From NCBI GenBank assembly GCA_015061185.1, contig SUWZ01000020.1, positions 1-52,492 of the forward strand: a stretch of DNA of 52,492 bases, in the 5' to 3' direction. The position numbers and the translations under genes were made by a program. Numbering within the stretch: position 1 is the first letter of the stretch; each line of letters opens with the position of its first letter. The DNA comes from Bacteroidales bacterium (lineage in GTDB: Bacteria > Bacteroidota > Bacteroidia > Bacteroidales > Paludibacteraceae). The notes beneath the pieces are model-generated. The model saw only the letters and a list, made by a program, of their open reading frames with translations, was not told where the DNA came from and did no database searches. This document shows positions 1 through 52,492 of this stretch, one piece after another.

Positions 1-230
1 TTCATCTGGCTGAAGACCTCCCGTGTGTTGCAGCCCTTTGAGTAGTAGGCAGAAATCATGTTGCCCGCCATGCTCTTCCCGAAACGGCGTGGACGGGAGA
101 GGCAGACAAAATTATCGTCAGAATCTATCAAGTCATTGAGTTCATAGATTATCTGTGATTTGTCCACATATATCTTTTTATTTCTGTTCTGCATGAACGC
201 ATCCGCATTCGGATTCAGATATAAGCCCAT
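1..230 (-). CDS. AAA-ATPase-like / PD-(D/E)XK family protein, N-terminal fragment (runs off the window)
   Basis: The first 76 codons of a gene that continues beyond the window edge. The start MGLYLNPNADAF, then IYVDKSQIIYELNDLI and CLSRPRRFGKSMAGNMISAY, is the typical N terminus of the large Bacteroidota family with an AAA-ATPase-like domain (PF09820) followed by a PD-(D/E)XK nuclease-like domain. The RRFGKSM stretch is that family's Walker A-like loop. The ATG at 228-230 is supported by a -7 element about 25 bases upstream. The cellular role of this family is poorly known; members are often multicopy in gut Bacteroidales. The C-terminal nuclease-like domain cannot be checked here. Confidence 0.85.
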   Translation of the reverse strand, partial: MGLYLNPNADAFMQNRNKKIYVDKSQIIYELNDLIDSDDNFVCLSRPRRFGKSMAGNMISAYYSKGCNTREVFSQM

Positions 231-254
231 AATTTCTGATATTTAATGTTTTTA

Positions 255-262
255 CAAAGATA
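255..262 (-). promoter_or_regulatory. Bacteroidetes -7 promoter element of the AAA-ATPase-like gene
   Basis: On the minus strand this reads TATCTTTG, matching the TAnnTTTG -7 consensus of the Bacteroidetes primary sigma factor. It lies 25 bases upstream of the ATG, which implies a short leader. Confidence 0.6.
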
Positions 263-291
263 AAGAAAATTTGAAATATCTCTCTATGTTA

Positions 292-328
292 TTGTATAAT
301 ACAAACTAAGGAGAGTTGTATTATAACA
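292..328. repeat. Inverted repeat upstream of the AAA-ATPase-like gene
   Basis: TTGTATAATACAA (292-304) and TTGTATTATAACA (316-328) form inverted copies around an 11-base spacer, with a perfect 9 bp core (ATAATACAA/TTGTATTAT). It sits about 30 bases upstream of the -7 box, so it could be an operator. It could also be a hairpin end for the convergent hydrolase transcript. Confidence 0.4.
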
Positions 329-395
329 CTCTTTAAACTTCTTTTTCGTTTTGCGAATGGGATTTAACCGTCTCATGGGTGTTGCTAAAAAAATA

Positions 396-422
396 GAGGG
401 CATATCAATTTGATACACCCTC
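396..422 (-). terminator. Rho-independent terminator of the CE4-GH8 gene
   Basis: Reading the minus strand after the stop at 449, GAGGGTGTATCAA pairs with TTGATATGCCCTC and is followed by a run of seven T (388-394 region). It is nearly the same hairpin as the one at 15651-15686. Confidence 0.75.
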
Positions 423-448
423 CATGTAGTCTGACTGTTACGAAATAA

Positions 449-3400
449 TTATCTCTTTATCATCTTAGAGTTAAATATATTTCCATCTTTTGTTTGAACC
501 TTGATGATATATTGTCCTGCTTGAATATCTTCAACAGATATGGTGCTTTCTGCGCTCTCTATGAGAGTAATACCTCTCATATCAATTATTTTGACAGAGC
601 CGATTCCTTGTGCACACTCAATATTAATCTCAGTTTCAGCAGGAGAAGGATAAATCTTAATTTCGTCATTAGTTGCCTCATTTAGTCCTGTTCCACTACC
701 AATGATGATATTGATTTTCGTGCTAACACAATCAATTATCTTACAAATGGATGTGCTTTCTGTGTATGTTACTCCATCGTAAGTTACAGAAGTTGCATCT
801 TCCAAAGTAATTTCGTCTGTTTCCGGAGCAGGTTTCCAAATTTTAAATCGTCCGGAAGCATTCAACATAGACAAGAAGTAAACCATTCCATTGTAGTAGC
901 GCCATTGACCGGAAGGCGGATTGGTTTTCCATAATCTTTCCACATACTCTTTTGCCAAACTCTCATCAGTCAATGCAAAAGCACCTACACCATTGGCACC
1001 GGCCATACCTTCAGAGTAGTTACCGCCTTGGGCAGAACCGGACACTGTGAAATAGCCATTTTTGTAGCCATCGTTTTTGAAGAAGGTAAGTAATTTTGTC
1101 ATCATAGCAGTCTGGCGACTGTCAGAATTAAACCAATGGTAATCCATACCTACGTTCATTGCGCAACGAATAGCGTCATATTTGTAGTAGTCACTCTCAT
1201 ATCCAACCCAATCCGGTTTGTAAGGAGAACCATCAAATGAGCTGTAGTCAGGGAATAGACCGGTTGAGGAGTGACTTGATTTATAGAGTAAGTCGCGAGA
1301 TGCTGCAGCCGTTTTTGCCCAGAACTCTTTGTTGGTATCTGTCCATCTTGCCCACAACTCTAAGAATCCCGGAAGATTGTATGATGGGTCGGTAAATGCG
1401 TATGATGTTTCTCCAAAGGTGATTAAGTAGTTATCCATATTGAAGATTGGAGAAACAGCTCCTGCTTGTCGATTCGGTTTATCCAAAATCTCTTTTATCA
1501 AATATTGAGCCTCAGCCTCATAGTCTATTTCACCATCATTACCCCAACGGTGGGAAGCAAACCATAGCGCAGTCAAGAAGTAAGCTTCTCCATCCGGAGC
1601 GCAAGAACTACCCTTAATGGTTCCGTTTGTTTCGCATTGCCATGCAAATAGTCCCTCTCTTTCATTGCCTTGTTTGTATTGCATATACTTTTCTGCCCAA
1701 CGCCAAATTTTATCAAACTCCTCTTGTTTATCCAATTGAACACAAATCATCATTCCGTATGACATGCCCTCTGTACGAACATCGCTGTTTCCGGTGTCAT
1801 ATATGTATGCCATGTTATCATTTGTTTCGTAATAAACCGTGTTGCTTCCGCCTCCAAAGAAGTGTTCCCAAATGGAGTTTAATTTTTTATCTACCTCTTC
1901 TTCTGTTACACCTAAATATTCTGTAAATAGGTTGCGATATATACCTGTGTGATAAGCTCCTGTACCCTCTGTATCACAACTCGGACCGGTATAACCATTT
2001 CCGTCATAGCAGCTGTTATTAGGTGTACTTGGAGTGCCCGGAGTACTTGGAGTATTTGGAGTGCCGGGTTCTTCTGTGGCGTTGCAATCTTCAACGGTTA
2101 CAACCGCAGATGCACCTAATGAACGACCTGAGGCCTTTTTGATAGAAAGACTACCACTGCCGGTAACTTCCGGTTTCCAAGTGTAGCTTCCATTTCCGGT
2201 GATACCCTCTTTAAGTTTTACAGAAGATGTTCCTTTCAACGCAATGTAGTTGATATTGGCACCCTCTCCACATTCGTGTATGTAGAAGCGGACTTTGCTA
2301 CTCTTGAAAGGAGCAAAAGTTGTAGAAAAATCATTTCCGATGGAAGTACCTTTGTAGGCAGTTGCCCAAGATCCATTTTTATCGTATTGGATTTCGAAAC
2401 TTGTTACGATTCCGTAGGTTGTGAACTCATCAATCACTACACCGCCAACGGATTGTTCTGTGCCTAAGTCGAGGATTACATATTCATCGCTTCCGCTCAT
2501 TGAACCCCATCTGCTATTTTCACCGTGAGCTCCATCATCGGTCAAAATCTTATCAACTGTCCAGTATGGATTATCAGCTGTTTCTCCCCATTCAGAAGAT
2601 GCTGTAGCGTTTTTTATGGTTAAAGTTTCGTCTGAATCTTCTCCCCATACCAATGAATACTCTGCAGAAGCCTCACCACTCATTGTCCATGAAATAGTGT
2701 AGGTTGAGTCTAAGCACCAATTTTGAGCTGTAGTAGGTTCGGTGAATTTAAATTCAGGGTCTGGAACAACAGAACCAAGAGATTTTGCCAAAATGGTTCC
2801 ACCATCCGGAACAGCATCGAAGTAGATGTAATTTCCTTCAACTTTAGATTCTATCTCCTCGTCATTTTGATAGACTACAGCCCCATCATTCCAACCTTCC
2901 GGCATCGGAATTCTAATGGATAGAGGGTAATTGTAGATGCTATTGTCCAAATTGTCTGTCAATGAATAGGTGATTTCAGACGCTGTGGCACTTGTCTCTT
3001 TTAAAGTGGCATTATCTCTCTCTTTGATGTATTTGATGGCATCTCTGAAAGTTGCAACCCAGTAGGTGCTTCTGTTTTTGTCCAGCCAAGAGAGTGTTTC
3101 GGTGAAAGCACTTTCGCTGGTAGGGGAGTAACTTCCGGCTGCTTGTCTTTGTGAAAAACCATGAATCAAGAAAACAGTCCAACCATTGCTTCCGGCAGCA
3201 CTTTGGCAAGTGGATTGAAATTGAGATGCACTATTTTTTCCTTGAGTTCCGCAAATATGACTATCCAAGCGTGCAAAATTATTGGGTGATTTTGAATTAT
3301 TTTGTCCTCCACAAATTCGTCCTCCAATATAGTAACGCAATACTGTAGATTCTGTCGGAACTGAACAGTTTGGATAGGCTACTGTAAGACACTTTTGTCC

Positions 3401-3745
3401 AGATATGTTTTGGTTTATAGTGTTTTGAGAAGATGCTAATTCTCCGTCACTAGAACTATGAGAGTCGCTATGACTTCCTATTTCGTGTCCTTTTGCCACC
3501 AATGCGGAATAGGTACCATATCGGCCGCTTGTCCAGTTGGTTACAAGGTAAAATGTTCCGGGAAATCCGTATTTTTCCAACTCTCCGGCTGCCCAAGTAT
3601 GAGCGGACGATTCATTGGCTCCATCGTCAAAAGTCCATGTTACTGCGGCTTTAGTAAAACCGGCCCATGTCGCAATCTCCTGAGAAAATACTCCCAAGGT
3701 TGCAAATGCCATAGCGGCAATTAGTGTGAATACTTTTGTTTTCAT
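449..3745 (-). CDS. T9SS-exported multidomain enzyme: CE4 polysaccharide deacetylase + F5/8 type C-like module + GH8 hydrolase
   Basis: A 1098-residue secreted enzyme. An N-terminal signal peptide (1-21) is followed by a NodB/CE4 deacetylase domain (about 30-250) with TFDDG (38-42) and the zinc ligands GHEIGSHSDSH (H92, H96). Next is a discoidin/F5-8 type C-like carbohydrate-binding region (about 395-510), then a Thr-Pro-rich linker near 565. A GH8 domain (about 600-985) has the acid motif RTEGMSYGMM (near 657), APDGEAYF (near 717) and the base region YKYDAIRCAM (near 858). The last 70 residues form a type A T9SS sorting domain (IYPSPAETEINIE start, KMIKR end). The GH8 motifs resemble reducing-end oligoxylanase/endoglucanase relatives, so deacetylation plus hydrolysis of acetylated xylan is inferred. 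Chitosan chemistry is the main alternative. It is monocistronic, with a terminator just downstream. Confidence 0.9.
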   Translation of the reverse strand: MKTKVFTLIAAMAFATLGVFSQEIATWAGFTKAAVTWTFDDGANESSAHTWAAGELEKYGFPGTFYLVTNWTSGRYGTYSALVAKGHEIGSHSDSHSSSDGELASSQNTINQNISGQKCLTVAYPNCSVPTESTVLRYYIGGRICGGQNNSKSPNNFARLDSHICGTQGKNSASQFQSTCQSAAGSNGWTVFLIHGFSQRQAAGSYSPTSESAFTETLSWLDKNRSTYWVATFRDAIKYIKERDNATLKETSATASEITYSLTDNLDNSIYNYPLSIRIPMPEGWNDGAVVYQNDEEIESKVEGNYIYFDAVPDGGTILAKSLGSVVPDPEFKFTEPTTAQNWCLDSTYTISWTMSGEASAEYSLVWGEDSDETLTIKNATASSEWGETADNPYWTVDKILTDDGAHGENSRWGSMSGSDEYVILDLGTEQSVGGVVIDEFTTYGIVTSFEIQYDKNGSWATAYKGTSIGNDFSTTFAPFKSSKVRFYIHECGEGANINYIALKGTSSVKLKEGITGNGSYTWKPEVTGSGSLSIKKASGRSLGASAVVTVEDCNATEEPGTPNTPSTPGTPSTPNNSCYDGNGYTGPSCDTEGTGAYHTGIYRNLFTEYLGVTEEEVDKKLNSIWEHFFGGGSNTVYYETNDNMAYIYDTGNSDVRTEGMSYGMMICVQLDKQEEFDKIWRWAEKYMQYKQGNEREGLFAWQCETNGTIKGSSCAPDGEAYFLTALWFASHRWGNDGEIDYEAEAQYLIKEILDKPNRQAGAVSPIFNMDNYLITFGETSYAFTDPSYNLPGFLELWARWTDTNKEFWAKTAAASRDLLYKSSHSSTGLFPDYSSFDGSPYKPDWVGYESDYYKYDAIRCAMNVGMDYHWFNSDSRQTAMMTKLLTFFKNDGYKNGYFTVSGSAQGGNYSEGMAGANGVGAFALTDESLAKEYVERLWKTNPPSGQWRYYNGMVYFLSMLNASGRFKIWKPAPETDEITLEDATSVTYDGVTYTESTSICKIIDCVSTKINIIIGSGTGLNEATNDEIKIYPSPAETEINIECAQGIGSVKIIDMRGITLIESAESTISVEDIQAGQYIIKVQTKDGNIFNSKMIKR

Positions 3746-4186
3746 GTGTAATTATGGTATAAAATGTTTAATATTTCTCTTCGTTTAATAAGGGAGACTT
3801 TTATAGATTTTGTTTTGTATATTTTAGGCTTTTTATTAAGTTGTGTTAGGACGTTTTTTTTGAAGTATTTCACCTATGATGCCCTCATTTTTTTTGGAAT
3901 AGCTTATATTGTAACTATGCAAATATGAGCAAGATAGGAGCGCGTTCTTCAAAGCATCCGACCCAATCAAATCGTTCAAAGTCGTAATTTATAGAAGTTG
4001 CCATCTCCCTATTCTCAACGGACAAAAATACAATTTTTTTTTATTTTTACTAATTTTTTGAGGTAAATTCTATTGATAAAGTCAATTTTTAGGCGCAAGA
4101 CTAATTTCCAGACTGAGAGAGCGGAGAATTGTTGGGTAGCTACCAACCTGAAACCTGACACCCTACAAGTTGCGCTTATACCAATG
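3746..4186. other. Intergenic region between dacB and the CE4-GH8 gene, no gene seen
   Basis: No credible gene. A short inverted repeat GTTGGGTAGCTACCAAC lies at 4131-4147, 40 bases beyond the dacB stop, but has no T-tract. The remainder is AT-rich leader of the hydrolase gene; I found no clear TAnnTTTG box. A motif AAGATAGGAGCGCG (about 3930-3943) recurs with one change in the leader of the aryl-polyene operon (about 24033). Confidence 0.4.
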
Positions 4187-5614
4187 TTACAAGGTACTCA
4201 TCACTTCGTTTAGTAGTGTTGAGATTTGTTTGATTACACTACCGCGTTGCCCTCCAAAATTAGAAACCATAATGCAGAATGCGTACCATTTATCCCCTTT
4301 TTGAATATATCCGGCATAATTTTGTACACGTTCCATACTGCCACTTTTAACGTGTGCTTTCCCGGCAAGAGGAGTGTTTTTCATAAAGTTTACAACAGTT
4401 CCTTTTTTTCCGGCTATTGGAATAGACTCTATAAAAGCGCGAGAATGAGAACTTTTCTTTTGCATATATTCCAAAATATCCACGATATGTTTAGGTGAAA
4501 TAGCATTTTTCATTGACATGCCCGACCCATCGACCTGAAAAAGATGTTTCGTATCAACTCCCTTTTCTTTCCAAAAGCTGGTTATGGCAATGTGTGAGTT
4601 CCCATTTGTGCATATCTTATTCTTTTCATTTTGCAATGACAGATACAAAAAGATATTTTCCGCATATAGATTGTTGCTTTGGTGATTAGTGATTTTAGCA
4701 ATTTCAGATAAGGAAGTGGAGTTTTGAGTATATAATATTGTGCCTCCCCATTTTTTTTGAGTCTGTCTGACACTGCAGACAACTGAATCTATGGAGATTC
4801 CTACTCTGTTCATTAATCGTTGTAGCGAGTCTGCCAAGAAGATGGCAGGTTCAGGGATCTCGGTTTTGATCACCCGTTTTTTTCCGATAGGTAAATTACC
4901 TCGAATGGCAGGTTCCCACGAAAAATCCTGTTTTGAAACTCTCCACCCAATCTCACCTTCATTGTTAAGAAGCTCAATTTTGGGTTGATACAGAGGTGAG
5001 AACGGTTTGAGAGAATTCAGAGTAATACCGGCAGAATCACTGATAAGCGTAAATTGCAGAAGATTGTCATGTGCAGTCAGGGCTGATGGAGTAGGCGAAT
5101 AGGACGAGCCAATGTCCTCTACCAACCATAGAAATGGAGCTCCATCTTCTGCAAAGAGAGAGGCATCGCCAATCACCTTCCCGTTAATCTTTTTAATGCC
5201 GGCATTTTTGATAGCCTCTATTGAGTTGATATAAAAATTATTTGGTAGCGGATTATGTTTGGATTCCAAAGTAGGATCTCCACCACCGATGATAAATAAA
5301 TCTCCCTCTAAAATTGAGTCAGAAACAACACCTTCGTATCCCAATACAGTTTTAAATTTAAAAGTGTCGCCCAACATTTCAAAGGCGCTTGCTGTCGTAA
5401 TCAATTTGGTGACTGAAGCCGGGTTGCGACAAGTCTGAGATTGATACTCCGCAATCACTTTGCCACTATCCAACTCTTTCAGTAAAAAACCGATGCTGGC
5501 AGATGCTAAATTGGGATGCTGAATAAATTGAGTTACAGCTTGATTCTGTGCATGCAATAAGAGAGAACTGAAAGATATGAAGGGTAGAAGTAAGAAATAT
5601 TTAACGACTTTCAT
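4187..5614 (-). CDS. dacB: D-alanyl-D-alanine carboxypeptidase/endopeptidase, PBP4 family (S13)
   Basis: A periplasmic low-molecular-weight penicillin-binding protein that trims or opens peptidoglycan cross-links. All three active-site motifs of the serine acyl-enzyme fold are present: SVTK (67-70) with the nucleophile Ser67, SNN in HQSNNLYAE (near 313), and KSG in HVKSGSMER (near 423). An uncleaved Sec signal is visible at residues 1-23 (ending LLLHAQ). Length 475 is normal for the S13 family. It stands alone on the minus strand with its own promoter-like box at 5668. Confidence 0.93.
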   Translation of the reverse strand: MKVVKYFLLLPFISFSSLLLHAQNQAVTQFIQHPNLASASIGFLLKELDSGKVIAEYQSQTCRNPASVTKLITTASAFEMLGDTFKFKTVLGYEGVVSDSILEGDLFIIGGGDPTLESKHNPLPNNFYINSIEAIKNAGIKKINGKVIGDASLFAEDGAPFLWLVEDIGSSYSPTPSALTAHDNLLQFTLISDSAGITLNSLKPFSPLYQPKIELLNNEGEIGWRVSKQDFSWEPAIRGNLPIGKKRVIKTEIPEPAIFLADSLQRLMNRVGISIDSVVCSVRQTQKKWGGTILYTQNSTSLSEIAKITNHQSNNLYAENIFLYLSLQNEKNKICTNGNSHIAITSFWKEKGVDTKHLFQVDGSGMSMKNAISPKHIVDILEYMQKKSSHSRAFIESIPIAGKKGTVVNFMKNTPLAGKAHVKSGSMERVQNYAGYIQKGDKWYAFCIMVSNFGGQRGSVIKQISTLLNEVMSTL

Positions 5615-5667
5615 TGTGTTGTAATGAGTTAATTATTAGGATCCGTTTGTCGAAACCATTCAGCTTG

Positions 5668-5675
5668 CGAAGTTA
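5668..5675 (-). promoter_or_regulatory. Probable -7 element of dacB
   Basis: The minus strand reads TAACTTCG, one base from TAnnTTTG, about 55 bases upstream of the dacB ATG. The same octamer precedes the ParB-domain gene at 43984. Confidence 0.45.
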
Positions 5676-5731
5676 GAGTTTTATTTTCACAGTCTCAAAT
5701 TACTTCCAATAAAATTGTGAGTTCTCCTTTA

Positions 5732-5914
5732 AAAAGCTGTTTAAATTTTATTTTGAGCATATTTGTGAGCGATTTTTAAGATTATTTTTATAAATCTTTT
5801 GAAGTTAATAGAGGACTATTCTAAAAAAAATAGGTTAAAAAACACTTCAAAGATGCCGAAAAAAAGAGAGTGAAGCTCAAAATTCATTTAATAATAAAAT
5901 TTAAAACACCCTCT
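5732..5914 (+). repeat. Family A intergenic repeat, copy A1 (MITE-like)
   Basis: About 183 bp with imperfect terminal inverted repeats built on GTTTAAATTTTATT. The left end reads AGCTGTTTAAATTTTATTTT; the right end is the complementary AATAAAATTTAAAACACC. The interior (GGACTATTCTAAAA, then AATAGGTTAAAA) matches copy A3 at 18412 in the same orientation and A2 at 15784 inverted. No reading frame is carried. It lies directly upstream of the DUF2723 promoter. Confidence 0.75.
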
Positions 5915-5951
5915 AAGTGTTTCGTAATTTTTACTTTTACAAAAAAAGAAT

Positions 5952-5959
5952 TACCTTTG
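5952..5959 (+). promoter_or_regulatory. -7 promoter element of the DUF2723 operon
   Basis: TACCTTTG is an exact TAnnTTTG match 28 bases before the ATG at 5988. It overlaps the region of a possible TTG start at 5964, which argues against that upstream start. Confidence 0.7.
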
Positions 5960-5987
5960 TAGGTTGAAGAATAATATAAATTTTATA

Positions 5988-8900
5988 ATGAAACAATTTA
6001 AACTGTACAACAACATTGTAGGTTGGGTTGTTTTTGCGATAGCGGCAACAACTTATTTGATGACAATGGAACCCACAGCGAGTTTTTGGGATTGTGGGGA
6101 ATTTATTTCAACTGCGTATAAATTAGAGGTAGGACATCCGCCGGGAGCACCATTCTTTATGTTAACGGCACGTTTCTTTACCCTTTTTGCATCAGATCCA
6201 TCTCAGGTGGCGATGATGGTAAATGCATTTTCGGCGTTATGTAGCGCATTTTGTATTTTATTCCTTTTTTGGACAATTACGCATTTGTCCAGACGTTTAG
6301 TTGTGAAAGAGGGCGACGAAATTTCAACAGAAAAAACAATCGGTATATTAGGAACCGGTGTTGTAGGTGCACTTGCTTATACTTTTTCTGACACATTTTG
6401 GTTCTCGGCTGTCGAGGGTGAAGTTTATGCCTACTCGTCTCTCTTTACAGCGGTTGTCTTTTGGGCCATGTTGAAATGGGAGGATGTGGCAGACCAACCT
6501 TATGCCAATCGTTGGTTGATTTTGATTGCCTATTTGATGGGATTGTCTATTGGTGCTCACTTGTTGAACTTGTTGACTATCCCTGCCTTGGTTTTAATCT
6601 ACTATTTCAGGAAATATGATACCACTGCGAAAGGAATCTTTACGGCTTTGGTTATCTCTTGTGTTATTTTGGCATTAATCCTTTATGGTATTGTGCCTGG
6701 GTTTGTTGAGGTTGCCGGATGGTTCGAATTGTTCTTTGTTAATACTTTAGGATTTGGATTTAATACCGGAACACTTTTCTATGCGTTGCTACTTATTGGA
6801 TGCTTGGTTTGGGGTATCTGGGAGAGTAGAGAGATGGAGGGAGAGCATAATCAACTTCGTTTGAATATTGCTTTCTTGTTGTCTATTTTCCTTTTAGGTA
6901 TTCCGTTCTTGGGCGGACGATTACCTATTTGGTTGGGAATTCTCTTGTTGGCAGCGTTAGGATTCTTCCTTTTCTCCAACAAGAAGTTTTTCAATGTCCC
7001 ATTGCTAAATACTATCTTGTTGTGTTGTACAGTCATTTTAATTGGATATTCAACCTACGCAACGATTATCATTCGTTCTGCTGCTAATACTCCTATGGAT
7101 CAAAACTCTCCAGATGATGTCTTCTCTTTGAAGAGTTATTTGAATCGCGAACAATATGGTGATACTCCTTTGCTTTATGGCGAAACGTATGCATCCGAAA
7201 TTGCTCGTGTGAGAACGAGTCAAGGTTGGGAAGCTGATATCGACGAGGGTGCTCCTTTGTATGCGAAGAAGATCAAATCATCTCCGGAAGAGGCTGATAG
7301 TTACGTGAAATACGATACAAAGAAAAATTATAATTATGACCTTTGTATGCTCTTCCCTCGTATGCATAGTAAGCAACCTAATCATGTGGCGGCATACAAA
7401 CTTTGGGGTGGTTCTAAAGGAAAAAAGGTTACCTATCAAAGTATGGGCGAAACAAAGCGTAAAGTGGTGCCTACTTTTGGTGAAAACTTAAAATTCTTTT
7501 TTACCTATCAGGTAGGATTCATGTACTGGAGATATTTTATGTGGAATTTTGTGGGTCGCCAAAATGATATTCAGGGTCATGGAGAAATTACCAATGGAAA
7601 TTGGATTAGCGGAATTCCGTTTATTGATAATTTGATGTTGGGTGATCAATCATTGTTGCCGGATGATTTGAAAAATAATAAGGGTAGAAATACCTATTAC
7701 TTCTTGCCTTTGTTGTTAGGTATCTTGGGAATAATGTACCAATTCTCTCGAAAAGAGAAGGGATCGCAGAGTTTTTGGTTAGTCTTTACCCTGTTTTTCT
7801 TGACAGGTTTGGCTATTGTTCTATATTTGAACCAGACTCCTTATCAGCCAAGAGAGCGAGACTATGCTTATGCCGGTTCGTTCTATGCATTTGCTATTTG
7901 GATTGGATTGGGTGTTCTGTACATTATTCAGTTATTAGAGAAGTATTTGGCAAAATTGGATAAGCGTATAATTGCTACTGTGGCAACTTTACTTTGCTTG
8001 CCGGTTCCGATATTGATGGCATCAGAGAATTGGGATGACCATGATCGTTCCGGTCGTTATACAGCTCGTGATTTTGGGCATAACTACTTGTTGTCGTTAG
8101 AGCCTAATGCAATCATTTTTACCAATGGTGACAATGATACTTTCCCGTTGTGGTATAATCAAGAGGTGGAAGGTAATGGTACAGATGCACGCGTAGCCAA
8201 TTTGAGCTATCTGCAAATGGGTTGGTACGTAGATCAAATGAAGAGACAGGCCTATCTTTCAGACCCTCTTCCTTTGTCGCTAAAAGCAGAAAATTATATG
8301 AACGGGAAGTTGGATGTGGCCTATTTGTTTGATATGACCCCATCTATTGATGCAAATACGGCATTAGAGATCTTGAAAAATCCGAAAAACTTTTCTCGTT
8401 TACATAACTATGGTGATGATATTGAGTTCCTTCCTTCGAAGAGAGTCTATATTGATATTGATAAGAAGGATGTGTTGGCATCCGGTATGGTAGATTCTTC
8501 AAATCTGTCTAATGTGGCTGATAAGATTGAAATGGATCTTCGTTCTAAAACATATATTGGTAAGCATGAAATCACCATTATGGACCTTTTGCAAAATAAT
8601 AAGTGGAAACGTCCTATCTATTTTGCCGTAACTGTGGGTGCTGACAATTATGTAGGTTTGGATGATTATCTGGAATTGGAGGGTATGGCTTATCGTATAA
8701 CTCCGGTTAAATCGGATCCTTTTGCAACGAGCGAACGTGTAAATACAGAAAAAATGTATGACAACATGATGCATAAGTTCAAATGGGGAGGAATTGCAGA
8801 AAACCCTGACATCTATATGGATGAGAACAACTTGCGTATGACTTCTACATTCCGATTTATGTTTGTTCGTTTGGCTGAAGCTTTACTTGATGAAGCTCGT

Positions 8901-9557
8901 CAAGAGAGATTAAAGCAAAATTACGGAGAGGCTCTTGCCGTTGTTTTGGATTACGGGTATGATTTGCCAAAATTGGATGCTCGCTCAATGTCTGCATTCA
9001 GAAATATGACTGCCAACTATTATGCTAATGAACGCTTGTTAAGTTCCAATAGTTTCTCCGATTCTTTAATCATTTCCAGAGCTCGTCCGATGGCAGAAAA
9101 TCTTTTGGGAATTAGTGCCGAGGGTATGACCAACAAAGAGTTGGCTTCAGCAATGAGAAATTTTGCGAAAAATATTGATACAACAGCTGTTAATGCTTTT
9201 GCAAGTGAGAAGGAACAAAGAGTGATAGAGGTGTTGGATTATGCGCAAAAGGTGATGCCTGAACCTCAAATTCCTTACAGCTCCGGTTCGTTAATGATGG
9301 CTCGTGTCTATGACCAATTGAACGAGGTGGAGAAAAGAGATAAGATTATCAATAAGATGGAGACAACTGCTCTTCAATATTTGGAATGGATTGCCAATAT
9401 GAATGAGAAAGATCAAAAGAGATGTTCGAGTGATTTCTCTCATCAATTGTCCATCTATGCAGAGATTCTTCAGATGAAGTACGATATCAGAAATCTTCCT
9501 GCAGAAGAGGAGGCTCGATATGGTAACTATATTTCAATTTATAATCGTTTGAGATAA
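5988..9557 (+). CDS. DUF2723 (GT117-type) integral membrane protein, probable polyprenyl-sugar-dependent protein glycosyltransferase
   Basis: The N terminus MKQFKLYNNIVGW...TMEPTASFWDCGEFISTAYKLEVGHPPGAP is the hallmark of the DUF2723/TMEM260-like family (GT-C fold, relatives of protein O-mannosyltransferases). The acidic ASFWDCGE motif corresponds to the conserved loop-1 Asp/Glu of GT-C enzymes. Roughly a dozen membrane spans occupy the first 400 residues and about 590-690, with a large soluble C-terminal half. At 1189 residues it has normal family size. The ATG at 5988 was preferred over the in-frame TTG at 5964 because of the promoter position. Most Bacteroidota carry one or more copies; the acceptor is not deducible. 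A CE4 gene follows after one base, so the two are probably cotranscribed with purD and the genes after it. Confidence 0.88.
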   Translation: MKQFKLYNNIVGWVVFAIAATTYLMTMEPTASFWDCGEFISTAYKLEVGHPPGAPFFMLTARFFTLFASDPSQVAMMVNAFSALCSAFCILFLFWTITHLSRRLVVKEGDEISTEKTIGILGTGVVGALAYTFSDTFWFSAVEGEVYAYSSLFTAVVFWAMLKWEDVADQPYANRWLILIAYLMGLSIGAHLLNLLTIPALVLIYYFRKYDTTAKGIFTALVISCVILALILYGIVPGFVEVAGWFELFFVNTLGFGFNTGTLFYALLLIGCLVWGIWESREMEGEHNQLRLNIAFLLSIFLLGIPFLGGRLPIWLGILLLAALGFFLFSNKKFFNVPLLNTILLCCTVILIGYSTYATIIIRSAANTPMDQNSPDDVFSLKSYLNREQYGDTPLLYGETYASEIARVRTSQGWEADIDEGAPLYAKKIKSSPEEADSYVKYDTKKNYNYDLCMLFPRMHSKQPNHVAAYKLWGGSKGKKVTYQSMGETKRKVVPTFGENLKFFFTYQVGFMYWRYFMWNFVGRQNDIQGHGEITNGNWISGIPFIDNLMLGDQSLLPDDLKNNKGRNTYYFLPLLLGILGIMYQFSRKEKGSQSFWLVFTLFFLTGLAIVLYLNQTPYQPRERDYAYAGSFYAFAIWIGLGVLYIIQLLEKYLAKLDKRIIATVATLLCLPVPILMASENWDDHDRSGRYTARDFGHNYLLSLEPNAIIFTNGDNDTFPLWYNQEVEGNGTDARVANLSYLQMGWYVDQMKRQAYLSDPLPLSLKAENYMNGKLDVAYLFDMTPSIDANTALEILKNPKNFSRLHNYGDDIEFLPSKRVYIDIDKKDVLASGMVDSSNLSNVADKIEMDLRSKTYIGKHEITIMDLLQNNKWKRPIYFAVTVGADNYVGLDDYLELEGMAYRITPVKSDPFATSERVNTEKMYDNMMHKFKWGGIAENPDIYMDENNLRMTSTFRFMFVRLAEALLDEARQERLKQNYGEALAVVLDYGYDLPKLDARSMSAFRNMTANYYANERLLSSNSFSDSLIISRARPMAENLLGISAEGMTNKELASAMRNFAKNIDTTAVNAFASEKEQRVIEVLDYAQKVMPEPQIPYSSGSLMMARVYDQLNEVEKRDKIINKMETTALQYLEWIANMNEKDQKRCSSDFSHQLSIYAEILQMKYDIRNLPAEEEARYGNYISIYNRLR

Positions 9558-9558
9558 G

Positions 9559-10200
9559 ATGTTTATAGAACAGACCCCGCGTTGCTTTCGGTATATTATG
9601 CCGAAGGCAGTGTGGAGGCTTCCGAAAGAAGAAAAAACGGTATTTCTGACTTTTGACGACGGACCAATTCCGGAGGTAACACCTTACGTCTTGGATCTTT
9701 TGAGAGAGAAGAATATCAAAGCAACTTTCTTTTGTGTAGGAGACAATGTACGAAAGTACCCCGATATTTTTAAACAGGTGATGACGGAAGGACATCAGAT
9801 TGGGAACCACACCTTTAATCACCTACAAGGCTTTAAAAATAATTTGGATTACTATGCCGACAATGTGGAAAGGGCTGATGCTCTTATCAATAGTCCTTTC
9901 TTTCGCCCTCCGCATGGTCAATTTTCCTTTTTTCATAAATGGAAGTTAAGGAAAAATTATGCGATAATTTTGTGGGATTTAGTTACGAGGGATTACAACC
10001 GTAAATTATCAGGAGAGGAAGTTTTTTCGATTGTTCAAAAATATGTTAGAAATGGCTCTATTATTGTCTTTCATGACTCTCTCAAGGCAGAGAAAAATTT
10101 GAGATATGCTCTGCCTAAAACGATAGATTTTTTAATCAAAGAGGGATATAAGTTTGAGGTAATAACGGAGGATACTATAAAACAAAAATCAATTATTTAG
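9559..10200 (+). CDS. Small polysaccharide deacetylase family protein (CE4/NodB)
   Basis: A single NodB domain, 213 residues. FLTFDDGP (motif 1, catalytic and metal Asp) is near residues 30-37, GHQIGNHTFNH (metal His pair) near 78-88 and FFRPPHGQF (motif 3) near 115. No signal peptide is apparent, so the enzyme may act on a cytoplasmic lipid-linked or cell-wall precursor, or on peptidoglycan by non-classical export; the substrate is unknown. The gene starts one base after the DUF2723 stop and ends three bases before purD, so it belongs to the same transcript. Confidence 0.88.
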   Translation: MFIEQTPRCFRYIMPKAVWRLPKEEKTVFLTFDDGPIPEVTPYVLDLLREKNIKATFFCVGDNVRKYPDIFKQVMTEGHQIGNHTFNHLQGFKNNLDYYADNVERADALINSPFFRPPHGQFSFFHKWKLRKNYAIILWDLVTRDYNRKLSGEEVFSIVQKYVRNGSIIVFHDSLKAEKNLRYALPKTIDFLIKEGYKFEVITEDTIKQKSII

Positions 10201-10203
10201 CGT

Positions 10204-11481
10204 ATGAAGATATTATTATTGGGTTCAGGTGGTCGTGAGCATGCTTTAGCGTGGAAGATAGCTCAAAGTCCGAAAGTAGAGAAATTATTCATTGCTCCCG
10301 GAAACGGTGGAACATTAACTATTGGAGAAAATGTTCAGATTGCAGCAACTGATTTCCCTGCTTTAAAGAGTTTTGTCTTAGAGAAAGGTGTAGATATGGT
10401 GGTAGTTGGTCCGGAAGATCCTTTGGTGAAAGGTGTGTATGACTTCTTTGTAAATGATCCTGAGTTGACCTCTATACCTGTGATAGGACCTTCTAAAGAG
10501 GGAGCTAAATTGGAGGGTAGTAAGGACTTTGCGAAAGCCTTTATGTTACGTCATGGTATTCCTACTGCAAGATATAAGAGTTTTACTGCAGATACACTTG
10601 AAGATGCATACGCATTTTTGGAAGAGTTAGAAGCTCCTTATGTATTGAAAGCAGATGGTTTGGCTGCCGGGAAAGGAGTGTTGATACTTTCTGATATTGA
10701 GGAGGCAAAACAAGAGTTGAGAAATATAGTGGGTGGTAAATTTGGTAGTGCCGGAGCTACAGTCTTGATTGAAGAGTTTTTGTCCGGTATTGAATGCTCT
10801 GTGTTTGTTTTGACAGATGGGGATAGCTACAAAATACTTCCTGTTGCAAAAGATTATAAGCGAATTGGAGAGGGTGATACCGGGTTAAATACCGGAGGGA
10901 TGGGAGCAGTATCTCCTGTGCCGTTTGCAGATGCTACTTTCATGAAGAAAGTGGAGGAGCGGATTGTTATCCCAACGGTTGAAGGTTTGAAGAAAGAAAA
11001 TATTTGTTATAAAGGCTTTATTTTCTTAGGTTTAATTAATGTGAAGAATGAACCAATGGTTATTGAGTATAATGTACGAATGGGAGATCCGGAAACGGAG
11101 GCAGTTATGCTTCGTATTAAGTCAGACTTGGTGGAGTTGTTTGAAGGTGTTGCAACAGGTACCTTGGCGTCTAAGAGTTTGGAGGAAGATGAAAGAGCCG
11201 CTGTTACCGTTATGATGGTTTCCGGTGGTTATCCTGAAGAGTATGAAAAAGGGAAAGAAATTTCAGGATTGGATCAAGTGGAAGGCAGTATTGCATTTCA
11301 TGCGGGAACAAAAATGGAGAATGGGAAGTTAGTTACAAGTGGAGGACGTGTTATCTCAGTTAGTTCTTATGGAAAAGATCGTGCTGAGGCATTGGCACAA
11401 TCCTTCAAAAATGTTCAGAAAATTAATTTCGACGGGAAGTATTTCCGTTCTGATATTGGAAAAGATTTAGGAGCACTATAA
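10204..11481 (+). CDS. purD: Phosphoribosylamine-glycine ligase (GAR synthetase)
   Basis: Catalyses the second step of de novo purine synthesis (phosphoribosylamine + glycine + ATP to GAR). The start [19 protein letters not shown] is the diagnostic purD N terminus. ATP-grasp elements include [26 protein letters not shown] and [14 protein letters not shown] (metal and ATP ligands). Length 425 is standard. The gene lies three bases after a CE4 gene and 21 bases before a membrane-protein gene, in an operon without other purine genes. Confidence 0.97.
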
Positions 11482-11502
11482 TGGTGTTTTAAAACTGATA
11501 AT

Positions 11503-12531
11503 ATGCAATACGTAAGATTTAAAGATTATATCAAACCTGCTGCCCCCTCTGTTATTTTAGGGGTGATTGTGGCTTTATTTTTGTGGTATGATCTTTATAT
11601 TCCTGTTGGATTTGCAGAATGTAAAGGGGAGAATCTCTGTTTAGGAGATTCCCCCATTATTGCTTTTCTTTGGGACTCTGTTTATATCCATTCATGGAGA
11701 GGAATGTTAATAAGTTTTTTGCTGTTGATAGGAATCTGTTTCTTGATGATAAGGCTTAATGAGGTGTTTTCCTTTATTAACATCCGTACAGTATTGCCTG
11801 CATACGTGTTTGGAGTTGTTTATTCGGTCTTCTACTTCCCGCATGGTTTCTCCATGTCATTGGTTGTTGCTCTTTTTATACTTGGTGCGATATATTATTC
11901 TTTTATGATGGCCAATTTGCCATACGAAGAGATGTCTAAATATGCTTTTAATATCGGATTACTCTTAGCCGGAGCAACACTTATTTCTGTGCCATGTTTC
12001 TTCTATGTATTGCCGCTTTTGGCTTTCTTCTATGTTTTTAAAGCTCTTACGTTGAGAAATGTTTTAGCCTTGTTTTTTGGCTTTCTACTTCCTTTCTTGT
12101 ACCTTATGATTTATCTGGTCTATACCAACTCAATAGATTCGCTAATTCTATTTGTTGAGTCTTCGTTGACGTTTGGTGTATTCTCGTCATACGGCAGTTT
12201 AGAGTGGTGGGATTGGGGATATCTAATCTTTTTCTCGTTCCTCTTCCTATTAGGAATATTGAAATATCCGCAATGGCGAAATCAACTCAATGTAAAAAAT
12301 CGGGAGGAACATTTTTTTATTTTGATTTACCTCCTTTTTACTCTGATTTTGGTTTTAGTTATGGCCATAGATGTTGAATTGTTGTTCCCGCTTATATTCC
12401 TTTTTGCTTCGTTCACCATCGGGCAATACTTTTCGATGCAATTTACCCTATTTTCTAAGATTGTGGGGGTATTGTTTTTGCTTGCTACACTCTCTTTATT
12501 TTGTCATCGTACCATCAATTCTCTATGTTAG
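11503..12531 (+). CDS. Polytopic membrane protein of unknown function
   Basis: 342 residues with about nine hydrophobic spans (for example 12-32, 63-85, 95-115, 145-170, 175-205, 230-250 and 275-335). No catalytic motif or transporter signature is recognisable. It resembles the uncharacterised Bacteroidota membrane proteins often found next to purD and a VTT-domain gene, but I cannot give a family name with certainty. Its stop overlaps the start of the next gene (ATGTTAG), indicating translational coupling. Confidence 0.7.
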   Translation: MQYVRFKDYIKPAAPSVILGVIVALFLWYDLYIPVGFAECKGENLCLGDSPIIAFLWDSVYIHSWRGMLISFLLLIGICFLMIRLNEVFSFINIRTVLPAYVFGVVYSVFYFPHGFSMSLVVALFILGAIYYSFMMANLPYEEMSKYAFNIGLLLAGATLISVPCFFYVLPLLAFFYVFKALTLRNVLALFFGFLLPFLYLMIYLVYTNSIDSLILFVESSLTFGVFSSYGSLEWWDWGYLIFFSFLFLLGILKYPQWRNQLNVKNREEHFFILIYLLFTLILVLVMAIDVELLFPLIFLFASFTIGQYFSMQFTLFSKIVGVLFLLATLSLFCHRTINSLC

Positions 12532-12977
12532 ATTTTTTAGCTGAGTATGGTTATTGGGGTATGTTTATAGCCTCTTTTTTAGCGGCAACCATTGTTCCGT
12601 TAAGTTCAGAAGCGGTTTTAAGCCTTTTAATTTATTCCGGTTCGTCCCCCTTGTGGTGTTGGGTGTCAGCTACTATGGGAAATGTATTGGGAGCACTCAC
12701 TTGTTATTGGATAGGACGATTAGGAAAAATAGAATGGATAGAAAAATATCTGAATATTTCCTACGATAAATTACAATCAGCTGTAGGATGGATGCATAAA
12801 AAGGGGGCCGTATTGGCTCTATTTACTTTTCTTCCCGTTGTGGGCGATTTGATCGCAGTAGCTTTGGGTTATATGAGAAGTAATCTTTTCTGGGTTATCA
12901 TCTTTACGTTAATAGGCAAAGGGATGCGCTATTGGGTTTGGCTGATGATGCATGATTTTGTAGTGAGTATATTTTAG
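12525..12977 (+). CDS. YqaA-like VTT/DedA-superfamily membrane protein
   Basis: 150 residues from the ATG at 12525, which overlaps the preceding stop. An in-frame TTG at 12501 would add eight residues inside the upstream gene and is less likely. The sequence shows the VTT layout: an N-terminal re-entrant region with SFLAATIVPLSSEAVL, a central GNVLGALTCYWIGRLG and terminal spans around FLPVVGDLIAVALGYMR. The DedA/VTT superfamily includes lipid scramblases or flippases and proton-coupled exporters; short YqaA members are uncharacterised. Its stop codon abuts repeat B3. Confidence 0.8.
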   Translation: MLDFLAEYGYWGMFIASFLAATIVPLSSEAVLSLLIYSGSSPLWCWVSATMGNVLGALTCYWIGRLGKIEWIEKYLNISYDKLQSAVGWMHKKGAVLALFTFLPVVGDLIAVALGYMRSNLFWVIIFTLIGKGMRYWVWLMMHDFVVSIF

Positions 12978-13064
12978 GCGGGTTCTATAAATTCCTCGAA
13001 AAACAAATTATCCCCGTGATTTACTCTTCCCTAATTATAAACAGTCAATTTATGGAACTCAACT
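12976..13064 (-). repeat. Family B repeat, copy B3 (internally deleted, inverted)
   Basis: An 89 bp element with intact inverted ends: AGGCGGGTTCTATAAATT on the left, complementary to AGTTGAGTTCCATAAATT on the right. Read on the minus strand it follows copy B1 (TTTATAATTA, GGGGATAA) but lacks about 100 central bases. It starts inside the stop codon of the preceding gene. Confidence 0.7.
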
Positions 13065-13163
13065 TTAGTTGTCATTCGAAATGAAAGAACTTTAAAATTG
13101 ATTTGCGTAAATAGAATTTACCTTTAATTTATCTTAAAACTCTCTCTATTTCATAAAATCTGT

Positions 13164-13171
13164 TACCTTTG
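13164..13171 (+). promoter_or_regulatory. -7 promoter element of the first FKBP gene
   Basis: TACCTTTG, an exact TAnnTTTG match, 17 bases before the ATG at 13189. Confidence 0.7.
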
Positions 13172-13188
13172 CATAAAAAAATTGTAAA

Positions 13189-13776
13189 ATGGATAAAATT
13201 AGTTATGCGTTGGGCTTATCTATGGCCACAAATTTTAAGGCAACCGGGATTAAAGACCTAAATTTAGAAAAATTTAATAAGGGTATTGCGGATGCATATC
13301 AAGGTTCAAATTTAGAGATGGACTTGGATGAAGCACGTCAATTGATGAACAATTATTTTGCAAAACTTCAGTTGGAGGCTGACCAAAAGAATAAGGAATT
13401 TGGCTTGAAATTCTTGGAAGAAAACAAGAAGAAAGAGGGAATTCAAGTTACCAATTCAGGATTGCAATATGAAGTCTTGACAATGGGTGATGGTGAAAAA
13501 CCAAAAGCAACAAGCACTGTTAGATGTCACTATGAGGGCAGGTTAATAGATGGCTCTGTATTTGATAGCTCATACAGAAGAAATCAACCGGCGGATTTCC
13601 CTGTAAACCAAGTAATCCATGGTTGGACTGAGGCTTTGCAATTGATGCCGGTGGGATCTAAGTGGAGGTTGTTTATCCCATCGGAATTAGGATATGGTGA
13701 GCATGGAGCCGGAGATATGATTGCGCCTAATACGGTGTTGATTTTTGACGTGGAATTGTTATCTATCGTAAAATAA
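13189..13776 (+). CDS. FKBP-type peptidyl-prolyl cis-trans isomerase, cytoplasmic form
   Basis: 195 residues with no signal sequence. A helical FkpA/Mip-like dimerisation region (1-85, starting MDKISYALGLSMA) precedes a C-terminal FKBP domain (about 95-193) with VRCHYEGRLIDGSVFDSSY, the VIHGWTEAL pocket motif, GYGEHGAGDMIAPNTVLIFDVEL. Pocket residues Tyr, Phe-Asp, Trp and Tyr are kept, so prolyl isomerase activity is likely. It is the first of three related genes that differ mainly in their N termini and predicted location. Confidence 0.93.
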   Translation: MDKISYALGLSMATNFKATGIKDLNLEKFNKGIADAYQGSNLEMDLDEARQLMNNYFAKLQLEADQKNKEFGLKFLEENKKKEGIQVTNSGLQYEVLTMGDGEKPKATSTVRCHYEGRLIDGSVFDSSYRRNQPADFPVNQVIHGWTEALQLMPVGSKWRLFIPSELGYGEHGAGDMIAPNTVLIFDVELLSIVK

Positions 13777-13876
13777 GAAATTGATATTGAGGTTGTTTGA
13801 ATTCTATTTTGAGAATTCTGTCTAAGTAAATAGATTTGAATTCTCAGGAAGATTTTCAGCCGAATTTTTAATCTAA

Positions 13877-14065
13877 AGGTTAGTTCTATAAATTTGCCGT
13901 TTATAATTAAAAAAGTATAAATCATGTGGGGATAAACTTTTCGGTACTTTTTGATTTGTTTCGACAACTTGCGGTTTATTAGTCGGTCACACTGCACTTT
14001 CTTTCGCCAGCAATTTACTCGAAATAAATTCAAAATTCCGCAAAGTGAATTTATAGAACCCACCT
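13877..14065 (+). repeat. Family B repeat, copy B1 (full length)
   Basis: A 189 bp non-coding element between two FKBP genes. The ends are inverted: AGGTTAGTTCTATAAATT on the left, and the right end is complementary to AGGTGGGTTCTATAAATT. The interior GATAAACTTTTCGGTACTTT, TTCGACAACTTGC and CTCGAAATAAATTC recurs at 29880-30079. The flanks are AT-rich; any target duplication would be only a few bases. Confidence 0.75.
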
Positions 14066-14079
14066 AAAATTAGAGCAAT

Positions 14080-14835
14080 ATGAGTAAAAGATTTTTATTT
14101 ATTTCAGTTTTACTTTCACTTGTTTTATCTGTAGGAGCAAAACCTAAGAAGGTGAAGTTAGCAACAGCCAATGACTCTGCAAGTTATGCTATGGGAATTG
14201 AATTTGCAAAAAACATTCGAGATAATGTGAAAAACTTTCCCGGAGGACCATTCAATTGGGATTTGTTGTTGAAAGGAATGAATTCTGTATTGACAAATGA
14301 TACAATGGAATTGTTAATGCCTCAAAGCACAACTGCCGATTATTTCCAAAATTACGCTATCAAAGCAACAGAATTGGAGGCTCAGAAAAATAAGCAGAGG
14401 GGAGAACTATTTTTAGAGAACAATAAGAAGGATTCAAATGTTAAAGTAACAGCTTCAGGTTTGCAATATAAAGTTATAAAAGAGGGTACAGGCATCAAAC
14501 CAAGCTTGACAGATAAGGTGAAAGTTCACTATCGCGGAACATTATTGGATGGAACTGTTTTTGATAGTTCTTACGATAGAGGTCAGCCAATTGAGTTTGA
14601 TTTGAATAAGGTAATAAAGGGATGGACAGAAGGTTTACAGTTGATGACCATAGGTTCTAAATACATCTTGTACATACCTTATGATTTGGCGTATGGAGCA
14701 AGAGGAAACGGCTCCATCAAACCATATTCAACTCTGATATTTGAAGTAGAATTGTTGGATGTTGCCAAACCGGCTGTAAATACAATTCAAGGCTCTAAAT
14801 TTCAGTTTCCTGAATATCAAAGAACAATAAAATAA
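14080..14835 (+). CDS. FKBP-type peptidyl-prolyl cis-trans isomerase, secreted/periplasmic form
   Basis: 251 residues. The signal peptide MSKRFLFISVLLSLVLSVGA (1-20) indicates export. A helical N-terminal domain (about 28-120, ASYAMGIEFAKNI) is followed by an FKBP domain (about 125-228) with [32 protein letters not shown] and YGARGNGSIKPYSTLIFEVEL, then a short tail. It is a folding catalyst for envelope proteins by family knowledge. Repeat B1 separates it from the preceding paralog; the next paralog follows after 22 bases. Confidence 0.92.
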   Translation: MSKRFLFISVLLSLVLSVGAKPKKVKLATANDSASYAMGIEFAKNIRDNVKNFPGGPFNWDLLLKGMNSVLTNDTMELLMPQSTTADYFQNYAIKATELEAQKNKQRGELFLENNKKDSNVKVTASGLQYKVIKEGTGIKPSLTDKVKVHYRGTLLDGTVFDSSYDRGQPIEFDLNKVIKGWTEGLQLMTIGSKYILYIPYDLAYGARGNGSIKPYSTLIFEVELLDVAKPAVNTIQGSKFQFPEYQRTIK

Positions 14836-14857
14836 TCTTTATTAAATAATTACTAAA

Positions 14858-15607
14858 ATGAAAAGAATTAAATTTCAATTATGTGCAGTAGCCGTAGCTT
14901 CTTTGCTATTGGTTTCTTGTAATCAATCTTCTTATACCGGAGAAAAAACGTTGTCTTCAAGAATGGATTCGGTAAGTTATGCTTTAGGTGTGAACCAAGG
15001 TGCTATGTTGAACAACGATTTAGGAAGTCTTCCGAAATTATCTAATGATACATCTTCAATCAATAGAGAAATCTTTTTGAATGCATTTTTAAAAGCAATG
15101 AATAATGATTCTGTGTCAATACAAATCTCTAAAGAAGATGCTACAGTTATTCTACAAAACTATTTTGCAGACCTACGTCAAGCGGAAATGGATAGAATGA
15201 AGGCTAAGGCTATCAACAACAAATTGGCTGAAGATAGCATCCTTACTGCAAACAGAGCAAAAGAGGGTATGCAAGTAACCGAGAGTGGTTTGATGTATAA
15301 AGTTATCACTATGGGTACTGGTGCAAAGCCAAAAGCAGAAGATGTTGTTAAGGTGCATTATATTGGAAAGTTGGCTGATGGAACTGTTTTTGATAGTTCA
15401 ATCGATAGAGGTATGCCGGCTGAATTCCCTGTTGGAGGTGTTATTCCGGGTTGGTCTGAGGCATTGAAGATGATGCCTGTGGGTTCTAAATGGGAGTTGG
15501 TTATCCCTTCTGAATTAGGATATGGTGAGAGAGGTGCAGGTGAAATGATTGAACCTAACTCTGTTTTGTTCTTCGACGTAGAACTACTTGATATTGTTAA
15601 GAAATAA
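14858..15607 (+). CDS. FKBP-type peptidyl-prolyl cis-trans isomerase, lipoprotein form
   Basis: 249 residues with a lipoprotein signal ending LLVSC (Cys about 21), so membrane-anchored. A helical dimerisation domain ([12 protein letters not shown] onward) precedes a complete FKBP domain with [54 protein letters not shown]. It lies 22 bases after the secreted paralog and is followed by a strong terminator, so it closes the transcript. Confidence 0.93.
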
Positions 15608-15650
15608 ACGTTAGGATACTTTTAGAGGTGTCTTAATGCTATCTTATGAA

Positions 15651-15686
15651 AAGAGGTGTATCAAAATAGGTTGATATGCCTCTTTT
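15651..15686 (+). terminator. Rho-independent terminator after the FKBP genes
   Basis: AGAGGTGTATCA pairs with TGATATGCCTCT around a short loop and is followed by TTTTGTT. It shares arm sequences with the terminator at 396-422. Confidence 0.75.
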
Positions 15687-15783
15687 GTTCTATTTCCTAA
15701 CCGATTAATATTTTCATTTCGTTAATTATTTCACCTGTTTTTAATTGAAATCCCCTTCGTGTCATAAATTTGTCGGATAGTTT

Positions 15784-15924
15784 AGAACCCGTTTAAATTT
15801 TATTTTAAATTTCACTCTCAAGTTTTCGCCATCTTGAGATTAATTGTCCACTATTAACGGCAAAAAACAATCTTAAAAATCTCTCTCTCAAAATAGGCTC
15901 GAAATAAAATTTAAACAACCTCTT
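15784..15924 (-). repeat. Family A intergenic repeat, copy A2 (inverted, shorter)
   Basis: About 141 bp. On the minus strand it starts GGTTGTTTAAATTTTATTTC, continues GAGCCTATTTTGAGAG and ends with the inverted AATAAAATTTAAACGGG. It matches A1 and A3 but lacks about 40 interior bases. It lies in the non-coding space between the FKBP terminator and the next promoter; the rest of this 500-base gap shows nothing else. Confidence 0.75.
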
Positions 15925-16067
15925 AGTGTTTGGTAACTATCGGTTAGAGACCGGCATGACATTGTATCTTGTGGAGTTGATGCAAAATATAGAACCAATA
16001 CAATCATTATTGAAGAGAAAATATTAAATTTTCAATTTTCAAACTATGCAACGTGAAATTTTTATGT

Positions 16068-16075
16068 TACTTTTG
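16068..16075 (+). promoter_or_regulatory. -7 promoter element of the lipoprotein-PfkB operon
   Basis: TACTTTTG matches TAnnTTTG, 37 bases upstream of the ATG at 16112. Confidence 0.6.
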
Positions 16076-16111
16076 CGTTTAATATTATGAAGCAGTTTAA
16101 AATTTATTAGA

Positions 16112-17416
16112 ATGAGAGGATTAAGGCATTTTTTGACTTTGTTTTGTATAACTACAGTTGCAATCTCTTTTTTTTCATGTAATGATGATGAGAATGAAGT
16201 AGACATAGATTTAAATCGTGAAGATGCTCGTATCCGGTCGGTTGAGTTCCTAAATTTTGATTTAGGAGAGCAAACCATGGTTATTAACGATGTTGAATCT
16301 ATTATCTTTAATTATGACTCCTTAGGTATGGGAGTTGTAGATACAGCTGTTGTGACTTATATTTATGGTTATACGTCACAGCCCAAAATTCAGTATCTTG
16401 AAGATGGAGAATGGAAAAGTTTTACCAATGGACAACGATTGGATTTATCAGAACCATTGCAAATCCTTTCGACCTCGGAAGATGGAGTTAACCAAAAACG
16501 CTATACATTGGAAATCCGCATTCATACCTATGATGTAGCAGCATTTACATGGGAGCAATTGGCTACTATTTCGGACTATTCTTCATTGGTGTCGCAAAAG
16601 GCGATAACGGTTGGAAGTGAGTATAGATGGTATTGTGCAAATGAATCGGGGCAAAACCTCTTGTATCAATCGACTACCGGTGTTGATTGGAGCATGAAAG
16701 AACTCTCGTCGGAAGCGATGGATTGGAGTACGTTGCTTTATGATCAAACCTCATTCTATGTGATGGGAATGGATGGTGCAGTTTATTCATCAACAGACGG
16801 AATCAGTTTCGCTAAAGCAGAATTTGCCAAACAGCCGGAAAATCTATTGTTTGTTAACAATGGGAGGGTATGGGCTATTGCAGAGGGAAGTGATGGGAAG
16901 TCTCTCTTTTCTAAAAGTGTTGATGCAGACGAGTTTGAAGAGGTTTGCTCTCTACCAAGTAATTTCCCTACAGAAAATATTGTAGCCTTTACGGCCATGT
17001 CCGGTCGAACAAGTTTAGCCTATTTGTATGCAACTGAAACAGATGGTGGTGTTGTTTGGACTGTAGATGAAAAAGGTAATGTGTTTCAACTATTAGCTCC
17101 GGGTACAATACCGGCTTTAGTTAATCCTATGCCTTTCGTCTATGACAATACTTTAGGCTTGATTGGAGGAGAGGAGAATGGCAAAATTTCGAGCAAGTGC
17201 TATGTCTCTTATAATTCAGGGAAAAGTTGGAAGTTAGATACTCATAAGGATTTGGTTGAGATAGGAAATGGAATCTCACAAGCCGGTCTAATTGTAACTT
17301 CCAGAAATGGAGAATTAATGTTGATAGGAGGGAAAAGTGCGCAAGGTTATCAAACAACTGTTTGGAAGGGAGTATTGAATAAACTAAATGAAGATGAGTT
17401 GATTTATGGAAAATGA
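16112..17416 (+). CDS. Lipoprotein of unknown function with beta-propeller-like repeats (DUF6242-like)
   Basis: 434 residues with a lipoprotein signal (cleavage before Cys23 in ISFFSC) and an acidic post-Cys stretch NDDENEVDID, which favours surface or outer-membrane sorting in Bacteroidota. The N-terminal third is an Ig-like all-beta region. The remainder contains repeated Ser/Tyr/Trp motifs such as YQSTTGVDWSM, YSSTDGISF and YNSGKSWKLD, typical of BNR/sialidase-type Asp-box blades. The name DUF6242 is from memory and unverified. The gene overlaps the kinase gene by 11 bases, suggesting coupled expression. Confidence 0.75.
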   Translation: MRGLRHFLTLFCITTVAISFFSCNDDENEVDIDLNREDARIRSVEFLNFDLGEQTMVINDVESIIFNYDSLGMGVVDTAVVTYIYGYTSQPKIQYLEDGEWKSFTNGQRLDLSEPLQILSTSEDGVNQKRYTLEIRIHTYDVAAFTWEQLATISDYSSLVSQKAITVGSEYRWYCANESGQNLLYQSTTGVDWSMKELSSEAMDWSTLLYDQTSFYVMGMDGAVYSSTDGISFAKAEFAKQPENLLFVNNGRVWAIAEGSDGKSLFSKSVDADEFEEVCSLPSNFPTENIVAFTAMSGRTSLAYLYATETDGGVVWTVDEKGNVFQLLAPGTIPALVNPMPFVYDNTLGLIGGEENGKISSKCYVSYNSGKSWKLDTHKDLVEIGNGISQAGLIVTSRNGELMLIGGKSAQGYQTTVWKGVLNKLNEDELIYGK

Positions 17417-18353
17417 TAGAAGTGTACGTAAGATATTTGGAATCGGGGAGACCGTTTTTGATATATTGTTTAGAGATAACCAACCTATAGGAGCAAAACC
17501 GGGAGGGTCGGTTTATAATGCGTTGATTACGTTAGGACGTTTAGGATTAAAGCCTGCCTTTATAAGTGAGATCGGAGACGATAAAATAGGGCATCTTATT
17601 TGCGACTTCCTGAAGGAAAATGAGGTGGAGACAAAGTATATTTACTCTTTTGATAGAGGTAAAACCCCGTTAGCATTAGCCTTTTTAGATGAGAAGCAAA
17701 ATGCTGATTACCTATTTTACAAAGATTATCCATCACAACGCTTGGATTATATTACTCCGAGAATTGATGAGAATGATATTGTTTTGATAGGTTCCTATTT
17801 TGCTTTGAATCCTGTGCTTAGAGATAAGGTTGTAGAGTTTTTGGAATATGCACAAACAAGGAAAGCGATTATATACTACGATGTAAATTTTAGGAAGAGT
17901 CATATCAACGATGTTCGTTTTTTAATGCCCTCTATCTTAGAAAATTACGAGTTTGCCGATATAGTGAAGGGTTCCGATGAGGATTTTATGAATATCTATG
18001 GAGAGTCGGATGGATTAAAAGTTTATAAAGAGAACATAGAATATTATTCAAAGAATTTTATTTACACACAAGGAGAACAAGGTGCAAAACTCTTTTCTAA
18101 AGGTGTAGAACTTAATTTTTCTGCAAAAACAATCACCCCTAAAAGTACCATTGGTGCCGGAGATAATTTCAATGCAGGAATTGTTTTTGGATTATTGAGG
18201 GAGAATATAACTCGGGAGGATTTGAAAAATGGTTTGTCAGAAGAGTTGTGGAATAAAATTGTACAAGTTGCCATCGATTTCTCTTCAGAGGTATGTACTA
18301 CACTTGATAATTATGTTTCAGTTGATTTTGCAAAAAACTATTTGAAGGGGTAG
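17406..18353 (+). CDS. PfkB-family carbohydrate kinase (fructokinase-like)
   Basis: 315 residues. The ribokinase-fold signatures are present: the N-terminal GIGETVFDILF and KPGGSVYNALITLGRLG (substrate lid), and the C-terminal STIGAGDNFNAGIVFG holding the catalytic Asp of the GAGD anion hole. The enzyme phosphorylates a sugar or sugar-like alcohol with ATP; fructose is the best guess from overall similarity but is not provable. Translation probably couples to the upstream lipoprotein gene through the ATGGAAAATGA overlap. Confidence 0.9.
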   Translation: MENDRSVRKIFGIGETVFDILFRDNQPIGAKPGGSVYNALITLGRLGLKPAFISEIGDDKIGHLICDFLKENEVETKYIYSFDRGKTPLALAFLDEKQNADYLFYKDYPSQRLDYITPRIDENDIVLIGSYFALNPVLRDKVVEFLEYAQTRKAIIYYDVNFRKSHINDVRFLMPSILENYEFADIVKGSDEDFMNIYGESDGLKVYKENIEYYSKNFIYTQGEQGAKLFSKGVELNFSAKTITPKSTIGAGDNFNAGIVFGLLRENITREDLKNGLSEELWNKIVQVAIDFSSEVCTTLDNYVSVDFAKNYLKG

Positions 18354-18411
18354 TGTTTAAAGCTGAAAATAGCCAAAAAAACAAAAAAAAAGTGAGATAG
18401 ACTTTTCATTT

Positions 18412-18589
18412 AGAAGTTGTTTAAATTTTATTTCGAGCCTATTTGAGAGTTTTTTTATCCTTTTGTAGAAAATAGCGGACTATTATCAAAGAAGAATAAT
18501 AAAATAGGTTGAAAAGAATCTTATAGCTACCGAAAATATGAGAGAGAAATTATAGATTTTTTTTTTCAATAAGATTTAAACTGCTTCTT
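18412..18589 (+). repeat. Family A intergenic repeat, copy A3
   Basis: About 178 bp, starting AGAAGTTGTTTAAATTTTAT and ending with the inverted AAGATTTAAACTGCTTCTT. The interior GGACTATTATCAAAG and AATAAAATAGGTTGAAAAG parallels A1. It lies between the kinase gene and the promoter at 18669; no reading frame. Confidence 0.75.
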
Positions 18590-18668
18590 ATTGTAGAATT
18601 TTAAGAAGTTTGAGGGTGTTTATGCCATTATGTTGGTGTTAATATGTTCAAATTTCAAAACAGTTTCT

Positions 18669-18676
18669 TATATTTG
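18669..18676 (+). promoter_or_regulatory. -7 promoter element of the 18.7-23.2 kb operon
   Basis: TATATTTG matches TAnnTTTG and lies 23 bases before the ATG at 18699. Any start upstream of this box, such as 18630, would precede the transcription start. Confidence 0.6.
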
Positions 18677-18698
18677 TCAATACTTTTTACAAGTGCGA

Positions 18699-20084
18699 AT
18701 GAAGAAGTTTCTTTTTATACTAACTTTTGCAATTCTATCTTTGAATGTATCTGCAAAGATTTCAACGATTTCCGGTAGAGCTCCCTCTTATAGTGGAAGT
18801 AAATTGGAGTTGAGAAGTTATGTGGATCAAATTTCAAATGTGGAGCGAGTTATGGCTTTGGCGGAGGTGGACTCGTTGGGCAATTTTTCATTCGTTGTGG
18901 ATTTATCATCGACGATGCAACTCTTCATTGCGGAGGAACTTTTTCGAGGATTCTTGTTTGTTGAACCTGGGAAGAATTATGAAATCAGACTTCCTAAAAA
19001 AGAGCATAGAACTCTCAGTCAGAAGTTAGACCCCTACTTTTCTCCTGTGGAGATTTTGTTGGAGATTGTTGGATTGGAACAGACAGATTTGAATGCGCAG
19101 CTGATGCAGTTTGAGGATGCGTTTGACTTTTATACCTTGAAACACATTCGTTATGGAACAAAATTAGACTCGATACGCGCCTCAATCGATCAAATGAAGG
19201 AGATTTTTCCAGATCTTTATGAGAATGCCTATTCTGCTCGTTTTATGGAGTATCGTTTCTTGATGTTGCAAAATATGTCTGCCGAAAGTCGTCAGGATAC
19301 ATTAATCCATCAGTTGAATCGTTTGGGAGTGGAGCAGCACAATCCTGCTTTTTGGGATCTTTTTAACTCGTTGTTTGCAGATTTTATCAAACAATCGAGT
19401 GGAGATAGAGAGGCTTATTTGACTTTCCAACGAGTTGTGGAAGAGGGGAATGTGAAAATCTATTTTTTGACCATTGCTCGTCGTTATGGAATTACAGATC
19501 CTGTGTTGAAAGAGTTGGTGGCGATTAAGTGGATGTATGATTTGTTGAATCAGCATGAGTTTGACCAGTTTAAGGTGTATGACTTTATGCAAAAAATTGG
19601 TGCAGGAATTTCTGATTTGCAGAATCGAGAGAGTTTGACATTTGCGTTAAACAACTCGCAGGGGAACTTAATCGGTATGCAAGTACCCGACTTTAAGGCA
19701 ACAAATGCAAGTGGTAAATCGTGCAACTTGAAAGATTATTTTGGGAAGTTTGTCTATTTGAATTTTTGTAATTCGATGCTAAATCAGACCCAAAAAGACT
19801 TGGAGGTAATGTTGCGATTTAAAAATGATTATAAAGGGGATTTAGAGATTATCAATATCGGTTTATACGATGAGCCTGAGCAGATGAAGAAATTGTCTCA
19901 TCGTTTTGGAGATAAAATGGAGTTTTGGTCGGTTGAAAACCCTGACGAGCTGAAGAAATTATTCAATATTAAGAGTATTCCGTCTTACTTTTTAATAGAT
20001 AAAGATGGGAACTTTTTGATGACCAAAGGAGCTGATCCCAATGATGAGTTACGTATGCTATTACAAAGAATTTTAAAAATTTAG
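18699..20084 (+). CDS. Exported thioredoxin-fold (TlpA-like) protein
   Basis: 461 residues from the ATG at 18699; the promoter and the signal peptide MKKFLFILTFAILSLNVSA support this start. The N-terminal domain (about 22-130) is a DUF4369-like beta domain, the middle is helical, and the C-terminal 140 residues are a thioredoxin/AhpC-TSA fold (IGMQVPDFKATNASGKSCNL, then FGKFVYLNFCNS). The redox CxxC is missing: the expected WCxPC position reads NFCNSML, with one Cys. Classical disulfide exchange is therefore unlikely. The cis-Pro loop SIPSYFLIDKDG is kept. Family members act in envelope stress or redox; the role here is open. Confidence 0.8.
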   Translation: MKKFLFILTFAILSLNVSAKISTISGRAPSYSGSKLELRSYVDQISNVERVMALAEVDSLGNFSFVVDLSSTMQLFIAEELFRGFLFVEPGKNYEIRLPKKEHRTLSQKLDPYFSPVEILLEIVGLEQTDLNAQLMQFEDAFDFYTLKHIRYGTKLDSIRASIDQMKEIFPDLYENAYSARFMEYRFLMLQNMSAESRQDTLIHQLNRLGVEQHNPAFWDLFNSLFADFIKQSSGDREAYLTFQRVVEEGNVKIYFLTIARRYGITDPVLKELVAIKWMYDLLNQHEFDQFKVYDFMQKIGAGISDLQNRESLTFALNNSQGNLIGMQVPDFKATNASGKSCNLKDYFGKFVYLNFCNSMLNQTQKDLEVMLRFKNDYKGDLEIINIGLYDEPEQMKKLSHRFGDKMEFWSVENPDELKKLFNIKSIPSYFLIDKDGNFLMTKGADPNDELRMLLQRILKI

Positions 20085-20095
20085 GAGGGAATTCT

Positions 20096-20998
20096 ATGTA
20101 TGGAGAAATGTTGGATATAGATTTAAGAGAGGAGTTTCAGAAAAAACTTCGGGAGTTGATGTTGGACGAAATCTTGATGGAAGATTTGTCTCGCATCTAT
20201 CTACCTATGGCCAATTTAATTAATACGGCATTGAATGTAAAGGATCAAACACATATTATCGGCATCAATGGGGCGCAAGGAGCAGGGAAGACTACTTTCA
20301 GTAAATTGTTGAAAGTGGTGTTAGAGCAAAAGTTTGGAATGAAAGTTGTGCAGTTGAGCATTGATGATTTCTATCTAAGTAGAGCCGATCGTGAAGAGTT
20401 GGCAAAGAGCGTTCATCCTTTGCTGATTACGCGAGGTGTGCCCGGTACGCACGATGTTAGGATGGCGGAGTCGGTACTCTCTTCATTATCTACTGCACAG
20501 GAGAATAGTGTTACCATTATTCCTCGTTTTAATAAGGCTATGGATGACCCCTATCCGCAATCTCAGTGGGATCGCTTTGTAGGTCGTCCTAATGTGATAC
20601 TTTTTGATGGTTGGTTTATGGGAGCAATAGAGCAAAAGGAGACCGAATTGTTGAACCCTGTTAACGACTTGGAAAAGTTGGAAGACCCTTATTGCATTTG
20701 GAGAAGATATGTTAATAGTCAGTTGAAAGATAATTATAAGTCTTTATTCGATAAAATCGATCTTTTGGTGATGTTGAAGGTGTCATCGTTTGATAAGGTT
20801 TATGAATGGAGATTATTGCAAGAAGAGAAGTTACGAATTGTAACTGCGAATAAAGAGAATAACCATGTAATGTCTAAAGATGGGTTGGTGAGATTTATTT
20901 CACATTATGAGCGTCTTACGAAGTTTATCTTGAAAGAGATGCCTTCGAGAGCTGATATGTTGTTTAATGTTAGCAATGATCATCGAATTTGTATATGA
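20096..20998 (+). CDS. P-loop kinase of the D-glycerate 3-kinase type
   Basis: 300 residues. Walker A is GINGAQGAGKTTFSK (about 60-74), then LSIDDFYLSR, TRGVPGTHD and FDGWFMGA, all characteristic of the glycerate kinase (GLYK)/uridine kinase-like clan. Expected reaction: D-glycerate + ATP to 3-phosphoglycerate; the exact substrate needs testing because related kinases differ. A strong ribosome binding site (AGGAGG at about 20083-20088) precedes the ATG at 20096. The gene sits 11 bases after the thioredoxin-fold gene and one base before the glycosyltransferase. Confidence 0.8.
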   Translation: MYGEMLDIDLREEFQKKLRELMLDEILMEDLSRIYLPMANLINTALNVKDQTHIIGINGAQGAGKTTFSKLLKVVLEQKFGMKVVQLSIDDFYLSRADREELAKSVHPLLITRGVPGTHDVRMAESVLSSLSTAQENSVTIIPRFNKAMDDPYPQSQWDRFVGRPNVILFDGWFMGAIEQKETELLNPVNDLEKLEDPYCIWRRYVNSQLKDNYKSLFDKIDLLVMLKVSSFDKVYEWRLLQEEKLRIVTANKENNHVMSKDGLVRFISHYERLTKFILKEMPSRADMLFNVSNDHRICI

Positions 20999-20999
20999 T

Positions 21000-21713
21000 A
21001 TGAATTTGTCTAAGTTGAATGGGATTTTTCGTTTTTTGTCGTTGAAAAGGAGGTTTTTTACTTTCCCTTGTCGTGGTGTGTCTGCTCAGTTTCCATCAAT
21101 TTGTTATGCGGTTACAGCGTCAGATGAGGAAGAAGAACTTTCATTGTTGCTGAATCAACTTAGTCGTTATGTAAGAGCTGAAGATGAAATTTTACTTCTG
21201 TTGGATTCTTCTTCTGTAACGTCACAAGTGAAAGCAGTGGTAGATTCCTATAGAGATAAAATAGATACTCTTATCGAGTCGCCTTTGGAGCAAAATTTTG
21301 CCCGGTTTAAGAATCATATTATAGCACATACCGAGAAAGATTATATTTTTCAGATAGATGCAGATGAATTGCTTTCTCCCTACTTGATTGAAAATTTACC
21401 CTCCTATTTATGGGCTAATGCGGATGTAGAAATGTTCAGGATAGCGAGAATCAATTTGTTGATAGATGATGATAAACCTTTGATAACTTGGCATGAACTT
21501 TCTTCGGTGAAAGAAGAGGATTATATCAATTTTCCGGATTATCAATACAGAATTTTTAAAAATAAGACCCAAGTTAGATGGATTAGGTCTTTGCACGAAA
21601 TTTTGAGCGGATACAAAACCTACTCCTATTTACCAAAGGATAAGGCGTTATCTCTGCTGCATAGCAAACATGCGAGTAAGCACACAAGTAGGTGGTGGAA
21701 TAAAAAGAAATAG
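21000..21713 (+). CDS. Glycosyltransferase, GT2-like (short GT-A domain)
   Basis: 237 residues from the ATG at 21000, directly after the preceding stop (an in-frame ATG at 20967 lies inside the kinase gene). The GT-A nucleotide-sugar site is recognisable: CYAVTASDEEEELSLLLNQL, LLLLDSSS, then the metal motif YIFQIDADEL (DxD). It resembles glycosyltransferases of surface-polysaccharide or lipid A core modification. The acceptor is not deducible. It is 9 bases upstream of xseA in the same operon. Confidence 0.75.
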   Translation: MNLSKLNGIFRFLSLKRRFFTFPCRGVSAQFPSICYAVTASDEEEELSLLLNQLSRYVRAEDEILLLLDSSSVTSQVKAVVDSYRDKIDTLIESPLEQNFARFKNHIIAHTEKDYIFQIDADELLSPYLIENLPSYLWANADVEMFRIARINLLIDDDKPLITWHELSSVKEEDYINFPDYQYRIFKNKTQVRWIRSLHEILSGYKTYSYLPKDKALSLLHSKHASKHTSRWWNKKK

Positions 21714-21722
21714 GTTTGAGGT

Positions 21723-22976
21723 ATGGATGTGATTGATAGTATAGAGAGTCATCTTTCATTAAAAGAACTTCTCCTTAATGTAAAATCTGTTTTGTCGAAA
21801 TCTTTTGCAAGTTCTTATTGGGTTTCTGCCGAAATTAGTGAAATCAGAGAGAATGCTAATGGACATTGTTATCTCGAATTGATCGAGAAAAATGAGAATT
21901 CTCAATCTATTATCGAGGCAAAAATCAGAGCAATCATCTATTCCAATTATTATGGAATGATTAAACCTTTTTTTCTGAAAGAAACAGGTAGTCATTTAAA
22001 AGTGGGAATGAAAATCCTTGTAAAAATCACTTTGGTATATAGCGAAATTTATGGACTAAGTTGTTCTATTCTAAGCATAGATCCAACATTCACATTGGGC
22101 GATTTGGCCAAGCGACGTATGGTCACTATTCAACAATTGAAGGAAGATGGAATTTGGGATATGAATGCCACTTTATCGCTTGCAACTCCTACTCAACGCA
22201 TTGCGATAATCTCTTCTGCAACTGCTGCCGGATATGGTGATTTTTGCAATCAATTGGAGAATAATAAATATGGATTCTGTTTCCGTTATAAATTGTTTCC
22301 TGCCATTGTACAGGGGGATAGGGCGGTATCAAGCATTATATCTGCCCTTCATTTAGTTTTCGATGAAATCGACAATTTTGACGTTGTTGTCCTTATAAGG
22401 GGCGGAGGAGCAACAACCGATTTATTGGCCTTTGATGATTATGATTTAGCATCGGAAGTGGCACAATTCCCCTTGCCGGTTATTACCGGTATTGGTCATG
22501 AGCGTGATGAATCTGTTGTTGATATGGTGGCTCATACTCGATGTAAAACTCCCACTGCAGTAGCTGCATTTTTGATCGAAACGATGTTGAATTTAGAGAC
22601 AAAAGTCCTATCGTTGGGTCATGAAATTATGTTGAGGTTAAGTAATGTCGCCATGGATTATAATCAGACATTAGATAAAAAATTGCTTCTGATAAAACAA
22701 AATATAGCTCGCAGGTTATCCCAAGAAGAGGTAGCTATTGAACGTTCTATGCTGAACATTCATTCGCTTGTCAAACAGAAAGTGTCAGATGAGTTGCATA
22801 GATTGGAATTGCGAGAAAATACACTTACCTATCTTTCTCCCCAACGATTGATGTCTATGGGATATAGTTTTGCAACCAAGAATGGTAAGGTGATTCGTTC
22901 GTCAAAGGAGCTGAAATCCGGCGATGAAATCGAAACGTTTTTTATGGATAATAGTGTAACAAGTATAGTCAAATAA
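21723..22976 (+). CDS. xseA: Exodeoxyribonuclease VII large subunit
   Basis: The catalytic subunit of the single-strand-specific exonuclease that degrades ssDNA from both ends. The N-terminal OB-fold (about 20-110) includes YWVSAEISEIRENANGHCYL. The catalytic Exonuc_VII_L domain has LIRGGGATTDLLAFDDYDL and VITGIGHERDESVVD. The C-terminal third is a long coiled coil (about 290-380), as expected for binding small subunits. Length 417 is typical. It is followed 15 bases later by xseB, the standard pairing. Confidence 0.96.
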   Translation: MDVIDSIESHLSLKELLLNVKSVLSKSFASSYWVSAEISEIRENANGHCYLELIEKNENSQSIIEAKIRAIIYSNYYGMIKPFFLKETGSHLKVGMKILVKITLVYSEIYGLSCSILSIDPTFTLGDLAKRRMVTIQQLKEDGIWDMNATLSLATPTQRIAIISSATAAGYGDFCNQLENNKYGFCFRYKLFPAIVQGDRAVSSIISALHLVFDEIDNFDVVVLIRGGGATTDLLAFDDYDLASEVAQFPLPVITGIGHERDESVVDMVAHTRCKTPTAVAAFLIETMLNLETKVLSLGHEIMLRLSNVAMDYNQTLDKKLLLIKQNIARRLSQEEVAIERSMLNIHSLVKQKVSDELHRLELRENTLTYLSPQRLMSMGYSFATKNGKVIRSSKELKSGDEIETFFMDNSVTSIVK

Positions 22977-22991
22977 CTTAAATGATAGATA

Positions 22992-23189
22992 ATGGCAAAG
23001 AAAACGGATATAAAAAGTTATGAAGCTGCAATGGAGGAGTTGGAAGAGATACTCTCTTCATTGGAAAGTAATGAGTTGAAAATAGATGATTTAGCCAAAA
23101 ATGCCAGAAGGGCAACCGAATTGGTGGAGTATTGTAAAAATAAACTGCGTACCACATCGGAAGAGTTGAATAAGATTATGGAGTCTTGA
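22992..23189 (+). CDS. xseB: Exodeoxyribonuclease VII small subunit
   Basis: 65 residues, all helical. The signature SYEAAMEELEEILSSLESNE and the ARRATELVEYCKNKL motif are the XseB family pattern. Several copies coat the coiled coil of XseA. It is the last gene of the operon. Confidence 0.95.
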   Translation: MAKKTDIKSYEAAMEELEEILSSLESNELKIDDLAKNARRATELVEYCKNKLRTTSEELNKIMES

Positions 23190-23265
23190 TATCTTGTGAC
23201 AGCCGGTTTTATAGAATCTGCATATAGTTAATCAAAGAATTTGTAGATAGAATGGAGTTTTATGC

Positions 23266-23295
23266 AATCGGTAAATCTTGCTATTTGCACCGATT
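23266..23295 (+). other. Imperfect hairpin after xseB
   Basis: AATCGGT and ACCGATT enclose inner complementary AAAT/ATTT. There is no T-run, so it is a weak terminator at best. The remaining 23190-23364 shows nothing else. Confidence 0.3.
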
Positions 23296-23364
23296 TATGT
23301 CGTTCTCTTTATGACAGATTTGTTGTTTGTTGTAGAATCTTTTTGAACTATTGAGTTAATGGTT

Positions 23365-23372
23365 TATTTTTG
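23365..23372 (+). promoter_or_regulatory. -7 promoter element of the DUF4268 gene
   Basis: TATTTTTG matches TAnnTTTG, 16 bases before the ATG at 23389. Confidence 0.6.
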
Positions 23373-23388
23373 TCTAAAATTTTGAGAT

Positions 23389-23868
23389 ATGTACACGAGA
23401 GAAGAAATGAAGGAGTTAAAGCGAGACTTTTGGTCAGGATTCGATGAGTTCTGTGCACAATTGCCTCGGTTTAAGTATAGAAAGAAAAAGTGGATCCTAT
23501 ACAACACAAAGATAAAAGGTGTAGAGATGAAGTTTGATGCCAACAGAGAGGGGGCTTTTGTTATAATGGAATTTAATCATCCTCGCGAGGCGAAAAGAAA
23601 GCAGATGATGGAGACCATGGAAAAGTTCAGAAGTATAGTTGACAAACATTTTCCTGACTCTGTATGGGAGGATTCATATCAAAAACCATGTGGGAAATTC
23701 GTCTCAAGAATATATAAACAAAAGCCGGGTATAGATTTGCATAGACGGTCGGATTGGCCTGAGTTTTATCCCTTTTTATCGAAAGAAATGAGTTTTTTAG
23801 AAAAGGTTTTCAGGGATTTGAGGGACTTCTTAGAAGAGGATGCAAATGCAGCAAATGATGAAGTTTGA
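23389..23868 (+). CDS. DUF4268 domain-containing protein
   Basis: 159 residues. The pattern FWSGFDEFCAQ, YNTKIKGVEMKFDANREGA and WEDSYQKPCGK fits the DUF4268 family, a PD-(D/E)XK-like fold seen alone in Bacteroidota and as a domain of larger nuclease-like proteins elsewhere. No signal peptide; cytoplasmic. Activity is unknown, and I do not see a full nuclease triad by eye. It has its own promoter and is followed by the aryl-polyene operon promoter 33 bases downstream. Confidence 0.8.
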   Translation: MYTREEMKELKRDFWSGFDEFCAQLPRFKYRKKKWILYNTKIKGVEMKFDANREGAFVIMEFNHPREAKRKQMMETMEKFRSIVDKHFPDSVWEDSYQKPCGKFVSRIYKQKPGIDLHRRSDWPEFYPFLSKEMSFLEKVFRDLRDFLEEDANAANDEV

Positions 23869-23901
23869 GAATTATTTATTTACCTGACGAAGTAAATTTA
23901 C

Positions 23902-23909
23902 TATATTTG
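23902..23909 (+). promoter_or_regulatory. -7 promoter element of the aryl-polyene operon
   Basis: TATATTTG matches TAnnTTTG. It lies about 200 bases before the first gene, leaving a long untranslated leader (about 23916-24109) that contains the AAGATAGGAGTGCG motif also seen near 3930. The leader could be regulatory. Confidence 0.5.
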
Positions 23910-24109
23910 TGTTCGAAAAGCAGTTTTCAAAATTAATTTGATTCTGTCCAAATTAAAATTTATTTCGGGCAGAAAATTTAGCCATTTCTTTGATTTAGGG
24001 GGAGTTTAAATTAGAAAATGACAAAATAACAAGATAGGAGTGCGATGGATAGTCAACCGGTTTGTTAAAGAACTGTAGAAGAGAATTGAAGTTGCAACAG
24101 AATTAGCTT

Positions 24110-25006
24110 ATGGAAATAAAAAGTGATAAGTGGGAAGGTAAAACAGGAGGAGGTAAAATTGGCCAAGCGTTCCTTTTGTGGTTTTTGCAGAAGGTTAGTG
24201 TCCAAGTCCTTTATCCCATACTTTATTTAGTAATACCCTTTTATCTTCTATTCGCTAAGAAGGGGTACAATGCTATTTACTCCTATTTCAGAGAAAGATA
24301 TTCATATCCATGGTGGAAATCATTTTATTACACCTATTTGAACCATCTTACCTTTGGTAAGGTAGTTTTGGATAAATTTGCCCTGTTGGCCGGAAATGAT
24401 TCTCAATTTACGATAACAATTGAGGGTGGCGAAGAGGTAACCCCCATCTTTGAGTCGGAGAGAGGTTTTATCATGGCCGGAGCGCATATTGGGAATCCTG
24501 AGATAGGAGGAATGGGGATTAAGGATAAGAAAAAGATTATCAATGGAATTATTTTTGGTGGCGAGAGTGCTAACTTTCAATCTCAACGAGATAATGCTTT
24601 TGGGAGAGCGAAAATAAATTTAATTCCGGTTACAACCGATATGTCTCATATTTTTGCCATTAAAAATGCTATAGAAAATGGTGAGATTGTTATGGTGGCG
24701 TGCGACCGAATGATGGGAAGTCAGAAGAGTTACTCTATCCCTTTTTTAGGAGAAGAGGCCAATTTCCCTGCCGGTATGTTTAGGATAGCAGCCCAGTTGC
24801 GGTCGAAGATGATAGCCTATTTTGTGATGAAAGAGAAAGGACTTAATTACAGAGTCTTTGTTCGCGAATTGAGTTGTCCGAGCGGAGAAGAATCCTCTGC
24901 AAAAATTGCAGAAGCATTCGCCAGAAATTACGTTAAAGAGTTAGAAAAAATAGTAAAACAGTACCCTGAACAATGGTTTAATTTTTATCCGTTCTGGGAA
25001 AAGTAG
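24110..25006 (+). CDS. LpxL/HtrB-type lipid acyltransferase of the aryl-polyene cluster
   Basis: 298 residues with a membrane-anchoring N terminus (about 15-48) and the lysophospholipid acyltransferase core. The HX4E catalytic motif lies in MAGAHIGNPEIGG, followed by the substrate block ACDRMMGSQKSYSIPFLGEEANFPAGMF. Family members acylate lipid A or, in aryl-polyene clusters, are thought to transfer the polyene acyl chain onto a lipid. It is the first gene of the plus-strand cluster, 22 bases before the methyltransferase gene. Confidence 0.88.
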   Translation: MEIKSDKWEGKTGGGKIGQAFLLWFLQKVSVQVLYPILYLVIPFYLLFAKKGYNAIYSYFRERYSYPWWKSFYYTYLNHLTFGKVVLDKFALLAGNDSQFTITIEGGEEVTPIFESERGFIMAGAHIGNPEIGGMGIKDKKKIINGIIFGGESANFQSQRDNAFGRAKINLIPVTTDMSHIFAIKNAIENGEIVMVACDRMMGSQKSYSIPFLGEEANFPAGMFRIAAQLRSKMIAYFVMKEKGLNYRVFVRELSCPSGEESSAKIAEAFARNYVKELEKIVKQYPEQWFNFYPFWEK

Positions 25007-25028
25007 GTAACAATTAAAATTGATATAT

Positions 25029-26117
25029 ATGGAATTAAAATCACCCCAAAAAGAACTCTATTCGAAAGATAGATTAACCGCATTGCAAGCACAGCGATTG
25101 GCAGAAGAGATTGCTTTCGGTCCGGTTGTTTTTCAGGTTTCTCGTTTGATGATAAAATTTGGAATCTTACAATTGCTTGATGAGAATAAGAACGGATTGA
25201 CAATAGAAGAAATTTCTGAGAAAACAAAAATATCCAAGTATGGAGTTCAATGTTTGTTGGAATCCTCGTTAACGATAGGAACGGTATTGCTAAAAGATAA
25301 AAAGTTTTTCATTTCAAAAGCAGGCTGGTTTTTATTGAATGATAAAATGGTACGAGTGAATTTAGACTATAACCATGATGTCAATTATTTGGGTTTGTTT
25401 GATTTGGAAGCATCTATTTTGAATGGCAAACCGGAGGGATTAAAAGTCTTTGGACAGTGGCCGACAATCTATGAGGGGCTCTCCTCTTTGCCTGAGGAAG
25501 TCCAAAAAAGTTGGTTCGGGTTCGACCATTACTACTCCAATTGCTCATTTGACCAAGCAATGGAAATAGTTTTTAAGGATGGAGCAACCCAATTGTTAGA
25601 TGTTGGCGGAAACACTGGGCGTTTTGCGACTTGTTGCGTAAATTTTAAAGAAGATATCCATGTTACGATTATGGATTTGCCTCAGCAATTGGAGTTGATG
25701 AAAGAACATACAAAGGAGGTAAAAGGGAGAGAACGAATTCACGGAATAGGAAGAAATTTGTTGGACCCATCGGTGGATTTCCCAACCGGGTTTGAAGTGA
25801 TTTGGATGAGTCAGTTCTTGGATTGTTTCAGCGAAGAGGAGGTGATAAGCATCTTGTCGAGAGCAGCGAGAGCAATGGACGATAATTCCAAATTATACAT
25901 AATGGAGACATTTTGGGATAGACAACGTTTCGAGACAGCCTCTTATTGTTTGGCACAAACATCAATCTATTTTACAGCATTGGCGAATGGAAATAGCAAG
26001 ATGTATTATTCTGAAGATATGTTGCGTTGTATTCGCGAAGCCGGTTTAGAGGTTGAAACAATACATGATGGATTAGGAATGGGACATAGTTTGGTAGTAT
26101 GCAAGAAAGTGAAATAA
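25029..26117 (+). CDS. Class I SAM-dependent O-methyltransferase (polyene tailoring)
   Basis: 362 residues from the ATG at 25029 (an in-frame TTG at 25020 is less likely). The N-terminal winged-helix dimerisation domain (about 15-110, LTIEEISEKTKISKYGVQC) precedes a Rossmann methyltransferase domain with the SAM motif LLDVGGNTGRFA (near 192). This architecture is shared with small-molecule O-methyltransferases. In aryl-polyene pathways such enzymes methylate the aromatic head group; that is inferred here. It overlaps the next gene by 19 bases. Confidence 0.88.
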   Translation: MELKSPQKELYSKDRLTALQAQRLAEEIAFGPVVFQVSRLMIKFGILQLLDENKNGLTIEEISEKTKISKYGVQCLLESSLTIGTVLLKDKKFFISKAGWFLLNDKMVRVNLDYNHDVNYLGLFDLEASILNGKPEGLKVFGQWPTIYEGLSSLPEEVQKSWFGFDHYYSNCSFDQAMEIVFKDGATQLLDVGGNTGRFATCCVNFKEDIHVTIMDLPQQLELMKEHTKEVKGRERIHGIGRNLLDPSVDFPTGFEVIWMSQFLDCFSEEEVISILSRAARAMDDNSKLYIMETFWDRQRFETASYCLAQTSIYFTALANGNSKMYYSEDMLRCIREAGLEVETIHDGLGMGHSLVVCKKVK

Positions 26118-26539
26118 TAGAAATATTACCTATCGACAGATATTTGCCACAGAAACGCCCGTTTTTGATGGTAGATGAGATTATTAAGGGCGGTGAGAAG
26201 GTTTGTAAAACCCACTTTATTGTTCGACAAGAGAATCCATTGTTTCGTGGAGAAACTTTCACGGAAGCCGGATTAATTGAAAATATCGCTCAAACAGCAG
26301 CAGCCCACATCGGGTATGTAGAGATTCATATCAGGAAAACCAACTTGATAAGAGTGGGAGTAATCGCAGCAATAAAAAGTTTGGAGATATTTCGATTGCC
26401 ACATAGAGGTGAAGATTTAACAACAACGGTAGAGGAGACAATGAGTGGAGTTATGAATATGTCTATTTACAATGCAGAAATTAAGATTGGAGAAGAGTTG
26501 ATTGCCAAGGGAGAAATTCGTGTGGCTATTACCCAATAA
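26099..26539 (+). CDS. Hotdog-fold 3-hydroxyacyl-ACP dehydratase-like protein (ApeP-like)
   Basis: 146 residues. YLPQKRPFLMVDEI corresponds to the FabZ-type LPHRYPFLLVD start, and the central helix is FTEAGLIENIAQTAAAHIGY. The canonical HFPxxP catalytic loop is absent (the sequence has PLFRGETFTEAG), as in ApeP-type dehydratases, and the His of LPHR is Gln here. Activity may depend on the second dehydratase at 31529, or this may be a thioesterase-like or structural partner. It overlaps the methyltransferase gene and precedes a ketosynthase. Confidence 0.75.
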   Translation: MQESEIIEILPIDRYLPQKRPFLMVDEIIKGGEKVCKTHFIVRQENPLFRGETFTEAGLIENIAQTAAAHIGYVEIHIRKTNLIRVGVIAAIKSLEIFRLPHRGEDLTTTVEETMSGVMNMSIYNAEIKIGEELIAKGEIRVAITQ

Positions 26540-26556
26540 TTTTAGTTCTATTTAGA

Positions 26557-27690
26557 ATGATTTATAAAATAAGCGACAATATAATCTCGTCATTGGGATT
26601 TTCATCAGAAGAGGTATATCAAAAAGTGAAATCGGGTATTTCACTGGGGAAATTACATGCCGGTGTATTTCCCGGTGTAGAACCCTTTTATTCCTCCTTG
26701 TTAAATTGGGAAGCCGTGAATCAAGAATCGGCTAAACTCTTTTCGGACGGTATGAAATATACCCCCTTTGAGAAGATTGCCATACTATCAGCTTCAAAAG
26801 CCATTGAATCGGCAAAAATAGATCCGTCAAGTTCATCGGTACTTTTTGTATTATCCACCACCAAGGGAAATATCGGGTTGTTGGAGGAGAATGACGGTTA
26901 TGAAAAAGAGCGTATTCATCTGTGGCGTTCTGCTCAGCTTATAGGGAAATTTTTTCAGAATCCCAATGAAGTTTTGGTAGTTAGTAATGCCTGTATATCA
27001 GGAGTTTCAGCCCAATTATTAGCCATAGAATCCATGCAATTGAAGGGTTATGACTATGCTGTGGTTGTAGGGGCAGATGTCTTGTCCAAATTTGTGATTT
27101 CCGGATTCCAATCTTTTAAAGCCCTTTCAAACGAGCGATGCAAGCCATTTGATGCAGAAAGGAGAGGGTTGAATTTAGGAGAAGCAGCGGCAACCATTGT
27201 ATTTCATCGCGGAGAGCCTTCTCAAGGAGATGTGGTTTTTCGAGGAGGAGGAAATCGAAATGATGCCAATCATATTTCCGGACCGTCAAGAACAGGAGAG
27301 GGGCTTTACAATGCTATTCAAAATGCTGTGAAAGAGGTTGACTTAAGCAAGTTAGCCTTTATCAATGCGCATGGAACGGCAACACCCTATAACGATGATA
27401 TGGAGTCATGGGCAATAGAAAGATCCGGATTAGCCAATGTGCCGGTTAATAGTTTGAAAGGTTATTTCGGACATACCCTGGGAGCTGCCGGTATTTTGGA
27501 ATGTATAATTTCAGCCCATGCGGTGGTGGATAATACCCTATTGGGGACAATGGGACATGAGACCTTTGGAGTGGCAAAAAATATTACGATAAACAAAGAA
27601 ACCAAAACATGTTGCAATCCTATGTTCCTAAAGATTATTTCCGGATTTGGAGGTAGTAATGCAGCTATATGTTTTGAAAAATTAGGATAA
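26557..27690 (+). CDS. Beta-ketoacyl-ACP synthase (ApeO-like, catalytically complete)
   Basis: 377 residues, thiolase fold. The Cys-His-His triad is readable: Cys in VVSNACISGVSAQ, His in INAHGTATPYNDDME and His in LKGYFGHTLGAAG. The enzyme condenses malonyl-ACP onto the growing polyene chain. The gene immediately downstream encodes a shortened ketosynthase-like protein, which could be its heterodimer partner. Confidence 0.9.
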   Translation: MIYKISDNIISSLGFSSEEVYQKVKSGISLGKLHAGVFPGVEPFYSSLLNWEAVNQESAKLFSDGMKYTPFEKIAILSASKAIESAKIDPSSSSVLFVLSTTKGNIGLLEENDGYEKERIHLWRSAQLIGKFFQNPNEVLVVSNACISGVSAQLLAIESMQLKGYDYAVVVGADVLSKFVISGFQSFKALSNERCKPFDAERRGLNLGEAAATIVFHRGEPSQGDVVFRGGGNRNDANHISGPSRTGEGLYNAIQNAVKEVDLSKLAFINAHGTATPYNDDMESWAIERSGLANVPVNSLKGYFGHTLGAAGILECIISAHAVVDNTLLGTMGHETFGVAKNITINKETKTCCNPMFLKIISGFGGSNAAICFEKLG

Positions 27691-27693
27691 AGA

Positions 27694-28314
27694 ATGGAGA
27701 AAAAGTATATACATTCGGTAGTGAGAATTACCAATAACCAATTGATACACGACGGAGATCTTTTGTTGACGAGAAGTGCAGAAGATGGTAGTTGGCCGGT
27801 GGAGATATATAGAGAATTAAAATTGCAATATCCTAAATTTTTTAAAATGGATAATCTTTGCAAGGTGGGATTTTTAGCAGCTGAGTTGGCAATGAAGAAT
27901 GTAGGCGTCTCTTCCGATACAGAGAAACCTGATTTTTCAGTTTTGTTGCTAAATAGCGTCTCTTCTTTAGACAATGATTTAAGTTACCAGCAGACAATTG
28001 CAGATGAAACAAACTATTTCCCAAGTCCGGCTGTTTTTGTCTATACTTTGGCAAATATAGTGACAGGAGAGATTGCTATACGTCATAAAATCAAGGGGGA
28101 GACATCATTTTACATTCAAGAAAAATTTTCGCCCGCTACACTTTCTGATGTAGCAGAATTGGGATTTATGCCTCACAAAGGAATTCGAGAGATGCTGATT
28201 GGGTGGGTTGATTTTTTAGAAGATAAATGCGATGTTTTACTATTTCGCATATCGGTAAATCCTGAAAATTCGATTTCAGAATGGACAGATGAAGAGGTAT
28301 CACGATGGTATTAA
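27694..28314 (+). CDS. Truncated ketosynthase-like protein lacking catalytic residues
   Basis: 206 residues corresponding to about the N-terminal half of a thiolase-fold ketosynthase (GFLAAELAMKNVGV, FSVLLLNSVSSLDNDL, FPSPAVFVYTLANIVTGEIAIRHKI). At the nucleophile position the usual ACSSG reads ANIVTG, so there is no active-site Cys, and both His motifs are missing. It starts three bases after the intact ketosynthase gene. Similar short proteins occur in Bacteroidota polyene clusters, where a chain-length or scaffolding role is plausible. Confidence 0.75.
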   Translation: MEKKYIHSVVRITNNQLIHDGDLLLTRSAEDGSWPVEIYRELKLQYPKFFKMDNLCKVGFLAAELAMKNVGVSSDTEKPDFSVLLLNSVSSLDNDLSYQQTIADETNYFPSPAVFVYTLANIVTGEIAIRHKIKGETSFYIQEKFSPATLSDVAELGFMPHKGIREMLIGWVDFLEDKCDVLLFRISVNPENSISEWTDEEVSRWY

Positions 28315-28356
28315 ACAGGAACGCAAAAAATAGTTTTATCTTTTGTAAAATATCAT

Positions 28357-28364
28357 TATCTTTG
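28357..28364 (+). promoter_or_regulatory. Internal -7 promoter element before the ACP gene
   Basis: TATCTTTG matches TAnnTTTG, 38 bases upstream of the ACP start. It would allow separate expression of ACP and the second ketosynthase. Confidence 0.6.
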
Positions 28365-28402
28365 CGAGATATAAATAATTGCATAAAACAAATTTGTAGA
28401 AT

Positions 28403-28660
28403 ATGGATAGTTTAATTTTAGAGTTGAAAGAGGAGATTATCAAGTCTCTGAACTTAGAAGAAATGACACCGGAAGATATAGATTCTGATGCACCTCTTTT
28501 TGGAGAAGGGTTGGGCTTGGACTCTATTGATGCTTTAGAGTTAATTGTATTGATGGAGCGTAACTACGGAATTAAATTGGCTAATGCATCAGAAGGGAAA
28601 TCAATTTTTCAATCTGTACGCGTAATGGCAGAATATATTTCTAAGAACCGCACAAAATAA
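28403..28660 (+). CDS. Acyl carrier protein of the polyene pathway
   Basis: 85 residues, acidic, helical. The phosphopantetheine attachment Ser is in GLGLDSIDALELI (Ser about 40). It carries intermediates between ketosynthases, dehydratases and the acyltransferase. The ATG of the next ketosynthase is at the base after its stop, so the two are coupled. No phosphopantetheinyl transferase gene is nearby; a housekeeping enzyme must supply it. Confidence 0.93.
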   Translation: MDSLILELKEEIIKSLNLEEMTPEDIDSDAPLFGEGLGLDSIDALELIVLMERNYGIKLANASEGKSIFQSVRVMAEYISKNRTK

Positions 28661-29851
28661 ATGGCAAAAAGAGTCGTCATCACAGGAATGGGCATTGTTT
28701 CCGCCATTGGGGTTGGGAAGGATGCGCATTTATGTGCTTTGATGAAGGGTGAAAGTGGAGTAGGAAAGATTCGTTATCTTCAGACAAAACATGCAGATAT
28801 TCCTGTCGGAGAGGTGAAAATGAGCGATGATGAGATGAAGTTGTTGCTGGGAATTGCTCCTGAAAGTGTTATTACTCGTACCCCTTTGATGGGCAAAATT
28901 GCTTTGAAAGAGGCTATGCAAGATTCCGGCATTACGGATGCTTCTCGTGTGGCTTTTATCAATGGTACCACAGTAGGCGGAATGGAGAAGAGTGAAAAGT
29001 ATTATATGGACTTTTTCGAGGGAAAGAAAACCGACTACATAGCGGCGCATGATTGTGGCGCAGGGACAGATATGATAGCGGAAACTTTCGGTAAGTTTGA
29101 TTTAATCACCACTCTTTCAACAGCATGTTCTTCAGCTGTAAATTCGATTATAATGGGAGGAGATTTGATTCGTTCTGGACGTGTTGAGGCTGCTATTGTT
29201 GGAGGTGCGGAGTCTTTGAGCAAGTTTCATCTTAATGGTTTTAATACGTTGATGATTTTAGATCGGAAGGTATGTAATCCTTTTGATGCACAGCGAAATG
29301 GTTTGAATTTGGGAGAGGGTGCTGCCTATATCGTGCTTGAGAGTGAAGAGAGTGCAAAAACGCGTAATGCCAATATATTATGTGAGTTGAAAGGCTATGG
29401 AAATGCTTGTGACGCATTTCATCAAACAGCTTCGTCTCCAACCGGAGAGGGGGCTTACTTAGCCATGAAGAAAGCGTTGGAAGATGCCGGACTAAATCCG
29501 GAGCAGATAGACTATGTAAATGCTCATGGAACAGGAACCGGGAATAATGATTTGTGCGAAAGTGTCTCTATTCAACGTCTGTTCGGAGAGAAGATTCCGC
29601 ATTTTTCGTCAACAAAGTCTTTCACCGGTCATGCTACAAGTGCAGCCGGAGGAATAGAAACTGTTATCTCTATTTTGGCTTTGTTGAATGACTTTGTACC
29701 GGGTTGTTGCCAATTTCAGTCGCCTATTGAGGAGACTGGTTTAGTGCCAGTGAAAGGTTGTTTGAAAAATGTTAACTTGCAGAATGTAATGAACAACTCT
29801 TTCGGATTTGGAGGAAACGATTCTTCGTGCATCTTTTCTAAGATAAGATAA
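28661..29851 (+). CDS. Beta-ketoacyl-ACP synthase II (FabF-like, catalytically complete)
   Basis: 396 residues. The triad is intact: Cys in STACSSAVNSIIMG, His in VNAHGTGTGNNDLCE and His in TKSFTGHATSAAGG. The N terminus VVITGMGIVSAIG is typical FabF. It is translationally coupled to the ACP gene. This is the second active ketosynthase of the cluster; repeat B2 separates it from the ketosynthase-like gene at 30113. Confidence 0.93.
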   Translation: MAKRVVITGMGIVSAIGVGKDAHLCALMKGESGVGKIRYLQTKHADIPVGEVKMSDDEMKLLLGIAPESVITRTPLMGKIALKEAMQDSGITDASRVAFINGTTVGGMEKSEKYYMDFFEGKKTDYIAAHDCGAGTDMIAETFGKFDLITTLSTACSSAVNSIIMGGDLIRSGRVEAAIVGGAESLSKFHLNGFNTLMILDRKVCNPFDAQRNGLNLGEGAAYIVLESEESAKTRNANILCELKGYGNACDAFHQTASSPTGEGAYLAMKKALEDAGLNPEQIDYVNAHGTGTGNNDLCESVSIQRLFGEKIPHFSSTKSFTGHATSAAGGIETVISILALLNDFVPGCCQFQSPIEETGLVPVKGCLKNVNLQNVMNNSFGFGGNDSSCIFSKIR

Positions 29852-29879
29852 TTTACAAATCTTATCTGTTTAAAATATA

Positions 29880-30079
29880 GTGAGTTATATAAACTCACCA
29901 TTTAAAATGAAAATAAAGCATACAATTGTGTGGTGATAAACTTTTGGGTACTTTTTGATTTATTTCGGTAACTTGCAGTTTGTCTGTTGGTTATGGTGTT
30001 TGTGCTGTTCACTTCTTTCGTTCAGCCATCAGCTCGAAATAAATTTCAAAATTCCAGAAATGAATTTATAGCCTCACCC
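29880..30079 (+). repeat. Family B repeat, copy B2, inside the aryl-polyene cluster
   Basis: About 200 bp. It starts GTGAGTTATATAAACTC and ends with an arm complementary to GGGTGAGGCTATAAATTC. The interior GATAAACTTTTGGGTACTTT, AACTTGCAGTTT and CTCGAAATAAATTTC matches B1. It fills the gap between the FabF-like and the ketosynthase-like genes and may disturb read-through; nothing else is visible in this gap. Confidence 0.75.
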
Positions 30080-30112
30080 TATAATTGCCAAAACTTTTAA
30101 TTGACTATTTTG

Positions 30113-31168
30113 ATGAGAATCTTTATCCGATCGGCAGCACAAATATCAATTCAAAACCCCTTATGTGATGAGTGGTTTGAAAATCCTATTTTCTATTCTC
30201 AGACTCATAATAGGTCTATAGATCCTGATTTTAAATCTTTTATCCCTATTATGGAGGCTCGTAGGATGGGTCGGGTTATGAAGAGGGCGATAGTAACTTC
30301 AAAATCAGTTATCCCCGAAGAAAATAGAGCTACATTAGATGCTATTTTAACCGGAACAGGATTAGGCTCTGTAGAGGATACAGAGAAGTTCCTCAATGCC
30401 CTTTTGAAAAACGATGAGGAGATGTTGCCACCCTCCAATTTTATGAATTCTACTCATAATACAATCGGGTCTATAATTGCGTTGAATTTTAAGTGTCATG
30501 GCTATAATTTGACCTCTGCACATAGAGGTACCTCTTTTGATTCCATCTGTTTTGATGCTTATTTGCAATTTCTTAAAGGCGCAAAGAATATATTGGTAGG
30601 AGGGCATGATGAGATGACAGCCGACTATTTTGCCTTGTTCGACCAAATTGGTTTTTGGAAGAAAGAACCCTTTACGGCAGACACGATTAAAGAGAGTTCG
30701 TCCAAAGGAACATTTGCAGGAGAGACAGCCGTGAGTTTTTGGTTGAGTGCAGAAGATGGAGCAGATTCTTTATGTTCTATCTTAGGTGTTGATCTTCTTT
30801 ATAAACCCTCGCAACAAAGATTGCAGGAGAGTTTAGATACGATGTTGGCTCAGAGTGGTTTGACGAGGGATGATATAGATGCCATCGTTTTGAATTGCAA
30901 TGGCGATGTGGAAAATGATACTGTAAGTAGAGAAGTAGCAGAGGCAATTTTGCCGAATGTTCAGCAACTTTATTACAAACATCTTTTTGGAGATTCATTC
31001 ACGATGTCTGCTATGGGACTATATATTTCTGCCGTTTGTTTACATCGCAGAGAAATCCCGGCTCATTTGATTTATAGAAGCGGAGCAGGAAATAAACGAC
31101 CTCGTACTTTTCTTTTGCATAATCATTATCAAAACAAGGATCATTCATTTATGCTTCTTTCTGTATGA
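30113..31168 (+). CDS. Ketosynthase-like chain-length-factor protein (ApeC-like, catalytic residues replaced)
   Basis: 351 residues from the ATG at 30113 (an in-frame TTG at 30101 is less likely). Thiolase-fold landmarks can be aligned but the catalytic residues are gone. The Cys loop reads NLTSAHRGTSFDS, the first His motif is replaced by VLNCNGDVENDTVS, and KxxxGHT is KHLFGDSFTMSA. This matches chain-length-factor subunits that pair with an active ketosynthase. It overlaps the next small membrane-protein gene by four bases (ATGA). Confidence 0.82.
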   Translation: MRIFIRSAAQISIQNPLCDEWFENPIFYSQTHNRSIDPDFKSFIPIMEARRMGRVMKRAIVTSKSVIPEENRATLDAILTGTGLGSVEDTEKFLNALLKNDEEMLPPSNFMNSTHNTIGSIIALNFKCHGYNLTSAHRGTSFDSICFDAYLQFLKGAKNILVGGHDEMTADYFALFDQIGFWKKEPFTADTIKESSSKGTFAGETAVSFWLSAEDGADSLCSILGVDLLYKPSQQRLQESLDTMLAQSGLTRDDIDAIVLNCNGDVENDTVSREVAEAILPNVQQLYYKHLFGDSFTMSAMGLYISAVCLHRREIPAHLIYRSGAGNKRPRTFLLHNHYQNKDHSFMLLSV

Positions 31169-31518
31169 TACGTTTATTGTTGCTTTCGTTGATTCAATCA
31201 TTCTGTTTGGCATTTGGACAGATGTTTTTGAAGTTGGCTCTTGCCAAGATGGGCAAGTTTACGTGGAGTGTACAATTCTTCTTGGAGCAGTTGACAAATT
31301 GGTGGTTTTTGTTGGTTGGTATTTCCATGGGTGGTGCTACTCTTTTATGGCTCTATATCTTGAAGAATTATCCGCTATCGGTTGCTTATCCGTTGACCTG
31401 CTTGAGTTATGTGTTCGGACTTGTTGCGGCTTTTTTGTTTTTGCACGAATCTATTCCGCCCTCTCGATGGATTGGAGTTTTGTGTATCGCATTGGGAGTC
31501 TATTTTATCATTAAATAA
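31165..31518 (+). CDS. Small four-span membrane protein of the EamA/SMR type
   Basis: 117 residues with four hydrophobic segments (about 4-24, 42-66, 72-92 and 97-115). The pattern resembles half an EamA transporter or a small multidrug resistance protein (LKNYPLSVAYPLTCLSYVFG, then LHESIPPSRWIGVLCIALGV). In the cluster context it might move a pathway precursor or lipid across the inner membrane; ArnE/F-like flippase halves are an alternative. It overlaps the previous gene by four bases. Confidence 0.82.
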   Translation: MIRLLLLSLIQSFCLAFGQMFLKLALAKMGKFTWSVQFFLEQLTNWWFLLVGISMGGATLLWLYILKNYPLSVAYPLTCLSYVFGLVAAFLFLHESIPPSRWIGVLCIALGVYFIIK

Positions 31519-31528
31519 TAGGAGAAGA

Positions 31529-31897
31529 ATGGAGTTAGATCAGTTGTATCAAATAGGGGCAGTTGTAGAAGAGAAGGAGAATTTTGTGGTGGAGGTTGCC
31601 TTGTTTCGGGAAAGTGTTATTTTTGATGCTCATTTCCCGGGTAATCCTATTTTGCCGGGGGCATGTATCACAGATATTGTGAAGTGTTGTGCAGAAAAGG
31701 TTGTAAATCAATCTTTGGAGATAAAATCAGTTCGGAATCTTAAATTTTTACAAATTATTCAGCCGGATAATGTTGCGAACTTGAAGATTACGCTTAAAAT
31801 ATCTTCTGCCAATGATGAGTTGGTTTGCAAAGCTATTGTTGCTTCTGATGCTATAGTTTTTAGTAAGATGGATTTATATTTGATAAGTAGAAGTTAG
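31529..31897 (+). CDS. FabZ/ApeI-like 3-hydroxyacyl-ACP dehydratase
   Basis: 122 residues from the ATG at 31529, preceded by AGGAGAAG; a longer reading frame overlapping the membrane-protein gene is not credible. The hotdog-fold catalytic loop AHFPGNPILPGACITD carries the His and HFPxxP signature of FabZ. It would dehydrate 3-hydroxyacyl-ACP to extend the conjugated polyene. The GT2 gene starts at the base after the stop. Confidence 0.87.
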   Translation: MELDQLYQIGAVVEEKENFVVEVALFRESVIFDAHFPGNPILPGACITDIVKCCAEKVVNQSLEIKSVRNLKFLQIIQPDNVANLKITLKISSANDELVCKAIVASDAIVFSKMDLYLISRS

Positions 31898-32722
31898 ATG
31901 GGAAAGCAAGAGTGTATCAACTATTTTAAAGAGAATAAAATTGCCGTTTTAATTCCAACCTATAATAATTCAGGAACCATTGCCCACGTGGTGGAGAGTG
32001 TCTTGGATTATTGTGCAGATTTGATTGTAGTGAATGACGGTTCAACGGATGATACACAAAATATCCTAAAGCATTATCCTCAACTACATTTGGTGGAGTA
32101 CCTCCCGAATAGGGGGAAAGGACAAGCTTTGAAAAGTGGATTTGAATGGGCAAGAAATAATGGTTTTAAGTCGGTTATTACCATGGATTCTGATGGTCAA
32201 CATTTAGCTTCAGATCTTCCCTTATTTGTCGATGAAAACGAAAAGAATCCCGATTCTATCATTATTGGCAGTCGTTCTTTTGATGCGCCCAATATGCCAC
32301 AGAAAAATAGCTTTGCCAATCGTTTTTCCAACTTTTGGTTCACTGTTCAGACTGCAATTTCTCTCCCTGATACTCAAACCGGTTTTCGCCTCTATCCTTT
32401 AGATGTGATGGGCTCAATGGTTCCCATAAATAAACGTTACGAGGCTGAGTTGGAGTTGTTGGTTCGTTGTGCGTGGAAGAATATTCCAATTGTGAGCAGA
32501 GATATAAATGTTTATTACCCGCCCAAAGAGGAGAGGGTGAGCCATTTCAGACCCGGCATGGACTTTTTTCGGATCTCGTTGCTGAATACCCTTTTATGTA
32601 TTTTAGCGGTGATATATGGCTACCCCTCCATGTTGATTCGGAAATTGTTAGGAATAAAAGGTTGCAAAAAAAAAATAAGTAATAGCAGAACTCATGAAAG
32701 AGCGTCTATATTCGACATATAA
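31898..32722 (+). CDS. Family 2 glycosyltransferase of the aryl-polyene cluster
   Basis: 274 residues. The GT-A domain has VLIPTYNNSGTIAHVVESVL, LIVVNDGSTDDTQ and the metal-binding VITMDSDGQH. GFRLYPLDVM resembles dolichol-phosphate-mannose-synthase-like enzymes. A C-terminal hydrophobic stretch (about 228-250) suggests membrane association. GT2 enzymes are standard in these clusters and probably glycosylate the lipid head group or carrier. It overlaps the exporter gene by 29 bases. Confidence 0.87.
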   Translation: MGKQECINYFKENKIAVLIPTYNNSGTIAHVVESVLDYCADLIVVNDGSTDDTQNILKHYPQLHLVEYLPNRGKGQALKSGFEWARNNGFKSVITMDSDGQHLASDLPLFVDENEKNPDSIIIGSRSFDAPNMPQKNSFANRFSNFWFTVQTAISLPDTQTGFRLYPLDVMGSMVPINKRYEAELELLVRCAWKNIPIVSRDINVYYPPKEERVSHFRPGMDFFRISLLNTLLCILAVIYGYPSMLIRKLLGIKGCKKKISNSRTHERASIFDI

Positions 32723-35700
32723 CTTTTTTTCCAAGAAGCCCCTATTGCTATTCTCTGTTTTGGGATTGACGGTATTGGGTTTGTTGGCAACACTCTCTCT
32801 TGTTGTGTTTGAAGAAGATATAAGCTCTTTTTTGCCGGAAAAAGAGAATAACGAGCGAATCAATCATGCCTACAAGCAGATGGGTTCTTCCAATAAAATT
32901 ATGGTAATGATTTCTGCGAAGGATTCCTCTAATGAGGAGCGTACCTCCTTATTGCAGAGAGCGGCAGACGATTTTGTTGAGACTTTGAGGGCAAGCGATT
33001 CTACCGGACTTACCCAAGAATTTTTTTATAAAGCCGACGAAGAGGAAATTACGGAAATACCCCGATTCATCGTGCAAAATATGCCCTACTATTTAGATGA
33101 AAATGATTACCAAAGGCTCGACTCTATTCTAACAACCGAAGGGGCGATACTATCCATTTTGCAAAATAACGTTTCAATGCTTTATACGCCGGGAGGAAGT
33201 ATGTTGAAGGAAATTATGGTAGCCGACCCCTTGTTTATTTCCGGAGGAGCATTGTCGAAACTCAGGAGTGTTGAGGCTACAAGTGGTTATCATCTGAAGG
33301 ATGGGTATATTTTTGATAAAGCAGGAGAGACTTTAATGCTGACATTGATTTCAGACCGTCCTTCCAGTGAGACTTTGAAAAACAAAGATTGGGTTGAACT
33401 TATTCAGAAAACTGCCCAATTAATCGAGCAAAAATACGATGGAGAACTCTCAATAGAGAGTATAGGAGCTGCTATGATATCGTTAGAAAATGCGAATCAA
33501 ATCAAGAAAGATTCACTCCTCTCTGTAGTGATAGCGGTTGTTTTGATTTTGTTGTTGCTCTTTTTGTTCTACAGAGATTTCCGTTCGCTATTGTTGATCA
33601 GTTTTTCTATTGGTTTTGGAGCCTTATTCTCTTTAGCCTTATTGGCTGTTTTTAAAGATTCGATTTCGATTATTTCGGTGGGAGTGGGTTCTATTATTGT
33701 CGGGATTGCAGTTAATTATCCGTTACATTTTTTGGCGCATTACAAAGAGAACGGAAATGTTGGACAAACGATAAAAGAGATTACGGCGCCGTTGGTAATA
33801 GGAAATATCACAACCGTGGGAGCATTTTTGAGTTTGCTCTTCATAAGTTCGGATGCGATGCGGGATATGGGACTCTTTGCGGCATTGTTGCTTATTGGTA
33901 CCATCTTGTTTGTTCTTTTGTTTTTGCCCCATTTCATCAAGGATAAACTTCTTACGAAAAGTGTAAAGCAAAAATTATTCTTCGGAAGGTTGGCTCGCAT
34001 GAATTTAGACGAGAAACCGGTGTTGGTTGTTGTTTTGTTGCTGATGACGATTCCACTATTCTATTTCGGTGCAAAGACAGAGTTTGAGACGGATATGCAT
34101 AAAATCAACTATATGACCGATAATCAAAGGGTTAATTTGCAAAAGTTGATTTCAGAGACCGAAAATGGTTTGCCGAAAGTTTATTGCATTTCAGAAGGAG
34201 GCTCGATGGAGGAAGCATTGGTGCAATATGAATCCGTTTCTCCTCTGATAGATTCTCTCCGAAAAGAGGGATTCATCGTCAAAAATTCCGGTATTTCCAT
34301 TTTTCTCCCTTCCAAGCAATTGCAAGAAGAGAAGATAGCCATGTGGAATGAATTTTGGGCAGATCGAAAAAGTGCCTTTTTATCGAAGTTGTCTCAGTCG
34401 CAAAAATCCTGCGGATTCCAATCGGATGCTTTTGCCCTTTTCGAATCTACCTTGCAAAAGAAATTTGAAGTTCAAGAGTTAGATTATTTTCAACCGCTGA
34501 TAGAATCTTTCGGTAGAAATTACCTATTGCAAAGTGGCGAGGCTCCTGCCCTATTTTCCATCTTGGAATGTGCTCCTGACAGTGCGGATAAAGTGGTAGA
34601 AATAGTTGATTCGTACAACACCGGAGTCTATGCCTTTGATAATAAATCATTCTTGGTGAAGATGATAGAGAATCTATCCGAAGATTTTAATTACGTATTA
34701 TTTATTTGTGCCTTTATAGTATTCTTATTTTTAACCCTTTCATTCGGGCGCGTAGAGTTAAGTTTGATGGCCATTATCCCGCTCTCTATTTCATGGGTAT
34801 GGATATTAGGAATTATGGGCATAATGGATCTCAGATTCAACATTGTCAACATCATTTTAGCCACCTTTATTTTCGGTCAAGGAGATGATTACACCATATT
34901 TGTGACAGAAGGGTTGATGAATGAATATACGCATCGAAAGAAGGTGTTGGCCTCTTATAAGAACTCTATTCTACTTTCGGCACTCATTATGTTCATCGGA
35001 ATTGGGACGCTTATTGTGGCGAAACATCCAGCCATGCGGTCATTGGCAGAGGTTACAATCATAGGTATGGCTGTTGTGTTGTTGATGGCCTATCTCTTTC
35101 CTCCATTGATTTTTAAGTGGCTGACAAGAACCAAGAAAGGGTATCGTTTGATGCCGATTACATTAAAAAATCTTTTAGTGACAATTTTCTCGTTTACAGT
35201 CTTCATTGTGGGAAGTATCATTCTCACTACTATTGGTTTTTTACTGCTGACAATAGGAGGGAAAAGCGAGAAAAACAAGTTAAAGTTTCATACCTACTTA
35301 TGCAACACATTTCGCCTATTGGTGAAAGCAATTCCGCTGGTAGATTGCCATTTGCATAATACCACCCATGAAGATTTTTCCAACCCGGGAATCATCATCA
35401 GTAATCATCAATCTCATTTGGATTTGATGTACACATTGATGTTGAATCCCAAGATTATCTGTCTGACTAATAAATGGGTGTGGAATTGTCCGTTTTATGG
35501 CAATATTATCCGTTTTGCAGAGTTTTATCCGGTGTCGGAAGGGTTAGATGATAAGTGTGTAAATCTTTTGAAAGGAGCTATTGAGAGGGGCTATTCTATA
35601 TTGATATTTCCGGAGGGAACACGCTCCGAAGATTGTTCTATCCTCCATTTCTACCAAGGAGCATTTCATTTAGCCAATGAGCTGAAAGTGGATATAATTC

Positions 35701-36200
35701 CGGTGTTGCTTCATGGGGTAGGTCATGTCTTCCCGAAAAAGGAGTTTTTACTTCGTAAAGGTCGTGTAGATGTTAAAATCCTCCCAAGAATCGGTGCAGA
35801 TTCTCCTATGAGAAAAGATTTAGGAGCACGCAATGCAGCACAATTGGTGCGTAAGTATTATGCTCAGGAGTATGCCCAAATGTGTCAGGAGATAGAATCA
35901 GTTTATTACTATAAAGATTTGGTTTATCATAATTATATCTACAAAGGTGCAGAAATAGCGAAAGAAGCAAAAAAGAATCTAAAGAAAATTGATGAATACG
36001 CCTCATTTGTATCATCATTACCGGATGACGGGGAGTATCGTATGGATAATTGCGGTCAAGGGGAGTTGGCTTTATTGTCAGCTCTTGTAAAGAAAAATTT
36101 GAAAATCGTAGCTACGGATAGCGATGCAGAAAAGATTTCTATAGCTAAGCATTGCATCTCTGTTCCACCCAATTTGATCTATGAAGTATCTGAAAATTAA
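32694..36200 (+). CDS. MMPL/RND-type exporter fused to a PlsC-like acyltransferase with a truncated methyltransferase-like tail
   Basis: 1168 residues. Residues 1-835 are an MMPL-type RND exporter with two sets of membrane spans (about 18-38 and 265-430; 440-460 and 660-830). Residues about 870-1060 are a lysophospholipid acyltransferase domain with NHQSHLDLMYT (HX4D, near 904) and IFPEGTRSED (near 971). The final 90 residues contain YKDLVYHNYIYKG and a degenerate SAM loop NCGQGELALLSAL (near 1116), then stop at an ISIAKHC element. This matches the trifunctional MMPL/acyltransferase/methyltransferase family of Bacteroidota, but the methyltransferase domain is cut to less than half. Predicted role: moving the acylated polyene lipid toward the outer membrane. 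Confidence 0.88.
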   Translation: MKERLYSTYNFFSKKPLLLFSVLGLTVLGLLATLSLVVFEEDISSFLPEKENNERINHAYKQMGSSNKIMVMISAKDSSNEERTSLLQRAADDFVETLRASDSTGLTQEFFYKADEEEITEIPRFIVQNMPYYLDENDYQRLDSILTTEGAILSILQNNVSMLYTPGGSMLKEIMVADPLFISGGALSKLRSVEATSGYHLKDGYIFDKAGETLMLTLISDRPSSETLKNKDWVELIQKTAQLIEQKYDGELSIESIGAAMISLENANQIKKDSLLSVVIAVVLILLLLFLFYRDFRSLLLISFSIGFGALFSLALLAVFKDSISIISVGVGSIIVGIAVNYPLHFLAHYKENGNVGQTIKEITAPLVIGNITTVGAFLSLLFISSDAMRDMGLFAALLLIGTILFVLLFLPHFIKDKLLTKSVKQKLFFGRLARMNLDEKPVLVVVLLLMTIPLFYFGAKTEFETDMHKINYMTDNQRVNLQKLISETENGLPKVYCISEGGSMEEALVQYESVSPLIDSLRKEGFIVKNSGISIFLPSKQLQEEKIAMWNEFWADRKSAFLSKLSQSQKSCGFQSDAFALFESTLQKKFEVQELDYFQPLIESFGRNYLLQSGEAPALFSILECAPDSADKVVEIVDSYNTGVYAFDNKSFLVKMIENLSEDFNYVLFICAFIVFLFLTLSFGRVELSLMAIIPLSISWVWILGIMGIMDLRFNIVNIILATFIFGQGDDYTIFVTEGLMNEYTHRKKVLASYKNSILLSALIMFIGIGTLIVAKHPAMRSLAEVTIIGMAVVLLMAYLFPPLIFKWLTRTKKGYRLMPITLKNLLVTIFSFTVFIVGSIILTTIGFLLLTIGGKSEKNKLKFHTYLCNTFRLLVKAIPLVDCHLHNTTHEDFSNPGIIISNHQSHLDLMYTLMLNPKIICLTNKWVWNCPFYGNIIRFAEFYPVSEGLDDKCVNLLKGAIERGYSILIFPEGTRSEDCSILHFYQGAFHLANELKVDIIPVLLHGVGHVFPKKEFLLRKGRVDVKILPRIGADSPMRKDLGARNAAQLVRKYYAQEYAQMCQEIESVYYYKDLVYHNYIYKGAEIAKEAKKNLKKIDEYASFVSSLPDDGEYRMDNCGQGELALLSALVKKNLKIVATDSDAEKISIAKHCISVPPNLIYEVSEN

Positions 36201-36213
36201 TATTAGTAAAACG

Positions 36214-37071
36214 ATGAGAAGAAGGTTGCTATTGCTGTTTATTTTTGTTTCTACATTCTTAAGTGCGCAGGATTTAACCCTAAAATTGTGGGAGTATCCG
36301 TTGGATGTGAAAGAAAAGCATCCGGAATTGTGGGTATTCAAAGCCAATGAAGCTAAAGCCAATGGAATAACGGTGGTGGTTTGTCCCGGAGGAAGTTACC
36401 ATCATTTAGGTTTAGTCAATGAGGGAAGAGAGGTTGCCGATTATTTGGTAGATTTGGGATATAATGTCTGTGTGTTGCGTTATAGAGTGGGGATGAGACT
36501 TAATCATCATCCAGCCATGATAGAGGATTTACAAAGAGCAGTTCAGATGGTAAGAAGTGAGTCTGAATCGTGGAAAATAAAAAGCGACCATGTTGGTTGT
36601 ATGGGTTTTTCAGCAGGAGGACATTTGGTGACAATGGCAGCTGTATATTCAGACAATAATTTTTTGGAAGGCCGCAAAGAGTATATCCAAAATATTTCTG
36701 TTCGTCCCGATTTTGTTTGTCCTATCTATCCTGTAGTCTCGATGCAAGACAGTTTGGTGCATAAGAAGTCAAGAAAAAACCTTTTGACCAATCATTCAAC
36801 AGAAGAAGAGAGGATTGCCCTCTCGATGGAAGAGCAAATAAAGGAAGGACTGCCTCCATTTTTTGTGTTGGCATGCAAAGATGACGATGTGGTGGATTAT
36901 CGCAATAGTGTAGCTTTGGTGGAAGCATTGAGAGAGAAAAATGTTCCTTGTCGTTTTCATCTTTTCGATAGAGGAGGTCACGGCTTTGGTATGTTAAGAA
37001 CCCGTTCAGAAGAGACCCAAAACTGGGGAATGCTCTTTGACAGTTGGGTGACCGCACTCCTAAAGCGTTAG
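36214..37071 (+). CDS. Secreted alpha/beta-hydrolase (esterase-like)
   Basis: About 285 residues from the ATG at 36214, chosen because it gives a clean signal peptide (MRRRLLLLFIFVSTFLSAQ). An in-frame ATG at 36181 would overlap the exporter gene by 20 bases and cannot be excluded. The serine-hydrolase features are VVVCPGGSYHHLG (oxyanion region), the nucleophile elbow GFSAGGH, CKDDDVVDY (acid) and RGGHGFG (His). It resembles carbohydrate-esterase-like BD-FAE proteins. It could release or process the polyene ester, but a link to the cluster is inferred only from position. Confidence 0.82.
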   Translation: MRRRLLLLFIFVSTFLSAQDLTLKLWEYPLDVKEKHPELWVFKANEAKANGITVVVCPGGSYHHLGLVNEGREVADYLVDLGYNVCVLRYRVGMRLNHHPAMIEDLQRAVQMVRSESESWKIKSDHVGCMGFSAGGHLVTMAAVYSDNNFLEGRKEYIQNISVRPDFVCPIYPVVSMQDSLVHKKSRKNLLTNHSTEEERIALSMEEQIKEGLPPFFVLACKDDDVVDYRNSVALVEALREKNVPCRFHLFDRGGHGFGMLRTRSEETQNWGMLFDSWVTALLKR

Positions 37072-37088
37072 TCAAAATCAGACGTTGC

Positions 37089-37865
37089 CTATAATTCGTT
37101 ATGTATCAGTTTATATGCAATTGACCCCGGTGGCGGAGTTGCAGGGTTGTCATGAATATTAAACCATCGAGCATCCGAAAGTTCGTCAGGTTGAATCTTA
37201 ATTTCGCCACTTTCATATTCTGCAGTAAATGCGAGCATCAATTGAGCCGGAAACGGCCAACTCTGACTCCCTTTGTAGCAGATGTTCTTTACTTTTATGC
37301 CGGTCTCTTCCAGTATTTCTCTTTTTACAGCTTGTTCGGCACTCTCACCTGCCTCCATAAATCCGGCTATACATGCATAAATATCTTGATTGCGTTGTAC
37401 GTGTCTGGCAAGCAAAATCTCCTCTCCTTTTTTAACTAAGACGATGATGCAAGGTTCGATTCGGGGGAATATCAATTTTTTGCATTGAGGACACTCTAAG
37501 GCACTCAGTGTTGCATGGTTTGATAGGGCAGAACCGCAGGAAGAGCAAAACCGATTATCATTTATCCAATTAACAATAGCTTTGGCACGAGATATTCTGA
37601 GGGTCTCTTCCATCTCTTTTTCTGCAAAACAATTTCTAATCGGTTTTAGCATATAGTTTCCCGGAAGATTTTCGGTCGATTTTGTTTCCATAGCACAGTA
37701 ATTGTACTCTTTTTCTTCGATGAAATCGCCTCCGTTTAAAATTTTCTTTATCAGACGCAAATCATCAAACTTAAGAGCGTTACCATCTTTTCTTAGAATT
37801 ATGTCTCTCCCGGCAAATGCGAAACATTCGCCATCCCATTCGTTCGGATTGAGTATTAATGCCAT
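37089..37865 (-). CDS. nudC: NAD+ diphosphatase, NudC family
   Basis: 258 residues. A zinc ribbon (FCSSCGSALSNH and ALECPQCKK, about 105-130) is followed by the Nudix box GFMEAGESAEQAVKREILEE (about 160-182) and the NudC-specific SQSWPFPAQLM (canonical SQPWPFP with one change). It hydrolyses NADH/NAD+ and can remove NAD caps from RNA. It is convergent with the hydrolase gene, 17 bases apart. Confidence 0.94.
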   Translation of the reverse strand: MALILNPNEWDGECFAFAGRDIILRKDGNALKFDDLRLIKKILNGGDFIEEKEYNYCAMETKSTENLPGNYMLKPIRNCFAEKEMEETLRISRAKAIVNWINDNRFCSSCGSALSNHATLSALECPQCKKLIFPRIEPCIIVLVKKGEEILLARHVQRNQDIYACIAGFMEAGESAEQAVKREILEETGIKVKNICYKGSQSWPFPAQLMLAFTAEYESGEIKIQPDELSDARWFNIHDNPATPPPGSIAYKLIHNEL

Positions 37866-38212
37866 TGTTTAAAATTTAGAATCCATTTCGTTTCGACTAA
37901 TCTCTTTACTACGCTTTGTCGTAAGCGATTGTAAATATAGTAATAAATGTTTTTGTAGGGCAGAAGAAAGCACTTTTTTTAGAAGTTGCTTTATATGCCT
38001 TGTATTACAAAATTGCGTATCTTTATGCGAATTTTGCGTATAAATCAATTGGTATTAAAGAACCTAAAAACTAATGAGTTACTGTAAGTTGAGGTTTATC
38101 ATTGTTGAAGAATGGAGCAGTTGTGGAGGCATTGCTCCTGCAACACTAAGGAGGAGATGAAAAATATCATTGAAAGTATGCGTAAGCAGTATGAATCGTA
38201 AGTTTAATCTAT
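37866..38212. other. Intergenic region upstream of the exonuclease gene, only tiny frames
   Basis: No convincing gene. A 28-codon frame from 38074 (MSYCKLRFIIVEEW...) and a 14-codon frame starting at about 38157 after AAGGAGG lie just before the exonuclease; neither has recognisable similarity. A GGAGCA...TGCTCC hairpin occurs at about 38112-38136. Leader peptides or a decayed gene are possible. Confidence 0.3.
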
Positions 38213-38707
38213 ATGAAAGATTTTGTAGCCATAGATTTTGAAACCGCCAATTCTGAGCGATCATCTGTATGTTCCGTAGGAGTAGTAATTGTCCGAGACG
38301 GAAGAATTGAGGATTCGTTCTACTCCCTAATTCGTCCGGAACCCAATTATTACAATAGCTGGTGTACGCAAGTGCATGGATTGACACAAGCGGATACCGA
38401 TGGTGCCTATATCTTTCCAATTGTCTGGGAGCAAATAGAACCCCTGATTGAGGGATTGCCTTTAGTGGCGCATAACAAAGCATTTGACGAAAGCTGTTTG
38501 AAAGCCGTTTTTCGCGCCTATCAGTTAGATTATCCCAACTACGAGTTTCATTGTACCTATCAGGTTGCTCGTCGTGTTTTTGGAAGTAAATTACCTAATC
38601 ATCAGCTTCATACAGTTGCAGCTCAGTGTGGCTATCAATTACAGAACCACCATCATGCCTTGGCAGATGCTGAGGCTTGTGCATGGATAGCGATGTCGCT
38701 GCTTTAG
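38213..38707 (+). CDS. DnaQ-like 3'-5' exonuclease (DEDDh)
   Basis: 164 residues, a bare exonuclease domain. The ExoI motif is VAIDFETANSE (Asp8, Glu10), ExoII is LVAHNKAFDESCL (Asp near 92) and ExoIII is HHHALADAEA (His and Asp near 147-152): the DEDDh class. Such stand-alone proteins proofread or process DNA or RNA ends; the target is unknown. A terminator follows at 38768. Confidence 0.9.
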   Translation: MKDFVAIDFETANSERSSVCSVGVVIVRDGRIEDSFYSLIRPEPNYYNSWCTQVHGLTQADTDGAYIFPIVWEQIEPLIEGLPLVAHNKAFDESCLKAVFRAYQLDYPNYEFHCTYQVARRVFGSKLPNHQLHTVAAQCGYQLQNHHHALADAEACAWIAMSLL

Positions 38708-38767
38708 TGGTGGAGTTGAGACGATTTTTTTTCATTGAGGTCGTATTGCCTAATTCTAAAATGGTTG

Positions 38768-38795
38768 AAAATTCGCAGTAGAGTTGCGAATTTTT
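38768..38795 (+). terminator. Rho-independent terminator after the exonuclease gene
   Basis: AAAATTCGCA pairs with TGCGAATTTT around GTAGAGT, and the downstream arm runs into five T. Confidence 0.7.
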
Positions 38796-38872
38796 AATGA
38801 AAAAAACTTGGTTTTGTACTCGTTTGGATGTATTAAAGTTGAACATTTATTTTGTAAAATAATACAGAAAAA

Positions 38873-40018
38873 ATGAAAAGAATTTGTGTTGAAAATAGTT
38901 ATGGAGATAAAATTTGGTATGTCTTTAATAAGAAAACAAGGACAGCAATTGTGTCGTACAATGGAGAGAGAAGAGAATTTGATGATGTTTCGTATTCCAA
39001 TTCTATTGTTATTCCCAAAGAAGTTCAGTATAATGGGGTGATATACGAAGTTAAGAAAATAGGGAAGAAGGCATTCCGAGATTGTTCTGAGTTAACAAAT
39101 GTTACTATTCCATGCACCATAAACGAGATAAAGTCCTCTGCTTTTGAATGTTGTGATTCACTAAAAAGTATTTCAATTCCCAATAGTGTAAAAAAAATCG
39201 GGAAAAGAGCTTTTTATGGCTGTAATAGTCTAGAAAAAGTGACAATTTCTAGTCAGATTGACAAGATTGAAGAAGAATGTTTCAAATTCTGTTATATGTT
39301 GAAAGATGTCGTAATACCTGAGGGGATAAAAGTAATTGCTATAGATGCCTTTTGGGGTTGTTGGTTTCTAAATAGCGTAACCATTCCCAGTAGTGTAAAT
39401 AAAATCGGATTGGACGCGTTTTCCTCATGCGAGTATCTGATAGATATTATTGTCGCGGAGAATAATTTACATTATAGTTCTGTTGATGGGGTCTTGTTGA
39501 ACAGATCTAAAACAGAAATAATCAAAGTTCCAGAGGGAAAATCCGGATTATATAAAATTCCTGATGGAGTTTCAACAATCGGGCGCAATGCGTTTGATGC
39601 TTGTAAAAAATTAACTCAGGTGTCAATTCCTAGTAGTGTAACAATGATTGAGCCTGCTACATTTTTGTCTTGCGATGCTCTTAATAACATAATTGTGGCT
39701 GAAAATAATTCCTGTTTTTGCTTTGAAGATGGAGTTTTGTTTAATAAATCAAGAACAAATTTGATTTTTGTTTTGAGAGAAAAATTAGGAGAATACACTA
39801 TTCCTAATGATGTGATAAAAATTAATGATTATGCTTTTTATTGCTGTTCCAATCTGATTAGTGTTAAGGTTCCTTCTTCGGTAAAGTTTATTGGCGATTT
39901 TGCATTTGACGATTGTAAAAAACTCAATGTGATAATAGATAATCCCGAAGATTGTTTAACAATAGGGTATAGATCTTTTGGTGGTTGTAAGTCAGTAATA
40001 TTTAGTAAAAGTGAATAA
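38873..40018 (+). CDS. BspA-like leucine-rich repeat protein
   Basis: 381 residues composed almost entirely of LRR_5/BspA repeats with the pattern AFxxCxxLxxVxIPxSVxxIGxxAF (for example AFRDCSELTNVTIP, AFYGCNSLEKVTI and AFDACKKLTQVSIPSSV). Family members are surface or secreted adhesion proteins, but this one has neither a Sec signal nor a T9SS C-terminal domain. It may be cytoplasmic, a truncated derivative or exported otherwise. It is monocistronic, at the border to the accessory region. Confidence 0.88.
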   Translation: MKRICVENSYGDKIWYVFNKKTRTAIVSYNGERREFDDVSYSNSIVIPKEVQYNGVIYEVKKIGKKAFRDCSELTNVTIPCTINEIKSSAFECCDSLKSISIPNSVKKIGKRAFYGCNSLEKVTISSQIDKIEEECFKFCYMLKDVVIPEGIKVIAIDAFWGCWFLNSVTIPSSVNKIGLDAFSSCEYLIDIIVAENNLHYSSVDGVLLNRSKTEIIKVPEGKSGLYKIPDGVSTIGRNAFDACKKLTQVSIPSSVTMIEPATFLSCDALNNIIVAENNSCFCFEDGVLFNKSRTNLIFVLREKLGEYTIPNDVIKINDYAFYCCSNLISVKVPSSVKFIGDFAFDDCKKLNVIIDNPEDCLTIGYRSFGGCKSVIFSKSE

Positions 40019-40186
40019 TTGTTGTGTTATTTAGTCACAGTATAAATTTATTTATTTGGGAAATAATTAGAAGCAAAAACCAGGAAATCTTGTGAGTTCT
40101 TTTGCCTTTTAATCCAATATATAGAGATTATTTTTGATATCTCTTTATTTTTTTGTCATCATTCTCTATTTGTAGATTTTATCATC

Positions 40187-40210
40187 GTAGGGGCGAATTG
40201 CATTCGCCCT
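40187..40210 (+). repeat. REP palindrome 1
   Basis: GTAGGGGCGAAT-TG-CATTCGCCCT, an imperfect palindrome of the GTAGGGGCGAATnnnATTCGCCC type. It is the outermost REP on the 3' side of the RAYT gene. The preceding 40019-40186 holds nothing recognisable. Confidence 0.8.
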
Positions 40211-40294
40211 GTTTTTATTGGGGAAATATTTTTGTGTTGAATTCGATTGTGCTGAATTTGATTTGGGCGAATTCATTTGGTGCGAATCGGTTAT

Positions 40295-40408
40295 TTGTGG
40301 CGAATGTTATTTGGGCGAATGCGATTCGCCCCTACGGGGAATATAATTTATCGGATTGCCATTTTGTCGGATTGTTTTCATTAATATTGCCTTCGTTAAT
40401 TATTTGGG
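40295..40408 (-). pseudogene. Decayed 3' fragment of the RAYT gene (internal deletion copy)
   Basis: 40295-40379 repeats 40434-40518 (the gene end and flank) with one mismatch over 85 bases. 40374-40408 repeats an internal segment of the gene (40684-40718) with about two mismatches. The two parts join at GTTTTC, present at both source sites, so this is a partial RAYT copy that lost the sequence between two short direct repeats. Confidence 0.65.
40313..40335 (-). repeat. REP palindrome 2
   Basis: GGGCGAATGCGATTCGCCC followed by CTAC. It lies inside the decayed RAYT fragment and is identical to REP 3. Confidence 0.8.
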
Positions 40409-40451
40409 TTGAATTTGATTGCGATTAATGCAATTGTGGCGAATGTTATTT

Positions 40452-40474
40452 GGGCGAATGCGATTCGCCCCTAC
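40452..40474 (-). repeat. REP palindrome 3, overlapping the transposase stop codon
   Basis: The minus strand reads GTAGGGGCGAATCGCATTCG and onward. The TAG of this REP is the stop codon of the RAYT gene. Confidence 0.8.
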
Positions 40475-41016
40475 GGGGAATATAATTTATCGGATTGCCA
40501 TTTTGTTGGATTGTTTTCTATATAATTTGATATATGTCTGTATGATGCGACTGTTCGTATTATATGTTCATAATAATTGCGTTGCCAAATGGAATATCCT
40601 AATTGTCGTGAAACCGCACCTTTAAATCCTCTAACTATGGCTCCAACCGTTTTGGATGGTGATTTCATTCGTTGGGGCAAATCGTTTTCATTAATATTGC
40701 CTCCGTTAATTGTTTGGGGCGAATGCGATTCGCCCCTACGGATTTCTATGATTGCATGAAAATGATTGGGCATAACAATATAATTATGCAAACGTACATT
40801 ATCGTGGCGGATATTGATGGTGTTCAACCATTCTTGTTCGACCAATTGTCCTATGTCATTCAATTGCATTTTGCCATCAATAACGTTGCCAAACATACAT
40901 ATTTTGTTAATAGAGCATAGGGTTATGAAATACAAACCCGACTGAGAATAGTCATGCCCCGTCAACCGTATGCTTCGCCTGTGATGAATATCCGGATTAT
41001 ATTTATTTGCCATCAT
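40471..41016 (-). CDS. REP-associated tyrosine transposase (RAYT, Y1_Tnp/IS200-like)
   Basis: 181 residues. HUH nuclease core: the N-terminal strand LTGHDYSQSGLYFITLCS, the metal motif MPNHFHAII (HxH, near 82-88) and the catalytic tyrosine region RNYYEHIIR (near 147-155). The C terminus SDKLYSP ends directly in a REP. The gene is flanked on both sides by GTAGGGGCGAAT-type palindromes, the known substrates of RAYTs. One further REP is translated in frame as RRGESHSP right after the HUH motif. Tandem ATGs follow AAAAAAAGG. All key residues look intact, so it may be active. Confidence 0.88.
   Translation of the reverse strand: MMANKYNPDIHHRRSIRLTGHDYSQSGLYFITLCSINKICMFGNVIDGKMQLNDIGQLVEQEWLNTINIRHDNVRLHNYIVMPNHFHAIIEIRRGESHSPQTINGGNINENDLPQRMKSPSKTVGAIVRGFKGAVSRQLGYSIWQRNYYEHIIRTVASYRHISNYIENNPTKWQSDKLYSP
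40716..40740 (-). repeat. REP palindrome 4, in frame inside the transposase gene
   Basis: The full palindrome GGGCGAATGCGATTCGCCC plus CTACG is encoded in the RAYT open frame, between codons near 91 and 100. Confidence 0.8.
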
Positions 41017-41039
41017 CCTTTTTTTGTAGATTAATCATA

Positions 41040-41099
41040 GTAGGGGCGAATCGCATTCGCCCTATTAATGTATTTGTTGCGAATCGCCTTCGCCCTATA
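41040..41099. repeat. REP palindrome 5 plus a degenerate sixth copy
   Basis: 41040-41065 is GTAGGGGCGAATCGCATTCG followed by CCCTAT. 41077-41099 is a partial copy (GCGAATCGCCTTCGCCCTAT). They lie just upstream of the RAYT start. Confidence 0.7.
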
Positions 41100-41118
41100 T
41101 TTTTATGGGGAAATGGAT

Positions 41119-41315
41119 ACTATCTTTGCATTAAAGAATCGCTACAAACGTAATCTCCCGCTATTGCTCCACCTATATTCTGCACCATTCTGCAGTGTCT
41201 CGCAGAGTCGAGTTCTTACTTTGATGCAAAGGTAGTGCAAGCCGAGAGAAGAACAAAATAAATGAGTTTATTTTTTCATCCGAGGCGCAGCCTACCTTCG
41301 GCGAAGCCAAAGTAG
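41119..41315. repeat. Promoter-bearing intergenic element with inverted ends
   Basis: CTATCTTTGCATTAAAG (from 41120) and, on the minus strand, CTACCTTTGCATCAAAG are inverted copies; each contains a TAnnTTTG -7 box (41121-41128 plus; 41227-41234 minus). The minus-strand box points at the RAYT gene. The adjoining part, GCAAGCCGAGAGAAGAAC and GAGGCGCAGCCTACCTTCGG, resembles an intergenic sequence I remember from many Bacteroidales genomes; that recollection is unverified. Confidence 0.5.
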
Positions 41316-41396
41316 TGAAAATATTTGAAACATGAATTGCTACACTAAAATTTTGCTCCACCTCACTTCGGAATTCCTAATTCACCAAATATAGAA

Positions 41397-41710
41397 TCAA
41401 GAATCCTCATGTTTTTTATACTTCATTGTGTACTTTTCAGATTGAACATCAATGTACATTTGATGTTCTTTTAATCCTTTTTCTTTGGCTATATTACTAA
41501 GAATTTTCTTGTTTATGGCTGAAATATCCTTGCCGTAATATATTGCGACAGGACGTATTTCTGTGCACAAATTAATTTTTGAGGTATTATTATGCTATGC
41601 ACATATTCTAATAACGGTTTTAGCAGAGGTTCTTTTTCTTCATAAGACATAACTTCGGGTATAACCGTTTCTTCTAATAGTTTCTTGAATTCACTTCTCT
41701 TGTTTTCCAT
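41397..41710 (-). pseudogene. Frameshifted gene downstream of hipA (function unknown)
   Basis: A first frame MENKRSEFKKLLEETVIPEV...LLEYVHSII starts inside the end of hipA. After the ATAATAATA stretch (about 41587-41597) the coding sense continues in another frame: NTSKINLCTEIRPVAIYYGK, then SNIAKEKGLKEHQMYIDV and SEKYTMKYKKHEDS, to a TGA at 41397-41399. Joined, it would make about 104 residues, unrecognised. Either a slippage mutation, a sequencing error or programmed frameshifting separates the halves. Its overlap with hipA suggests it was a third gene of the toxin-antitoxin operon. Confidence 0.55.
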
Positions 41711-42984
41711 ATAGAAGAATATTTAACATTAGTAACTCTATTATCAAATACTCCCTCAAACAAACTCATTTCTCGCTTTGCAATGCCTAATTTGGTTACT
41801 AATGTGCGCCAGTCTTTAACAGCCGCCACCACCTCGTTGATTATGGCCTTGGCAATCTCTGGGGTGAGCATATATTCCTCGCACGAGTTGAGTAAAATTG
41901 ACAAATCAGACTCGTTAGTTTTGCTGTTAATTAGCAAGCTTTGATGGTCATTCAGCGTTGGATTCATATCGTATGCAGGCGAAAGGGTCCAACCTTTTGC
42001 AGTAAGTAGAAAACCGTGATTACGGAAATGATCATCGCTGTTGCCGACACATATATTGAATGCAACTCGGCGGAACAACTCTCGCAAGTTCGCGTCAACA
42101 TCGGTACAACTGCTAATGATAAAATCAACAATATCGATATATCCGTGTCCTGTTGTTGCATTATCACCGTCGTTTAATCCAAGCAGTGTCATTGCCAAAG
42201 CAAAATGAATTCTCTTGCCTTCCTCCGTTCTATCAAAGCGACGAGAAAGTAGTGTATGATGCTTGTCGTTTATTTCAAGTGCCTTTGTTTTGGCAGCGTT
42301 AATGCCCGCATTTTTAGCTAACAGGTGGCAGAAATGCTCCCATAGTTCTGCATCGTAATCATCCTTCAATGATGGGAACTTTGCGACATATATACTTCGG
42401 TCCGTATCTACAACATTTGCTTTGGGGCGAGCACCACCAAGTGAAGAACCCGGCTGCACAAGTTGAGCAATCCATCGTTTTTCGGGTAGTGCATTGGTCT
42501 CCTCACTTTTCTCAATCGCCTTGCTTGCGGCAATAAGTTCGCACAAGTCGGTCAATGGAGGAATACGTAATGAGTTGTCGGCGTTTATAAACTCGCCATC
42601 AGGTGTTTCCTTGAAACGGAACCCACCCATACGGGAATAGTCATCAATACCCGTCAAAAAGTCAAACGAAGATAATCGGCGAACTGGTTTGCTTTCCTCT
42701 TGTGCCAAAATTTGTTCACGACGGAGGAGAAGGGTTCTTCCCCATCTGTCGGGCAGTGCATCGGCAAAGCAACCGAAAATATCCTTATTCGGCTGGGTGT
42801 ATTGTATCCCCGGATAGTTGTTAAGGTCTTCACTTAAAGTGATGGCATTGTATTTCTTTATCCAACTATCTGCAAACTTGAAACTATAACTGTCCGAGCC
42901 ACGAAGCGATTCGTAACCAAGTTCACCAACCAACTCAATCTCTTTGAGCCAATCAAAATCGGCATATACATACAATTTCTTCAT
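41674..42984 (-). CDS. hipA: HipA-family serine/threonine kinase toxin
   Basis: 436 residues. The N-terminal subdomain starts MKKLYVYADFDWLKEIELVG. The kinase core has the Ser/Gly-rich P-loop GSSLGGARPKANV (about 179-191), the catalytic loop NSDDHFRNHGF (about 315-325) and the metal motif SPAYDMNP (about 335-342). Relatives phosphorylate aminoacyl-tRNA synthetases or other translation factors and cause dormancy. All catalytic motifs appear intact. It starts six bases after the antitoxin gene; the end overlaps the frameshifted gene. Confidence 0.92.
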   Translation of the reverse strand: MKKLYVYADFDWLKEIELVGELGYESLRGSDSYSFKFADSWIKKYNAITLSEDLNNYPGIQYTQPNKDIFGCFADALPDRWGRTLLLRREQILAQEESKPVRRLSSFDFLTGIDDYSRMGGFRFKETPDGEFINADNSLRIPPLTDLCELIAASKAIEKSEETNALPEKRWIAQLVQPGSSLGGARPKANVVDTDRSIYVAKFPSLKDDYDAELWEHFCHLLAKNAGINAAKTKALEINDKHHTLLSRRFDRTEEGKRIHFALAMTLLGLNDGDNATTGHGYIDIVDFIISSCTDVDANLRELFRRVAFNICVGNSDDHFRNHGFLLTAKGWTLSPAYDMNPTLNDHQSLLINSKTNESDLSILLNSCEEYMLTPEIAKAIINEVVAAVKDWRTLVTKLGIAKREMSLFEGVFDNRVTNVKYSSIWKTREVNSRNY

Positions 42985-42990
42985 AGCACA

Positions 42991-43311
42991 TTACTCTTTT
43001 TTAGACGCCCTTTCACGCTGTGGCAAATTCATATCCTGCAATGCTCTGCCGAGTTCATCATCTTTTGCTAAAGAGAGAATATCATCATCGAGCTGCAGAG
43101 CATACAACACACGCAGATAGATGCCTATCGCCACTGTTGGGGCACCTTTCTCTATGCGCGAAACCGTAAGCGGAGAACAAGTAGCACGCTCCGCAACCTG
43201 AGCAACACTCAAATTACGACGCAAGCGGGCAAGCTTTATCTGCTCGCCAACAACCTGCATTTTTTGCTCCAACTTTCGGGGTAATTTAGTCCCCATCGTA
43301 CTCTTTGTCAT
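42991..43311 (-). CDS. hipB: HipB-like XRE-family antitoxin/repressor
   Basis: 106 residues with a helix-turn-helix domain (about 16-72): GEQIKLARLRRNLSVAQVAER, ATCSPLTVSRIEKG. It pairs with the adjacent HipA toxin, neutralising it and repressing the operon. The C-terminal acidic tail (about 75-106) would contact HipA or be proteolytically labile, as in known HipB proteins. Palindromic sites in the promoter (43314-43338, 43374-43387) are likely binding sites. Confidence 0.9.
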   Translation of the reverse strand: MTKSTMGTKLPRKLEQKMQVVGEQIKLARLRRNLSVAQVAERATCSPLTVSRIEKGAPTVAIGIYLRVLYALQLDDDILSLAKDDELGRALQDMNLPQRERASKKE

Positions 43312-43313
43312 AA

Positions 43314-43343
43314 TTGCAACATATCATATAATATGCAAATATA
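43314..43343 (-). promoter_or_regulatory. hipBA promoter with overlapping operator palindrome
   Basis: A 25-base imperfect palindrome with arms TTGCAACATAT and ATAATATGCAA (43314-43338) overlaps the -7 element TATATTTG (minus strand, 43336-43343). HipB bound here would block transcription. Confidence 0.6.
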
Positions 43344-43373
43344 ATACTTTTTCTTTATTTTATGATAGGTTGA

Positions 43374-43387
43374 GTGCAAATTTGCAC
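43374..43387. promoter_or_regulatory. Second palindrome upstream of hipBA
   Basis: GTGCAAATTTGCAC is a perfect 14-base palindrome about 35 bases upstream of the -7 box. It shares the TGCAAA half-site with the operator, so it may be a second HipB site. Confidence 0.45.
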
Positions 43388-43506
43388 GTTTGATTAGTTT
43401 TTAGTCGCAGGTCTAATTTAAAAAAGTGAGACTTGTCCCACATTTTTGAGAAATCAAATGTATCAGCAATTGAACTGTAAGGAATTTCTTGATAGTTTAA
43501 AACAAA

Positions 43507-43535
43507 CGAACTCGCAAGTCAATCTTGCGAGTTCG
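43507..43535 (-). terminator. Perfect 12 bp hairpin, terminator-like on the minus strand
   Basis: CGAACTCGCAAG and CTTGCGAGTTCG enclose TCAAT. On the minus strand it is followed by TTTGTTTTA. No gene ends here on either strand, so it looks like a relic. Confidence 0.6.
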
Positions 43536-43582
43536 CTGATATTATAGATGTCTCTTTTCTGATAATTATTGACCACATCAAC

Positions 43583-43656
43583 TGGGTGCCAACTTAGTTC
43601 TATCTTGGTGCCTACTTGGTGCCATCATGAGCACTATCATGAGCAGTTTATGAGCA
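43583..43656 (+). repeat. Two sets of helically phased short direct repeats
   Basis: KTGGTGCC-type octamers at 43583 (TGGGTGCC), 43605 and 43616 (TTGGTGCC) are spaced 22 and 11 bases. ATGAGCA heptamers at 43627, 43639 and 43650 are spaced 12 and 11. Such phasing suggests protein-binding sites (arm-type recombination sites or iterons). Nothing else is visible in 43657-43983. Confidence 0.5.
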
Positions 43657-43983
43657 CTTTGGATATTTTGAGTTTTTGAGGTTAAATTCACTCCTCATAG
43701 AAATTATGGCTAAATTGAATAGTCTCCAAGTGGCAACCGATTTATTGTTGTTTATTTTTTTCGTTGGAAATAAATAATTTACAGAATTGAAGTTTGTGAT
43801 AGGTGACGATTTAGAGTCAAACGAACTTTTCTTATCTGTCTTATTCTGCATTATTGAGATGAACGCCTTATTTTAAATGTAAAGATTAGGAATTGTATTC
43901 GAATAACAACATATATCAATCACATAAAAGCGAGTAATATTATTATTTATTGGAAAAACAGAATCAAATTCATTAAAAATGAG

Positions 43984-43991
43984 TAACTTCG
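43984..43991 (+). promoter_or_regulatory. Probable -7 element of the ParB-Dam-ATPase operon
   Basis: TAACTTCG, one base off TAnnTTTG and identical to the dacB box, 28 bases before the ATG at 44020. Confidence 0.4.
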
Positions 43992-44019
43992 CAGAGCATA
44001 ATATACACTTTATGTTACT

Positions 44020-45405
44020 ATGATAATAAAAACCATAAAATTGACATCGTTATTTGTCAATACAGAGAACTACAGATTTGAACCATTATCTTCTCAAAAA
44101 GAGGCAATAGATAAGATGGTTGAGGATCAAGAGGATAAGTTATATTCTCTTGTGGATGATATTGTCACAAATGGTCTGAGCCCCGTTGACTTGATCATCG
44201 TAACACCCAGTGAAGATAGTAATAAATATATTGTGCTTGAGGGTAATAGACGAATTACATCTCTAAAGTTATTAAATAACCCTACTCTTATTGATGATAA
44301 ATATGCGTCGTTAAGGAAGAAATTCCAAAAACTACAAAAAGATAAAGCTAATATTGTTTCAGAGTTAAAGAGCATTAGTTGTGCTGTGTTTGAAAATCCT
44401 GCAGAGGCTGATATATGGATAAAGCGTAAACATTCAGGAGAACTGAATGGTGTTGGTACTGTTACTTGGAATGCTCAACAAAAACAAAGATTTGAAGAGA
44501 AGACTGAAGGAAAATCATCAATTCCATTGCAGATTATCACATTGTTGAGATCTCAAGACAATGTTCCAGAAGATATCAAAGATTCATTATCAAAACTCAA
44601 TATTACAAACCTACAACGTTTGATGTCCGATCCGTATGTCAGAGAACATCTTGGTTTAGAAATCAATAACGGAACATTGGTTTCAAAGATTCAAGTTTCT
44701 GAAGTTATTAAGGGATTATTGAAAGTTGTTACTGATATTTTAAATCCTGAGTTTAAGGTTTCCGACATCTATAATAGAGAAAAAAGGAAACAGTACATAG
44801 ATAGTTTTAGTAAAGATCAGAAGCCTGATTTGTCTAACGAGACTTCTGAACAATGGGGCATTCAGGACATCGTAAACGAAGATGAGAAATCTCAAATAAA
44901 TAATGAGCCAAAAGAATCTCAAAATAAAAAAAGTAAGAAACCAAAGACAAGAGTAGGTTTAGTTCCGAAAAACCTTGTATTACACATAAATAATCCTAAG
45001 TTGAACAAAATTTTTGAGGAACTTAAACAAATACCAGTTAGGACATGTCCTAATGCATCTTCTGTTTTGTTAAGAGTTTTCTTAGAATTGTCTGTTGATG
45101 CCTACTTGGAGAAATATGATTTAGTAAAAAACAATGCTATCACAGCTTGTTCCTCTGGGGAAAGTTTACAAGGTAAAGTTGGTAAAGTTTTAAATCATAT
45201 GACTCAATTAGGAATAATGAGTAATGATTTATCAAAAGGAATAAGATCAGAAATTAACGATAAGAATTCAGTATTGTCCATTGAATCATTGAACGCATAT
45301 GTTCATAATGAATTCTTTTATCCTAAGGCTGATAATCTAATTATTGGTTGGGACAATATTGAAACTTTCTTTGTATTATTGTGGGAATCTATAAATAAAG
45401 AATAA
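44020..45405 (+). CDS. ParB/Srx-domain protein of a putative defense cassette
   Basis: 461 residues. The N-terminal ParB/sulfiredoxin-like domain (about 1-135) shows LSPVDLIIVTPSEDSN, then the hallmark YIVLEGNRRITSLKLLNNP, with the RxxA/T-type nucleotide-binding Arg pair. A Lys/Glu-rich linker (about 270-315) leads to a helical C-terminal domain with LLRVFLELSVDAYLEKY and LNAYVHNEFFYP, which recalls HEPN-like helical domains (a weak inference). ParB/Srx domains bind or hydrolyse nucleotides, and some act as nickases. The methylase gene follows after four bases and the ATPase gene overlaps that, so the three form one operon. AT-rich. Confidence 0.8.
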   Translation: MIIKTIKLTSLFVNTENYRFEPLSSQKEAIDKMVEDQEDKLYSLVDDIVTNGLSPVDLIIVTPSEDSNKYIVLEGNRRITSLKLLNNPTLIDDKYASLRKKFQKLQKDKANIVSELKSISCAVFENPAEADIWIKRKHSGELNGVGTVTWNAQQKQRFEEKTEGKSSIPLQIITLLRSQDNVPEDIKDSLSKLNITNLQRLMSDPYVREHLGLEINNGTLVSKIQVSEVIKGLLKVVTDILNPEFKVSDIYNREKRKQYIDSFSKDQKPDLSNETSEQWGIQDIVNEDEKSQINNEPKESQNKKSKKPKTRVGLVPKNLVLHINNPKLNKIFEELKQIPVRTCPNASSVLLRVFLELSVDAYLEKYDLVKNNAITACSSGESLQGKVGKVLNHMTQLGIMSNDLSKGIRSEINDKNSVLSIESLNAYVHNEFFYPKADNLIIGWDNIETFFVLLWESINKE

Positions 45406-45409
45406 AGGT

Positions 45410-46270
45410 ATGGAGTTTTTATCACCTCTAAGATATCCAGGAGGCAAAGCTAAAGTTGCAGATTTCGTGCAATGCTTAATCAAAGAAAATGCATTGCTAG
45501 ATGGTACTTATGTTGAGCCATATGTAGGAGGAGGCTCCGTAGCTCTATCTTTACTTTTCAATGAATATGTGAGGGATATATATATAAATGATAAAGATAT
45601 ATCTATTTACGCATTCTGGTATAGCGTTCTACACGAATCTGAGGCTCTATGTAAGTTAATAAAAGATACTCCGATAAATGTAGAGACATGGCATAAGCTA
45701 AAGGAAATTCAATCAAATAAAGAAAATGCTGATTTACTGAATTTAGGATTCTCTACATTCTTTTTAAATAGAACAAACCGTTCTGGTATTTTAAAAGCTG
45801 GAGTTATTGGAGGGTACGATCAGACTGGTAACTACAAGATTGATGCTAGATTCAATAAAGATGACTTAATAAAAAGAATCCAAAGAATAGCAGACTATGC
45901 GGATAGAATTCATTTATCAAATGAAGATGCTATAACTTTGGTACAACGCTTAAATAATGAATTGTCTCACAATACATTGTTTTATTTAGACCCGCCATAT
46001 TATGTTAAAGGAAAAGGTCTATACATGAATTATTATAATGATGATGATCATAAGGATATAGCAAATGTAGTAGATACAATCCAAAATCATAAGTGGATTA
46101 TCTCTTATGATAATGTACAATTTATAACAAGTCTTTATTCAGAATATAGACAGCAATGTTTTGAACTGAATTATAGTGCTAGTAATTCAGGAAAAGGCGA
46201 AGAAATCATGATATTTTGTAATAATATAGTTATTCCTGAACATAATTTATTTAATCGCCCAACAAAGTGA
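45410..46270 (+). CDS. D12-class adenine-specific DNA methyltransferase (Dam-like)
   Basis: 286 residues. Alpha-class N6-adenine methylase motifs: SPLRYPGGKAKVADF (motif X), VEPYVGGGSVALSLLF (motif I, SAM), INDKDISIYAFW, FFLNRTNRSG and the catalytic LFYLDPPYYVKGKG (DPPY near 195). It probably marks host DNA within the cassette; the recognition sequence cannot be read from the protein. It ends in GTGA, whose GTG starts the ATPase gene. Confidence 0.92.
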   Translation: MEFLSPLRYPGGKAKVADFVQCLIKENALLDGTYVEPYVGGGSVALSLLFNEYVRDIYINDKDISIYAFWYSVLHESEALCKLIKDTPINVETWHKLKEIQSNKENADLLNLGFSTFFLNRTNRSGILKAGVIGGYDQTGNYKIDARFNKDDLIKRIQRIADYADRIHLSNEDAITLVQRLNNELSHNTLFYLDPPYYVKGKGLYMNYYNDDDHKDIANVVDTIQNHKWIISYDNVQFITSLYSEYRQQCFELNYSASNSGKGEEIMIFCNNIVIPEHNLFNRPTK

Positions 46271-47832
46271 AGATTACAAAAATCCACATAGAAAAATTTC
46301 GAGGTTTTCAAAATGAAGACTTTGAACTAGGTTCACAATTAACAGCTATTGCAGGCCAAAATGGAACTCAAAAGTCCACGTTGCTTGGCATTGTAACTCA
46401 GACCTTTACTCTTAAGTCCGATGATCCAATGAGGGCAGAAAAACCTTTGTGTGGGGGCAGTTACATCTCTGCTTTTAAAGATAAATTCAGATTATCCCCA
46501 ATTTTTGATAAACCCAAAGGGCATGAATGGACCATCTCATTTGACTCAGGAATAGCAGATTTTACGGTTGAAAGTATTAAACGAACTGGAGATCCGAATG
46601 TTCGGTTTTGGAAAAAAAGTGCAAGACAAGAAGGTGATGGTTATATATCGTTTCCTACAATATTTTTGAGTTTGAAGCGTTTGGTCCCTGCAGCAGAAGA
46701 ATCTAAAATTACAACAAATGACTCTCTGCTAACTGCTGAAGAATTAAACGAGTTCAAGCGATTACATAATAAAATATTAATAGCACAGACTCCCATCTCA
46801 TCGGCAACTGCAATAACCTCAAAAAACAAGCAGTCAGTAGGTGTCTCTACGGAACTATATGATTGGAATCAAAATTCAATGGGACAAGATAATCTAGGTA
46901 AAATTATACTTGCATTATTTTCCTTCAAGAGACTACAGAAAAAATATCCTGGGCAATACAAAGGTGGGATTTTGGCTATTGATGAAATGGATGCAACAAT
47001 GTATCCAGCTTCACAAGTCGAACTATTAAAAATATTACGTAAATATGCATCTGAATTGAAATTGCAGATACTATTTACAACTCATTCAATGTCACTTCTT
47101 AAAGCAATGGATGATTTAGTCAAAGAGGTTGGCAAACAAACCGAAACCACAAATCAAGTAAAACTCTTATATTTAAAGAAAATTGATGATAAGATTGTAA
47201 TCAAACAGAATGTAGATATAAAAGGTATTCAATTAGATTTAAATGTTGTTGCAGAAGGGAATAATCGTAAAAAGAATAAAATTACGGTTTATACGGAAGA
47301 TAATGAAAACAAGTTATTTGTAAAAGCGATTTTAAAATCTAAAGCATCTGTATTAGATTTTGTAGATGTTACTTTACCTTGTTCAACTTTAGTGGAACTT
47401 GTGAATAAAAAAATTCCTGCATTTACACATCCATACTCAATTATCGTATTGGATGGAGATGTTAGAGGGAATAAAGAATATATCAGAAAGATTAAAAATG
47501 CAAATAATGTATTAGTATTACCTGGAAGTAATTCACCAGAAAGACTGTTAGCATCATATTTATATAATCTTTCTGATACGGATTCATTGTGGTCAAATAT
47601 TGCTAATGGATATACAAAGCAATATTGTTTTCGAGAGTATTCAATCGAGCAAATTAATGCTGGAGGAGATTTGGGACGAAAAAATGCAAAGAATTGGTTT
47701 AATGGTCAATTATCGTATTGGGGGAGAAATGGATGCAAAGTTTTTAATCCATTCTTAAGCTCGATATCTGCAGAAGTACAAGAATTTAAAACTAATTTTG
47801 ATAATATGATAAAAAGGTTTATTTACGACTAG
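46267..47832 (+). CDS. OLD-like ABC/SMC-type ATPase with a Toprim-like C terminus
   Basis: 521 residues from a GTG overlapping the methylase stop by four bases. An N-terminal ABC/SMC ATPase domain has IHIEKFRGFQ, an atypical P-loop AGQNGTQKSTLLG (30-38, Gln where the GK Gly is expected), a signature-like QNSMGQDNLGKI, Walker B ILAIDEMDATMYP (near 236-248) and an H-loop FTTHSM. The C-terminal part (about 335-521) begins KITVYTEDNENKLFVKAIL and has SIIVLDGDVRG, compatible with the Glu and DxD of a Toprim nuclease, as in OLD proteins. It is likely the effector: an ATP-gated nuclease. Confidence 0.8.
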   Translation: MKITKIHIEKFRGFQNEDFELGSQLTAIAGQNGTQKSTLLGIVTQTFTLKSDDPMRAEKPLCGGSYISAFKDKFRLSPIFDKPKGHEWTISFDSGIADFTVESIKRTGDPNVRFWKKSARQEGDGYISFPTIFLSLKRLVPAAEESKITTNDSLLTAEELNEFKRLHNKILIAQTPISSATAITSKNKQSVGVSTELYDWNQNSMGQDNLGKIILALFSFKRLQKKYPGQYKGGILAIDEMDATMYPASQVELLKILRKYASELKLQILFTTHSMSLLKAMDDLVKEVGKQTETTNQVKLLYLKKIDDKIVIKQNVDIKGIQLDLNVVAEGNNRKKNKITVYTEDNENKLFVKAILKSKASVLDFVDVTLPCSTLVELVNKKIPAFTHPYSIIVLDGDVRGNKEYIRKIKNANNVLVLPGSNSPERLLASYLYNLSDTDSLWSNIANGYTKQYCFREYSIEQINAGGDLGRKNAKNWFNGQLSYWGRNGCKVFNPFLSSISAEVQEFKTNFDNMIKRFIYD

Positions 47833-47851
47833 CCATTTAAAATGTATAATT

Positions 47852-47884
47852 TTCGGCGTTCACTTGTTGAGGGTGAACGCCGAA
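47852..47884. terminator. Bidirectional terminator between convergent operons
   Basis: TTCGGCGTTCAC pairs perfectly with GTGAACGCCGAA across a 9-base loop, between the ATPase stop and the res stop. TTTGTT follows on the plus strand, and ATTATA and AT-rich sequence on the minus. Confidence 0.7.
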
Positions 47885-47891
47885 TTTGTTA

Positions 47892-50800
47892 TCAGCTTAT
47901 CGCATTCATACCATCTATCAAATCTTGATAGGTAGCCACTTTGTGGTACTTCACATTGGCGGTGGAGATGAAGTTGAACAACTTCTCCGCACAGTTAATT
48001 TTGGCTCGCTCGATGGCTGACAAGTCCATTGACGACATTGAGCCTTTGGTTTCGGCCACGAAGAAGATGTGCTTCACATCATTCTTTTTCATTGCGATAG
48101 CCCAGTCGGGAGCGTAATTACCTACGGGAGTAGGAATCTGGAAGGTGCGTGGCAGCTTGGCATATACCACCACTTCGCTGGCTTCGTCAAGGTCGTGGGC
48201 AAATTGGCGTTCGCCCTTGCTGTCACTGAATACATAATCGGTGATATGTTTCTTCGCTTCGTAGGCTCGGTCAAAGTCCATTTTACTCTTCACGGTGAAA
48301 ATGTCGCTATCGTATTTTCCCTCGGTAATGTTGTAGTGGATTGCCTCTACAATCATCGTTGATTTTTGCTCCTTAATGATGCTTATGACCTTACGGATAA
48401 ACTCTTCGGGATTGTTCTTGAACAAGAAGAGCTTACTTTGCTTAATGCCCTGTAGAATCTTAACAACAGTGCGGCGGGTGAGGTTTGCACCTTTGGCAAT
48501 ATCACCTACAAGGTCGTATTTGACGGTTGAGGTACATACATCGGTCAGTTCACGGGATTGCGAACGAGTATCGCCAAATTCAGTTACTTGGCTTTCATCC
48601 TGTGTACCCTCTACCATTACATAGCGAAGCTGTTTAACCTCCAAATCCTTGTTGATGTATAGAATTACCTTGTCAATAAGTTCGTTGCTATCGTAACTTA
48701 CCTGATAAACATACTGATGATTGATTTCGTTCCACAAGGCTTGGAACTCGGCTTTATTGAAATTTTCGTTCAACTTATTATCGGGTGTGGTTGTTTTTTC
48801 CTCAACCACCATGTCATCCAATGCCTTTGGATCGAATATAGAGTTGATAAGTCGGGTAACACCCTCTGCTATCGGCTGCAACTTCTGAGGTAATGGAGCA
48901 ACTGTGCCATTGGCCACCGCCTCACGATATTCGGGAGTGATATTCTTTTGGTCGTCAATATAGCCGTTGTCTTCCAAGTAAATGATGATGCGGCTTGCTT
49001 CGGTTTCGCTGATAGTGTGTACCTCTTCTCCAATCTTGATTTGTTTGCCTGTGAAGTAGGTTACGGTTGCTTTGGCTGCTCGTTCACGCAAAACATCGCG
49101 TGTTTCACGCTGCAGGGCAGTAGTAAAGTCGGCATAGCTTTCATTGGCTATCACCGTTAGTTTGTTCACTTCGTGTACATCTTCACCCAATAGCTCGGCA
49201 TCCATTCGGGTACCGTGCTTATCCACACAGATTCGCAACCCACGACCTACCTCTTGGCGTTTGGCTGTAGTCGAATTACTATGGCGAAGAGTGCAGATTT
49301 GAAATACATTTGGGTTATCCCAACCCTCACGCAAAGCAGTGTGAGAGAATATGAAGCGAGTAGGCTCCTCAAAACTCAATAAGCGCTCCTTGTTCTTCAA
49401 GATAAGTTCGTAAGCTGAAGTATCATCGGATAGTCCCGTTTTCTTCTCGACTTTACCATCAATGATTCGGTTTGTTTTCTTGTCTATGGAGAAGTAACCA
49501 CGATGTACATCTTGCGGATAGAATCGGCGAAGGTATTCGTTGTAGTCCTCATCCCAAATATGGAACTCGTTACTTACAAGACGAGAATACTCCTCCTCAA
49601 ACATCTTTTGGAATACACCCTTTACCTCGTTACCCTCTTCATCGTAACTCTTGTATTTTGCAACCTCATCAATGAAGAACAGCGACAAGCATTTGATGCC
49701 ACGCTTGAATAGTTGGCGTTCCTTCTCGAAGTGAGACATGATAGTTTCGCGTATTTGCACACGCTGCATATTCAGTTCGTTGGTATCGCCAATGACCTCT
49801 CCTCGGCGTATAGTGGTACCATTTAAGAAAGTTACATAACCGTTCACGTTGATTTCCGAAACAGTGAAGCCATCATATTGAGCCAATCCTGATTCTTCAC
49901 GCAAACTATCACCTACACCAAAAGTTTTTATTTTACGGACGATAGTGCCCGATGCTGTTTTGGTCTCTATCTCTATGCGAGCCATCGGTGGTTGCTTGGG
50001 CGAGAGAACTATGTTATCCAAATAGAGATAACTGCTTGTGCCGCGCAAGTTCTTCACCTCAAAGCCCTTCACATGGATACGCTTTACCAACTTCTGACGA
50101 TAGGCATCGAGCGCATCCAACGCATAGATGGTATCGTGCTTGGTCTTGTGTGTCGCCGAGTAGTTAAGTACAAACAACGGATTGAATCGCTTGATACCCG
50201 CTTGTGTGGCATCACCCTCCATCTTCTGTGGCTCATCCATAATGATAATGGGATAGTTGGCCGCAATTACATCAATCGGTCGGCGACTGCCAAACTCATC
50301 ACGCTTGGAGTAGATGATACGGCTCTCCTTGCTCTTGCCACCCTCTTTCATTGAGGCGGCAAAGGCCTGGGTATTGATTATCATCACGCTCAATCCCGAA
50401 TCGGAAGAGAAACTATCAAGCTGTTGCAAGTTGCTGCTATTATAGATAAACCAACGAGCCTTTTTACCGTAGTATTCCATAAAGTGTTCTTCCAACATCT
50501 TGAAACTCTTGGCTACGCCCTCACGAATAGCAATACTTGGCACTACTATGATAAACTTACTCCAACCATACTGTTTGTTCAGTTCAAACATTGTCTTAAT
50601 ATAGACATATGTCTTACCCGTACCCGTCTCCATCTCAATATCGAGGTTTACTACACCTACACCTTTGGAAAGTGTAGCAGACGGAGTTATATCATACAAA
50701 TTCTGTATAGCATTGATATTCTTGAGCAGTGTTCTCCCGTCTAACTCTATATGATGGTTGCGGAAGCCTGTTTCACCTTCAAAGTCTATTTGCTGTTGAG

Positions 50801-50921
50801 TACGCTTGCCACGGTCAATACGATACTCTGCCACTCTGTGCGATGGCTGTCCTGTAAAGACTGATACAGTATTTTCTACTGCATCGGTCTGGTATTGCTG
50901 AATCTTAAACTTGAACTTCAT
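47892..50921 (-). CDS. res: Type III restriction endonuclease subunit (helicase-nuclease)
   Basis: 1009 residues from the ATG at 50919-50921, which has a strong GGAGG at 50926-50930; an upstream ATG at 50948 would overlap mod. The superfamily 2 helicase core has Walker A EMETGTGKTYVY (near 95), MDEPQKM in place of DEAH (near 227) and the motif VI block KRQEVGRGLRIC. The C terminus has a PD-(D/E)XK nuclease site, NYAPDWAIAM and FFVAETKG (near 937-955). With Mod it forms the ATP-dependent type III enzyme that cuts near unmethylated inverted sites. It begins 11 bases after mod. Confidence 0.95.
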   Translation of the reverse strand: MKFKFKIQQYQTDAVENTVSVFTGQPSHRVAEYRIDRGKRTQQQIDFEGETGFRNHHIELDGRTLLKNINAIQNLYDITPSATLSKGVGVVNLDIEMETGTGKTYVYIKTMFELNKQYGWSKFIIVVPSIAIREGVAKSFKMLEEHFMEYYGKKARWFIYNSSNLQQLDSFSSDSGLSVMIINTQAFAASMKEGGKSKESRIIYSKRDEFGSRRPIDVIAANYPIIIMDEPQKMEGDATQAGIKRFNPLFVLNYSATHKTKHDTIYALDALDAYRQKLVKRIHVKGFEVKNLRGTSSYLYLDNIVLSPKQPPMARIEIETKTASGTIVRKIKTFGVGDSLREESGLAQYDGFTVSEINVNGYVTFLNGTTIRRGEVIGDTNELNMQRVQIRETIMSHFEKERQLFKRGIKCLSLFFIDEVAKYKSYDEEGNEVKGVFQKMFEEEYSRLVSNEFHIWDEDYNEYLRRFYPQDVHRGYFSIDKKTNRIIDGKVEKKTGLSDDTSAYELILKNKERLLSFEEPTRFIFSHTALREGWDNPNVFQICTLRHSNSTTAKRQEVGRGLRICVDKHGTRMDAELLGEDVHEVNKLTVIANESYADFTTALQRETRDVLRERAAKATVTYFTGKQIKIGEEVHTISETEASRIIIYLEDNGYIDDQKNITPEYREAVANGTVAPLPQKLQPIAEGVTRLINSIFDPKALDDMVVEEKTTTPDNKLNENFNKAEFQALWNEINHQYVYQVSYDSNELIDKVILYINKDLEVKQLRYVMVEGTQDESQVTEFGDTRSQSRELTDVCTSTVKYDLVGDIAKGANLTRRTVVKILQGIKQSKLFLFKNNPEEFIRKVISIIKEQKSTMIVEAIHYNITEGKYDSDIFTVKSKMDFDRAYEAKKHITDYVFSDSKGERQFAHDLDEASEVVVYAKLPRTFQIPTPVGNYAPDWAIAMKKNDVKHIFFVAETKGSMSSMDLSAIERAKINCAEKLFNFISTANVKYHKVATYQDLIDGMNAIS

Positions 50922-50932
50922 AAAACCTCCGT

Positions 50933-52492
50933 TTAGATAATTCTGCAATTAGTATCGGGTGAATAATGCTTGAAAATCTGCTCAAAGTTATCAATCACAT
51001 TGTCATTGGCTGCAGAGGCATCACGCATGACAAAGTAGATAGGTTGCAACTTGGCAATCTCTGTAATGGTCGATTCGTTCACATCACGGTCGAAGCAAGC
51101 CACAAGGTAGTTGTCATCTACAAAATGGACATTCTTTCCTGCAATCTGCTTGCTCTCAATCTTTGCAGACAATTCTATGCCGAGGTCGAGCATTACTTGG
51201 AAGAGCAAATCCTCATTGGTGCGGTCTGCCTTTACATTTTCATTGAACAGCGATTGCAACTCAAACTCCTGTGGAGTGTAATAGACATCTTCCATATTGG
51301 ATGTGTCAAGTTTCAATACACGGAAACCCACATCCAATTTAATTCCTAATTCCTTATTCCTAACTCCTAATTCATCTTTGATTTTGCGTCCTGCACGACG
51401 GATACGCTCCTTGCCTATCTCACAGATATTCTTATACCCAGCCCTATATGCCTCGCTCTTCTCATCTGTAAGTTCGGGTAACTGCACCATAATAAAGCGG
51501 CGATTACCACCATCCTCGGCATTTAGTTTCATTACGGCATGAGCAGTGGTAGCGGAGCCTGAGAAGAAATCCATAATAAAAGAATCTCTATCGTTATATG
51601 ATATAGCTTTGATTAATAATTGAATCAAAGATAACGGTTTGGCATAATCAAAATAATCTTTACCCAATAAACTTATTTGTTCTGAAGTTGCATCTTCATT
51701 TGTTCCAATGTTATAATGAGCAATGGTTAGCAAATTATGCATCTTTTTAATTTCTCCACCTTTCTTAATATGGTTAGGTCTGAATGGAATTTTACTAATA
51801 ATAAGAGTTTCGCCATTTGATATAATCTCATTCACTTTTTGTTGGGAGTATCTCCATTCCCCTTTGAGTTTGAATTCATTTTCGTTTAGCCCATTCTTTA
51901 TAATTAAATCATTTAAGAGTTCTGTAATAATATTTCCTTCTGACATGTTTTGTTTCTCTACCATTCCGTCATTAATATTAAACATCACGGAGTGCGGTGG
52001 AAATGTTAGGACAGAGATAGAATTCCCTGCATTATTCAATGGATACTTTTTACCTTCTTCTGTTGTGTCAACAGAAAGTGCTCCTAACATAAATCTATTT
52101 TTTGAATAGCAAACAATATACTCTGTTTTAGTTCCAATATTGGCATTTAGGAACGATGGCTTCTTTTTCTTCTCCCATACATATTGAGTAACAAAATTCT
52201 GCTCTCCAAAAACTTCATCACAGATTTTTCTAAGATTCTCAATCTCATTATCATCAATCGAAATAAAGATAACTCCATCGTCAGCGAGTAGGTCTTTTGC
52301 CACTTTCAAACGAGGATAAATCATATTCAACCAATCGGTATGGAAACGACCGTTGCTTTCGGTGTTTCGTTGCATGGGGTCGATAGTTTGATTGCCTTCC
52401 TCATCAAACAAACCGCTTGATTGCTCAAAATCGTCTTTGCCTTGTGCAAAATCATCATTATACACAAAGTCATTACCCGTATTGTAAGGTGG
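50933..52492 (-). CDS. mod: Type III DNA-methyltransferase subunit, 5' end outside the window
   Basis: A beta-class N6-adenine methyltransferase. The last bases of the window encode PPYNTGNDFVYNDDF, part of the catalytic DPPY motif IV, so the frame continues beyond 52492 upstream. Then come HTDWLNMIYPRLKVAKDLL and GVIFISIDDNE, a central target-recognition region (about 51590-52150) and SAM motif I DFFSGSATTAHAVMKL (about 51536-51580). Four tandem 7-base units lie in its 3' part (51342-51369). The central part is visibly more AT-rich than its flanks. It is coupled to res, 11 bases downstream. Confidence 0.94.
   Translation of the reverse strand, partial: PPYNTGNDFVYNDDFAQGKDDFEQSSGLFDEEGNQTIDPMQRNTESNGRFHTDWLNMIYPRLKVAKDLLADDGVIFISIDDNEIENLRKICDEVFGEQNFVTQYVWEKKKKPSFLNANIGTKTEYIVCYSKNRFMLGALSVDTTEEGKKYPLNNAGNSISVLTFPPHSVMFNINDGMVEKQNMSEGNIITELLNDLIIKNGLNENEFKLKGEWRYSQQKVNEIISNGETLIISKIPFRPNHIKKGGEIKKMHNLLTIAHYNIGTNEDATSEQISLLGKDYFDYAKPLSLIQLLIKAISYNDRDSFIMDFFSGSATTAHAVMKLNAEDGGNRRFIMVQLPELTDEKSEAYRAGYKNICEIGKERIRRAGRKIKDELGVRNKELGIKLDVGFRVLKLDTSNMEDVYYTPQEFELQSLFNENVKADRTNEDLLFQVMLDLGIELSAKIESKQIAGKNVHFVDDNYLVACFDRDVNESTITEIAKLQPIYFVMRDASAANDNVIDNFEQIFKHYSPDTNCRII
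51342..51376 (-). repeat. Tandem heptamer repeat inside mod
   Basis: On the plus strand: ATTCCTA, ATTCCTT, ATTCCTA, ACTCCTA and a degenerate ATTCATC. The unit is not a multiple of three, so loss or gain of one copy would shift the mod frame about 135 codons before its end. The present copy number keeps the frame open (encoding ELGVRNKELGIKL). Confidence 0.7.

Follow-up and report, generated by a model that had tools for sequence, protein, structure and literature searches.

A PD-lambda-5 methyltransferase in company with a ParB-HEPN protein and an OLD-type ATPase: a candidate methylation-gated anti-phage operon

Contig SUWZ01000020.1 of a Bacteroidales bacterium (assembly GCA_015061185.1), of which positions 1 to 52,492 form the window analysed here, carries three adjoining forward-strand genes: A (44020..45405, 461 aa), B (45410..46270, 286 aa) and C (46267..47832, 521 aa). 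A and B are the two components of the defence system PD-lambda-5, and C encodes an OLD-type ABC ATPase with a probable C-terminal Toprim domain. Across genomes, methyltransferase (MTase) B pairs with A alone, C alone, or both. We lean towards reading the trio as a methylation-gated three-gene anti-phage unit, in which the PD-lambda-5 pair A and B is accompanied by C as a second effector and DNA methylation would do the gating. The broader proposal, which we regard as evenly balanced, is that a phylum-spanning family of methylation-gated, mix-and-match defence systems is organised around the D12 methyltransferase, with two effectors of unrelated type, a clamp-forming ParB-HEPN protein and a nuclease of OLD ATPase-Toprim type, that could be swapped or stacked. 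PD-lambda-5 would then be one of three make-ups, C-B an unnamed defence system, and MTase-linked OLD proteins a class beyond the five described in the accessible portion of the literature.

The three genes lie as the preliminary description placed them and are operon-like, with 4 bases between A and B and an overlap between B and C. A terminator-like stem-loop, identified by consensus match only, is located directly 3′ of C (47852..47884, forward strand; 14 pairs, 7 of them G-C, with a T-rich tail); promoter-like sites were no commoner than in shuffles (27 versus 24.0, sd 4.3). The neighbours on both sides are on the reverse strand. Genes for a HipA-like kinase (41674..42984; PF07804, 3.1e-47) and a HipB-like HTH protein (42991..43311; PF13560, 2.5e-09; TIGR03070, 2e-06, under its own cut-off) precede A, and the next gene outward from C encodes a type III restriction enzyme, Res (47892..50948; PDLC03647, 2.9e-287). 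Beyond it lies the type III methyltransferase gene mod (50933..52492; PDLC03634, 3.4e-147, from profile position 134), the frame of which is open to position 52492 and thus past the window end.

The A product matched the PADLOC model PD-Lambda-5_A (PDLC03998, 8e-166) over residues 1-456 of 461. Residues 1-265 (44020..44814, forward strand) adopt a ParB/Noc-like, CTPase-type fold, with 7bnr_A, 7bnk_A, 6sdk_A and Noc structures as matches, and residues 322-461 (44983..45402, forward strand) form a HEPN-fold domain with invariant R352 and H429, the latter kept in 61/61 aligned members. The Rx4-6H catalytic motif of HEPN RNases is absent from A: no conserved R occurs at positions 422-424 in the 61 proteins, and R352 sits on a different helix from H429. 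As the canonical motif is not kept, RNase activity of A is uncertain. Searching PDB sequences with the alignment of A produced three matches, none with E < 0.9, and no Pfam family matched more than two of the 61 A proteins. The ParB-type fold first read from the sequence therefore stands, but the accompanying suggestion that A acts as a nickase, sensor or adaptor was incomplete, given the effector-like HEPN-fold domain.

The B product is a D12-class N6-adenine DNA methyltransferase, matching PD-Lambda-5_B (PDLC04018, 1.2e-126) over residues 2-279 of 286 and PF02086 in Pfam (3.1e-20), and its catalytic motif DPPY (residues 194-197) is invariant in 28/28 aligned members. The C product aligned nearly full length with phrog_3940 (3.9e-106), and neither a specific system nor a PD-Lambda-5 model was among the PADLOC matches listed for it. 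Its AF2 model (pLDDT 91.2, pTM 0.65) had 6p74 as the top Foldseek match, with the GajA structures 8x5i and 8sm3 among the structural matches, and the best PDB sequence match was PtuA 8ee4 (1.3e-16). Eleven residues were invariant in 59/59 members, comprising the ABC ATPase features (Walker A, Walker B, signature and H-loop: K36, D239, S204, G206 and H273) as well as D208, N209, E344, D345, D396 and D398. The probable Toprim region spans about residues 338-435 (47278..47571, forward strand), as judged from E344, D396-G-D398 and the AF2 secondary structure, and the PADLOC ATPase-Toprim profile covers residues 232-431. Pfam Toprim and PF20469 each matched 0/59 C proteins. When the C tail was compared by profile with OLD proteins over their full length, a Toprim domain was not supported (P 0.39); only once the OLD proteins were trimmed from the H-loop on and the C piece lengthened did the motifs fall into register with OLD Toprims (P 0.0022), so the Toprim call depends on the chosen region. 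The expected defence-type cassette, joining a methylase to an ATPase-nuclease-type protein, was thus borne out, with the Toprim domain of C probable.

Genome loci picked by C were the 80 of 235 ranking as most similar to the C gene of the window, a selection that favours A-bearing loci, and the make-up and offset counts include near copies. Among these best 80 of 235, 34 loci contained A, B and C, 34 contained B and C, and 12 contained C only. In 68 of the 80, a B relative lay no more than three genes away from C, whereas farther out B relatives occupied 0/632 gene positions, an offset profile that rejects chance neighbours. Median same-strand gaps were -1 base for A-B (n 32), 16 for B-C (n 21), 4 for C-B (n 27) and 14 for C-A (n 14). 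B was present in all 34 + 7 + 3 loci in which A lies at most three genes from C, the 3 sharing contigs with the 7; in the counted loci, A and C were never that close without B, and the self/non-self discrimination suggested at the outset is plausible. The preliminary description took a non-conserved gene order as evidence against the cassette; this is borne out by half, for the trio recurs in four phyla but in shuffled order (A-B-C, C-A-B, A-C-B and partly inverted forms). By tblastn, six phage records contained A and seven C, and plasmid records gave the same numbers, six and seven.

A tree of B was built from the window and 159 loci, with one B per locus (at least 250 bits, 255-345 aa, near copies removed), drawn from 240 B hits at E 1e-5. 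A second tree retained 124 of the 160 rows, namely all 39 A+B+C rows and those in which B has flanks of over 4 kb each way. The make-ups AB, BC and ABC interleave on the B tree, requiring at least 26 changes (124 rows), and well-supported branches force at least 10, 6 and 10 changes, gain and loss being inseparable on such trees. A single ancestral trio with losses only is possible, but many changes would be needed. The MTase of the one C-B pair examined matched the PD-Lambda-5_B model (5.1e-124); C-B pairs therefore resemble half a PD-lambda-5.

Three C genes without B adjoin type I restriction-modification (R-M) genes. At L084, hsdM, hsdS, C and hsdR are consecutive; at L094, hsdM precedes C and an hsdS relative follows it; and at L091, C adjoins an hsdR relative. 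We read these loci as a swap of the MTase. In five of the eight B-less long-flank C loci (L092, L103, L106, L113 and L117), no called ORF had a [DNS]PP[YFW] methylase motif; the Pfam scan of their neighbours covered a single gene per locus, in L103 and L106. C can thus stand without a visible MTase.

For the trigger, the substrates and the methylation gating of the trio, we infer the following scheme. B would methylate adenines of host DNA as a self mark, and A would grip DNA through a ParB-type nucleotide-dependent clamp. On unmarked or abnormal DNA, the clamp state would free the HEPN domain, which may arrest the cell by RNA cleavage or in some other way, while C would engage the same unmarked DNA and cut nucleic acid under ATP control. 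Each effector could work with B alone, and the window, having both, would combine two layers under one mark.

A possible, though unlikely, alternative is a guard arrangement like that of PrrC and EcoprrI, in which the MTase protein itself (B, HsdM or the adjoining type III enzymes) keeps A and C silent through contact, and its inhibition or sequestration by a phage sets them off, DNA methylation not being the signal. As far as the accessible text of the sources goes, PrrC is encoded within the operon of a type I R-M enzyme, whose neutralisation sets it free (PMC3710099), and PARIS senses the restriction inhibitor Ocr (PMC12839542). The position of C between hsdS and hsdR in L084 and the type III R-M operon adjoining the trio in the window also fit such contacts, as does an opposite-strand gene after C in L039, whose product of 1018 aa equals the window's Res in length, a likeness by length alone. 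However, the intact catalytic motif in all aligned B members exceeds what a pure scaffold needs.

It is quite improbable that C works on its own, as an OLD-type defence gene that shares islands with PD-lambda-5 but has no functional tie to it. The variable gene order would suit such independence, as would C genes having neither A nor B, which comprise, besides the 12 genome loci above, 14/80 viral loci (8/62 genome and 5/65 viral when restricted to long-flank loci). Hitchhiking in islands, however, predicts a slow decay of linkage with distance, whereas the observed adjacency is immediate, often overlapping, and drops to zero past three genes. In addition, two phage-type records (L122 and L289) have C and a methyltransferase gene, without A, directly beside integrase genes. 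Very improbable is a role outside defence, such as phage- or prophage-borne epigenetic regulation or replication control: C-B and A-B are frequent on viral contigs (59/80 loci fetched with C and 70/80 fetched with A, respectively), but A-B protects against phages in the accessible part of PMC9519451, and the P2-like prophage origin of PD-lambda-5 (PMC10482375, as far as its text is accessible) and the prophage copy L219, in which A-B adjoins portal and terminase genes and C is missing from the three-gene neighbourhood, fit phage-phage competition.

The PD-lambda-5 MTase repeatedly occurs with an OLD-type protein in place of A, or with the two together, which suggests, in line with the methylation-gated reading, that the DNA mark is a shared switch and raises the question of whether one MTase licenses two unrelated effectors. 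To our knowledge, the triggers of OLD nucleases are known in few cases; if the reading is true, these nucleases gain a tractable self/non-self signal. Annotation by A and B only misses C. The new, comparative part of this work suggests that one DNA-marking enzyme forms the base of a mix-and-match defence family.

Among known systems, Gabija (class 2 OLD) resembles C in its OLD-type ABC ATPase and, the Toprim of C being probable, in its Toprim domain, with GajA among the structural matches, but the partner of C is a D12 MTase instead of a UvrD-like helicase. Gabija was rejected, since no GajB UvrD-like helicase adjoins C, its neighbours being A, B and type III Res/Mod. PARIS (class 4 OLD) likewise unites OLD-type ATPase and Toprim functions, with a possible tie to R-M status, whereas C holds the ATPase and probable Toprim in one protein, with an MTase partner and no separate AriB. 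PARIS was rejected because no AriB was found among the neighbours scanned and the AriA models cover only parts of C. PADLOC matches and neighbours thus confirm the make-up distinct from Gabija and PARIS that had been proposed, and no BREX models were among the PADLOC matches listed. Plain type II R-M was also rejected, no type II endonuclease family being among the matches listed for A, B and C. Retron-linked OLD and PtuA effectors have an ATPase fold related to that of C, but no reverse transcriptase was found among the window proteins scanned, and an Rfam search of the window returned nothing at gathering scores. PrrC/EcoprrI and other HEPN proteins in R-M systems share the linkage of a HEPN-type domain to a DNA methylase and a two-layer 'RM + Abi' logic (PMC3710099, accessible text); in the trio, however, the HEPN fold has a ParB fold and not an ABC ATPase as its fusion partner, and the D12 MTase stands alone, without a classic restriction subunit. 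The accessible part of the same 2013 paper lists ParB-HEPN fusions and HEPN + ParB + methylase operons (Saro_3948, MAE_28990), the same combination as A-B, and mentions no OLD-type ATPase with them. The accessible text of PMC10287943 concerns a different R-M system.

PD-lambda-5 is the closest relative, with both components present, adjacent and matched nearly full length. The trio is therefore not wholly undescribed: the possible novelty claimed in the preliminary description fails for A and B, which PADLOC-DB (2023 copy) names, and holds for the trio with C, for which no specific system is among the matches listed there. Many restriction enzymes are blocked by the DNA modifications of T-even phages. 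The protection given by PD-lambda-5 is stronger for T-even phages than for lambda (PMC9519451, accessible text), which, given these modifications, agrees with an effector that acts otherwise than by simple cleavage at sites. In that text, anti-phage activity is established for the E. coli system only (Vassallo et al. 2022), which, in a K-12 laboratory host devoid of mrr, altered plaquing or plaque size for all but one of ten phages and was labelled a highly compacted 'RM+Abi' system by its discoverers. The open-access literature, the scope of our search, yielded no experiment on C or the trio. To this two-gene system, the window adds a third gene, C, overlapping B.

The three genes lie on the plus strand, with ORFs called at 44020-45405 (A, the PD-lambda-5 A protein), 45410-46270 (B, a D12-class N6-adenine DNA methyltransferase) and 46267-47832 (C, an OLD-type ABC ATPase with a probable C-terminal Toprim). 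The 4-base gap between A and B and the gtga overlap between B and C agree with the preliminary description, as does the location between HipB-like and HipA-like genes on the left and the genes of a type III restriction-modification pair (Res and Mod) on the right, all on the minus strand by profile matches. As a terminator-like stem-loop (47852-47884, a consensus match only) is found 3′ of C, A-B-C was read as a probable single transcription unit. The trio has a G+C content of 31.9%, lower than that of hipBA (43.7%), the type III genes (41.9%) and bases 1-38000 (38.0%), and the island therefore looks like pieces acquired separately. The type III Mod gene (50933-52492) is cut by the window end; its N-terminus lies outside the window, since the profile match begins at profile position 134. 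Upstream of the island are a BspA-type leucine-rich-repeat protein (38873-40018; LRR_5, 1.6e-62) and, at 40146-41099, repeated GGGCGAATGCGATTCGCCC-type inverted repeats around a gene (40471-41016, minus strand; Pfam match below cut-off) for a Y1 (IS200-like) transposase, an arrangement that resembles REP elements with their associated tyrosine transposase.

The species-genome collection was scanned once with a C alignment, and the best 80 of 235 relatives were fetched. Of these 80 loci, 34 carried both A and B no more than three genes from C, 34 carried B only and 12 neither; the counts were 26, 28 and 8 among the 62 loci with long flanks (2.5 kb or more on each side). B was a neighbour of C at distance 1-3 in 68 of the 80 genome loci, the 632 gene positions at distance 4-10 contained no B, and A gave 35 matches at distance 1-3, one at 4 (L088) and none beyond. 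Viral contigs scanned with C (80 of 132 loci) yielded B+C in 59, A+B+C in 7 and C only in 14 (55, 5 and 5 of the 65 with long flanks). Those scanned with A (80 of 108 loci) yielded A+B in 70, A+B+C in 3, A only in 6 and nothing above 100 bits in one (48, 1, 2 and 0 of the 51 with long flanks). Among the genome and viral loci counted, A and C never occurred within three genes of each other without B. Of 395 genomes drawn evenly from the window's phylum, its own genome among them, 6 had C (E 1e-20 or better): three with A+B+C (window counted), one with C+B and two without B, one of them disrupted. The pair also appears in public phage and plasmid records: in Streptococcus phage Javan645 and a Nicoliella plasmid, the gene after an ATPase gene is annotated as DNA methyltransferase or adenine methylase, and in Citrobacter phage phiNP a B relative follows the ATPase gene.

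The conserved three-gene order raised in the preliminary description held in part: the trio recurs in four phyla, but its order varies beyond the closest trios. The 34 A+B+C loci among the best 80 of 235 belonged to Bacteroidota (24), Pseudomonadota (7), Bacillota (2) and Planctomycetota (1), and the B+C loci of the same set included one archaeon. Within that set, the closest trios, L038 (Prevotella), L039 (Bacteroidales bacterium) and L041 (Phocaeicola), kept the order A-B-C, with measured protein identities of 76-98%, which fits transfer as one unit. L040 (Parabacteroides) has a C of 85% identity, but split over two ORFs; other loci are ordered C-A-B, A-C-B or are partly inverted. Trees of B show that its partner changes often. 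A tree of 160 B proteins needed at least 32 changes among the make-ups AB, BC and ABC versus 73.6 with shuffled labels, and one of 124 rows (those with more than 4 kb on each side of B, or with A+B+C) under a mixture model at least 26 versus 58.6, with at least 10 (AB), 6 (BC) and 10 (ABC) forced by well-supported branches; the 98-row C tree gave 14 changes between ABC and BC, 10 of them forced, all in quick trees with some long branches that count gain and loss alike.

C accompanies methyltransferases other than B as well. Of the eight genome loci with long flanks that have C and no B, L084 has hsdM, hsdS, C and hsdR consecutively, L094 has hsdM before and an hsdS relative after C, and in L091 C adjoins an hsdR relative, with SIR2-like and Abi_C genes upstream. 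The remaining five (L092, L103, L106, L113, L117) had no methylase motif in called ORFs. C without B is thus inside another modification system in some loci and apparently alone in others. In nine viral loci (L165, L168-L172, L178, L179, L190), some cut by contig ends, B is missing from the three-gene neighbourhood of C; their C protein is mostly 614-673 aa, and split in L190.

Related loci also carry insertions and variants. L088 (9650-11846) has two genes between C and the B-A pair, one for an AAA_15 ATPase of 427 aa and one of 310 aa without assignment; the two may be a PARIS-like pair inside the system. Between C and B, L067 (9599-13302) holds a HerA-type ATPase (742 aa) and an unassigned protein (491 aa), and L074 a 727-aa relative of the ATPase and an unassigned protein of 470 aa. 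In L070 (3965-7999), the protein encoded directly upstream of C-B has 1344 aa and combines helicase with Eco57I-type methylase domains, and a Fic/Bro-N gene follows; L075 has a 1328-aa relative of that protein. In genomes of the window's family, L032 and L033 (short views L010 and L011) have A-like proteins of reduced length (364 and 379 aa) in different gene groups, with genes of about 700 and 520-540 aa upstream and 320-340 aa downstream; no B was found in these gene groups, which possibly represent another ParB-type system. A short A variant (411-419 aa) occurs in L047-L050, L053, L057 and L062; the one member compared with PADLOC (L057) had no match at 1e-10, and the invariant A residues are kept in L048, L050, L053, L057 and L062.

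The analysis shows the folds, motifs and linkage of A, B and C. As to trigger, substrates and gating, we infer that B would mark self DNA. A, a DNA clamp by fold, would sense unmarked or abnormal DNA and release its own HEPN-fold domain, and C would be an ATP-driven OLD-type nuclease and the second effector, licensed likewise where the mark is missing. In a passage of Vassallo et al. (PMC9519451), PD-lambda-5 was assayed in an mrr-deleted host and affected all but one of ten phages, T-even phages more strongly than lambda; the use of an mrr-free host, for which the passage gives no reason, would be consistent with an active adenine methyltransferase. The main rival is a PrrC-like guard (PMC3710099), in which the methyltransferase protein, instead of the mark, restrains the effectors; we consider it less likely.

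The A+B pair is an already known system, and PMC3710099 had listed ParB-HEPN fusions, as well as operons combining HEPN, ParB and methylase, in 2013. OLD proteins are divided into five classes in the literature, and the words methyltransferase and methylase are absent from the OLD papers searched for them. The 'possibly undescribed' of the preliminary description does not extend to A+B; no description of the C-B pair or the A-B-C trio was found in the open-access papers searched. Relative to these known systems, the novel case would be B as a hub with swappable effectors, a proposal we regard as evenly balanced.
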